A stretch of DNA of 37,954 nucleotides from Mesorhizobium sp. SARCC-RB16n (GTDB lineage: Bacteria; Pseudomonadota; Alphaproteobacteria; Rhizobiales; Rhizobiaceae): the NCBI RefSeq assembly GCF_008520305.1, contig NZ_ML703299.1:1-37954 (forward strand), written 5' to 3'. Below the pieces are notes generated by a model, which was not told the origin of the DNA, did not search any database, and saw only the letters and a program-made list of their open reading frames with translations. The position numbers and the translations under genes were made by a program. Of the stretch, positions 1 through 37,954 are shown piece by piece (the first letter of the stretch is position 1; each line of letters opens with the position of its first letter).

Positions 1-25
1 AACTCCCAAAACGTCATATGCGATT

Positions 26-161
26 CCCCTGCCCCACGAGGGGGGAGATCGGATGTCATCCGTGCTTTCGCCAATCACCAGCATTGCAAGAAAGCGACGG
101 CCGCGAAACTGCCAATCTCCCCCCTCGTGGGGGAGATGTCCGGCAGGACAGAGGGGGGCGC
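26..161. repeat. RIME-like palindromic repeat, copy 1 (left arm truncated)
   Basis: The right arm (about 110-161) carries the stem GGGGGAGATGTCCGGCAGG followed by ACAGAGGGGGGCGC, as in the two other copies at 26.9 kb and 29.2 kb. The left arm keeps only the inner hairpin with GGGGGGAGATCGG (about 26-52) and lacks the outer CCCCCCTCTGTCC part. The centre differs from the other copies. It lies just downstream of the minus-strand operon that ends at 193, so it may act as a transcript-end structure. The RIME name is by resemblance to rhizobial intergenic mosaic elements, not by a database match. Confidence 0.8.
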
Positions 162-192
162 GAAGGATCGCCGACGCAACGTGATCGGCTTT

Positions 193-1044
193 CTATCCCG
201 CCTTCTTCCACCCGTTCCTGATATGCCTATACCCCTCCCGGTACACCGCTTCCGGCGTCTCGGAAAAATCGCGCCATACTTTCGTCGCCGCGGCCAAATC
301 CTTGAGCGAGCGCCCGAACGCCTCGATGGTCAGCCAGTCGTCGTAGCCGCTCTTGCGGATCGCCTCGAAGGTTTCTTTCCACGGAATGTTGCCGCGCCCC
401 GGCACGCCGCGATCGTTCTCCGATATGTGGATATGCACGACATTCCTGCGGTGCTTCGTATAGGCGCCGATCGGGTCGGCCTCCTCGATATTGGCGTGGA
501 ACGTGTCGTACATCGCCTTGATGTGCGGCCGGTCGATGGCGTCGATATGCTCCGACAGGTCGGCCATGGTGTTGAGGAGATAGCATTCGAAGCGGTTCAG
601 CGCCTCGAGCCCGATGGTAATGTTGCGCTTGCCGGCATGGTCGCCGATGGCGCGCTGCGAGGCAACGGAGCGCTTCTTCTCGGCGGCCGTCGGCCCGGTT
701 CCGGAAAAGGCGCCAAGCGTCGAATGCAGCGGTCCACTCAGTGTGCGGGCGCCAAGCGAATCGGCGCAATCGATGGCCCATTTCATGTAATCGACACCAG
801 CCTTGCGCGTTGCCGCATCGGCCGCGATCAGGTTCATCGCCGGATCGCCCATGGCTGACACAGCGGTCCGCTCCAGCCCGATACGGTCGAGCAATTCACC
901 CAGTTTCCTGTAGTCGTCCGGCGTGCCGGCGAAGATCGGTATCTCGACGCCGTCGAAGCCGGTCGACTTGATGTCGCGAAGCAGCGGCTCGTGCTTCTTC
1001 GACACCGCCGTCGTCCACAAGAACATGCACATGCCGATCTTCAT
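193..1044 (-). CDS. Ketose 3-epimerase (D-tagatose/D-psicose 3-epimerase family)
   Basis: The 283-residue product is a cytoplasmic TIM-barrel sugar epimerase that would interconvert ketohexoses at C3. The family's residues are all visible: E147 in GLEALNRFE, D180 in YDTFHANIEE, H206 in HIHISENDR, R212 and E241. They sit at a constant offset of five from the metal ligands and substrate arginine I recall for the Agrobacterium tumefaciens D-psicose 3-epimerase (E152, D185, H211, R217, E246). The C-terminal KVWRDFS also matches that family. The ATG at 1044 has GGAGG five bases upstream; reading could extend further upstream but only into the neighbouring gene. It is the last gene of a three-gene minus-strand operon, 35 nt after the oxidoreductase. 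The natural substrate is not determined by sequence. Confidence 0.92.
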   Translation of the reverse strand: MKIGMCMFLWTTAVSKKHEPLLRDIKSTGFDGVEIPIFAGTPDDYRKLGELLDRIGLERTAVSAMGDPAMNLIAADAATRKAGVDYMKWAIDCADSLGARTLSGPLHSTLGAFSGTGPTAAEKKRSVASQRAIGDHAGKRNITIGLEALNRFECYLLNTMADLSEHIDAIDRPHIKAMYDTFHANIEEADPIGAYTKHRRNVVHIHISENDRGVPGRGNIPWKETFEAIRKSGYDDWLTIEAFGRSLKDLAAATKVWRDFSETPEAVYREGYRHIRNGWKKAG

Positions 1045-1079
1045 CGACGCCTCCCCCATTCCCGCCAACCAGGTGCCTC

Positions 1080-2267
1080 TTACAGCTTGGTCCACGCTCC
1101 ATTCTTCTTCGACGACTTCACGCAGGCCTCGATGAAAGCCATGCCCTCGACACCGTCCTGGATGGTCGGGAAGACGACATCCTTTGCCGGCTTTCCACCC
1201 TTGCGCCGCGCCGCGCGGATGGCGCGTGCCGCCTCCTGGTAGATGTTGGCGAAGCCTTCGAGATAACCCTCGGGATGGCCCGACGGAACGCGGCTGACAC
1301 GGCCCGCCACCGGCAGCGCGCCGGCACCGTTGCGGGTGATCAACTGTTTCGGCTGGCCGAACGGCGTGTACCAGAGATAGTTCGGATCGGCCTGCACCCA
1401 TTCCAGACCGCCCTTCGAACCGTAGATGCGCAGCTTCAGACCGTTCTCATGACCAGGCGCCACTTGGCTTGCCCAGATCATGCCCTTGGCCGGATGCGTT
1501 TTTCCGGTCGGCTTGAAACGCAGCATGACGTTGACGTTGTCGTCGAGCAGCCTCCCCGGCACGAAAGCATCGAGATCGGCCGACAGGGAGTCGAGTTCGA
1601 GGCCAGAGACGAAGCGGGCGAGGTTATAGGCATGGGTGCCGATGTCGCCGAGCGCGCCGCCGGCACCCGCCTGCTTGGGGTCGCCCCGCCATGACGCCTG
1701 CTTCTGGCCGGTGGCGGCGAGGTCCTCGGTCAGCCAGTCCTGCGGATATTCCGACTGCACGATGCGGATGTCGCCGAGCACGCCCTTGGCCACCATTTCG
1801 CGCGCCTGCCGCACCATCGGGTAGGCGGTGTAATTATGGGTGAGCACGAACACCTTGCCGGTCTTCTCGACTATCGCCGCGAGCTTCTTCGCTTCGGCCA
1901 GCGTCGTTGCCAGCGGCTTGTCGCAGATCACGTGGATGCCTGCCTCCAGGAAGGCCTTGGCCGCCGGCACATGCACATTGTTGGGGGTGACGATGGCCAC
2001 CGCCTCGATGCCATCCGGGCGCTTCGCCTCGGCCTTGGCCATTTCGGCGTAGGACGCATAGCTTCGCTCCGGATCGAGCCCGAGTTCGGCGGCCGAGGCC
2101 TTTGCGCGCGCCGGATCGGCCGACAAGGCGCCAGCGACCAGCACGAAATCATTGTCCATGCGCGCCGCGATCCGGTGCACCGCGCCGATGAACGCGCCTT
2201 GCCCGCCGCCGACCATGCCGTAGCGGATCGGGCCGCCTCCCGTTTCCGACTTCGATGCGCCAACCAT
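1080..2267 (-). CDS. Gfo/Idh/MocA-family NAD(P)-dependent oxidoreductase
   Basis: The 395-residue protein has an N-terminal Rossmann dinucleotide site (GMVGGGQGAFIG, residues 17-28). The family's substrate-side signature follows: CDKP at 115-118 with catalytic-type K117, then GDIGTH with D208 and H212 in the Gfo/Idh/MocA C-terminal fold. Relatives oxidise or reduce hydroxyls of inositols and sugars. The ATG at 2267 follows GAGGGAG with a six-base spacer; the open frame upstream overlaps the preceding gene region and has no better start. It is the middle gene of the operon, 53 nt downstream of the isomerase at 2321-3376. Its flanking epimerase and isomerase point to a sugar or inositol oxidation-epimerisation route; the exact substrate is unknown. 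Confidence 0.93.
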   Translation of the reverse strand: MVGASKSETGGGPIRYGMVGGGQGAFIGAVHRIAARMDNDFVLVAGALSADPARAKASAAELGLDPERSYASYAEMAKAEAKRPDGIEAVAIVTPNNVHVPAAKAFLEAGIHVICDKPLATTLAEAKKLAAIVEKTGKVFVLTHNYTAYPMVRQAREMVAKGVLGDIRIVQSEYPQDWLTEDLAATGQKQASWRGDPKQAGAGGALGDIGTHAYNLARFVSGLELDSLSADLDAFVPGRLLDDNVNVMLRFKPTGKTHPAKGMIWASQVAPGHENGLKLRIYGSKGGLEWVQADPNYLWYTPFGQPKQLITRNGAGALPVAGRVSRVPSGHPEGYLEGFANIYQEAARAIRAARRKGGKPAKDVVFPTIQDGVEGMAFIEACVKSSKKNGAWTKL

Positions 2268-2290
2268 GTTTTTCTCCCTCGTCTGAGATA

Positions 2291-2306
2291 CCCCTCCCCC
2301 GAGGGG
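2291..2306. other. Intercistronic GC hairpin
   Basis: CCCCTC and GAGGGG form a perfect 6-bp stem with a four-C loop in the 53-nt gap between the first two genes of the minus-strand operon. It could stabilise or separate mRNA segments. No U-tract follows, so it is not called a terminator. Confidence 0.5.
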
Positions 2307-2320
2307 AAGCGAAAGCGGTG

Positions 2321-3376
2321 TCAAATTCCCATCATGGCGCGCAGCAACATCTTGTCCGTAGTGCCAGCGGCGAAATCGTCGAATGCCTTCTCGGTCACCC
2401 GGATGATGTGGTGCTGGATGAAGGGCGCCCCTTCGGCCGCACCGTCCTCCGGGTGCTTCAGGCAGCATTCCCATTCCAGCACCGCCCAGGAATCGTAATT
2501 GTACTGAGTCAGCTTGGAGAAGATGCCGCCGAAATCCACTTGCCCGTCGCCGAGCGAACGGAAGCGGCCGGCGCGGTTCGTCCAGCTCTGATAACCGGAG
2601 TACACGCCTTGCCGTCCGGTCGGATTGAACTCGGCGTCCTTGACGTGAAAAGCCTTGATCCGCTCGTGATAGATATCGATGAATTCGAGATAATCGAGCT
2701 GCTGCAGCAGGAAGTGCGAAGGATCGTAGTTGATGTTGCAGCGCTTGTGGCCACCGACCGCGTCGAGGAACATCTCGAAGGTCGTCCCATCGAACACGTC
2801 TTCCGAAGGATGGATTTCGTAGCCGACATCGACACCATTGTCCTCATAGACATCGAGGATCGGCTTCCAGCGTTTGCCGAGTTCACCGAAGGCTTCCTCG
2901 ATCAGTCCGGCGGGCCGCTGCGGAAAGGGATAGAGGTAAGGGAAAGCCAGCGAGCCGGTGAACGACACCGAGACATTAAGCCCGAGATTGCGCGACGCCT
3001 TGGCACCGAACTTCATCTGTTCGACCGCCCATTTCTGCCGCGCCTTCGGGTTGTTGTGTACCGATGGCGGCGCGAACCCATCCATCTGTGCGTCATAGGC
3101 CGGATGCACCGCCACCAATTGCCCCTGCAGATGCGTCGACAGTTCGGTGATCTCGACGCCGGCGTCAGTGCAGATGCCCTTCACCTCGTCGCAATAGGTC
3201 TTGGAAGACGACGCCTTCTCGAGGTCGAACAGGCGCGCGTCCCAAGTCGGGATCTGCACGCCCTTGTAGCCGAGACCGGCGGCCCATTTGGTGATCGACG
3301 CCAGCGAATTGAACGGTGCGGCGTCGCCCGCGAACTGCGCCAGAAACAGTCCAGGGCCCTTCATTGTCGTCGGCAT
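2321..3376 (-). CDS. Sugar phosphate isomerase/epimerase-family TIM-barrel protein
   Basis: The 351-residue protein is a longer member of the xylose-isomerase-like TIM-barrel superfamily. Candidate metal-ligand segments come in the usual order: YEIHPSEDVFDG, NYDPSHF, HVKDAEF and LEWECC, giving Glu, Asp, His and Glu at the ends of successive strands. Proteins of this length and motif set are commonly found next to Gfo/Idh/MocA oxidoreductases in rhizobial sugar clusters. The ATG at 3376 is preferred because GGAGG lies six bases upstream. The in-frame ATG at 3382 overlaps that ribosome-binding site too closely. It is the first gene of the minus-strand operon and faces the divergent operon across a 400-nt control region with two GntR-type operators. 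No signal peptide is visible. Confidence 0.9.
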   Translation of the reverse strand: MPTTMKGPGLFLAQFAGDAAPFNSLASITKWAAGLGYKGVQIPTWDARLFDLEKASSSKTYCDEVKGICTDAGVEITELSTHLQGQLVAVHPAYDAQMDGFAPPSVHNNPKARQKWAVEQMKFGAKASRNLGLNVSVSFTGSLAFPYLYPFPQRPAGLIEEAFGELGKRWKPILDVYEDNGVDVGYEIHPSEDVFDGTTFEMFLDAVGGHKRCNINYDPSHFLLQQLDYLEFIDIYHERIKAFHVKDAEFNPTGRQGVYSGYQSWTNRAGRFRSLGDGQVDFGGIFSKLTQYNYDSWAVLEWECCLKHPEDGAAEGAPFIQHHIIRVTEKAFDDFAAGTTDKMLLRAMMGI

Positions 3377-3479
3377 CGGCATCCTCCTCATTTTGTCACG
3401 ACCAAGCATAGCGCCTGATGAAAGCAGGGCCAGTCACTTTGGTCTTTTCGCGTCGGACGCTCTGCCGACACCGCCATTC

Positions 3480-3490
3480 TGGTATGACCA
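3480..3490. promoter_or_regulatory. GntR/FadR-type operator O1 (TGGTATGACCA)
   Basis: This is a TGGT-ATG-ACCA inverted repeat, the form of FadR/PdhR-subfamily GntR operators. It overlaps a longer arrangement in which TGACCAAAT (3485-3493) and ATTTGGTCA (3500-3508) are perfect inverted repeats around a 6-nt centre, so two dimers or alternative registers are possible. It lies about 104 bp upstream of the minus-strand operon start at 3376. Confidence 0.65.
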
Positions 3491-3659
3491 AATAAGGCAA
3501 TTTGGTCAAGTCTCGGAATGCGCCGAAAAGGCTCTCCGAACGCGCAAAATAACGGTACATATCACAATGTAATCAACAAACTAGTCACCCCTGCGGGTTA
3601 CGTCGCTGCAGTTGTTGCCGTCTCGAAGAATTTGCTGTAGACCTCATTTCAGACCCAAT

Positions 3660-3670
3660 TGGTCGAACCA
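3660..3670. promoter_or_regulatory. GntR/FadR-type operator O2 (TGGTCGAACCA)
   Basis: This is a TGGT-CGA-ACCA inverted repeat. The flanks extend the symmetry with one mismatch (AATTGGT against AACTGGT when the right half is reversed). It lies about 107 bp upstream of the ATG at 3777, in the control region of the operon that encodes the FadR-type regulator, so autoregulation is plausible. Confidence 0.7.
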
Positions 3671-3776
3671 GTTTGCAAGAAAAGGCTGGGGATGCCTTGG
3701 GGAGGAACCCGTGCATCGTCTTTCGGCGATGCATGTCGCAGGCAAACCATACGGACGAATCTGGGAAGGACAGGCC

Positions 3777-4664
3777 ATGCATCTTTCGACGCACAACTGG
3801 ATGCGCGCGGAACCCCTTGAGACGACGCTCAAGCGCATCAAGAAATTCGGCTATGAGTCGATCGAGATTTCAGGCGAGCCAGCGCAGTACAAGACCAAGG
3901 AGACGCGGGCGCTGCTGAAGGAGCATGGCATCCGTTGCTGGGGCGCGGTCACCCTGATGCTGGGCGAACGCAACCTTGCCGCCAGGAACCAGGGCCAGCG
4001 TGAGCGCTCCGTGCAATACGTCAAGGACGTGCTGACGATGGTCAGCGAACTCGACGGCGAGATTATCACGCTGGTTCCGGCGACGGTGGGCAAGGTGGTG
4101 CCGGACGGCACCGAGGAGGAGGAGTGGAAATGGGTCGTCGACGCGACCCGGGAATGCTTCGCCCACGCCAAGAAGGTCGGCGTCAAGATTGCCGTCGAAC
4201 CGCTCAACCGCTTCGAAACCTATCTGTTTAATCGCGGTGCCCAGGCGCTGGCGCTGGCTGACGCGGTCAGCCCGGAATGCGGCGTCTGCCTTGACGCCTA
4301 CCATATCCACATGGAGGAATTTAACGTCCATGACGCCATCCGGCAGGTCGGAAAGCGCCTGTTCGACTTCCATGTCGCCGACAATAACCGCTTCGCCGCC
4401 GGCCTCGGCCAGATCGACTGGCCCAGGATCGTCGCGACCTTGAAGGAAGTCGGCTATGATGGCGCGCTGACCAATGAATTCGTCGCCCCCGTCGATCGCA
4501 CGCCGGCAGCACCCTATCCCGAAATGGTCGAGCGCCACCCGGTCGATATCTCGCCCGAGCAGTTGAAGTTCATCCAGGACCACGGCTCCAGCGTGCTCAC
4601 GGAGAAATTCTACACCGACCAGATGCGCATCACTGCCGAAACGCTGCTGCCGCTGATCAAGTAG
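3777..4664 (+). CDS. Sugar phosphate isomerase/epimerase-family TIM-barrel protein
   Basis: The 295-residue barrel shows the ketose-epimerase/IolE-like ligand pattern: E141 in EPLNRFETY, D173 in CLDAYHIHMEE, H199 in FHVADNNR with R205 following, and E234 in TNEFV. It should bind a divalent metal and isomerise or epimerise a small sugar or sugar-acid intermediate. The ATG at 3777 has GGAAGGA six bases upstream. Longer frames back to 3612 would run through the operator. It is the first gene of a four-gene plus-strand operon with an acid-sugar dehydratase, a GntR regulator and a hydroxyacid dehydrogenase. It is related to, but clearly distinct from, the epimerase at 193-1044. Confidence 0.92.
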   Translation: MHLSTHNWMRAEPLETTLKRIKKFGYESIEISGEPAQYKTKETRALLKEHGIRCWGAVTLMLGERNLAARNQGQRERSVQYVKDVLTMVSELDGEIITLVPATVGKVVPDGTEEEEWKWVVDATRECFAHAKKVGVKIAVEPLNRFETYLFNRGAQALALADAVSPECGVCLDAYHIHMEEFNVHDAIRQVGKRLFDFHVADNNRFAAGLGQIDWPRIVATLKEVGYDGALTNEFVAPVDRTPAAPYPEMVERHPVDISPEQLKFIQDHGSSVLTEKFYTDQMRITAETLLPLIK

Positions 4665-4722
4665 TCGACGCCGCTGGGAATTTGTCCTTCCGCCCCGACT
4701 GGCGGCAGGGCTGGGGAAAGAT

Positions 4723-5892
4723 ATGCGCATAAAGACTGTCCAGGCCTGGTGGGTCCGCGTCCCGATCGAAGCCGCGAAGCAGCATCGCAGCGACTTCGGC
4801 CAGGTGACGACCTTTGATGCCGCCATCCTGCGCATCGAAACCGATGACGGGCTGGTCGGCTGGGGCGAAGGCAAGAATGCCGCCGGCAGCGCCGGCAGCT
4901 ACGGCGCCCTCGTCCACATGCTGAACCACGAAGTCGGGCCGCAGTTGGTCGGCCGCCATCCGGCCGACATCGGCGTCATCTGGGAGATGCTCTACAACGG
5001 CGTGCGCCACGAAAGTGCCGCCCACGCCGGCCACGCCATGCCGCAACTGGCGCGGCGCGGCATGAGCGTCGCCGCCATCAGCGCTGTCGACATCGCGCTC
5101 TGGGACATCCTGGGCAAATCGCTGGGCCAGCCGGTCTGGCGGCTGCTCGGTGGCCGCAAGGTCGATCGCATGCGGGCCTATGCCTCTGGTGGCTGGGCCT
5201 CCGCCGATGCCATCGGCGAGCAATTGAAATCCTACATCGCCAAGGGCGGCTTCAAGGCGTTGAAGATGCGGGTGGGCGCCATGGATGGCGCGGCACACAA
5301 TTCCGCCGCCCGCGTGCGAGCCGCGCGCCAGGCGCTCGGCCCCGATGTCGAACTGATGGTCGACGCGCACGGCACCTATACCGTGGCGGAAGCCAAACGC
5401 TTCATCCACCTCGTCAAGGATCTTGATCTTGCCTGGTTCGAGGAGCCCGTGATCGCCGACGACAAGCCGGGCATGGCTGAAGTGCGCGCTTCCGGCCCCG
5501 TTCCGATCGCCACCGGCGAAAGCGAGGCGACGCGCTACGCCTTCCGCGACCTCGCCATTCTCAAGGCGGCCGACATCTTCCAGCCGGACCCCGCCTTCTG
5601 CGGCGGCATCAGCGAGGCGATGAAGATCGGCACCATCGCCAGCGCCTTCAATTTACGCTTCGCGCCGCATCTTTGGGCCGGTGCCCCTTGCTTCTTCGCC
5701 GGGCTGCATGTCTGCGCCGCCTCGCCTTCGAGTTTCACCGTCGAATATTCGCTCGGCGCCAACCCGATGATCCACGATCTGGTCGAAGAGACTGTCGAAG
5801 CGAAGGACGGTATGATAGCGATCCCGGAAAAGCCCGGATTGGGATTCACCATTTCGGAGCGATTCCTGGAGGCGCACGCGCAACGCAATTGA
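4723..5892 (+). CDS. Enolase-superfamily (mandelate racemase-type) acid-sugar dehydratase
   Basis: The 389-residue protein has the capping domain plus barrel of the mandelate racemase subgroup. Visible active-site residues are K181 and R183 in the K-x-K/R position, metal ligands D214, E240 or E241 in FEEP, and E266 in TGESEA. The catalytic dyad is D289 in QPDP and H316 in APHLW. The D-to-H spacing of 27 equals that of mandelate racemase as I recall it (D270, H297). Such enzymes usually dehydrate aldonic or aldaric acids to 2-keto-3-deoxy acids. The ATG at 4723 follows GGGGAAAG. It lies 58 nt after the isomerase gene and 2 nt before the regulator gene. The substrate cannot be assigned from sequence. 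Confidence 0.93.
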   Translation: MRIKTVQAWWVRVPIEAAKQHRSDFGQVTTFDAAILRIETDDGLVGWGEGKNAAGSAGSYGALVHMLNHEVGPQLVGRHPADIGVIWEMLYNGVRHESAAHAGHAMPQLARRGMSVAAISAVDIALWDILGKSLGQPVWRLLGGRKVDRMRAYASGGWASADAIGEQLKSYIAKGGFKALKMRVGAMDGAAHNSAARVRAARQALGPDVELMVDAHGTYTVAEAKRFIHLVKDLDLAWFEEPVIADDKPGMAEVRASGPVPIATGESEATRYAFRDLAILKAADIFQPDPAFCGGISEAMKIGTIASAFNLRFAPHLWAGAPCFFAGLHVCAASPSSFTVEYSLGANPMIHDLVEETVEAKDGMIAIPEKPGLGFTISERFLEAHAQRN

Positions 5893-5894
5893 CG

Positions 5895-6614
5895 ATGAAA
5901 GAAAAGAACCTTCTCGCGGAACTCGCCGCCTATCTGTTCTCCCACTCGGACAAGGAGACCGGCCGCACGCCTTCCGAACGCGAGCTGGCGGAGCATTTCG
6001 GCGTCAGCCGCGGCCAGATCCGCGAAGCGCTGGCCATCCTCGAAGCCATGCGCATCGTCGAGCGCCGCGCCAAGTCAGGCATCTACATCGACACCAAGCA
6101 GGCCAGCGTCGAGGCGCTGGCGCTGTTCGCACGCGCCGGCCTGCCGCTCGATCCCCTGCAGATTTATGAAACGGTCGAGTTGCGCAAGATCCATGAGATC
6201 AAGGCGGCCGAGCTTGCCTGCTCGCGCGCCACCGAGGAGAATTTCGAGCGCCTGCGCGAGATCCTCAAAGCGTCGGAAGACCGCATCGCCGCCGGCGAGG
6301 GCCTTGCCAAGGAGGATCGCGAATTCCACCTCGAAATCGTGCGCGCCACCAAGAACAGCGTCTTCCACAACATCTGCAGCGTCTACTACCTGATGGGCGA
6401 GCAGCGCCTGCCGATCTACTTCAACGATCCCGAGCGCAGCGTGCGTTCGCATGCCGAGCATGTGCAGATCTACGAGGCGCTGCTGCGCCGCGACGGCAAT
6501 CTCGCCCAGGCGCTGATGAGCGCCCACCTGCAAGGCGCGGAAAGCTATTGGAAAGGGCTGATCGAGGGCGGCAAGGCGGTTGCGCCCTCCAGTCCGGCGC
6601 TCGAAAAGGCCTGA
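5895..6614 (+). CDS. FadR-subfamily GntR transcriptional regulator
   Basis: The 239-residue protein has an N-terminal winged helix (residues 5-68, with TPSERELAEHFGVSRGQIRE) followed by an all-helical FCD ligand-binding domain. That domain includes a DREFH segment and later His residues of the type that hold a metal in this subfamily. The ATG at 5895 lies 2 nt after the dehydratase stop, with no strong ribosome-binding site, so coupling to the upstream gene is likely. FadR-type proteins typically bind TGGT-N3-ACCA. Five such sites occur in the window, one of them upstream of this operon. It is therefore the best candidate regulator for the sugar catabolic operons, the six-gene ABC importer and the peptide importer. 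The effector is probably a small carboxylate from the pathway; that is inference. Confidence 0.93.
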   Translation: MKEKNLLAELAAYLFSHSDKETGRTPSERELAEHFGVSRGQIREALAILEAMRIVERRAKSGIYIDTKQASVEALALFARAGLPLDPLQIYETVELRKIHEIKAAELACSRATEENFERLREILKASEDRIAAGEGLAKEDREFHLEIVRATKNSVFHNICSVYYLMGEQRLPIYFNDPERSVRSHAEHVQIYEALLRRDGNLAQALMSAHLQGAESYWKGLIEGGKAVAPSSPALEKA

Positions 6615-6616
6615 CC

Positions 6617-7609
6617 GTGGCCCAGACCATGCCCAAGATCCTGTCGACACACCCGCTGCACCCGCGCGCCTCGGCCAGGCTGGCGGGCGCTGGTCAACTC
6701 GTGATTGCCTCGGCGCTCGATGCCGCCACCTTGACCACGGAAGCGAAGGACGCCGATATCCTCATCGTGCGGGCGCCGTTGCCGCCTGCATTGTTCGAGG
6801 GCGCCTGGAAGCTGAGGGCCGCGATCCGCCATGGCGCCGGGCTCGACATGATCCCGATGGAAGCAGCCGCTGCAGCCGGCGTGCTCGTGGCTAACGTGCC
6901 GGCGGTCAACGCCCGCTCGGTCGCCGAACATGTCATGCTCACCGCTCTTGCACTGCTGCGGCAGTTCCGCAGGGTCGACCGCGACCTGCGCGCCAAGGGC
7001 TGGCTGGCCGGTCGCGAGCATGCCAATGCCAACATCGAACTCGCCGGCAAGACCATCGGCATCGTCGGCCTTGGTGCCGTCGGGCAGGCCGTCGGGCACA
7101 TTGCCGCGCACGGCTTCGACCTCAAGGTGGTGGCGACGACGCGTAGCATGCAACCGGCGCCGGAGAAGGTCGGCTTCCTGTCGATCGACGCGCTGGTCGA
7201 GCAGAGCGACATCGTCGTGCTCTGCTGCCCGCTGACGCCGGAGACGCGCGGCCTGATCGGCCGCGAGCGCATCGCCCGTATGAAACCCAACGCACTGCTG
7301 ATCAATGTGTCGCGCGGACCGGTCGTCGACGATGACGCACTGATCGAGGCTTTGCGGGAGCGCCGCATCGGCGGTGCCGCGCTCGACGTTTTCTCGACGC
7401 AGCCGCTACCGCCAAATCATCCTTATTTCGGCTTCGACAACGTCATCATCACCCCGCATATGGCAGGGATTACCGAGGAATCGATGATGCGCATGGGCGT
7501 GGGCGCGGCCGGCGAAGCCTTGCTGGTGCTGGCAGACAAGCTGCCAGTCAACCTGCGCAATCCGGAAGTGGTCGATCATTACCGGCGGCGGTTTCCGCTC
7601 GACATATAG
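6617..7609 (+). CDS. D-2-hydroxyacid dehydrogenase (PGDH-like) with Gln at the catalytic Glu position
   Basis: The 330-residue protein has a substrate domain split around an NAD-binding domain (GLGAVGQAVG). R233 in NVSRG and H281 in TPHMAG match two members of the Arg-Glu-His catalytic set. The third, normally the Glu before Pro in DVFxxEPL, is Q262 in DVFSTQPLP. It would oxidise or reduce a 2-hydroxy/2-keto acid, fitting a pathway that begins with an acid-sugar dehydratase. The GTG at 6617 lies 2 nt after the regulator stop, with AAGG a few bases upstream; ATG at 6629 is an alternative start. It is the last gene of the operon and converges on the amidase gene, with no clear terminator in the 76-nt gap. 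Confidence 0.9.
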   Translation: MAQTMPKILSTHPLHPRASARLAGAGQLVIASALDAATLTTEAKDADILIVRAPLPPALFEGAWKLRAAIRHGAGLDMIPMEAAAAAGVLVANVPAVNARSVAEHVMLTALALLRQFRRVDRDLRAKGWLAGREHANANIELAGKTIGIVGLGAVGQAVGHIAAHGFDLKVVATTRSMQPAPEKVGFLSIDALVEQSDIVVLCCPLTPETRGLIGRERIARMKPNALLINVSRGPVVDDDALIEALRERRIGGAALDVFSTQPLPPNHPYFGFDNVIITPHMAGITEESMMRMGVGAAGEALLVLADKLPVNLRNPEVVDHYRRRFPLDI

Positions 7610-7685
7610 CAATCGCGGTTTCGTCCCGATGGCGAACGCAAACACTGTTCATCGCACGGATCCATCATCCACGGCTCGCTACCGA

Positions 7686-8981
7686 TCAATCACCCAGCAG
7701 CCTCTCCACTTCGGCGGCAATCCGCAACAGATGTCGATCATGGCCGTTGCGCGCCACCAGCATCAATCCGGCAGGCAGTGTTGTCCCCAGCATCGGCAGC
7801 GAGATCGCGCAGAGGTCGAACTGATTGGCGACCTGCGTGTTGCGCAGCAACAGGCCTTCGATGCGATCACGCAGTTCGGCATCCTCGGCAATGGAAGCGA
7901 TGGTCGGCGCTGTCACCGGCACGGTTGGCAAGACCAGTACATCCGCCGATGACAGCCGTTCATCCATGGCGGCAGCGAGCGCGGCCCGGCGACGCAGTGC
8001 CCCGATATAGACCGGAGCCGTCAGCGTTGCCGCCCGCGACAACGGCCCGCTGACATGCGGATCGACCGGCACCGATGCGCCCGTCGCCAGCCAGTCGGCA
8101 TGCACTTCGGCGCCTTCCATGGCGGCGATTGAACCGCGCTTGGTGGCTGCGTGCAAATCCGCGATCATGTCGTCGATCGACAGGTCCGCGATGCGTGCGC
8201 CAGCCTGTTCGATCTTGCCAAGACAACGTTCGAAGGCCGCGGCAACCTCACTTTCCGTATCCCCGAAAAGAACGCCGCGCGGGATGCCAACCCGAAGCCC
8301 GGCGAGCGCAATGGACGCCAGCTCGCTCGGCGTCTCGCCGGCCATCACCGCGTCGGCGGCGGCGCATTGCGCGACGGTTCGGGCAAGCGGTCCGATCGAG
8401 TCCAACGTGCCCGAAAGCGGAAAGGCGCCAGAGAGCGGCACACGCCGCGCTGTCGGCTTGAAGCCGACAACGCCATTGAGCGCCGCCGGAATGCGAATCG
8501 AGCCGCCGGTATCGGATCCGATCGAGATGTCGCTCGTCCCCTCGCCGACGGAGACACCGGCCCCGGACGACGAACCGCCGGAGATGCGGCTGACATCCCT
8601 TGCATTGCCTGGCGTGCCGTAATGCATGTTGTCGCCGATCGCGGTGAAGGCGAATTCGGTCATGTTGGTCTTGCCGATGATCACCGCGCCGGCCTGGCGC
8701 AACCGGCCGACGATGGTGCCATCGCGCACGGCGGGCTTGGCGGTCTTGCGCATCAACGAACCGGCCGTGGTCGGTTCGCCGGCGACATCGAACAGATCCT
8801 TGACTGACACAATGGTGCCATCCAGCGGCCCGAGCGTCACGCCGGTCCGCTTGCGGGCGTCGCTCGCGTCGGCCGCGGCACGCGCCGCTTCAGCATAGAG
8901 CTTCGTGTAGACCGTCTCGTCGGCCGCACGATTGGCAAGACGTGACAGGATGATTTCGAGACGGTCGCGGATGGATTGCAT
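7686..8981 (-). CDS. Amidase-signature-family hydrolase
   Basis: The 431-residue enzyme carries the Ser-cisSer-Lys triad: K61 in VSVKD, S137 in GGSSSG and S161 in GSDTGGSIR, with the usual 24-residue spacing between the two serines. Members hydrolyse amides such as small aromatic or aliphatic amides, or act on Asn/Gln-tRNA within GatA complexes. Isolation from gatB/gatC and the shorter length argue for a stand-alone amidase. The ATG at 8981 is chosen. A TTG at 9002 would add seven residues but has no ribosome-binding site, while GGAG lies 12 bases before the ATG. It is monocistronic in view and converges on the dehydrogenase gene. Confidence 0.9.
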   Translation of the reverse strand: MQSIRDRLEIILSRLANRAADETVYTKLYAEAARAAADASDARKRTGVTLGPLDGTIVSVKDLFDVAGEPTTAGSLMRKTAKPAVRDGTIVGRLRQAGAVIIGKTNMTEFAFTAIGDNMHYGTPGNARDVSRISGGSSSGAGVSVGEGTSDISIGSDTGGSIRIPAALNGVVGFKPTARRVPLSGAFPLSGTLDSIGPLARTVAQCAAADAVMAGETPSELASIALAGLRVGIPRGVLFGDTESEVAAAFERCLGKIEQAGARIADLSIDDMIADLHAATKRGSIAAMEGAEVHADWLATGASVPVDPHVSGPLSRAATLTAPVYIGALRRRAALAAAMDERLSSADVLVLPTVPVTAPTIASIAEDAELRDRIEGLLLRNTQVANQFDLCAISLPMLGTTLPAGLMLVARNGHDRHLLRIAAEVERLLGD

Positions 8982-9094
8982 GTCGATGTCGGACTCCGCC
9001 AAGGTAGAGCGTCTTTAAACCAAGCAGCCATTCGGCCTGCGGAAGGGATAACCCGGCCAGCGTGCCTTTGCACCTGCCAGCAATAGGAAAGATA

Positions 9095-9445
9095 ATGATG
9101 CTGTACAAAGGCAGCTGCCACTGCGGCAAGGTTGCTTTCGAGGTCGATGGCGAGCTTGAGGGCGTCGTGCGCTGCAATTGTTCGATCTGCGCCCGCAAGG
9201 GTGCGCTGCTGTGGGCCGTGCCACATGACAAGCTTACGCTCGTCGCCTGGGGCGATGACCTTGGCCGCTACACATTCGGCGAGGCGAAAATAGCGCACCG
9301 CTTCTGCCGAACCTGCGGCATCCATCCCTTTGCCGAAGACATCAGCGAAAGCGGTGAACGCAGCGCCTACATCAACATCAATTGCGTGACCGATCTCGAC
9401 CCGTCCACCTTGTCGATCTTCGACTTCGATGGGCGTTCGGCCTGA
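9095..9445 (+). CDS. GFA (glutathione-dependent formaldehyde-activating) / CENP-V-like zinc protein
   Basis: The 116-residue protein has the family's zinc-binding cysteines in order: CHCG near the N-terminus, CNCSIC, then CRTCGIHPF. The fold is a small beta-tent that binds zinc and, in the founder Gfa, glutathione adducts. Most members have no proven activity, so formaldehyde chemistry should not be assumed. The start is ATG at 9095 or the adjacent ATG at 9098; AGGAAAG lies just upstream of both. It is a single gene between the divergent amidase and the convergent SDR gene. Confidence 0.9.
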   Translation: MMLYKGSCHCGKVAFEVDGELEGVVRCNCSICARKGALLWAVPHDKLTLVAWGDDLGRYTFGEAKIAHRFCRTCGIHPFAEDISESGERSAYININCVTDLDPSTLSIFDFDGRSA

Positions 9446-9457
9446 AGCAATTCTGCT

Positions 9458-10366
9458 CTACCGGTAGCCTGTTGCATCGGCTGGTTTGCCGGCATCCTGA
9501 ACCTCCGGAACATAGCGCCACGCATCGGGTCGCGAGCCGTCCAAATCGGTGAATCCATAGACCTGCGCCAGCCCGCCGCTGGATAGAGACTGACCGTTCC
9601 AGCGCGAGCGATCCGGATCCGCCGCCAAAGCGGCAACGGCGCGGCCGACGAAGCGCGGCGTTTCGGAGATGACGAAATGGGGCACTTTCGCCATGGCGTC
9701 GCGCCAGTTTTCTTCGGTGACGCCATAAATCTCCAGCATCATTTCCGAACGCATCCAGCCCGGCGTCAGCGAGACCGACGTGGCTCCCTGTTTCGCAAGG
9801 TCCTGTGCGTGAGCCCAGGCCATGCGGTTCACCGCCACCTTGGCAAGGTCGTAGAAAGGCGACAGGCGATAATGTTCGGCATTGTATTCGGCTGTGCCGT
9901 CGGTGATTTCGACAAGTAGCCCGCCCGGCCGCTCGATCATCAACGGCAAGGCATGGTGCGCGGTGATCAGGTGCGTGTCGATGGCCAGGCGCAGCATGCG
10001 CAGGCCGTTCTCCAGATTGTGCTCCCAGACCGGCTTGTCCCATTCGAACAGCTTTTCGCCGCCCCAGATGTCGTTGACAAGTATGTCGAGGCGACCCTGC
10101 TCGTCACGGATGCGCCCGACCAGCTTGCGCACGTCGTCGGTGATGAGGTGATCGACCTTCACGGCGATGCCCTTGCCGCCATTCGCGGTGACCAGTTCCG
10201 CCGTCTGCTCGATGGTCTCTGGCCGGGCATACTCGGATTTCTCGCCGCGCGTGCTCCGCCCCGTGACATATACAGTGGCGCCGGCGGCGCCGAGTTCGAC
10301 CGCTATGCCGCGCCCGGCGCCCCGGGTGCCGCCGGCAACCAAGGCAACTTTCCCTTGCAACGTCAT
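9458..10366 (-). CDS. Short-chain dehydrogenase/reductase (SDR)
   Basis: The 302-residue protein is a classical Rossmann SDR with the cofactor motif AGGTRGAGRGIA at the N-terminus. Its catalytic YDLAK (Tyr-x3-Lys) follows in a segment like that of DHRS1-type SDRs. The VTGRSTR segment after the second strand has basic residues favouring NADP(H). The ATG at 10366 is preceded by GGGGAGAG. It is divergent from a TetR gene, with a palindrome in the 97-nt gap between them, so the TetR protein probably controls it. The substrate is unknown. Confidence 0.92.
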   Translation of the reverse strand: MTLQGKVALVAGGTRGAGRGIAVELGAAGATVYVTGRSTRGEKSEYARPETIEQTAELVTANGGKGIAVKVDHLITDDVRKLVGRIRDEQGRLDILVNDIWGGEKLFEWDKPVWEHNLENGLRMLRLAIDTHLITAHHALPLMIERPGGLLVEITDGTAEYNAEHYRLSPFYDLAKVAVNRMAWAHAQDLAKQGATSVSLTPGWMRSEMMLEIYGVTEENWRDAMAKVPHFVISETPRFVGRAVAALAADPDRSRWNGQSLSSGGLAQVYGFTDLDGSRPDAWRYVPEVQDAGKPADATGYR

Positions 10367-10432
10367 TAAACTCTCCCCAAACAGCATCATCGATTAAATC
10401 CGAGCTGGCTCGCGCCGCTCGCATCATATATA

Positions 10433-10442
10433 AATGATCATT
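10433..10442. promoter_or_regulatory. Palindrome AATGATCATT between SDR and TetR genes
   Basis: This is a perfect 10-bp palindrome inside an A+T-rich patch (TATA runs on both sides, 10426-10450) in the 97-nt divergent gap, 21 bp before the TetR ATG. Its position suits an operator for the TetR-family protein encoded at 10464-11042, acting on both promoters. Binding is inferred from position only. Confidence 0.55.
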
Positions 10443-10463
10443 CGGTTATATTGGAATGTCAAG

Positions 10464-11042
10464 ATGACCCGCCCCAAAACCCTGTCCGACGAGCAGGTGC
10501 TGGAAGCCGCATTGCGATTGATCCACGAGCTCGGCCCAGAGGCGCTTACCTTCGAACGTCTGGCAAAAGCCTGTGGCCTTTCGGGCGCAACCCTGGTGCA
10601 GCGCTTCAAAAACAAGCCGCAGTTGAAGCAGCGCACCTTGCTGCATGCCTGGGACGGTCTTGACGACAAGACCGGGACCCTGGCTGCCGCCGTTCCAAGA
10701 ACCCCGGCCGGCGCCATCGAATTGCTGGTTGCGCTATCGCAGGGCTATGGCGGCATCGAAACCTATGCCGATGGCCTGCTCGTCTTGCGCGAGGATCTGC
10801 GCGACCCCGTGCTTAGGGCGCGCGGCGCTACCTGGAAGGCGGTCCTGTGCGCTGCTCTTTCGGCCTGCTTCGCTGAAATAGACGACCCGCCACAAGACGT
10901 AGGCCTGCTGATGGCGTCGCATTGGCAAGGCTCGCTCTTGTGGTGGAGCTTTGATCCGACGATCGAAGTGGCCGTCTATATCGAGGGCAGTCTCAACCGC
11001 TTCGTCTCCGCCATCACAACGGAAACGGCCCGAAAACCGTAA
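10464..11042 (+). CDS. TetR/AcrR-family transcriptional regulator
   Basis: The 192-residue protein has a TetR-type helix-turn-helix at residues 8-52 (SDEQVLEAALRLI, then ERLAKACGLSGATLVQRF). A variable C-terminal ligand-binding half follows. The second half of the recognition region, GATLVQRFKNK, replaces the common GTLYRYF pattern. The ATG at 10464 is favoured over an in-frame upstream ATG at 10434 because the longer form would begin inside the operator-like palindrome. It is divergent from the SDR gene. The end of the gene is built into a terminator stem. Confidence 0.9.
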   Translation: MTRPKTLSDEQVLEAALRLIHELGPEALTFERLAKACGLSGATLVQRFKNKPQLKQRTLLHAWDGLDDKTGTLAAAVPRTPAGAIELLVALSQGYGGIETYADGLLVLREDLRDPVLRARGATWKAVLCAALSACFAEIDDPPQDVGLLMASHWQGSLLWWSFDPTIEVAVYIEGSLNRFVSAITTETARKP

Positions 11043-11058
11043 TGGTTCTCGGGCCGTT
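11024..11058. terminator. Bidirectional terminator-like stem-loop between convergent genes
   Basis: AACGGCCCGA (11024-11033) pairs perfectly with TCGGGCCGTT (11049-11058), and AACC/GGTT extends the stem inside around a 5-nt loop. It spans the stop codon of the TetR gene and lies 25 nt from the end of the convergent MFS gene. Being symmetrical, it could end transcripts from both sides. There is no long T-tract. Confidence 0.75.
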
Positions 11059-11082
11059 GCCAGGGACGACCGTTGCGACAGA

Positions 11083-12297
11083 CTATTCGGCCTGTTTCGG
11101 GCCGCGCAGGAACACCACGATGGCCGCCAGCAGCGTTGCGACGCCGCAATAGGCAAAGGCGCTGGCGACGCCTGCATGATCGACCAGCAGACCGCCAAAG
11201 ACGGCGCCCATCGCAATCGCCACCTGGAAGGTCGCGACCATCAGGCCGCCGGCGCTTTCAGCCTGGTCGGGCGCTGCCCGCACCAGCCAGCTCTGCAGCC
11301 CGACCGGCACCGCGCCGAAGGCAAAGCCCCAGGCTGCGACGGCGGCGGCAGCGACTATCGGCGAAGCACCAAAGATCAGCATCGAGGCGGCCGCCAATGC
11401 GATCAGCAACGGCGCCAGCGCCACCGCGGCCTTGAGGTTGCGCTCAGCCATGAAGCCGCCGGCAAGATTGCCAAAGAAGCCACCTATGCCGTAGGCCAGC
11501 AGCACCAGCGAGATCGTCTCGATGTTGAGCACTGGCACCTTTTCGAGGAAGGGACGGACATAGGTGAAGCCGGCAAAGTGCCCGGATGCGACCAGCAGCA
11601 CGACCAGCAGGGCCACCCTGATCGACGGCCGCTCCAGCACTTCGAGCAAGGTGCGGAAGCTCGCGACGCCAACCGGCGGCAGCTTCGGAATGGTGGCCAG
11701 TTGAACCAGCAGCGCCAGCGCACCGACGATGGTCGCGATCATGAATGCGGTGCGCCAGCCCCAGACGTCGCCAACATAGGCGCCGACAGGAGCTGCGGTG
11801 ACGGTCGCCAGCGACACGCCGGTGAGGATGATCGACATGGCGCGCGGCATCAGCCGCATCGGCACCAGCCGCAGTGCCATGGCCGCCGACATTGCCCAGA
11901 AGCCGCCAAGGGCTACGCCGAGCACGACGCGGGCAAGCAGAAGCATGGGCAGCGACGAGGCAAAGGTGGCGAGAAGATTGGACAGGATGAGGAACACCGT
12001 CAGCATCCACATCACTAACCTGCGGTCCATGCGTCTTGTGATGATGGCCATGGTGGGGGCGGCGATGGCGCCGACGATGGCGGTTGCCGTCACTGCCTGT
12101 CCCGCCACGCCTTCGGTGACGCCGAGATCGTGCGCCATCGGCGTTAGCAGGCTGGCGGGCAGGAATTCCGCCGTGACGAGGCCGAAGACGCCAAGCGCCA
12201 GCGAGACGACGGCACCCCACGCGGGCTCGGTTCGCTCATCGGAGTCTGCTGGATTCAGAAGTGTGGCGTCAACAACACCTGTCGCGGGTTCGGCCAT
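11083..12297 (-). CDS. MFS efflux transporter, DHA1 / NepI-like
   Basis: The 404-residue protein has twelve hydrophobic segments. A first-helix region with AEFLPASLLTPMAHDLGV and GVAGQAVTATA closely recalls the purine-ribonucleoside efflux pump NepI and related arabinose-efflux permeases. It should be a proton-driven exporter in the inner membrane. The ATG at 12297 has GGAG about eight bases upstream; an upstream in-frame start would add about 19 residues without benefit. It is divergent from an AraC-type regulator (12481) across 183 nt, so that regulator may control it. It converges on the TetR gene. Confidence 0.9.
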   Translation of the reverse strand: MAEPATGVVDATLLNPADSDERTEPAWGAVVSLALGVFGLVTAEFLPASLLTPMAHDLGVTEGVAGQAVTATAIVGAIAAPTMAIITRRMDRRLVMWMLTVFLILSNLLATFASSLPMLLLARVVLGVALGGFWAMSAAMALRLVPMRLMPRAMSIILTGVSLATVTAAPVGAYVGDVWGWRTAFMIATIVGALALLVQLATIPKLPPVGVASFRTLLEVLERPSIRVALLVVLLVASGHFAGFTYVRPFLEKVPVLNIETISLVLLAYGIGGFFGNLAGGFMAERNLKAAVALAPLLIALAAASMLIFGASPIVAAAAVAAWGFAFGAVPVGLQSWLVRAAPDQAESAGGLMVATFQVAIAMGAVFGGLLVDHAGVASAFAYCGVATLLAAIVVFLRGPKQAE

Positions 12298-12480
12298 GGT
12301 AAGTCTCCGATCTGTTTGCAGCACCACATAGAAAATGACCGGCTCGGGCTCCACCCGTTACATGCCTTGCCGTCATGGCTTTGGCTACGCGGCCGGTCTT
12401 CGATCTGTTGCGGCGCAACATTTGGCTGCACTGGAACATAGGGAGTGACGGGCTGGAGTTTCCATGCTACAAACCCCATA

Positions 12481-13467
12481 ATGCATGACCGTTCGTCCAA
12501 AATTCCTGTCACCGGTGACCCGTTGACTGACATATTGCGCGGGCTGCGTCTCGATGGCGTCGAGTATGGGCGCTGCGAAATGAAGGAACCCTGGGGCATT
12601 CAGTTTCCGGCCCAGCCCGGAGCGCGGTTCCATTTCATCGGCCGCAAGAGTTGCTGGCTGAAGCAGCCCTCCGGCGAGTGGGTGCAACTCAATGCCGGCG
12701 ATGCGGTGCTTTTGCCACGCGGCGAGGCTCATGTGCTCGCCAGCGAGCCAGGTGCGCGGACCTGGCCTATCCATGGCTACGAGCTCGAGGAAGTCTGCAA
12801 GGATGTCTACTGCACGTCGAACGCGGAGATGTGCGACAAGAATTGCCAGCCGGGAACACTGCTGTTCTGTGCCAGCATGTATTTCAACCTCGATGGCCTG
12901 CATCCTCTGCTCGGCATGATGCCTGACGTGATGCGAACGCACGAACTGGAAGCCTATGAACCGGGCATTCCGCATCTCTTGGAATCGATGGCGCGCGAAG
13001 TGACGCTGGAGCGCGTTGGCTCCGGCGGCATTCTGGCGCGGCTGGCCGATGTGCTCGCCGCGACCGTCATCCGCTCATGGGTCGAGCGCGGCTGCGGCGA
13101 CTCCTCCGGCTGGATCGCGGCGGTCCGGGATCGCGACATCGGCCGCGTTCTGGCCGCCATCCATCTCGAGCCTGACCACGATTGGACGGTCGAGTCACTG
13201 GCCAGGATGATGGGCGCCTCACGCTCGGGCTTTGCCGAGCGTTTCGCCACCATCGTCGGCCAAACGCCGGTAAAATACGTCACTCAGGTCAGGATGCACC
13301 AGGCGAGGCAGTGGCTGGTCCGAGACCGGATGAAAATATCAGTCGTTGCCGCCCGCCTCGGCTATGAATCGGACGCCGCCTTCAGCCGTGCCTTCAAGCG
13401 CGTCATCGGCTCGGCTCCCAGCCATTTCCGCGCCGTGGAGCAGGCGGAGATCCGCCAGGCCAATTGA
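12481..13467 (+). CDS. AraC-family regulator with N-terminal cupin and a cysteine cluster
   Basis: The 328-residue protein has an N-terminal cupin-type sensing domain (residues about 10-190; WVQLNAGDAVLLPRGEAHVL) and a C-terminal double helix-turn-helix (about 225-325; WTVESLARMMGASRSGFAERF). The architecture is like RclR-type regulators of efflux or reductase genes. Five cysteines fall within 25 residues (C106, C111, C118, C122, C130), suggesting metal or redox sensing. The start is uncertain: ATG at 12481 lacks a ribosome-binding site, and an in-frame GTG at 12445 is possible. It is divergent from the NepI-like exporter and probably controls it; that is inference from position. Confidence 0.88.
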   Translation: MHDRSSKIPVTGDPLTDILRGLRLDGVEYGRCEMKEPWGIQFPAQPGARFHFIGRKSCWLKQPSGEWVQLNAGDAVLLPRGEAHVLASEPGARTWPIHGYELEEVCKDVYCTSNAEMCDKNCQPGTLLFCASMYFNLDGLHPLLGMMPDVMRTHELEAYEPGIPHLLESMAREVTLERVGSGGILARLADVLAATVIRSWVERGCGDSSGWIAAVRDRDIGRVLAAIHLEPDHDWTVESLARMMGASRSGFAERFATIVGQTPVKYVTQVRMHQARQWLVRDRMKISVVAARLGYESDAAFSRAFKRVIGSAPSHFRAVEQAEIRQAN

Positions 13468-13498
13468 CGTTCCGTCACCCGTTGAACCGGAGCAGCAC

Positions 13499-14602
13499 CT
13501 ATGAGGCGTGCCGCAGGCTGACACCACTACCCTTGTCGAACAGCACCACCTTGTCGGGGTTCCAGGCAAAGCGCACCGGCTGCTCGATCGCGACATCGGT
13601 TCTGGCCGGCACCGTGGCGCGCAACATGGTGTCGCCGACGCGCAGCGTCAGGATCTTTTCGACGCCATGGTTCTCGACATCATGGACGCGTGCCTCGACC
13701 GGTGCGCCGCTCTCCAGATAGACGTCTTCAGGACGGATGCCGAAGACGAGCGGGCGACCCTCGGTCGCCGCGCTCGTCCCTGCCCCCGCAAAAGTCTTGG
13801 CCCCCGCTGAAAATGGCAGTTCGAAATTCAATGGTGCCATCACCGCGCGGCCGTTCACCAGCTTGCCGTCGATGAGGTTCATCGGCGGCGAGCCGACGAA
13901 GCTCGCCACATAGGTATCGCGCGGATTGTTGTAGATCTCGTGCGGCGTTCCGGTCTGGATGATGCGGCCATGGTTGAGCACGCCGACCTTGTCGCCCATG
14001 GACATTGCCTCGATCTGGTCGTGGGTGACGAACAGGAAGGTGGCGCCGAGTTGCATCTGCAGGTTCTTCAACTCGGTGCGCAGCGCCTCACGCAGTTTGG
14101 CGTCGAGCGCCGACAGCGGCTCGTCCATCAGGAACACGCGCGGTTTGCGCACGATGGCGCGGCCGATCGAGACGCGCTGCATCTCGCCGCCCGAAAGCCG
14201 GTCGGTCTTGCGATCGAGCAGGTGCTCGATCCGCAGCGTTCGGGCGGCGCGGTCGACGCGGTCCTTGATCTCGGCGTCCGGCAGCCGGCGGATCTTCGGC
14301 TTCAGCGGAAATTCGAGGTTCTCGCGCACCGTGTAGCGCGGGTAGAGCGAGTATTGCTGCAGCACCAGCGCCACGTCGCGCTCGGCCGCGCCCCAGGCGG
14401 CAACGTCGACGCCGTCGATGAAGACCTGCCCCCCGCTCGGCTTCTCCAGGCCGGCGATCAGCCGCAGCGTCGTCGTCTTGCCGGCGCCCGTCTCGCCAAG
14501 CAGGACGAAGAACTCACCATCGGCGATGTCGAGGTCTAGCCCGGTCAAGGCCGTGTGGTTGCCGAAAATCTTAGAGATGTTCTTGAGCTGGATATGGGCC
14601 AT
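13499..14602 (-). CDS. Sugar-type ABC importer ATPase 2 (MalK/UgpC family), LSGGE signature
   Basis: The 367-residue ATPase has Walker A GETGAGKTT (36-44), the Q-loop near residue 82 (LQQYSLYPRYTV), signature LSGGE (136-140), and Walker B followed by DEP (about 160). A C-terminal OB-type regulatory region is as in MalK/UgpC. The acidic residue at the fifth signature position and Glu in Walker A (GET rather than GPS or GQS) are notable. The stop of the upstream ATPase and the ATG of this gene overlap by one base (TGATG). It is the last gene of the six-gene importer operon and probably forms a heterodimer with ATPase 1. Confidence 0.93.
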   Translation of the reverse strand: MAHIQLKNISKIFGNHTALTGLDLDIADGEFFVLLGETGAGKTTTLRLIAGLEKPSGGQVFIDGVDVAAWGAAERDVALVLQQYSLYPRYTVRENLEFPLKPKIRRLPDAEIKDRVDRAARTLRIEHLLDRKTDRLSGGEMQRVSIGRAIVRKPRVFLMDEPLSALDAKLREALRTELKNLQMQLGATFLFVTHDQIEAMSMGDKVGVLNHGRIIQTGTPHEIYNNPRDTYVASFVGSPPMNLIDGKLVNGRAVMAPLNFELPFSAGAKTFAGAGTSAATEGRPLVFGIRPEDVYLESGAPVEARVHDVENHGVEKILTLRVGDTMLRATVPARTDVAIEQPVRFAWNPDKVVLFDKGSGVSLRHAS

Positions 14603-15705
14603 CAGAGTCTCACCTCCAGCGACTTGCCGCTTGCCTTGTCGAAGAAATGCGCCTGCGTAGGATCGATTCGGGCAAACACCTTCTCGCCAGGCCCGGCGAC
14701 GAAGCCGCTCTTTGTGCGGGCCCGCAGCATGTTCGAGCCGACCTTGAGGTCGACGATGTCGAAGGAGCCGAGCGGTTCGACGATCTGCGTCTCGACGGCC
14801 ATGAAGCCATCGGCCGCGTCACGGCGAATGAGCACGCCCTCCGGCCGGATGCCGAGCGCCAGGCTTCCACTAGCATGGCCATTGAGCTTCGACAGCAACG
14901 TGCGGGGAAACTCGAAGCCGGTGGGAGCGTCGCCCACGATCACCGATGCGACCGAGGCCTTCTCAGCGACGGCTGCGTCGGCGACATTCATCACCGGACT
15001 CCCGACGAACTGGGCCACGAACAGGTTGGCCGGCCGCGAATAGACCTCGTCTGGCGTTCCCACCTGCTGCAGCACGCCCTCATGCATGATGACGATGCGG
15101 TCGGCGAGGCTCATCGCCTCGATCTGGTCGTGCGTGACATAGATGGTGGTCGAGCCCTGCTTGATATGCAGCCGCTTGATCTCGGCCCGCATCTCCTCGC
15201 GCAGCTTGGCGTCGAGCGCGCCGATCGGCTCATCCATCAGCATCGCCTTCGGCCGCCGCACCAGAGCCCGGCCGATGGCAACGCGCTGCATGTCGCCGCC
15301 CGAGAGGGCCGACGGTTTCTTGGCCAACAGGTCTGAAATTTGCAACGTCTTGGCGACCGAACGTACTTCCTGGTCGATCTCGCTTTTGCTCTTGCGCATG
15401 GCACGCAAGGGAAAGGCGATGTTCTCGTAGACGCTCATATGCGGGTAGAGTGAGAACGACTGGAACACCATCGCGATGTCACGGTCGGCCGCCTTCAGAT
15501 GCTGAACCTGCTTGCCATCGATGAGGATGTCGCCCTCGTCGATGGTTTCCAGCCCGGCAATGGCGCGCAAGGTCGTAGTCTTGCCGCAGCCAGACTGGCC
15601 GAGTAGCACGATGAACTCATTGTCCGAAATTTTGAGGTTGAGGTCCTTGATGACCTGGACGGCGCCGAAGAATTTCTGGACGCCGCGAAGCTCGATCTGG
15701 GTCAA
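14602..15705 (-). CDS. Sugar-type ABC importer ATPase 1 (MalK/UgpC family), TTG start, LSGGD signature
   Basis: The 367-residue ATPase has Walker A GQSGCGKTT (36-44), a Q-loop near residue 82, signature LSGGD (134-138) and Walker B with MDEP (about 157-160). A MalK-type C-terminal domain follows. The start is a TTG at 15705. It overlaps the stop of the small membrane-protein gene as TTGA and has GGGAG seven bases upstream. The open frame runs further upstream, but that would overlap the whole small gene. It is equal in length to ATPase 2, which is consistent with a two-ATPase importer in which each permease contacts a different subunit. Confidence 0.92.
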   Translation of the reverse strand: MTQIELRGVQKFFGAVQVIKDLNLKISDNEFIVLLGQSGCGKTTTLRAIAGLETIDEGDILIDGKQVQHLKAADRDIAMVFQSFSLYPHMSVYENIAFPLRAMRKSKSEIDQEVRSVAKTLQISDLLAKKPSALSGGDMQRVAIGRALVRRPKAMLMDEPIGALDAKLREEMRAEIKRLHIKQGSTTIYVTHDQIEAMSLADRIVIMHEGVLQQVGTPDEVYSRPANLFVAQFVGSPVMNVADAAVAEKASVASVIVGDAPTGFEFPRTLLSKLNGHASGSLALGIRPEGVLIRRDAADGFMAVETQIVEPLGSFDIVDLKVGSNMLRARTKSGFVAGPGEKVFARIDPTQAHFFDKASGKSLEVRL

Positions 15706-15932
15706 TGCTGTGCTCCCGGATTTCGCGTATCCGCGGCATGACCGGTGCCGGCCTCTTCCTCGGGCGCTATCTTCGAGGTGATGTTGAAGCCGATCAGCCC
15801 GATCAGGATGATGGTCAGACCGTAAGTATGCAGCAGCATGTTCCAGGGCTGGCAGAGTGCGACGATGCCGAGCACCATCAGCACCTGCGAACCGGGCTCC
15901 AGATATTTCTGATTGATGGCGCGAAAGCTCAT
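15702..15932 (-). CDS. Small two-helix membrane protein of the ABC importer operon
   Basis: The 76-residue protein was not recognised as a member of a named family. Residues about 17-35 (VLMVLGIVALCQPWNMLL) and 38-53 (GLTIILIGLIGFNIT) are hydrophobic, followed by an acidic, probably cytoplasmic tail. Its reality is supported by overlaps on both sides: its ATG overlaps the permease stop as ATGA, and its stop overlaps the TTG start of ATPase 1. Glycerol ABC importers of other bacteria also carry a small membrane protein (DUF2160) between permease and other subunits, but this sequence does not resemble the DUF2160 sequence I recall. It may be an accessory or assembly subunit of the importer. Confidence 0.8.
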   Translation of the reverse strand: MSFRAINQKYLEPGSQVLMVLGIVALCQPWNMLLHTYGLTIILIGLIGFNITSKIAPEEEAGTGHAADTRNPGAQH

Positions 15933-16885
15933 TTGCGGATCGCTCCAAAGGACATGCCGCGTAAGAGGTGGTTGCGGAGCAGGAAGGTGAAGATCGCGAC
16001 GGGCAGCAGGAACAGGACGGTTCCGGCAGCGATCACCGTCCAATCGGTAAGGCCTGAGCCAACTTGGCTGGGGATGAACGGCGGTGCAGTCTGGGCTCGG
16101 CGATTGGTCATGATCAGTGCGAAGGCATATTCGTTCCACGCGGTGATGAAGCAGAACACGGCGGTGGCGGCGATACCTGTGGCGGCCTCGGGCAGGACGA
16201 TCTTGAAGAACGCCTGCATGCGCGTGTAACCGTCGACGAGCGCGGCCTCCTCGTACTCCTTGGGGATCTCGTCCATGAAACCCTTCATCAGCCAGACGGA
16301 GAAGGACAGGTTGAAGGCGGTGTAGAGGATGATCAGGCCGATATGCGTGTCATTCAGCCCGACAGCCCGATACATCAGGTACATCGGAATCGCGACCACC
16401 ACCGGTGGCAACATACGCGTCGACAGGATGAAGAAGAGCAGGTCCGCTTCCCCCTTTACCTTGAAGCGAGAGAAACCGTAGGCCGTGAGTGTGCCCATGC
16501 TGACCGCGAGCAGCGTGCTGCTGATGGCAATGATAAGGCTGTTCACAAAACGATCGGGGTATGGCGACAATTGCGGGCTGTCGCCGACCTTCAAGATGCG
16601 CTCGCCGCCATCGTAAACCGCCTTCTCCCACCATGGTGCCGCGGCGTAGGTCGCGGGATCGACCGGTTTCGTCTGCTGCACGCGCTTGGTGAACAGCTTG
16701 ACGAACGGCGTTAGCTCCGGCTGAAAAAGCACGGTCGGCGGCACTGTGGTGGCGAGTGCGCGTGGTTTGAAAGCGGTCGAGGCTATCCAGTAGATCGGCG
16801 CCAGAAAGACAATCATCACGACCAGGACCGCGACAATGGCGATACGGTTGAGCGCTATCTCGCCGCCAGTGCGAACTGCGGCCAT
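15929..16885 (-). CDS. Sugar-type ABC importer permease 2 (MalG-like)
   Basis: The 318-residue inner-membrane protein has about six transmembrane segments and the cytoplasmic EAA motif EYEEAALVDGYTRMQAFFKI, which contacts the ATPase. After the first helix it has an unusually long periplasmic segment of about 80 residues (from about residue 35 to 115), longer than in MalG-like permeases of about 275 residues. The ATG at 16885 lies one base after the stop of permease 1. It is co-transcribed with the binding protein, permease 1, the small membrane protein and two ATPases. Confidence 0.92.
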   Translation of the reverse strand: MAAVRTGGEIALNRIAIVAVLVVMIVFLAPIYWIASTAFKPRALATTVPPTVLFQPELTPFVKLFTKRVQQTKPVDPATYAAAPWWEKAVYDGGERILKVGDSPQLSPYPDRFVNSLIIAISSTLLAVSMGTLTAYGFSRFKVKGEADLLFFILSTRMLPPVVVAIPMYLMYRAVGLNDTHIGLIILYTAFNLSFSVWLMKGFMDEIPKEYEEAALVDGYTRMQAFFKIVLPEAATGIAATAVFCFITAWNEYAFALIMTNRRAQTAPPFIPSQVGSGLTDWTVIAAGTVLFLLPVAIFTFLLRNHLLRGMSFGAIRK

Positions 16886-16886
16886 C

Positions 16887-17792
16887 TCAGCGCTCCTTCA
16901 CCTTGTTGAGGTACTTCACGTAGATGTTGGTTATGGCCAGCACCATGATAAGCACGATGTAGGCCAGCGCCGACGATCTGCCGGTATCCCATTGCTGGAA
17001 GGCGAGACGGTAAAGCTTGATCGCAATCAGCTCCGTCGTTGGCTGAACGCTGAGGACATAGGCAAGGTCGAACGTCTTGAAGGCCTCCATGGTTCGGAAG
17101 ATGAGGGCGATCATCAGGATCGGCGCGACCAGCGGGAGCGTGATCCGCGTGAAGGTGTACCAACTGCTGGCACGGTCGATCGCGGCGGCCTCGTAGAGAT
17201 GCTTCGGCACCGCCGAAAGGCCAGCGAGGGAAAGCAGCATGACGAAGGGGGACCACATCCAGATATCGGTGATCGCTACCGCGTAGAGGGCAGTGTCGGC
17301 ATCCGACAGCAAGCCGAAATTGCGCAGGCCGAGAATGTAATTTATCGGCCCCCAGGACGGGCTGTAGAGGAGCTGCCAAAACAGGCCCACAACCGCCGCC
17401 GAGAGCATCATTGGCAACAACAGCAAGGTCGTCACCACCCCCTTGAAGGGGAAATCGCGATTGAGCAGAAGTGCGATCCCAAAGCCGATGATCATCTGCC
17501 CGCCAACCGAGACGATCACATATTTGGCTGTGATGACGAAGTTGGTCCAAATGCGCTGGTCGGCAAGCAGATCGCGATAGTTTTGCAGCCCCACGAAACT
17601 CCATGGCACGTTGCGGTTCGCTGCGAAGTCGGTGAAGGAATAACCCAGCGAATAAATCAACGGAAAAATATTGAAGACGATCAGAAACAGGACCGTCGGA
17701 ATAATGAAAATATTTCGGATGGTGAGATCACTCCAACCACGGGCGGCTGCCCGCGACTGTGGGTCCAACGTATTCAGAACCGAAACTACCAA
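16887..17792 (-). CDS. Sugar-type ABC importer permease 1 (MalF-like)
   Basis: The 301-residue protein has six transmembrane segments, starting with IIPTVLFLIVFNIFPLIYSL. Its EAA-type loop is HLYEAAAIDRASSWYTFTRI. The start is a TTG at 17792 with GGAGG five bases upstream. The longer frame back to 17909 would include the intercistronic hairpin and overlap the end of the binding-protein gene. It pairs with permease 2 to form the importer channel. Confidence 0.9.
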   Translation of the reverse strand: MVVSVLNTLDPQSRAAARGWSDLTIRNIFIIPTVLFLIVFNIFPLIYSLGYSFTDFAANRNVPWSFVGLQNYRDLLADQRIWTNFVITAKYVIVSVGGQMIIGFGIALLLNRDFPFKGVVTTLLLLPMMLSAAVVGLFWQLLYSPSWGPINYILGLRNFGLLSDADTALYAVAITDIWMWSPFVMLLSLAGLSAVPKHLYEAAAIDRASSWYTFTRITLPLVAPILMIALIFRTMEAFKTFDLAYVLSVQPTTELIAIKLYRLAFQQWDTGRSSALAYIVLIMVLAITNIYVKYLNKVKER

Positions 17793-17820
17793 AGCTTCCT
17801 CCAGAAATCCCCTCGGAACA

Positions 17821-17854
17821 GTTTCGAGGGAAGGCCCCCGCCTCCCCTCGAAAC
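17821..17854. other. Intercistronic hairpin between binding-protein and permease genes
   Basis: GTTTCGAGGG (17821-17830) and CCCTCGAAAC (17845-17854) form a perfect 10-bp stem with a 14-nt loop just after the binding-protein stop. Such structures commonly protect the 3' end of the binding-protein mRNA, so that it is made in excess over the permeases. That is family knowledge applied by position. Confidence 0.7.
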
Positions 17855-17866
17855 GAGCGCATGAGC

Positions 17867-19183
17867 CTAGTGAACCGGGCGGTTGTACTTCTTGAAGGTC
17901 GCGGTCCAATCCTTGATGACGCCGTTCATGGCCTCCTCGGCCGTCCCCTTGTTGTTGACGACGAAGGGATAAACGTTGTCGTTGAATTGGGTCAGCAGTT
18001 CGGCATATTCCGGCGGCGTCCAGAAGTCCCTGACGATCTTCATCGAGTCATAGAAGGCCTTGTTGTAAGGCGTCGCGTTCTGGAATTCCGCGGACTCGAG
18101 CACGGCCTTGGAACAGGTATAGCCGCCTAGCTTCGACCACTTCAGCTGGGTCTCATCCTTGACGAACCATTCCAGGAACTTCATCGCCTCGTCCTGTTTC
18201 TTGGAATAGGAGACGACCGAAATGCCTTGCCCGCCCAGCGCGGCGACATGGACGCCTGTCGGGCCGGGGGGATTGGCAAAGTACCCTGTGCCCGCGGCAT
18301 GTGGATTGGTGGCCGGGTTTGCCAGGGCAGGGAAAAAGGCGAAAAAGTTCATGCTCATCGCCGCCAGCCCCGAGGTGATCGCCTGATTGTTCTCGAGGAA
18401 GAAGGCTTTGTTCCAGCCGGGCGGGGTGAACTTGAACAGGTCATGATAGGCCTGCAGACCAGCGATCGACTCCTTCGAATTCACGACGCCGTTGATCTTG
18501 TAGGTGTCGTACTCGCCGAGACTGCCGCCATAGGCGAAGATCGTCTGCTCGGTTCCCATCGCCACTGCGTCGTAGGAATTGTCGGTATAGAGGGCGACGC
18601 CGTAGCGGTTCTTGTCTGGACGAGTGAAGAATTCGGCAATATCGTGAAGCGCCTTCTGGTCTTTCGGCACGTCAAGGTCGTAGCCGTACTTGGCCTTGAA
18701 GTTCGCTTTCTCGGTGGGGTCCTCGAACCAGTCCTTGCGATAGGACCAGCCATTGACATCACCCTCGAGCGGAATTGCCCAGAACTTGTTGCTCTTCAGC
18801 GGATACTCGCCATAGGCAAGCGTTGCCGGCAGGAAGACGTCCTTGAGTTTGTGTTTGTTGAAGAAGTCCGTGAGATCGACCCAGTGCCCCTGTTCGGAGC
18901 CGACCCCCAGCCACTGGGAATCGCCAACGATCAGATCGTACGCATCGCCATGAGCATTCAACTCGGCGAATGTCTTGGTCTGGAAGTCGGGCCAGGGCGT
19001 GGTCTCGATTGTGACCTTGACGCCGGTCTCGGCCGTATAGTCGTTGACGAGTTCCTGAAGATAATTGGCCGGATCCCATTCCGCCCAGAAGATGGTGAGC
19101 TCTTTGTCCTGCGCGTAGACTGAAGTCCCGCAGGCAAGAGTTAAGCCAATACCAGCAAGCAAGCTGGTCACAAACTTGCGCAT
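17867..19183 (-). CDS. Sugar-type ABC importer substrate-binding protein (family 1)
   Basis: The 438-residue periplasmic protein begins with a Sec signal (MRKFVTSLLAGIGL, cleavage near VYAQ, residue 24-25). The two-lobed family 1 binding-protein fold follows (LTIFWAEWDP, then YDLIVGDSQWLGVG and a C-terminal hinge region). It should capture a sugar or polyol for the importer encoded downstream. The ATG at 19183 has GGGAGGAAA upstream; the in-frame ATG at 19207 would spoil the signal peptide. It is the first gene of the operon, preceded by a 364-nt control region with two GntR-type operators. The ligand cannot be assigned. Confidence 0.93.
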   Translation of the reverse strand: MRKFVTSLLAGIGLTLACGTSVYAQDKELTIFWAEWDPANYLQELVNDYTAETGVKVTIETTPWPDFQTKTFAELNAHGDAYDLIVGDSQWLGVGSEQGHWVDLTDFFNKHKLKDVFLPATLAYGEYPLKSNKFWAIPLEGDVNGWSYRKDWFEDPTEKANFKAKYGYDLDVPKDQKALHDIAEFFTRPDKNRYGVALYTDNSYDAVAMGTEQTIFAYGGSLGEYDTYKINGVVNSKESIAGLQAYHDLFKFTPPGWNKAFFLENNQAITSGLAAMSMNFFAFFPALANPATNPHAAGTGYFANPPGPTGVHVAALGGQGISVVSYSKKQDEAMKFLEWFVKDETQLKWSKLGGYTCSKAVLESAEFQNATPYNKAFYDSMKIVRDFWTPPEYAELLTQFNDNVYPFVVNNKGTAEEAMNGVIKDWTATFKKYNRPVH

Positions 19184-19346
19184 AATGATTTCCTCCCTTG
19201 TGCGCATTCTACCTTGTCATGCGAGCCGGCGACGGAGCCGGCCCTGGTAGTTCCTCCCGTGGTCGCGCTTTCCGAATTCGGAGCCTCCTCGCTCTGTCCG
19301 GAAATGGGTCGCAGCCCTCACTTTCGATCCAATTTTATTTCCAATC

Positions 19347-19357
19347 TGGTATTACCA
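19347..19357. promoter_or_regulatory. GntR/FadR-type operator O3 (TGGTATTACCA)
   Basis: This is a perfect TGGT-ATT-ACCA site about 164 bp upstream of the binding-protein ATG. It overlaps the candidate -10 hexamer of the importer operon. Bound regulator there would be expected to repress. Confidence 0.7.
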
Positions 19358-19519
19358 ATTATGAATGCCCGTCAAGCCCTTTCTTGAGCAACTTTGCCCG
19401 CCAAAGCCACCGAATCCGAGACTTATCCAACTGTTTTCTCTATATTTTCCTACTCATTGATACGCTTTGGCCTTGCGCGGACTTTTGCATTGCGGGTATT
19501 AGCAGTATTTGGCACTCAA

Positions 19520-19536
19520 ATCTGGTAGAACCAGAT
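19520..19536. promoter_or_regulatory. GntR/FadR-type operator O4 (ATCTGGT-AGA-ACCAGAT)
   Basis: This is the most symmetrical site of the set: a perfect 7-bp inverted repeat with a 3-nt centre. It lies 166 bp further from the importer start than O3. Two spaced sites allow looping repression. It is also 12 bp beyond the end of the TetR gene. Confidence 0.75.
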
Positions 19537-19547
19537 AAGGGCTATTT

Positions 19548-20225
19548 CTATCTCGTCGCCAGCGTCATCCCAGCCGTATCGGCGGCCGACTCCGCGATCG
19601 CCGCGCGCACCAACGCACCCGCCGCCCATTGCGCGACCGACATCATCCGGCGGCTGTCCAGCCCCCATATATCCTTGAGCACGATCAGCACCTCGACGCC
19701 GAAGATCAGCGACAGCGCCTGCGCAAGCCTCTTGAAGTCGCGCGGCGGCAAGCGACCCTTGAGCGGCGCGAGCGCCTCCTTCAGCAATTCGACGCGATGG
19801 CCGCGCGTGAAGGCCGGCTCGCCGCCCAGCGTGCCTGCCTGGCGCCGGGCCCATTGATCGAGCGACAGCTTCAACGCTGCCTTGAATGTCGCCTCGAAAG
19901 CCTCGATGCGCGGCATGGCCGTATCGAACAGTTGGGCTACGCGGCTCTCGGCATCGGCGGCAGTGGATTTCCAGGTGAGGATCGGTCCAAGCCCCTCGTC
20001 GACGACAGCCTGCACCAGGGCTGCCTGGCTCGGAAAATAGCGATAGGCGGTGGCGCGGGACACTTCCGCCGCCTCCGCGACCTCGCTGACCGACGGCGTG
20101 ACACCCGCCTGCATCAGCTTTGTCGCCGTCTCCAGCATCAGCCGTTTCGTGCGCGCGCGAGGGCCGCGCTCGGCTCTCTCACCGGTGTCGTCGTTGGTTG
20201 CGGGTTGTTGACGTGAGACATCCAT
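19548..20225 (-). CDS. TetR/AcrR-family transcriptional regulator
   Basis: The 225-residue protein has a TetR helix-turn-helix after a polar 20-residue leader (TKRLMLETATKLMQAG, then VSEVAEAAEVSRATAYRYFPSQ). A helical effector domain follows. The ATG at 20225 is used; upstream sequence would read through the divergent promoter. It is divergent from the UPF0261 operon. The plus-strand promoter of that operon overlaps the first codons of this gene, so the protein probably represses it and itself. Confidence 0.9.
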   Translation of the reverse strand: MDVSRQQPATNDDTGERAERGPRARTKRLMLETATKLMQAGVTPSVSEVAEAAEVSRATAYRYFPSQAALVQAVVDEGLGPILTWKSTAADAESRVAQLFDTAMPRIEAFEATFKAALKLSLDQWARRQAGTLGGEPAFTRGHRVELLKEALAPLKGRLPPRDFKRLAQALSLIFGVEVLIVLKDIWGLDSRRMMSVAQWAAGALVRAAIAESAADTAGMTLATR

Positions 20226-20236
20226 ACCAATACGAT
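20208..20236 (+). promoter_or_regulatory. Sigma70-like promoter for the UPF0261-PEP hydrolase-cupin operon
   Basis: TTGACG (20208-20213), a 17-nt spacer and TACGAT (20231-20236) fit a housekeeping promoter on the plus strand, 130 bp upstream of the ATG at 20366. A perfect inverted repeat TGAGAC (20214-20219) / GTCTCA (20243-20248) straddles the -10 and could be part of the TetR operator. Confidence 0.6.
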
Positions 20237-20365
20237 ACGCCCGTCTCAAAAAATTGCAATGGCAGCCCTTATTACTGGAGTGGCCACGTTGACGCTCTAC
20301 GGCGCACAAAGCTTTCATCTGCTGAGCATCACCACCTTCGAGCCAGCCAGCGCAGGGAGGTGCTG

Positions 20366-21562
20366 ATGAAGAGCATCTATGTGGTGGGCACCGCCGACAC
20401 GAAGGGCGAGGAACTCGCCTTCCTGGCCGATGCGATCGCCGCGACGGGCGCCATCGTTTGCCGCGTCGATGTCGGAACGCGAGGCGCGACCGTGCCGGTC
20501 GACGTCACGGCTGAGGAGGTTGCCGCCTGTCATCCCGATGGCCGCGGTGCGGTGCTCGGCATCGACGACCGTGGCAGATCGGTTGCGGCAATGGCCGAGG
20601 CATTCACGCGCTTTGTCCAGTCGCGTACCGACATATCGGGTGTGGTCGGCATTGGCGGCGGCGGCGGCACTTCGATCATCACCGCGGGCATGCGCGCGCT
20701 GCCGCTCGGCCTGCCCAAGATCATGGTCTCGACGCTGGCCTCCGGCGACACCGCTCCCTATGTCGACGTATCCGACATCATTATGATGCCATCGGTGACC
20801 GACATGGCCGGCCTCAACCGGCTGTCCCGTGTCGTGCTGCACAACGCCGCCCAGGCGATAGCCGGTATGGCGGCCAATCCAGCGCCGGCAGCGGACGGCA
20901 AGGCGTCAATCGGCCTCACCATGTTCGGCGTCACCACGCCTTGCGTGACCGCCATCGCCGAACAACTCCGGTCCAGATACGACTGCATGGTCTTCCACGC
21001 CACCGGCACCGGCGGCCGCAGCATGGAGAAATTGGCCGACAGCGGCCTATTGTCGGGTGTCGTCGACATCACCACGACCGAGGTCTGCGACCTCCTCTGC
21101 GGCGGCGTGCTGCCGGCGACGCAGGATCGTTTCGGCGCCATCGCCCGCATCGGCCTGCCCTATGTCGGCTCGGTCGGCGCGCTCGACATGGTCAATTTCT
21201 GGGCGCCATCGACCATTCCGGAGCGCTATCGCGGCCGGCTGTTCTACGAGCACAATCCGAACGTCACGCTGATGCGCACGACCGCGCAGGAATGCCGCGC
21301 GATCGGCGAATGGATCGGCACTGGGCTCGCCCAGTGCGAAGGTCCGGTGCATTTCCTGATCCCGGAAAAAGGCGTCTCCGCGCTCGACATCGAAGGCGGC
21401 CCCTTCTTCGATCCGGAAGCCGACGCCGTCCTGTTCGACGCCATCGAGCGCACCATCAGGCCGGATGCGACGCGCCGCGTCACCCGCCTGCCGCTGCACA
21501 TCAACGATCCCGAATTCGCCAGGGCCGTGGTCGCTGCCTTCCTCGACATCGCCAAACAGTGA
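20366..21562 (+). CDS. UPF0261 / Tm-1-like ATP-binding domain protein
   Basis: The 398-residue protein matches the UPF0261 family. Its N-terminus is MKSIYVVGTADTKGEELAFL, followed by GVVGIGGGGGTS, KIMVSTLASGDT and a C-terminal FLIPEKGVSALDIEG segment. The fold has two Rossmann-like halves. In tomato, the same domain is the N-terminal part of the tobamovirus-resistance protein Tm-1. The bacterial role is unproven. The ATG at 20366 has GGGAGG five bases upstream. It is followed 9 nt later by the TIM-barrel gene that corresponds to the C-terminal part of Tm-1, so the two products probably act together. Confidence 0.92.
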   Translation: MKSIYVVGTADTKGEELAFLADAIAATGAIVCRVDVGTRGATVPVDVTAEEVAACHPDGRGAVLGIDDRGRSVAAMAEAFTRFVQSRTDISGVVGIGGGGGTSIITAGMRALPLGLPKIMVSTLASGDTAPYVDVSDIIMMPSVTDMAGLNRLSRVVLHNAAQAIAGMAANPAPAADGKASIGLTMFGVTTPCVTAIAEQLRSRYDCMVFHATGTGGRSMEKLADSGLLSGVVDITTTEVCDLLCGGVLPATQDRFGAIARIGLPYVGSVGALDMVNFWAPSTIPERYRGRLFYEHNPNVTLMRTTAQECRAIGEWIGTGLAQCEGPVHFLIPEKGVSALDIEGGPFFDPEADAVLFDAIERTIRPDATRRVTRLPLHINDPEFARAVVAAFLDIAKQ

Positions 21563-21571
21563 GACCCAGAC

Positions 21572-22438
21572 ATGCCAGCCATACCGCGCAAGGACATATT
21601 GAAGAAATTCCGGGGAATGATCGACAAGGGCGTGCCGATCGTCGGCGGCGGCGCCGGCACCGGCCTGTCGGCCAAGGCCGAGGAGGCCGGCGGCATCGAC
21701 CTCATCATCATCTACAATTCCGGCCGCTACCGCATGGCGGGGCGCGGCTCGGCCGCCGGCCTGCTCGCCTATGGCAACGCCAACGAGATCGTCAAGGAGA
21801 TGGCCTATGAGGTCTTGCCGGTGGTCAAGAAGACCCCGGTGCTGGCCGGGGTCAACGGCACCGACCCTTTCGTCATCATGCCGCTGCTGCTGGCGGAACT
21901 GAAGACGATGGGCTTTTCCGGCGTGCAGAATTTTCCGACCATCGGTCTCTTCGACGGCACCATGCGGCAGAGCTTCGAGGAGACAGGCATGGGCTTCGGC
22001 CTCGAGGTCGACATGATCGCCGAGGCACACGAGCTCGACCTCCTGACCACGCCCTATGTCTTCAACCCCGAAGAAGCGCGTGCCATGACCAAGGCCGGCG
22101 CCGATGTCGTCGTCGCCCACATGGGGGTGACGACCGGCGGCTCGATCGGTGCCACTTCGGCCAAATCGCTCGACGACTGCGTCGTTGCCATCGACGCCAT
22201 TGCCGAGGCGGCGCGCTCGGTACGCAAGGATGTCATCCTGCTTTGCCATGGCGGGCCGATCTCGATGCCGGACGATGCGCGTTACATCCTCTCCCATGCC
22301 AAGGGCCTGCACGGCTTTTATGGCGCGAGCTCGATGGAACGGCTGCCGGCGGAAGCCGCGATCGCCAGGCAGACCGCGGATTTCAAGGCCGTCACACTGG
22401 GCAGCGACAGAGTGCCCGCGAAGAAAAAGAAGGGATGA
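21572..22438 (+). CDS. Phosphoenolpyruvate hydrolase-like TIM-barrel protein
   Basis: The 288-residue protein has the features of the TIM-barrel signal-transduction/PEP-hydrolase-like family. It starts with [20 protein letters not shown] and contains [30 protein letters not shown] and [16 protein letters not shown], ending with a Lys-rich tail. Relatives show PEP-mutase/hydrolase-like barrels, but activity here is not demonstrated. It lies 9 nt after the UPF0261 gene and 6 nt before the cupin gene. With UPF0261 it reconstitutes the Tm-1 domain pair as separate polypeptides. Confidence 0.9.
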
Positions 22439-22444
22439 TGAGAG

Positions 22445-22864
22445 ATGACCGACAAGAGCAAGATGTTTGTCTATCCGAAGGACGTCAGCGCCTTCGGTTT
22501 CGACTGGGGGAAATTGTCCCTGACCGTTGCGCCCGAAGTGAATGGCGCTGTCCGCTTTTCCGGCGGCGTCGTCGATCTGCCCTCGGGCAAGGGCCATACC
22601 CGCCACAACCATCCGGGCGCCGAGGAAATCATCTTCGTCATTTCGGGCCATGGCGAACAGATGGTCGAGGACGAGAAGGGCAATCCGGTGGTCGAGAAGG
22701 TCGGGCCCGGCTGCACCATCTACGTGCCGGAAAGCCGCTTCCACTCGACGCTCAACACCGGCGACGGGCCGATGCAGCTCTTCGTGGTTTATTCGCCGGC
22801 CGGGCCGGAACTAGGCTTGCGCGAGTTGCCGGATTTCAGGCTGATCCCGGCGGGTGGGAAGTGA
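22445..22864 (+). CDS. Small cupin-domain protein
   Basis: The 139-residue single-domain cupin carries the metal-binding motif 1 as HTRHNHPGAEEIIFVISGHG (two His and a Glu) and a motif 2 around FHSTLNTGDGP. Such proteins isomerise, dioxygenate or just bind small acids. It lies 6 nt after the PEP-hydrolase-like gene, the last member of the operon. Its constant role is likely in the same pathway, with an unknown metabolite. Confidence 0.9.
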   Translation: MTDKSKMFVYPKDVSAFGFDWGKLSLTVAPEVNGAVRFSGGVVDLPSGKGHTRHNHPGAEEIIFVISGHGEQMVEDEKGNPVVEKVGPGCTIYVPESRFHSTLNTGDGPMQLFVVYSPAGPELGLRELPDFRLIPAGGK

Positions 22865-22917
22865 AGCACGCTGTTCCGGCCGAGACATTCAAAGCAAAAA
22901 CCAAGCAGAAGAATAGG

Positions 22918-23671
22918 TCAGATCCGAAGGCCTATCCGCATGGTGCGAGCAACCTTTGCCAGATTTTGAACGCCCGTTACGCCGCCTGGTTGGTCTAACA
23001 ACCCTGGCTCATCACGATCGAGGCGAAATCCTCTGAGATCGTCAAAACGCTTTATCCAGAAAGCTAAACATCGCTCTGCTGCCTCTGCTCCCAACTGCCA
23101 GAACACAAACCGAACCGCATCTTGCGGAAACGAGAAGCCCACCACCTCAGATCCTGTGAGTTCTTCAGCGAGCCGATGCGGTGTGTCGAAGCGGTCGAAA
23201 AAAGGTAGGGCAATCTTTTGTATCTTACCGATGATGTCCGCAATTTTGATTTGACGAGTGTGCGGATCAGCGATGTTCCAAGTCCACCAATCATGAGGCA
23301 GCTGCAAGTTACCAATCTGTCCGCCGGCCGCCCACTCTCGAACCCCAAAGGGCCAACTCGAGCGTTCATCCCACGCCTTCAGTGCTTTGTTGTGAACAGA
23401 GACATGTACCATAAGCGCGACATAGTCGTCGCTATTCAGGTAGTCGGACTGAAACCGGAGTTGGAACGCCCAGTCTCCAGTTCGCCGTGTTGCGTACGGG
23501 CCGCTCTTGGCGAACTCCGTTCGGCTGAAAAGCCGAACAAACCTGTTCGCATCCCCTTCAGAAAAATATCCCGTGGAAGCGTCCTCTCCATTCTGGCCGT
23601 TCCTTCGGTCGTGATATTTGTCAAAGCAGGTCTCTGAAACCAGCGATTGGCTGTTCCCGCTAAGTCGCTTC
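22918..23671 (-). pseudogene. 5'-truncated ORF of unknown function
   Basis: An open frame runs on the minus strand from about 23688 to a TGA at 22918 and reads like protein from at least TGYFSEGDANRFVRLF onward, through GDWAFQLRFQSDYLN and VSVHNKALKAWDERSSWPFG to DWWTWNIADP. The first in-frame ATG is at 23412, in the middle of this apparently conserved stretch. No ATG, GTG or TTG precedes it before the peptidase stop at 23673. G+C is lower than in neighbours (27 of 60 bases in 23221-23280). It looks like a transferred gene that lost its 5' end when the peptidase segment was joined; a DUF4304-like identity is only a weak impression. Confidence 0.55.
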
Positions 23672-23672
23672 C

Positions 23673-24863
23673 TTATGTCTTCCCGCCCCTATTCCAGCCC
23701 CTGCCCCGATCACCGAACATCACATAACCAGCATCCGTCACCGCTAGCGTATCTTCCAGCTTGATGAAGCCGCGCGTCGGATGAAGCATGGTGGTCTCGA
23801 CCGAGAGCACCATGTTTTTCTCCAAGGGCTTCGACGCATAAGTGCCTTCGTAAGCCACCGGATGGTTGGTCATCAGGAACGGCGCCTCATGCGTGATCAG
23901 GCCCATGCCATGGGCGAAGAAATCTGTATAGGGCGCGACCTTGGATGTCTTCAGCACACCCTCGGCGTGAGAAATCATGTCGCCGCCTAGCGTGCCTGCC
24001 CTGACCTTCGAGAAGGCCGCCCGCTGCACCGTCTCGACCTCGGCCAGCAGATCTTCCAGTTCGGCGTCCGGTTCGTCCAGAATGCCCATTCGGCAGAGGT
24101 CGCCGATATAGCCGTGATAATTGCCGCCGGAATCGATCGACAGCACCTCGCCCGTCTTCCACGCCTGGCTTGATGAAGCGCGGTTGTGGCTCGAGCCCAG
24201 CGTCAGCAGGCAATATTCGAAATGCGCGCCGCGATTGGTTTCCTCGCGCCGTAGCTGCTCGATCATCTCGCTCTTGGTCGTGCCCTCGTGCGCCCAGGCG
24301 ATGGTCGCCAGCATGGAATCGGTAATCAGTTCGGAGGCCGTACGCAGCTTTTCGAGCTCGGCGTCAGTCTTGATGGCACGCATCGTCTCCAGCATGTCGG
24401 TCGCGTCGATCAGCTTGGCGTCGGGCAATGCCTTGCGGATCAGCGCATAGGCGTCCGACGGCAGGAAGCCGGGTTCGATGCCGATGCGGGCAGCGTCCTT
24501 GCCGATCTCTCTGATATGCTCGACCGCGAGATTGGCGGCGTCGAGCGTGCCCCAGCAGGCGGCATGCAGCGTCGGAGTCCAGAACGGATGGTTCTGGTGC
24601 TCGCCGCCTTCCATGCGGTTGCCGATATAGGCCGCATGGTCCGGCCCGCCCTTCTCGTAGACGACGATCGGCAGGTAGCGGCTGTGGCCGATCGCATCCA
24701 TGGCGGCGAAGAAGATGAACTTGTAGCCGCCCAGCAGATACTGCGTGTTGTGCTTGGAGGTCGCGAGCAGCACGTCGATGCCGGCCTCCTCCATCAGCCG
24801 GTCGACCCTGGCCTGATCGAACGGGATATTGCTGACGGCATTCTTGCCTGGCGCAATGTTCAT
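23673..24863 (-). CDS. M24-family metallopeptidase (X-Pro aminopeptidase/creatinase type)
   Basis: The 396-residue protein has an N-terminal creatinase-like domain and a C-terminal pita-bread domain. The five metal ligands are visible: D244 and D255 in SIDSGGNYHGYIGD, H318 in FAHGMG, E356 in SVETT and E370 in KLEDT. H325 is a conserved extra His. It should be a cytoplasmic dipeptidase, prolidase or creatinase-like amidinohydrolase. The ATG at 24863 follows GGGAGAGAG. It is divergent from a peptide ABC importer across a region with a GntR-type operator, suggesting that imported peptides are its substrates. Confidence 0.92.
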   Translation of the reverse strand: MNIAPGKNAVSNIPFDQARVDRLMEEAGIDVLLATSKHNTQYLLGGYKFIFFAAMDAIGHSRYLPIVVYEKGGPDHAAYIGNRMEGGEHQNHPFWTPTLHAACWGTLDAANLAVEHIREIGKDAARIGIEPGFLPSDAYALIRKALPDAKLIDATDMLETMRAIKTDAELEKLRTASELITDSMLATIAWAHEGTTKSEMIEQLRREETNRGAHFEYCLLTLGSSHNRASSSQAWKTGEVLSIDSGGNYHGYIGDLCRMGILDEPDAELEDLLAEVETVQRAAFSKVRAGTLGGDMISHAEGVLKTSKVAPYTDFFAHGMGLITHEAPFLMTNHPVAYEGTYASKPLEKNMVLSVETTMLHPTRGFIKLEDTLAVTDAGYVMFGDRGRGWNRGGKT

Positions 24864-24948
24864 CACTCTCTCCCTGAATTGGCCGGGACCGGCGCTGTTT
24901 CGCACCGGATCCGCTGGCTTGCGATCAAATCTGCACCATTTTTCTCAC

Positions 24949-24963
24949 TCTGGTCCAGCCAGA
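24949..24963. promoter_or_regulatory. Degenerate GntR/FadR-type operator O6
   Basis: TCTGGTCCAGCCAGA differs from the TCTGGT-N3-ACCAGA form by one base (G for A at the start of the right half). It lies 86 bp upstream of the peptidase ATG and 61 bp from O5, a spacing of about six helical turns. Confidence 0.45.
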
Positions 24964-25024
24964 AACGTTCCGAACATTGCGCTCCGGCGGTCACCAAGTC
25001 GTCATCCATCCATATATCCGCCAA

Positions 25025-25039
25025 CCTGGTCCTACCAGG
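25025..25039. promoter_or_regulatory. GntR/FadR-type operator O5 (CCTGGT-CCT-ACCAGG)
   Basis: This is a perfect 6-bp inverted repeat with a 3-nt centre, matching TGGT-N3-ACCA. It lies 162 bp upstream of the peptidase and 190 bp upstream of the importer binding-protein ATG. Confidence 0.7.
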
Positions 25040-25228
25040 CAACCGAATGAATGAACTTGTGCTAAACTGGTCCAGCGGACGAAAATTTCAAAGCCAAGCA
25101 AGGATGCGCCAATTCCGTCACTGGCGAAACCCTCGGCAAGGCTCATAATCCCCACCGCAGGATGCCGATGCACGCGCCGGCGTTCGAGGTCGCGCCCGGT
25201 CGGGTCGCGGAGAGGACGGAGTTCGATC

Positions 25229-26839
25229 ATGTCAGGTTTCACCATTTCCAGACGCACCATGCTTACCGGCTCGGCAATGCTGCTGGCCTCCACGTCCATG
25301 CCGGCCCTGGGCTGGGCACAGACGCCGAAGAAGGGCGGCCGGCTGGTGCTTGCCGCCGATTCCGAGCCGCGCAATCTCAACCCGGCGATCGTCGCCTCCA
25401 ACGGCGTTTTCTTCATCTCCAGCAAGATCGTCGAGACGCTGGCCGAAGCCTCCTTCGACGGCAAGGATGGGCTTGCGCCACGGCTCGCGGTGAGCTGGGA
25501 AGGGGCCGCCGACGGGCTCTCGGCGACCTTCAAGCTGCGCGAAGGCGTCAAATGGCATGACGGCAAGCCGTTCACCTCGGCCGACGTGGCCTTCTCGGCG
25601 CTGCAGATCTGGAAACCCCTGCAGAATCTCGGCCGCACCGTGTTCAAGGATCTCAGCGCGGTCGACACGCCCGACGATCTGACCGCCGTGTTCAAATTCG
25701 CCAAGCCGACGCCGTTCCAGCTGATCCGCAACGCCTTGCCGGCGCTGAGCAGCGTCGTGCCGAAGCACATCTACGAGGTCGGCAAGATCGAGGATAATCC
25801 GGCCAACAACGCGCCGATCGGCACCGGTCCGTTCAAGTTCGGCGAGTACAAGGCCGGCCAATATTACCGGCTGACGAAGAACGCCGACTACTGGGGCAAG
25901 GACGAGCCCTATCTCGACGAAATCATCTATCAGGTCTTGCCCGACCGTACCTCGGCCGCTGCCGCGCTGGAGGCCGAGGAAATCCAGCTCGCGGCTTTCT
26001 CCGCCGTGCCGCTGGCCGACCTCGACCGGATCTCCAAGGTTCCTGGTCTGAAGGTCATCACCAAGGGCTACGAGGGCCTGACCTACCAGCTCGTCGTCGA
26101 GATCAACCACCGCCGCAAGGAACTGGCCGACCTCAAGGTGCGTCAGGCCATCGCGCACGCCATCGACAAGGACTTCGTCGTCAAGACGGTGTTCCTCGGC
26201 TATGCCGCCGCCGCCACCGGTCCGGTGCCGAAGAACGATCCGCAATTCTACACCGCCGACGTGCCGACCTATGCCTTCGATGTCGCCAAGGCCAACGCCC
26301 TGCTCGACGAGGCAGGCTACAAGAAGGGCGCCGACGGCAACCGCTTCTCGCTCAAGCTCTTGCCGGCCCCCTATTTCAACGAGACAAAACAGTTCGGCGA
26401 CTACCTGCGCCAGGCGCTCGCGGCGATAGGCATCGACGCGCAGCTGGTCAACAACGACTCGGCCGCGCACATCAAGGCGGTCTACACCGACCACGCCTTC
26501 GACCTCGCCGTCGGCCCGCCGGTCTTCCGCGGCGACCCGGCGATCTCGACCACCATCTTGGTGCAGAGCGGCATTCCCGATGGCGTGCCCTTCTCCAACC
26601 AGGGCGGCTACAAAAACCCTGCGCTCGACGCGCTGATCACCAAGGCCTCGGAAACGCTCGACACCGCTGCCCGCACCGACCTTTACAAGGAGTTCCAGAA
26701 GCAGGTCGCGGCCGACCTGCCGCTGATCAACGTCGCCGAATGGAGTTTTATCAGCGTCGCCAGTGAAAAGGTCGGCAACATCGCCAACAACCCGCGCTGG
26801 GCGGTCTCGAACTGGGCGGACACGTATTTGGCAGGCTGA
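25229..26839 (+). CDS. Dipeptide/oligopeptide-type ABC substrate-binding protein (family 5)
   Basis: The 536-residue protein starts with a twin-arginine-like signal (ISRRTMLTG then a hydrophobic stretch, cleavage near ALGWAQ at about residue 30). A family 5 binding fold follows (LAADSEPRNLNPAI, then KLREGVKWHDGKPFTSADVAFS, APIGTGPFKF and LRQALAAIGIDAQL). It delivers peptides, opines or similar ligands to the permeases downstream. The ATG at 25229 is preceded by GGAG. It is the first gene of a five-gene importer; a RIME-like repeat separates it from the permease genes. Confidence 0.93.
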   Translation: MSGFTISRRTMLTGSAMLLASTSMPALGWAQTPKKGGRLVLAADSEPRNLNPAIVASNGVFFISSKIVETLAEASFDGKDGLAPRLAVSWEGAADGLSATFKLREGVKWHDGKPFTSADVAFSALQIWKPLQNLGRTVFKDLSAVDTPDDLTAVFKFAKPTPFQLIRNALPALSSVVPKHIYEVGKIEDNPANNAPIGTGPFKFGEYKAGQYYRLTKNADYWGKDEPYLDEIIYQVLPDRTSAAAALEAEEIQLAAFSAVPLADLDRISKVPGLKVITKGYEGLTYQLVVEINHRRKELADLKVRQAIAHAIDKDFVVKTVFLGYAAAATGPVPKNDPQFYTADVPTYAFDVAKANALLDEAGYKKGADGNRFSLKLLPAPYFNETKQFGDYLRQALAAIGIDAQLVNNDSAAHIKAVYTDHAFDLAVGPPVFRGDPAISTTILVQSGIPDGVPFSNQGGYKNPALDALITKASETLDTAARTDLYKEFQKQVAADLPLINVAEWSFISVASEKVGNIANNPRWAVSNWADTYLAG

Positions 26840-26895
26840 TCTTCCTTGCGGATTGCCTGTCGGGGTGCTCAGCTTCGGAGAATGAGAGTTCCTTC

Positions 26896-27056
26896 GCGCC
26901 CCCCTCTGTCCTGCCGGACATCTCCCCCACAAGGGGGGAGATCGGCTGTCATCATCGTCTCGAACAATTACCAACGTCGCAGGACGGAGCGCCGCGCCGA
27001 GGCTGCCAATCTCCCCACTTGTGGGGGAGATGTCCGGCTGGACAGAGGGGGGCGCC
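26896..27056. repeat. RIME-like palindromic repeat, copy 2 (complete)
   Basis: The arms 26896-26946 and 27005-27056 are near-perfect inverted repeats. Each contains an inner hairpin (CCCCCACAAGGGGG on the left, CCCCACTTGTGGGG on the right) and an outer part with GGACAGAGGGGGGCGC or its complement. The centre of about 58 nt is unrelated to that of the other copies. It lies between the binding-protein stop and the permease start, where it could separate expression levels within the operon. Confidence 0.85.
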
Positions 27057-27099
27057 GTAGGGCGCGACCTCTAGCGTTTTCAAGCGGTGCCCTGTTGCC

Positions 27100-28086
27100 G
27101 TGACCCGCGCCCTCGCCCTCCTGCGCGGTCGCCTCGTCGGCAGCATTTTCGTACTTTTGATCGTCGTCATCGGCACCTTCCTTTTGCTCGAAGCTGCCCC
27201 GGGCGACGCAGTCGACGCCTATATCGTCTCGACCGGCGGCGACGCCGGCATGATCGAGCTCTTGCGCCACCGCTGGGGCCTCGACCAGTCGGAACTGACG
27301 CGGCTGGCCAACTATCTCTGGGCATTGCTGCATCTCGACCTCGGCCAGTCCGTCACTTTTTCCCGACCTATCCGCGACGTCATCCTGGAACGCCTGCCGA
27401 CCACGCTCATCCTGATGGTCAGCGCCACCGCGCTCTCCTTCGGCCTCGGCTCGGCCCTCGGCATCTATGCCGGCGCAAGGCCCGGCAGCTTCCGCGACCG
27501 TTTTCTCTCCGTCGCCTCGCTGGCGCTCTACGCGGTGCCCGGCTTCTGGCTCGGCCTGGTGCTGATCGTGATCTTCGCCGTCGACCTGCGCTGGCTGCCG
27601 ATCGGCGGCATCGAGACCCTCGCCTCGGACAAGACCGGTCTCGACCGCGCCGCCGACATCGCCATCCATCTGGTGCTGCCGGTTTCCGCACTCGGCTTCA
27701 TCTACCTGGCGCTCTATCTGCGCATGATGCGCGCCGGCATGGCCGAGGCCTGGCGCCAGGATTTCGTGCTGGCCGCCCGCGCCAGGGGGCTTTCGCGCCG
27801 CCGCATCGTGCTCGCCCATGTTGCCCGCAATGCGCTGCTGCCGCTGGTCACCATGCTCGGCCTGCAGTCGGCGCAGATGCTGGGCGGCAGCGTCGTCATC
27901 GAGAGCGTCTTTGCCGTGCCCGGCCTCGGCCGGCTGGCGCAGGAAGCGGTGGCCGCGCGCGACACCCCCTTGCTGCTTGGCATTATCCTCACAAGCGCTG
28001 TCCTCGTCATTCTCATCAACCTTCTCGTCGACATCGCCTATGCCTTCCTCGACCCGCGCGTCGGCGGCAGCGAGGCGGGCGCATGA
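27100..28086 (+). CDS. Dipeptide-type ABC importer permease 1 (DppB-like)
   Basis: The 328-residue inner-membrane protein has six transmembrane segments and the DppB/OppB-type long periplasmic loop after helix 1 (DAYIVSTGGDAGMIELLRHR). The EAA region is QDFVLAARARGLSRRRIVLA. The start is GTG at 27100, which gives the expected N-terminus. Its stop overlaps the ATG of the next gene as ATGA. Context: second gene of the peptide importer operon. Confidence 0.9.
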   Translation: MTRALALLRGRLVGSIFVLLIVVIGTFLLLEAAPGDAVDAYIVSTGGDAGMIELLRHRWGLDQSELTRLANYLWALLHLDLGQSVTFSRPIRDVILERLPTTLILMVSATALSFGLGSALGIYAGARPGSFRDRFLSVASLALYAVPGFWLGLVLIVIFAVDLRWLPIGGIETLASDKTGLDRAADIAIHLVLPVSALGFIYLALYLRMMRAGMAEAWRQDFVLAARARGLSRRRIVLAHVARNALLPLVTMLGLQSAQMLGGSVVIESVFAVPGLGRLAQEAVAARDTPLLLGIILTSAVLVILINLLVDIAYAFLDPRVGGSEAGA

Positions 28087-28913
28087 GCCGTCTGCGCCGC
28101 TTTCTGCGCACGCCCGAGGCGCTTGCCGGCGCCATCCTTCTGGCGGTGCTGTTCGCCATGGCGCTGTCGGCTTCGCTGCTGTTTCCTGGCGACCCGCAAG
28201 CCATCGCCGGCCCCGCGCTGCTGCCGCCATTCCAAAACTGGTCGCTGCCGCTCGGCACCGACCGGCTCGGACGCGACGTGCTGGTCGAGTTGTTCCACGG
28301 CGCCCGCACCTCGCTTGCCGTCGGCCTCGCCGCGGCCGCCACGGCCCTTGTCATCGGCGCGGTCGTCGGCACGCTGGCCGGCTTTGCCGGCGGCCTCGTC
28401 GACGAGGTGTTGATGCGCATCACCGATGCATTCCAGACCGTGCCTGGCTTCCTGCTGGCGCTGGCCTTCGTCAGTGTGGTTGGCCCCTCGCTCGGGGTCG
28501 TCGTCGTGGCGATAGCGCTCGGCACCTGGACGGGGCCGGCGCGCATTGCCCGCGCGGAAGTGCTGTCGATCCGCGAGCGCGACTATGTCGCCGGTGCCCG
28601 CGTGATCGGCATGCATCCGCTGGAGATCGCCTTTCGCGAAGTGCTGCCCAACGCCTTGCCGCCGGTACTGGCGATGTCATCAGTGATCGTCGCCGCGGCG
28701 ATCCTCACCGAAGCGGCTCTGTCCTTCCTTGGCCTCGGCGATCCCAACCGCGTCACCTGGGGCGGCATGATCGCGGAAGGCCGCACTGTCTTGCGCACCG
28801 CGCCCTTCCTGTCGATCGTCCCCGGCATTGCGCTGCTGCTGACGGTATTGGGCGTCTATCTCGCCGGCGAAGGCATCGTCGAGACGACGGCAGTGCGCAG
28901 GGGCCTGTCGTGA
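28083..28913 (+). CDS. Dipeptide-type ABC importer permease 2 (DppC-like)
   Basis: The 276-residue protein is DppC/OppC-like. It has an early membrane helix, a GTDRLGRDVLVELFHGARTS motif typical of this subunit, and the EAA segment RDYVAGARVIGMHPLEIAFR. ATG at 28083 overlaps the upstream stop by four bases. The downstream ATPase starts in the last codon (GTGA). It forms the channel with permease 1. Confidence 0.93.
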   Translation: MSRLRRFLRTPEALAGAILLAVLFAMALSASLLFPGDPQAIAGPALLPPFQNWSLPLGTDRLGRDVLVELFHGARTSLAVGLAAAATALVIGAVVGTLAGFAGGLVDEVLMRITDAFQTVPGFLLALAFVSVVGPSLGVVVVAIALGTWTGPARIARAEVLSIRERDYVAGARVIGMHPLEIAFREVLPNALPPVLAMSSVIVAAAILTEAALSFLGLGDPNRVTWGGMIAEGRTVLRTAPFLSIVPGIALLLTVLGVYLAGEGIVETTAVRRGLS

Positions 28914-29938
28914 CGGTGCTGGCGTCAATCCGCGATCTGGCGGTGACCTACCGCCGCGATGGCAGCGAAGTGGCCGCGCTAAGGAACATCAACCTCGACA
29001 TCATCGCAGGCGAACGCCTGGCCATCATCGGCGAAAGCGGATCGGGCAAGAGCACACTGGCGCTGGCGATCGCGGGGTTGTTGCCGCAGTCTGCCAGGAC
29101 AGAAGGGAGCATTGAGTGGATCTCTCAGCCACTGTCGGGTGCCAAGGCACCCCCCTCTGTCCTGCCGGACATCTCCCCCTCAAGGGGGGAGATCGGCAGT
29201 TCCGCCGCTGGCTCCTTCCAACCAACCTCAGCCCCGACAAGCTCGGCGATTGGCGAAAGCGGCAATAGGCGCACAATCTCCCCCCTTGAGGGGGAGATGT
29301 CCGGCAGGACAGAGGGGGGCCTCGTAGGGCGCAGAGGGCAAGAGTCTGCCTCCAAACCAAACCATAACCTCCTCCTCGGCCGAGACATCGGCTTCGTCTT
29401 CCAGGACCCATCCGCCAGCCTCGATCCTGTCATGGCGATTGGCAAGCAAATCGCCGAGGTGGTGCACACCCATCTCGGTCTCGACTGGCGGCAGTCCTTC
29501 GCCAAAGCCATAACCTTGCTTGAACGCGTGCGCCTGCCCGACCCGGACTCGGCCCTGCATGCCTTCCCGCATCAGCTCTCCGGCGGCCAGAAGCAGCGCG
29601 TAGCGATTGCAGCCGCGATTGCCGCCGGGCCGAAACTGCTGATCGCCGACGAGGCGACCAGCGCGCTCGACACCATCGTGCAGGCCGAGATCGTCGCGCT
29701 GATCCGACGGCTGGTGGCCGAGGACGGCATGACACTGCTGTTCATCAGCCATGACATTGCGCTCGCCGCCGAGCTTGCCGAACGCATCGCCGTATTTCGT
29801 CATGGCGAACTGATCGAACTCGGCGGCACTGGGCAAATCGTCAATGCGCCGACGCAAGCTTATACACGCGCGCTGCTCGACGCTCATATCGGCCTCGACG
29901 CCGCGCCCTTGCTGAACCGAAACGGGCTGAATGCATGA
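28910..29938 (+). CDS. Peptide ABC importer ATPase 1 (DppD-like) with an in-frame palindromic-repeat insert
   Basis: The 342-residue ATPase has Walker A GESGSGKST (41-49), Q-loop FVFQDP (about 163-168), signature LSGGQ (223-227), Walker B LLIADEAT (243-250) and the His loop FISHD. Between Walker A and the Q-loop, residues about 71-153 are not ABC-like. They read APPSVLPDISPSRGEI (80-95) and ISPLEGEMSGRTEGG (123-137) and are encoded by the two arms of palindromic repeat copy 3. The frame is kept through the whole insert. GTG at 28910 overlaps the permease stop as GTGA; GTG at 28916 is an alternative. The insert falls in a variable surface loop before the Q-loop, so activity may be retained; that is inference. 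Confidence 0.9.
   Translation: MTVLASIRDLAVTYRRDGSEVAALRNINLDIIAGERLAIIGESGSGKSTLALAIAGLLPQSARTEGSIEWISQPLSGAKAPPSVLPDISPSRGEIGSSAAGSFQPTSAPTSSAIGESGNRRTISPLEGEMSGRTEGGLVGRRGQESASKPNHNLLLGRDIGFVFQDPSASLDPVMAIGKQIAEVVHTHLGLDWRQSFAKAITLLERVRLPDPDSALHAFPHQLSGGQKQRVAIAAAIAAGPKLLIADEATSALDTIVQAEIVALIRRLVAEDGMTLLFISHDIALAAELAERIAVFRHGELIELGGTGQIVNAPTQAYTRALLDAHIGLDAAPLLNRNGLNA
29150..29319. repeat. RIME-like palindromic repeat, copy 3, inside an ATPase coding sequence
   Basis: The arms 29150-29193 and 29276-29319 are a perfect 44-bp inverted repeat around an 82-nt centre. Each arm contains its own small hairpin (CCCCCTCAAGGGGG, or CCCCCTTGAGGGGG in the other arm). The arms match those of copies 1 and 2, whereas the centre does not. 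It is translated in frame as part of the ATPase gene at 28910-29938. A transcript could form a very stable hairpin. Confidence 0.95.
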
Positions 29939-30711
29939 GCCTGTTGACGGTATCCAACCTCACCAAACGCTATAGTCGCGGCGGCAAGACCCTCGCCGCG
30001 GTGGACGATGTCTCCTTCCATATGGAGCCCGGCGAAACGCTGGCGCTGGCAGGCCCTTCCGGCAGCGGCAAGTCGACAATCGCGCGGCTGGTCCTGCGAC
30101 TGATCGAGCCCGATGGCGGCCGCATCGAATTCGAAGGCGATGATTTCCTTACCTTGCGCGGCGCGCCCTTGCGTGCGCGCCGCGGCCGCCTGCAGATGGT
30201 GTTCCAGGACCCGCTCGCCGCGTTCAACCCGCGCGCCACGGTGGCGCGCGTTCTCGACGACCCCTTGCGTATTCATGGCGTCGCCTCACGCTCCGAGCGC
30301 CCGCGCCGCATCGCTGCCTTGCTGGAACGGGTCGGCCTGGCGGCCGATCTCGCGCCGCGCGCCATCCATGAAATCTCCGGCGGTCAGCGGCAGCGCGTGG
30401 CGATTGCGCGCGCCATCGCCACCAAGCCGTCGCTGATCGTGCTTGACGAAGCGGTGTCGGCGCTCGATGTCTCGGTGCGCGGCCAGATCCTCTCCCTCCT
30501 GCTCGACCTGCAGCGCCAGGAACGGATCGCCTATCTCTTCATTTCGCATGATCTCGGTGTGGTCCGGGCGGTCGCCCACCGCGTCATCCTTCTCGATGCC
30601 GGACAGATTGCCGAGAGCGGTGACGCCCGAGCCGTCATCGACGCACCGCAATCGGCCATCGGCAAGGCGCTGGTGGCGGCTGCCCCTAAATTAAACAGAA
30701 ACAGACCATGA
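29935..30711 (+). CDS. Peptide ABC importer ATPase 2 (DppF-like)
   Basis: The 258-residue ATPase has Walker A GPSGSGKST (about 41-49), Q-loop MVFQDPLAAFNPRAT, signature ISGGQRQRV and Walker B LIVLDEA. The LISHD-type His loop is visible as FISHDLGVV. It is the partner of the DppD-like subunit, overlapping it by four bases (ATGA). It lacks the insert found in ATPase 1 and shows the normal length between Walker A and Q-loop, which makes it a useful internal comparison. It is the last gene of the operon and converges on the Frc-type ATPase. Confidence 0.93.
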   Translation: MSLLTVSNLTKRYSRGGKTLAAVDDVSFHMEPGETLALAGPSGSGKSTIARLVLRLIEPDGGRIEFEGDDFLTLRGAPLRARRGRLQMVFQDPLAAFNPRATVARVLDDPLRIHGVASRSERPRRIAALLERVGLAADLAPRAIHEISGGQRQRVAIARAIATKPSLIVLDEAVSALDVSVRGQILSLLLDLQRQERIAYLFISHDLGVVRAVAHRVILLDAGQIAESGDARAVIDAPQSAIGKALVAAAPKLNRNRP

Positions 30712-30748
30712 TCCGGTCTTCGAACAAGATCGCGCTGAGAGAGCCCGC

Positions 30749-31504
30749 CTATCCCCCCACCATCAGCTTGACGACCTCGTCATGGTTGGTCTCGGATATC
30801 TTGCGCTCGCCGGCCTGGACGCCGCGCCGCAGCACGATGATGCGGTCCGAGACCGCGAAGATATCCTGCAGATTGTGCGAGATGAAGATCACGCCGCGAC
30901 CCTGCGCCTTGAGCTGGTGGATGAGCGAAATCACCTTGCGCTGCTCCGGCACGCCCAATGCCGCCGTCGGTTCGTCCATGATGAGGATCTGCGCATCCCA
31001 GTAGACGGCGCGGCCGATGGCGACGGCCTGGCGCTGGCCGCCGGAGAAATTGCTGACCGGGGCGTTCATCCGGCTGACGTGGAAATCGAGCCGCTTCATC
31101 GTCTCCCTGGCAGCGTCTGCCATGGCCTGGCGGTCGAGCACCGGCAGGAAGCCGAACGCCTTACGCATCGGTTCGCGGCCAAGGAAGATGTTGGCGCCGA
31201 TCGACAGATTGTCGGCCAGAGCCAGATCCTGGTAGATCGTCTCGATGCCTTTTTCGCGCGCTTCCTGCGGCGTCGCAAATGCCACCGGCTGGCCACCGAG
31301 CAGGATTTCGCCGCCTGTCGGCTGGAACACGCCCGAGATCGCCTTGATCAGCGTTGTCTTGCCGGCCCCGTTATCGCCGGCAAGCGCCACCACTTCGCCC
31401 GGCCGCACGGCCATGGAGAAATCGCTGAGCGCGCGCACGGCGCCAAAATGCTTGGACAGGTTGCGGACTTCGAGCAAGGGGGGGGCCTGGTCGGTGCTAT
31501 TCAT
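30749..31504 (-). CDS. Single-domain sugar ABC ATPase (FrcA-like)
   Basis: The 251-residue protein has one ATPase domain: Walker A GDNGAGKTT, Q-loop IYQDLALADNLSIGAN, signature FSGGQRQAV and Walker B ILIMDEP. This is the FrcA type, unlike RbsA/XylG with two domains. ATG at 31504 has GGAGG eight bases upstream and overlaps the permease stop by 8 nt. A GTG at 31519 is a weaker start. It is the last gene of the binding protein, permease, ATPase operon. Substrate is probably a monosaccharide such as a ketose, given the neighbouring aldolase and kinase; that is inference. Confidence 0.92.
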   Translation of the reverse strand: MNSTDQAPPLLEVRNLSKHFGAVRALSDFSMAVRPGEVVALAGDNGAGKTTLIKAISGVFQPTGGEILLGGQPVAFATPQEAREKGIETIYQDLALADNLSIGANIFLGREPMRKAFGFLPVLDRQAMADAARETMKRLDFHVSRMNAPVSNFSGGQRQAVAIGRAVYWDAQILIMDEPTAALGVPEQRKVISLIHQLKAQGRGVIFISHNLQDIFAVSDRIIVLRRGVQAGERKISETNHDEVVKLMVGG

Positions 31505-32558
31505 CCTGGCGGCCTCCACTGAACCGGCGCTGCGCCTGGTCTATGAGCACGGAAATGATGATGACGACGCCGACGGCGATGAACTGCCAGAACGGCTCGA
31601 CATTGACGAAGACCAGCCCGTACTGGATGACCGCGATCACCAGCGCGCCGGCGACCGTGCCCAGGATCGTGCCGGAGCCGCCGAACAGGCTGGCGCCGCC
31701 GATGACGACCGCAGCGACGCTATCGAGCAGCAGCGGCTCGCCGGCTTGTGCCGCACCGGCGGTGAAGCGCGCCGCGTAGAGCGCCCCGCCAAGACCGGCG
31801 CACATCGCCGACAGCACATAGAGCCGCAATATGTGGCCCCTGATATCGATGCCGGCGCGCCTCGCCGCCTGCACATTGGCGCCAATGGCATAATTGTGCT
31901 GGCCGAACCGCGTCTGGCTGAGCAGATAGTGCATCACGATGACGAAGACGGCAGCGATCATGACCAGATAAGGCACGCCGTAGAACTTGCCGTTGCCGAG
32001 CAGCGCGAACCAGGAATTCTGCACCGGCACCGTCGTGCCGCCGGCAAGCAGGAAGGCGACACCGCGCGCGACGCCGAACATGCCGAGCGTGCCGATGAAG
32101 GGCGGCACCCTGAGGCGCGAGATCAGCAGGCCATTGATGATGCCGGGCACGCCGGCGACGATCACGGCGGCGAGAATGCCCGCCAGCATGGCCAGCGGCA
32201 AGGGAATGGCGGCGCCCGCCAGATTGGTGGCATGCGCGGCAACGACGGCCGCAAGCCCCATGATGAAGCCGAGCGACAGGTCGATGCCGCCCGAAATGAT
32301 GACGAAGGTCTGTCCGGTCGCCAGCAGCAGCGGCGCTATCGCGAAGATCGCGATGGATTGCAGGTTGAACGGGTTGAGCACGAACGTCGCGCCGAAGGCG
32401 AACCTCGACCATATCTCGAAACAAATGATCAGGCCGGCGAGGAACAGCCAGGCGCGCCCTTCGGCGATGCGGCCGATCAGGCTCCTGGCCGGATCGCCAT
32501 GATCGGCCTGAGGGGCGACATGCTTCTCGGCCGGCTGGGCTGGTGATGTCGAGGTCAT
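31497..32558 (-). CDS. Sugar ABC permease (FrcC/RbsC-like)
   Basis: The 353-residue protein belongs to the RbsC/XylH/FrcC permease family. It has about eight to ten membrane segments with the family motifs VIISGGIDLSLGFIMGLAAV, FIGTLGMFGVARG and a late VVIGGASLFGG. A 45-residue polar N-terminus precedes the first helix. ATG at 32558. It lies 101 nt after the binding-protein gene and is separated from it by a hairpin. Confidence 0.93.
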   Translation of the reverse strand: MTSTSPAQPAEKHVAPQADHGDPARSLIGRIAEGRAWLFLAGLIICFEIWSRFAFGATFVLNPFNLQSIAIFAIAPLLLATGQTFVIISGGIDLSLGFIMGLAAVVAAHATNLAGAAIPLPLAMLAGILAAVIVAGVPGIINGLLISRLRVPPFIGTLGMFGVARGVAFLLAGGTTVPVQNSWFALLGNGKFYGVPYLVMIAAVFVIVMHYLLSQTRFGQHNYAIGANVQAARRAGIDIRGHILRLYVLSAMCAGLGGALYAARFTAGAAQAGEPLLLDSVAAVVIGGASLFGGSGTILGTVAGALVIAVIQYGLVFVNVEPFWQFIAVGVVIIISVLIDQAQRRFSGGRQDE

Positions 32559-32618
32559 GAATACTCCGCAGCGCGGCTGCCTTCAAACAGGCCCCGCCTT
32601 TTGCAGGACCCGGCACGA

Positions 32619-32644
32619 GCTCCCCCGGCGAAACCGGGAGGAGC
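32619..32644. other. Intercistronic hairpin downstream of the sugar-binding protein gene
   Basis: GCTCCCCCGG (32619-32628) pairs with CCGGGAGGAGC (32634-32644) with one bulged base and a short loop. It lies in the 101-nt gap between binding protein and permease, the same position as the hairpin in the other sugar importer operon (17821-17854), and probably stabilises the binding-protein message. Confidence 0.6.
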
Positions 32645-32659
32645 CAAGCTGGTCTTGGC

Positions 32660-33637
32660 CTACTCGGAGTAGAGATACTTCGAGATGTTCGGATCCGCGA
32701 TGTTGGACTTGTCCATGATCGTGAAGCCGGTGCCGATTGTGACCGGGATCGAATGGCCGGTCAGGTGGGCATAAGCCGAGACGACGCCGAAGTAACCGAT
32801 CTCGGCCGGATGCTGGGCGATCGCCACATCAACCAGGCCGGTGTTGATGTTGTCGACGATGCTGGTCGGCGCATCGAAGGCAACGACCTTGACGGTTCCC
32901 GTCTGCCCGGCCTGCTTGACGCCGTTGGCGGCGCCCAGGGCCGAAAACAGATTGGCGCCGAACACGCCGACGAGATCGGGATTGCGTGCGAAGACAGCCT
33001 GCAGCTGCGAGGCAGCCTTGTTGGCGTCGTCGTCATTGAATTGGGTCTCCAGCACGGTGATGCCCGTATGCTTGGCCATCTCCTTCTTGAAGCCTTCTTC
33101 GCGCTGGTCGGTGGTCGAGATGCCGGGCTTGACGTTCGACACATAGACCTTGCCCTTGTCGCCGATGGCGGTGGCCAGAGCGCGCGCGGCGATCTCACCG
33201 CCCAGCACGTTGTCCGAGGCAATGTAGGCCAGCGGGAAATCGGCATCGCCGGCGCCCGTCTGGTAGACGCCGCTGCCGATGAACGTATCGACGGTTATGA
33301 CCGGAATGCCGGCGTCATTGGCCTTGCGCAGCGGCTCGACCAATTGAACCTTGTCGGTCGGCGCGATCAGGATCGCGTCCGGCTTCTTGGCGATGACCGC
33401 GTCGAGCACCGGCACCTGGGTAACCGGGTTGAAGTCCGGAGCACCCTGGAAGACCAGGTTCACGCCAAGCGCGTCGGCGGCCGCCTGGGCACCCTTGCGC
33501 ATGGTGATGTAAAAGCCGTCGGTGGTGAGGCCCGGAATGAGCGCAATGGTGTATTTCTTGTCCTGCGCCTGCGCGGGCGCCATCAGCACCGTCGCGCTGA
33601 CGGCAAGCGCCGCGAGCGCGGCAACGATCTTCTTCAT
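32660..33637 (-). CDS. Periplasmic sugar-binding protein (RbsB/FrcB family)
   Basis: The 325-residue protein has a Sec signal (MKKIVAALAALAVSATVLM, cleavage after AQA at about residue 24). The periplasmic binding protein type 1 fold follows (YTIALIPGLTTDGFYITMRKG, DAVIAKKPDAILIAPTD, PVITVDTF and VVAFDAPTSIV). ATG at 33637 has GGAGGAT upstream. The in-frame start at 33730 would bury the signal peptide. It is the first gene of the operon. A promoter with an overlapping GTGTTACA motif lies about 250 bp upstream. Confidence 0.93.
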   Translation of the reverse strand: MKKIVAALAALAVSATVLMAPAQAQDKKYTIALIPGLTTDGFYITMRKGAQAAADALGVNLVFQGAPDFNPVTQVPVLDAVIAKKPDAILIAPTDKVQLVEPLRKANDAGIPVITVDTFIGSGVYQTGAGDADFPLAYIASDNVLGGEIAARALATAIGDKGKVYVSNVKPGISTTDQREEGFKKEMAKHTGITVLETQFNDDDANKAASQLQAVFARNPDLVGVFGANLFSALGAANGVKQAGQTGTVKVVAFDAPTSIVDNINTGLVDVAIAQHPAEIGYFGVVSAYAHLTGHSIPVTIGTGFTIMDKSNIADPNISKYLYSE

Positions 33638-34068
33638 GACATCCTCCTCATTATTGGCAGTTCTGCGGTTTGCGGTGACATTGGGGTGGCCGTCATCTGC
33701 GCGGCGCAGGATGCCGACGGCCGGGAACACCTGTTTGCCTTTCGCGGGCAGCTCCTCCCAAGCGCCCTCCAGTCTAAATATCAGCCGGTCGAGCCGACCG
33801 GGACAATCGCCGTGTTCGCTTTCCTCGCCTCCGCAAGGTCAGGCAATCACCGCGCCCGGCATGCCTGCACGCCGGATCCGCAGTTTGTAACACTTTGCAG
33901 AAATAAATTGCAACTCGGTTTTTCCGAGGCCGCAACGCTGGTTTTGTCCAGACACCATCTGACTGTTCCTCGGAGCCCCGGCGAACTATCGTCCCGACTC
34001 TCCGGCGACACAATCGATTTCGCAACGACTTCTCTCCGCGCCGCGGCATCAGTCCGGCATATCTTCCG
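33638..34068. promoter_or_regulatory. 431-nt control region between the sugar importer and sorC-type gene
   Basis: This holds the candidate promoter and SorC-type site at 33885-33913. Nothing else is recognised. The plus-strand frames across it are antisense to the binding-protein gene or lack starts. Confidence 0.5.
33885..33913 (-). promoter_or_regulatory. Promoter of the Frc-type importer operon with overlapping GTGTTACA motif
   Basis: On the minus strand, TTGCAA (33913-33908), a 17-nt spacer and TTACAA (33890-33885) form a plausible sigma70 promoter. GTGTTACA (33893-33886, minus) overlaps the -10. The same octamer is at 35038-35045 near the sorC and aldolase starts, so it is a candidate SorC-family operator. 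Confidence 0.55.
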
Positions 34069-34974
34069 CTATCGCGTTGCCAGGACCGCGAGGATCGCCT
34101 GCGCCGTCTTGGTATCCGTTACCAGCGCGTTGATCAGCCGGGCGCGAGCGGCGCCAATAATGGCCGTTGCTTTTTCCGGCGAGGCGGCGACGCCGATCAC
34201 CAGCGGCACGGCGCGAAGCTGCGCCGGCGACATGGCGATCATCCGGCTCTCCCCTTCCCAGGCGATCAGAGCGCCTTCCGCATCGAAGTAATGACGCAGC
34301 ACATCACCGGCAGCGTGAACCAGCGCCTGCTCGCTCGGCGTGGCGGCACTCGCCTCGGGCGCGTTGATGGCATGCGGCAGGCCGATGCCGACGATCGCCA
34401 CATCGGTCCTCTCCCACAACGCGACGGCATCGCGGATGGCGGCGTCGCGCAGGAAGACCTCACGCAGCTCGCTCGACGGCAGATAGGGAGCGTGGATAAA
34501 GCGCGGCGTGCCGCCGAATTCCTCCGCGGCAAGCCGCACGAATTCATTGACCTGGAAATGCGCCGCGTGCTGCTGCATGCCGCCGGTTGCGGCCACCGTG
34601 AGCACACCCGGCATGCGCGGCAGGCCGGCTCGAATGACCTCGCGCACGGCACGCCCCCAGCCGATCGCGACCACGGAGCCGGCCACCAGTTGCGCCTGCC
34701 TGAGCAAAGCGCCAAGCGGGGCGGAAAGCGCCGTCAGCGCGCCCGCCGCCGGCGTCTCGACAACGGTGGCGTCCCGCAATTTCAACCCGTCGACCAGCTG
34801 CCTAGTGATATCCTCCGGCGTCGCCAGGTCGATGACCTCGATGCGCACGATGCCCTCGGCGCGCGCCCGCTGCAGCAAGCGCGAAATCGTCGCGGTGGAG
34901 ACACCGAGCTGCCGCGCGATATCGACCTGCGACATCTCCTCCACATAGTGCAGCTTGGCAACCGTGTGCAGCAT
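34069..34974 (-). CDS. SorC-family sugar-responsive transcriptional regulator
   Basis: The 301-residue protein has an N-terminal helix-turn-helix (EEMSQVDIARQLGVSTATISRLLQRARAEGIVRI, residues 12-45) and a SorC-type sugar-binding domain similar to NagB-like folds. That domain has segments ATVVETPA, VAIGWGRAVREV, VLTVAATGGM and DVAIVGIGLP. The ATG at 34974 has no obvious ribosome-binding site. An upstream CTG with AAAGGA nearby is possible. It is divergent from the aldolase gene and lies beside the sugar importer, both of which carry GTGTTACA. It would respond to a phosphorylated sugar of the pathway. Confidence 0.9.
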   Translation of the reverse strand: MLHTVAKLHYVEEMSQVDIARQLGVSTATISRLLQRARAEGIVRIEVIDLATPEDITRQLVDGLKLRDATVVETPAAGALTALSAPLGALLRQAQLVAGSVVAIGWGRAVREVIRAGLPRMPGVLTVAATGGMQQHAAHFQVNEFVRLAAEEFGGTPRFIHAPYLPSSELREVFLRDAAIRDAVALWERTDVAIVGIGLPHAINAPEASAATPSEQALVHAAGDVLRHYFDAEGALIAWEGESRMIAMSPAQLRAVPLVIGVAASPEKATAIIGAARARLINALVTDTKTAQAILAVLATR

Positions 34975-35257
34975 CGTGCGCGATGCGGTCGCGTCCTGGA
35001 CGGAGGGAACAGACAGCTTGCAATTCCTTTCAGCAACGTGTTACACGCGTATACGCCGATGGGAGTTATCGCGCAAATCCGGTGGACTCGCAACTTTAGG
35101 GCCATACCGGGCCACACGCCGGCAAAGCTGCTTATCCCAGCGGCCGGCGATGCATCCGGCGGCAAATCTTCCTGCCGGCAGGCGGGCAAACTGACCATTG
35201 TTTCCACGGGATCAGCGCCCTCGGCGAGAGAGCGCCAACATCGGATAGAAGAAGACC
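34975..35257. promoter_or_regulatory. Divergent sorC/aldolase control region
   Basis: The 283-nt gap holds CGTG-TTA-CACG (35037-35047) directly followed by the perfect palindrome GCGTATACGC (35047-35056), sharing one base. The first contains GTGTTACA, also found in the importer promoter. Together they are a likely SorC operator or two operators. No gene is supported here. Confidence 0.6.
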
Positions 35258-36166
35258 ATGACGAAGATGACCACCGCGGAACTGCGCGGCTACCAGCAGA
35301 TATGCGGCAAGGACGGAGCCATGGTGGCCATCGCCTGCGACCAGCGCGGCGGCATGCGCACCTTGCTGGCGTCGGACCCGGCGGACCAGGCCAGGATCAC
35401 CAACGACATGCTCGGCGACACCAAGGCCGACATCACGCGCTACCTCGCAAGCGCTGCCTCCTGCGTGCTGCTCGACCCGCTCTGCGCGGTGCCGAGGGTC
35501 GTCGACGAGGGCGTGCTGAACCGGGATACGGCACTCCTCATCGGCCTCGACGCGTCCGGTTTCGACGCTTCGCCGGAAGGCTACCGCCTGTCGCGGCTGG
35601 TTCCCGGCATCGATGCGCGGCGCGTGCGCGAACTCGGCGGCACGGGCGGCAAGATCATGGTGTATCTGCGGGCCGACAAGCCGCAAGCCAACGAGCACAA
35701 CATCGCCATCCTGCGTCAATGCATCATCGATTTCGGCAAAGAGGACTTGCTGCTCGTCGTCGAATTCCTGACCTATCAGCTCGAAGGGGAAAGCCCCGAG
35801 GACTATGCGGCCAAGACGCCCTGGCTGGTCGAGGAAGGTACGAGGATTTCGCTGGAATGCGGCGCAAAGGTGCTGAAGCTTCCCTACCCCGGAACGCCGG
35901 AAGCCTGCGCCAACGTCACAAAAATGGCCGGCGAAGTGCCGTGGGCCGTGCTTTCGGCTGGTGTCAATCACGCCACCTTTCTCGGCCAGGTCGAGATCGC
36001 CATGCAGAATGGCGCCTCCGGTGTGATCGCCGGCCGTTCGCTGTGGAAGGACTGCATCTCGCTCGACCGTGACATTCAGCGCGAAAGGCTTAAGACGATC
36101 GCGGTGCCGCGACTGCGCGAGATCCAGGCAGTGATCGGGCACTATCGGCAGAAGGCCGCTGCCTGA
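35258..36166 (+). CDS. Class I aldolase of the LacD/YihT type
   Basis: The 302-residue protein resembles tagatose-1,6-bisphosphate aldolase LacD and sulfofructose-1-phosphate aldolase YihT. It starts with an AMVAIACDQRGGMRTLLA segment. K207 in KVLKLPYPG is the Schiff-base candidate, and the end of the barrel reads VPWAVLSAGVNHATFLGQ then GASGVIAGRSLWKD. It would split a phosphorylated ketose into two three-carbon units. ATG at 35258 (ATG at 35267 also possible). It is followed 34 nt later by the ROK kinase fusion, presumably the enzyme making its substrate. Confidence 0.88.
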   Translation: MTKMTTAELRGYQQICGKDGAMVAIACDQRGGMRTLLASDPADQARITNDMLGDTKADITRYLASAASCVLLDPLCAVPRVVDEGVLNRDTALLIGLDASGFDASPEGYRLSRLVPGIDARRVRELGGTGGKIMVYLRADKPQANEHNIAILRQCIIDFGKEDLLLVVEFLTYQLEGESPEDYAAKTPWLVEEGTRISLECGAKVLKLPYPGTPEACANVTKMAGEVPWAVLSAGVNHATFLGQVEIAMQNGASGVIAGRSLWKDCISLDRDIQRERLKTIAVPRLREIQAVIGHYRQKAAA

Positions 36167-36200
36167 TATCCCGTTGGATCACCGGCACGTGCAGGACGTC

Positions 36201-37646
36201 ATGCCACAAAAGTCGATGGCCATAGGGATCGATATCGGCGGCACCAATTTGCGTGCCGCCCGTATCTCGGGCACGGGTGAAATTCTCAGACGCCTTTCCG
36301 AAAAAAGCGCGCCCGACCCGGAACTGGTGCTTGGGCGCATCGCCGACATGGTGCGCCTCCTCGACACGCCTGATGTGGCGGCCATCGGCGTCGGTGTTCC
36401 CGGCCGCGTCGACGCGCGGCGCGGCGCGGTCCTGTCGGGAGGCTATGTCAACCTCGCCTCGGTCGCGCTCGCGCATCGGTTGGAAAGCATGACCGGCAAG
36501 CCTGTCATCCTCGACAATGACTGCAACATGGCGCTAACCGCCGAGATGGCGCTTGGCGCCGGCCAGGGCCACGGCGATATCGCCATGTTTACCATCGGCA
36601 CCGGCATTGGCGGCGCCGTCGTCCAGAACCGACGGGTCATGCGAGGCCGGGCAACGGCCGGGCAACTGGGCCACATCACCGTTGACGTCAACGGCGAGGT
36701 CTGCGCCTGCGGACGGCGCGGCTGTGTCGAAACCACCAGTTCCGGCACGGCACTGGGCCGCCATATTGCGCGGGCCGGCTTTGGCCCCGACGTCTCGGTC
36801 GACCAGCTCTTTGCCCGCGACGCGGCCGGCGACGTCAAGGCGCGCGGCATACTGGAAGCCTGGGCAAGGCCGCTGCGCGCGGCGATCGATACCGCCATCG
36901 CCATGTTCGACCCCGATCTCGTCCTGCTTGGCGGTGGGCTTGGCCTGGCGGCGCACAGAGCGCTCGGCCATGCGCCGGCGCTGGCGCCGTGGTACCAATG
37001 CCCAGTGGCGCCGGCGCAGCTCGGCGACGATGCCGGTGTGATCGGCGCCGCGCTCCAGGCGCTTTCGGCGTCGGCATCGACGTCGCTTTCCGTTCAACCG
37101 GGCCGCGCCAGACGCGCCGTGCTCGTCAACGGCATCCCGGCCAGCGGCAAGAGCACGGTGTCACGCGGCATCGCCGATCGCATGGGATGGCCGCTGCTCG
37201 CGCTCGACACGGTCAAGAACCCGTTCCTCGAAGTGCTCGGCGGTGCCGACCGCGAATTCAACCGCACGCTGGGCCGCGCCAGCTACCAGGCAATCTGGTC
37301 GCTCGTCGGCGACTCCCCGGCAGGCAGCACCTTCATCGTCGATGCCTGGTTCGGTTTCCAGCCGCGGCAGGTGCTCGAAGATCATCTGCGCAAGGCCGGT
37401 GTCGAACACACCGTCGAGATCTGGTGCCACGCGCCTGGCGAGGTTCTGGCCGAACGGTACGGCGCCCGGCTCGGTCAGCGCCTCCCCGGCCATCCCGGCG
37501 CTGCCTACATCCCTGAACTGATCGAACTGGCCAAGCGCGCCGCACCGTTGCGGCGCGGGCCGCTATTCGACGTCGATACGACGCACCCGATCGACTTCGA
37601 GGCCATCGCCGCATGGCTGCTTGCCGCGATGGCTGGCGACGCATAG
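36201..37646 (+). CDS. ROK-family sugar kinase fused to a C-terminal P-loop kinase domain
   Basis: The 481-residue protein has two parts. Residues 1-300 are a ROK kinase: IGIDIGGTN for ATP, D105-N106-D107 with the catalytic Asp, GTGIGG, and a zinc site with GQLGH and CACGRRGC (C168, C170, C175). Residues about 305-481 are a separate P-loop kinase-like domain with Walker A GIPASGKST (311-319), a VDAWFGF segment and a C-terminal DVDTT motif, like AAA_33/gluconokinase/zeta-type folds. The frame is open without a stop through the linker (ASASTSLSVQPGRARRA). ATG at 36201 is preferred with AGGA upstream; TTG at 36174 is an alternative. It probably acts on the sugar that the importer delivers. Confidence 0.88.
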   Translation: MPQKSMAIGIDIGGTNLRAARISGTGEILRRLSEKSAPDPELVLGRIADMVRLLDTPDVAAIGVGVPGRVDARRGAVLSGGYVNLASVALAHRLESMTGKPVILDNDCNMALTAEMALGAGQGHGDIAMFTIGTGIGGAVVQNRRVMRGRATAGQLGHITVDVNGEVCACGRRGCVETTSSGTALGRHIARAGFGPDVSVDQLFARDAAGDVKARGILEAWARPLRAAIDTAIAMFDPDLVLLGGGLGLAAHRALGHAPALAPWYQCPVAPAQLGDDAGVIGAALQALSASASTSLSVQPGRARRAVLVNGIPASGKSTVSRGIADRMGWPLLALDTVKNPFLEVLGGADREFNRTLGRASYQAIWSLVGDSPAGSTFIVDAWFGFQPRQVLEDHLRKAGVEHTVEIWCHAPGEVLAERYGARLGQRLPGHPGAAYIPELIELAKRAAPLRRGPLFDVDTTHPIDFEAIAAWLLAAMAGDA

Positions 37647-37954
37647 ACAACCGGAAGGGCCGAGCTCGGCCGCCGTCGACGACGTGTGGTTCCGTTCCAC
37701 CCGCTTCCGGGACGGCGCGCAGCGCCGGCTGCGGCTCGCGATCGGTGGCGATGTCGGAGAGCGCGAAGACGCGTTTGAGGCTATTGCGACGAAACATCGG
37801 GACAGTGCCTTGGCGTGATGTCTGCTCACAGCAGAAGGTCAGCACTGACTTACATTGAGGCGATCTTGCTGCACCCCAAAATGCAACCGGCGAGCATTTT
37901 TCTACGGATCGGTTGTTTGATTGGTTTGGTATGTGTTTGTTTTTGTTGCGGCGT
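37647..37954. other. 308-nt region after the kinase gene, no gene recognised
   Basis: A 14-bp perfect palindrome GGCCGAGCTCGGCC lies at 37658-37671, soon after the kinase stop, and might serve as a terminator-like structure although it has no T-tract. Short frames on both strands (37621-37818 plus, 37563-37829 minus) show no recognisable protein. The last 50 bases are T-rich and may be the promoter region of a gene beyond the window. Confidence 0.4.

Follow-up and report, generated by a model that had tools for sequence, protein, structure and literature searches.

The DppD/OppD-like ABC transporter ATPase gene of Mesorhizobium sp. SARCC-RB16n carries a palindromic repeat in frame, and the same element is found in frame inside CobG and CobN. 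We consider it likely that this is a coding palindromic element similar to the Rickettsia palindromic elements (RPEs), which is tolerated as an apparently disordered loop and whose core flips back and forth by means of its arms. A dispersed rhizobial palindromic repeat would have entered a tolerant loop of the ATPase in the ancestor of the main Mesorhizobium clade, where it would be translated as about 65-77 additional residues with a high content of Ser, Pro, Gly, and Glu that most probably form a disordered surface loop, and it would persist because it does little harm (near-neutral). As the anatomy of the element suggests, the near-perfect inverted arms may keep undergoing homologous recombination, or the template may be switched upon fold-back of a strand, and either event would invert the centre in place. 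Owing to the mirror symmetry of the arms, neither the frame nor the arm peptides would be altered, whereas the peptide of the centre would become an entirely different one. Frame-keeping deletions would also remove the core repeatedly.

Anatomy of the insert in the ATPase gene

The window, i.e., the whole stretch of 37,954 nt that was analyzed (contig NZ_ML703299.1), contains the ATPase gene and two further copies of the repeat (Table 1). A preceding reading of the sequence alone (the sequence-only reading) had described a perfect 44-bp inverted repeat with an 82-nt centre, and its coordinates hold: the arms are 100% complementary over 44 nt with a spacing of 82 nt. The insertion was proposed to separate the Walker A and Q-loop motifs without a change of frame, and indeed the 342-aa open reading frame (ORF) reads through without a stop with all downstream motifs in frame. 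The adjacent paralogous ATPase was judged by eye to have no such insert, as had been stated. The interval containing the element and its outer flanks is delimited by chosen anchor residues, by which the exact borders of the element are not fixed.

Table 1. Coordinates of the features in the window.
Feature	Position	Strand	Remark
Second copy of the repeat family elsewhere in the window	26..171	.	
Intergenic copy of the same family, 5' of a permease gene	26896..27065	.	
DppD/OppD-like ABC transporter ATPase CDS, carries the insert	28910..29938	+	GTG start, 342 aa, no internal stop
Walker A, GESGSGKST, residues 41-49	29030..29056	+	sequence and alignment
Anchor residues 76 to 153: element and outer flanks	29138..29365	+	228 nt (multiple of 3)
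Left arm of the palindrome	29150..29193	+	44 nt, translated ...PPSVLPDISPSRGEI
Centre of the palindrome	29194..29275	+	orientation A, 82 nt in the window
Right arm of the palindrome	29276..29319	+	perfect reverse complement of the left arm, translated ISPLEGEMSGRTEGG
Q-loop glutamine codon (Q165)	29402..29404	+	in frame 3' of the insert
Paralogous ATPase ORF without insert	29935..30711	+	258 aa, by eye

The Pfam model ABC_tran matched two stretches of the 342-aa ATPase, the best of which (residues 143-251) follows the insert, and the NCBIfam models for Dpp/Opp-type ATPases were top-scoring but remained below their own cut-offs. In an alignment of 74 sequences the residues G41, S43, S45, G46, K47, T49, and Q165 as well as S224-Q227, D247, E248, and H281 are invariant; we take these to represent Walker A, the Q-loop, the signature, Walker B and the H-loop. 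Sequence alignment to the solved DppD places the insert at a short stretch (query residues 80 to 154 versus residues 82 to 87 of 8wd9_D), and the fraction of order-promoting residues is 0.24 in the palindromic blocks compared to 0.34 in the ATPase. Alignment to solved structures and composition thus point to a loop of the protein. The centre in the window is 15 nt longer than the usual 67 nt, an in-frame expansion that is unique among 34 dppD copies. Elsewhere in the window, positions 13991-14197 and 15100-15306 form a direct repeat of 207 nt with 72% identity, which is perhaps the conserved core of two adjoining ABC ATPase genes.

Carriers, remnants and empty sites among dppD orthologues

Orthologues were taken as the best 80 of at least 545 confirmed loci from one scan of GTDB species genomes; L044, in which the part before the insert is missing, was left out, and the 79 readable loci together with the window constitute 80 rows. 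A full palindrome is present in 34 rows, a remnant or scar in seven, and the site is empty in 39, i.e., the uninterrupted orthologues expected from the sequence-only reading exist. As a refuting outcome that reading had named orthologous inserts consisting of unrelated DNA, whereas the orthologous inserts consist of the same palindromic DNA. In a quick tree, the 34 carriers, the seven remnants and eight empty rows are intermixed within one well-supported clade of 49 rows. All 12 rows outside of this clade are empty, as are 19 further loci that are not on the tree. The centre comprises 67 nt in 32 of the 34 full copies (cut at shorter arms), 64 nt in L011 and 82 nt in the window.

The insert length is a multiple of three in 39/41 dppD inserts, the exceptions being L031, with one extra C, and L037, which is out of frame and has an N within the insert. 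In L031 (6001-7009, M. ciceri WSM1271) the ATPase is frameshifted by the extra C in the C run of the left arm. The ATPase part following the insert in L031 shows a dN of 0.020 and a dS of 0.251 compared to L004, and since dN is well below dS this frameshift may be recent or a sequence error. In L015, the nearest row to the window, the core is gone but the frame is preserved; L046 and L047 resemble, by eye, deletions at CAAGC microhomology. For the empty rows L038, L039, L041-L043, and L048 a gene replacement is possible because these resemble the outside rows at the insert site.

CobG and CobN as further hosts

It had been suggested that the arm peptides may be found in other genes with the same in-frame insert, and this was borne out by CobG and CobN. 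The CobG protein is matched by TIGR02435 at 466 bits over residues 33-457, spanning the insert, and CobN by NF008973 at 1610 bits. Two insert sites are found in CobN, and both correspond to short stretches of the solved CobN in a sequence alignment (9uk9_A residues 198-199 for site 1 and 483-493 for site 2).

Across the genus, CobG was matched in 79/81 genomes, in 52/79 of these in one piece through the insert position (by eye). On single contigs, 21 split pairs of CobG matches were observed and every gap is a multiple of three (by eye); in the remaining genomes the matches are fragmentary, or in a single piece but shorter there. The element is absent in many species, for CobG as for dppD. The best 30 of the 79 matching genomes were examined for cobG, and the best 30 of 80 (81 searched) for cobN. 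As the query carries the insert and these loci are best-scoring, the share of carriers in the two sets does not represent a frequency. All 30 cobG loci carry the element (13 in orientation A, 17 in the reverse-complementary orientation B), and at cobN site 2 it is present in 29 of the 30 loci, in all of these in frame (13 A, 16 B).

Selection and reading frame

The part of the ATPase following the insert shows a dN/dS of 0.163 in carriers (Nei-Gojobori, median of 528 pairs) and of 0.129 in empty rows (28 pairs), while for the centre of the element, compared between dppD copies of the same orientation, the values are 0.80 and 0.81. Purifying selection acts on the ATPase, and the centre of the element evolves nearly neutrally. 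That the insert marks dead or mis-annotated genes, i.e., pseudogenes or sequencing artefacts, might be read from the frameshifted L031, the N-containing L037 and cobG L139, in which a stop lies within the shifted element. However, 39/41 dppD inserts are in frame, the carriers have a dN/dS of 0.16 with invariant key residues, and the other 29 of the 30 cobG loci are open from side to side. This reading is already contradicted by these observations and we regard it as very improbable. Several matches in the genus-wide CobG search contain stops, where the query starts 28 residues earlier than the aligned CobG.

The palindromic block has a length of 1 mod 3 in 91/93 genic copies (dppD 33/34, cobG 29/30, cobN site 2 29/29) and in just 21/119 nongenic copies; a Fisher p-value for this difference is only descriptive, as the rows are not independent and, for cobG and cobN, the top-scoring loci were used. 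This bears on another explanation, by which bypass, splicing or proteolysis would eliminate the insert from the transcript or the protein, leaving a working protein without it. Although a long hairpin could form between the arms, the conserved length modulo 3 is as expected if the insert is translated and would be needless for removal at the RNA level, and Rfam finds no RNA family in the window at gathering thresholds. We give hardly any credence to such a removal, even if one acting after translation would be compatible with both observations. In-silico inversion of the block leaves 30/33 in-frame dppD copies without a stop.

For all genic copies compared, the flipped frame is free of stops in 55/62, and in a further comparison in 56/64 genic versus 106/238 nongenic copies. 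Selection for coding in both directions was considered and is unsupported, since synonymous resampling of the same 62 peptides with matched codon usage gave a mean of 60.4 stop-free flipped frames, which the observed 55/62 does not exceed. As stop-freeness is predicted by codon resampling, a stop-free flipped frame gives no sign of selection on the unused frame.

Two orientations of the centre and its inversion

The dppD centres fall into two clear classes that are mutual reverse complements, with 23 copies in orientation A and 11 in orientation B among the 34. Orientation B is found in 11/34 dppD, 17/30 cobG and 16/29 cobN site 2 copies, in sum in 44/93 genic copies. On the host trees, of which that for dppD was built from flanking DNA without the insert, at least 11 (dppD), nine (cobG) and 11 (cobN) orientation changes are required. 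For cobG and cobN shuffled labels gave means of 10.0 and 9.8, about the same as observed, and scoring the dppD B label against all other rows also gave 11 changes (10.3 on average after shuffling). When trees are built from the centres instead (33, 21, and 29 copies), at least six, eight, and eight changes are required for dppD, cobG, and cobN, of which the well-supported branches force only one, one, and three.

Direct support for inversion comes from pairs of relatives. The cobG centres of L125 (B) and L121 (A) are 0.93 identical when one is reversed, and those of L123 and L121 0.90; for cobN the reversed-centre identity is 0.93 for L230/L211 and 0.88 for L212/L211. The host identity of these pairs is 0.88-0.90 and the non-palindromic flanks keep their position. 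As a near-identical centre (88-93%) thus occurs reversed between unchanged flanks in relatives, CobG and CobN show in-place inversion of the centre. Consequently, GSFDAGFSLTAPEIGETIGDGV in one relative and ALSPMVSPVSDVVKEKPASKLP in a second one are encoded by almost identical DNA. Flipped pairs within the closest 60 of each gene have a mean identity of 0.69-0.73 when reversed and of 0.59-0.64 when unreversed.

At dppD, the closest opposite pairs show a reversed-centre identity of 0.63-0.76 at a host identity of 0.91-0.93, and the best value overall is about 0.82. As no dppD pair is as close as those in the other two genes, it is by analogy to CobG and CobN, and from the presence of two orientations, that an in-place inversion can be presumed at the ATPase. 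The description of the repeat as recombining in the sequence-only reading therefore holds as in-place inversion between relatives for CobG and CobN, and for the ATPase as a presumption. The low reversed identity at dppD implies that allele replacement or ectopic conversion also changes centres, so that the counts of orientation changes do not represent pure inversions. Presumably, allele replacement or fast change hides or replaces inversion at this site.

This raises the alternative that exchange of alleles, ectopic gene conversion or the repeated insertion of other copies, rather than in-place inversion, accounts for most orientation differences. In many sister species, above all at dppD, the centres are little more alike than paralogous copies, dppD centres are 0.84-0.93 identical in the distant rows L009/L012/L013, and the outer flank types of the dppD element look mosaic by eye, all of which speaks for exchange. 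Against it stand the clear reversed cobG and cobN pairs with the same flanks, in which centre identity equals host identity, and we judge exchange as the main source to be possible, though rather unlikely.

Intragenic invertons are stretches within a coding gene that can flip between flanking inverted repeats and thereby recode some of the encoded protein. In analogy, the segment described here lies between inverted repeats within a gene, occurs in both orientations (between species, in three genes, with one genome per species) and recodes a part of the protein. In contrast, it is part of a dispersed repeat, its inversion leaves the downstream frame unchanged and the orientations are known between species only.

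Copies of the repeat family outside of host genes

The sequence-only reading had listed related repeats at 26-161 and 26896-27056 of the window. Both are real, the former lying near 26-171 and the latter at 26896-27065. In 28 of the loci L001-L061 a non-ATPase copy is also present, mostly near the place corresponding to 26896..27065. This neighbouring intergenic copy (26904-27047, and the same place in L002-L059) is in orientation B in 2/27 of the clade and in 4/29 in all, the copy of the window being one of the two B copies in the clade. Its arms have a mean complementarity of 37.8 of 39, compared to 37.6 for dppD and cobG and 35.6 for the nongenic sample. The rarity of B at this copy (2/27 versus 44/93 genic) is not explained by a simple neutral flip.

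It speaks for a selected switch (phase variation), in which inversion within a population would provide two forms of the ATPase, CobG or CobN with different activity. Besides the rarity of B in the neighbouring intergenic copy, both orientations are common at the three genic sites without a clear phylogenetic signal. The dppD centre, however, evolves almost neutrally in both orientations, many species have no element at all, and the comparison refers to one intergenic site with one genome per species. A selected switch thus appears unlikely to us, and the tolerated insert with a flipping core is preferred.

Four Mesorhizobium genomes contain 48-186 matches each to a 25-nt arm pattern and none to the reversed-pattern control, by which a chance origin of the palindrome is excluded. 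The proposal that the element is mobile is in line with this copy number, which suggests that it originally spread through the genome. The surroundings of the arm matches were examined in three genomes, i.e., in nearly all of G002 and in part of G003 and G004. At least three of the 94 paired copies sampled are in frame within recognized genes (cobG twice, cobN once) with the family spanning the element. The other crossing ORFs searched against Pfam or NCBIfam either matched no family or had one that lies next to the element (L116, L118), and many long ORFs cross elements by chance in GC-rich DNA. As at least seven crossing ORFs lie outside of the Pfam/NCBIfam search, 3/94 is a lower bound and the copies termed nongenic may include unrecognized genes. 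Orientation counts for copies from random places in the genomes (48 A, 43 B, 91 in total) depend on an arbitrarily chosen strand and are uninformative. In L158 (2491-4113) and L207 (2468-4081) a copy lies just 5' of what is likely the signal-peptide start of one unnamed protein common to both, which could represent a 5' leader or an N-terminal extension.

Mobilization as a RAYT-driven REP is not supported: the RAYT family (Y1_Tnp, PF01797) was found in one of the four genomes, with one match in G002 and none in G001, G003, and G004 (genomes of unstated completeness). Similar DNA is present at 806 places in 152 of 72,556 plasmid records, mainly from Sinorhizobium (66) and Rhizobium (47) and also from Shinella. 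The Rhizobium-specific intergenic mosaic elements (RIMEs) were reportedly defined by Osteras in 1995. RIMEs are described as rhizobial intergenic repeats in the available part of the source (PMC2573895). Related DNA of the element on Sinorhizobium, Rhizobium, and Shinella plasmids, i.e., its presence as a repeat across Rhizobium and Sinorhizobium, resembles this distribution, whereas the copies studied here sit inside genes; judged by description, the element is probably of the RIME kind.

Comparison with known coding repeats

The reading of the palindrome as an RPE-like coding insert is supported, as a dispersed palindromic repeat lies in frame in dppD-like genes, cobG, and cobN. As far as the accessible part of PMC2229807 reports, RPEs are 105-146 bp in length and intergenic, and are also fused in frame in 19 reading frames, many of which belong to conserved proteins; one RPE-carrying product, Gmk, is made and active, and a title in the reference list of that paper indicates similar elements in Wolbachia. 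Both systems share a palindromic repeat that occurs between genes and in frame inside conserved proteins. In contrast to RPEs, the hosts are high-GC relatives of rhizobia, with the likeness drawn from descriptions, the element occupies the same gene sites in much of the genus, and the core inverts between relatives, which is not described for RPEs in the accessible part of PMC2229807.

Intragenic REPs (GTAG/CGTC) were reported inside ORFs, at about the same recB site in two Xanthomonas species (PMC3733652, accessible part). They are likewise palindromic repeats within ORFs; however, REPs are described there as 20-40 bp in length with GTAG or CGTC tags, whereas the Mesorhizobium unit comprises about 145 nt plus flanks. 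Among the papers listed in the literature searches (titles and abstract openings, with few subscription papers) no description of such inserts in rhizobia or of their inversion was found. Known are thus in-frame palindromic repeats in Rickettsia and intragenic REPs, and apparently new are the inserts of rhizobial relatives with their inverting core. Coding palindromic repeats, known from Rickettsia, are thereby extended to high-GC relatives of rhizobia. The inverted copies constitute a natural experiment, in which nearly the same DNA is read oppositely and in frame in the same protein loop of relatives. This opens a way to distinguish by experiment between inert baggage, a source of new protein sequence, and a switch. 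A further caution is that predicted Mesorhizobium proteins can hold repeat-derived segments.

CobN loops as sites for several palindromic repeats

CobN site 1 contains either this element, whose left arm is read in a different frame there, or a second palindromic repeat, scars, or nothing. The second repeat has perfect ends of 22 nt and is read in frame at cobN site 1 (L212, L216, and others). A third repeat (CCCCTCATCCG..TTCTCCCCG..CGGGGAGAAGG), with hairpin-like inverted segments (by eye) and a length that is a multiple of three, was found in the CobN loops of L241, L250, and L236. The latter locus, from the genus sample, carries it at site 2. Among 12 more distant CobN loci of the family that were compared, L241 carries the third repeat at both sites and L250 at site 1, L242 carries the element described here at both sites, and the nine others have at most 39 nt at either site.

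It can be speculated that several unrelated palindromic repeats permanently use CobN sites 1 and 2 and the loops of CobG and DppD as landing sites throughout the family, and that arm-mediated inversion is at the same time a live switch within populations offering two unrelated loops per protein. If true, landing sites together with live inversion would constitute a built-in generator of protein variation; we consider this combination unlikely. At cobN site 2 of L246, a more distant relative, a short stretch ERIISPTRGEI is found that may be a remnant of the element.
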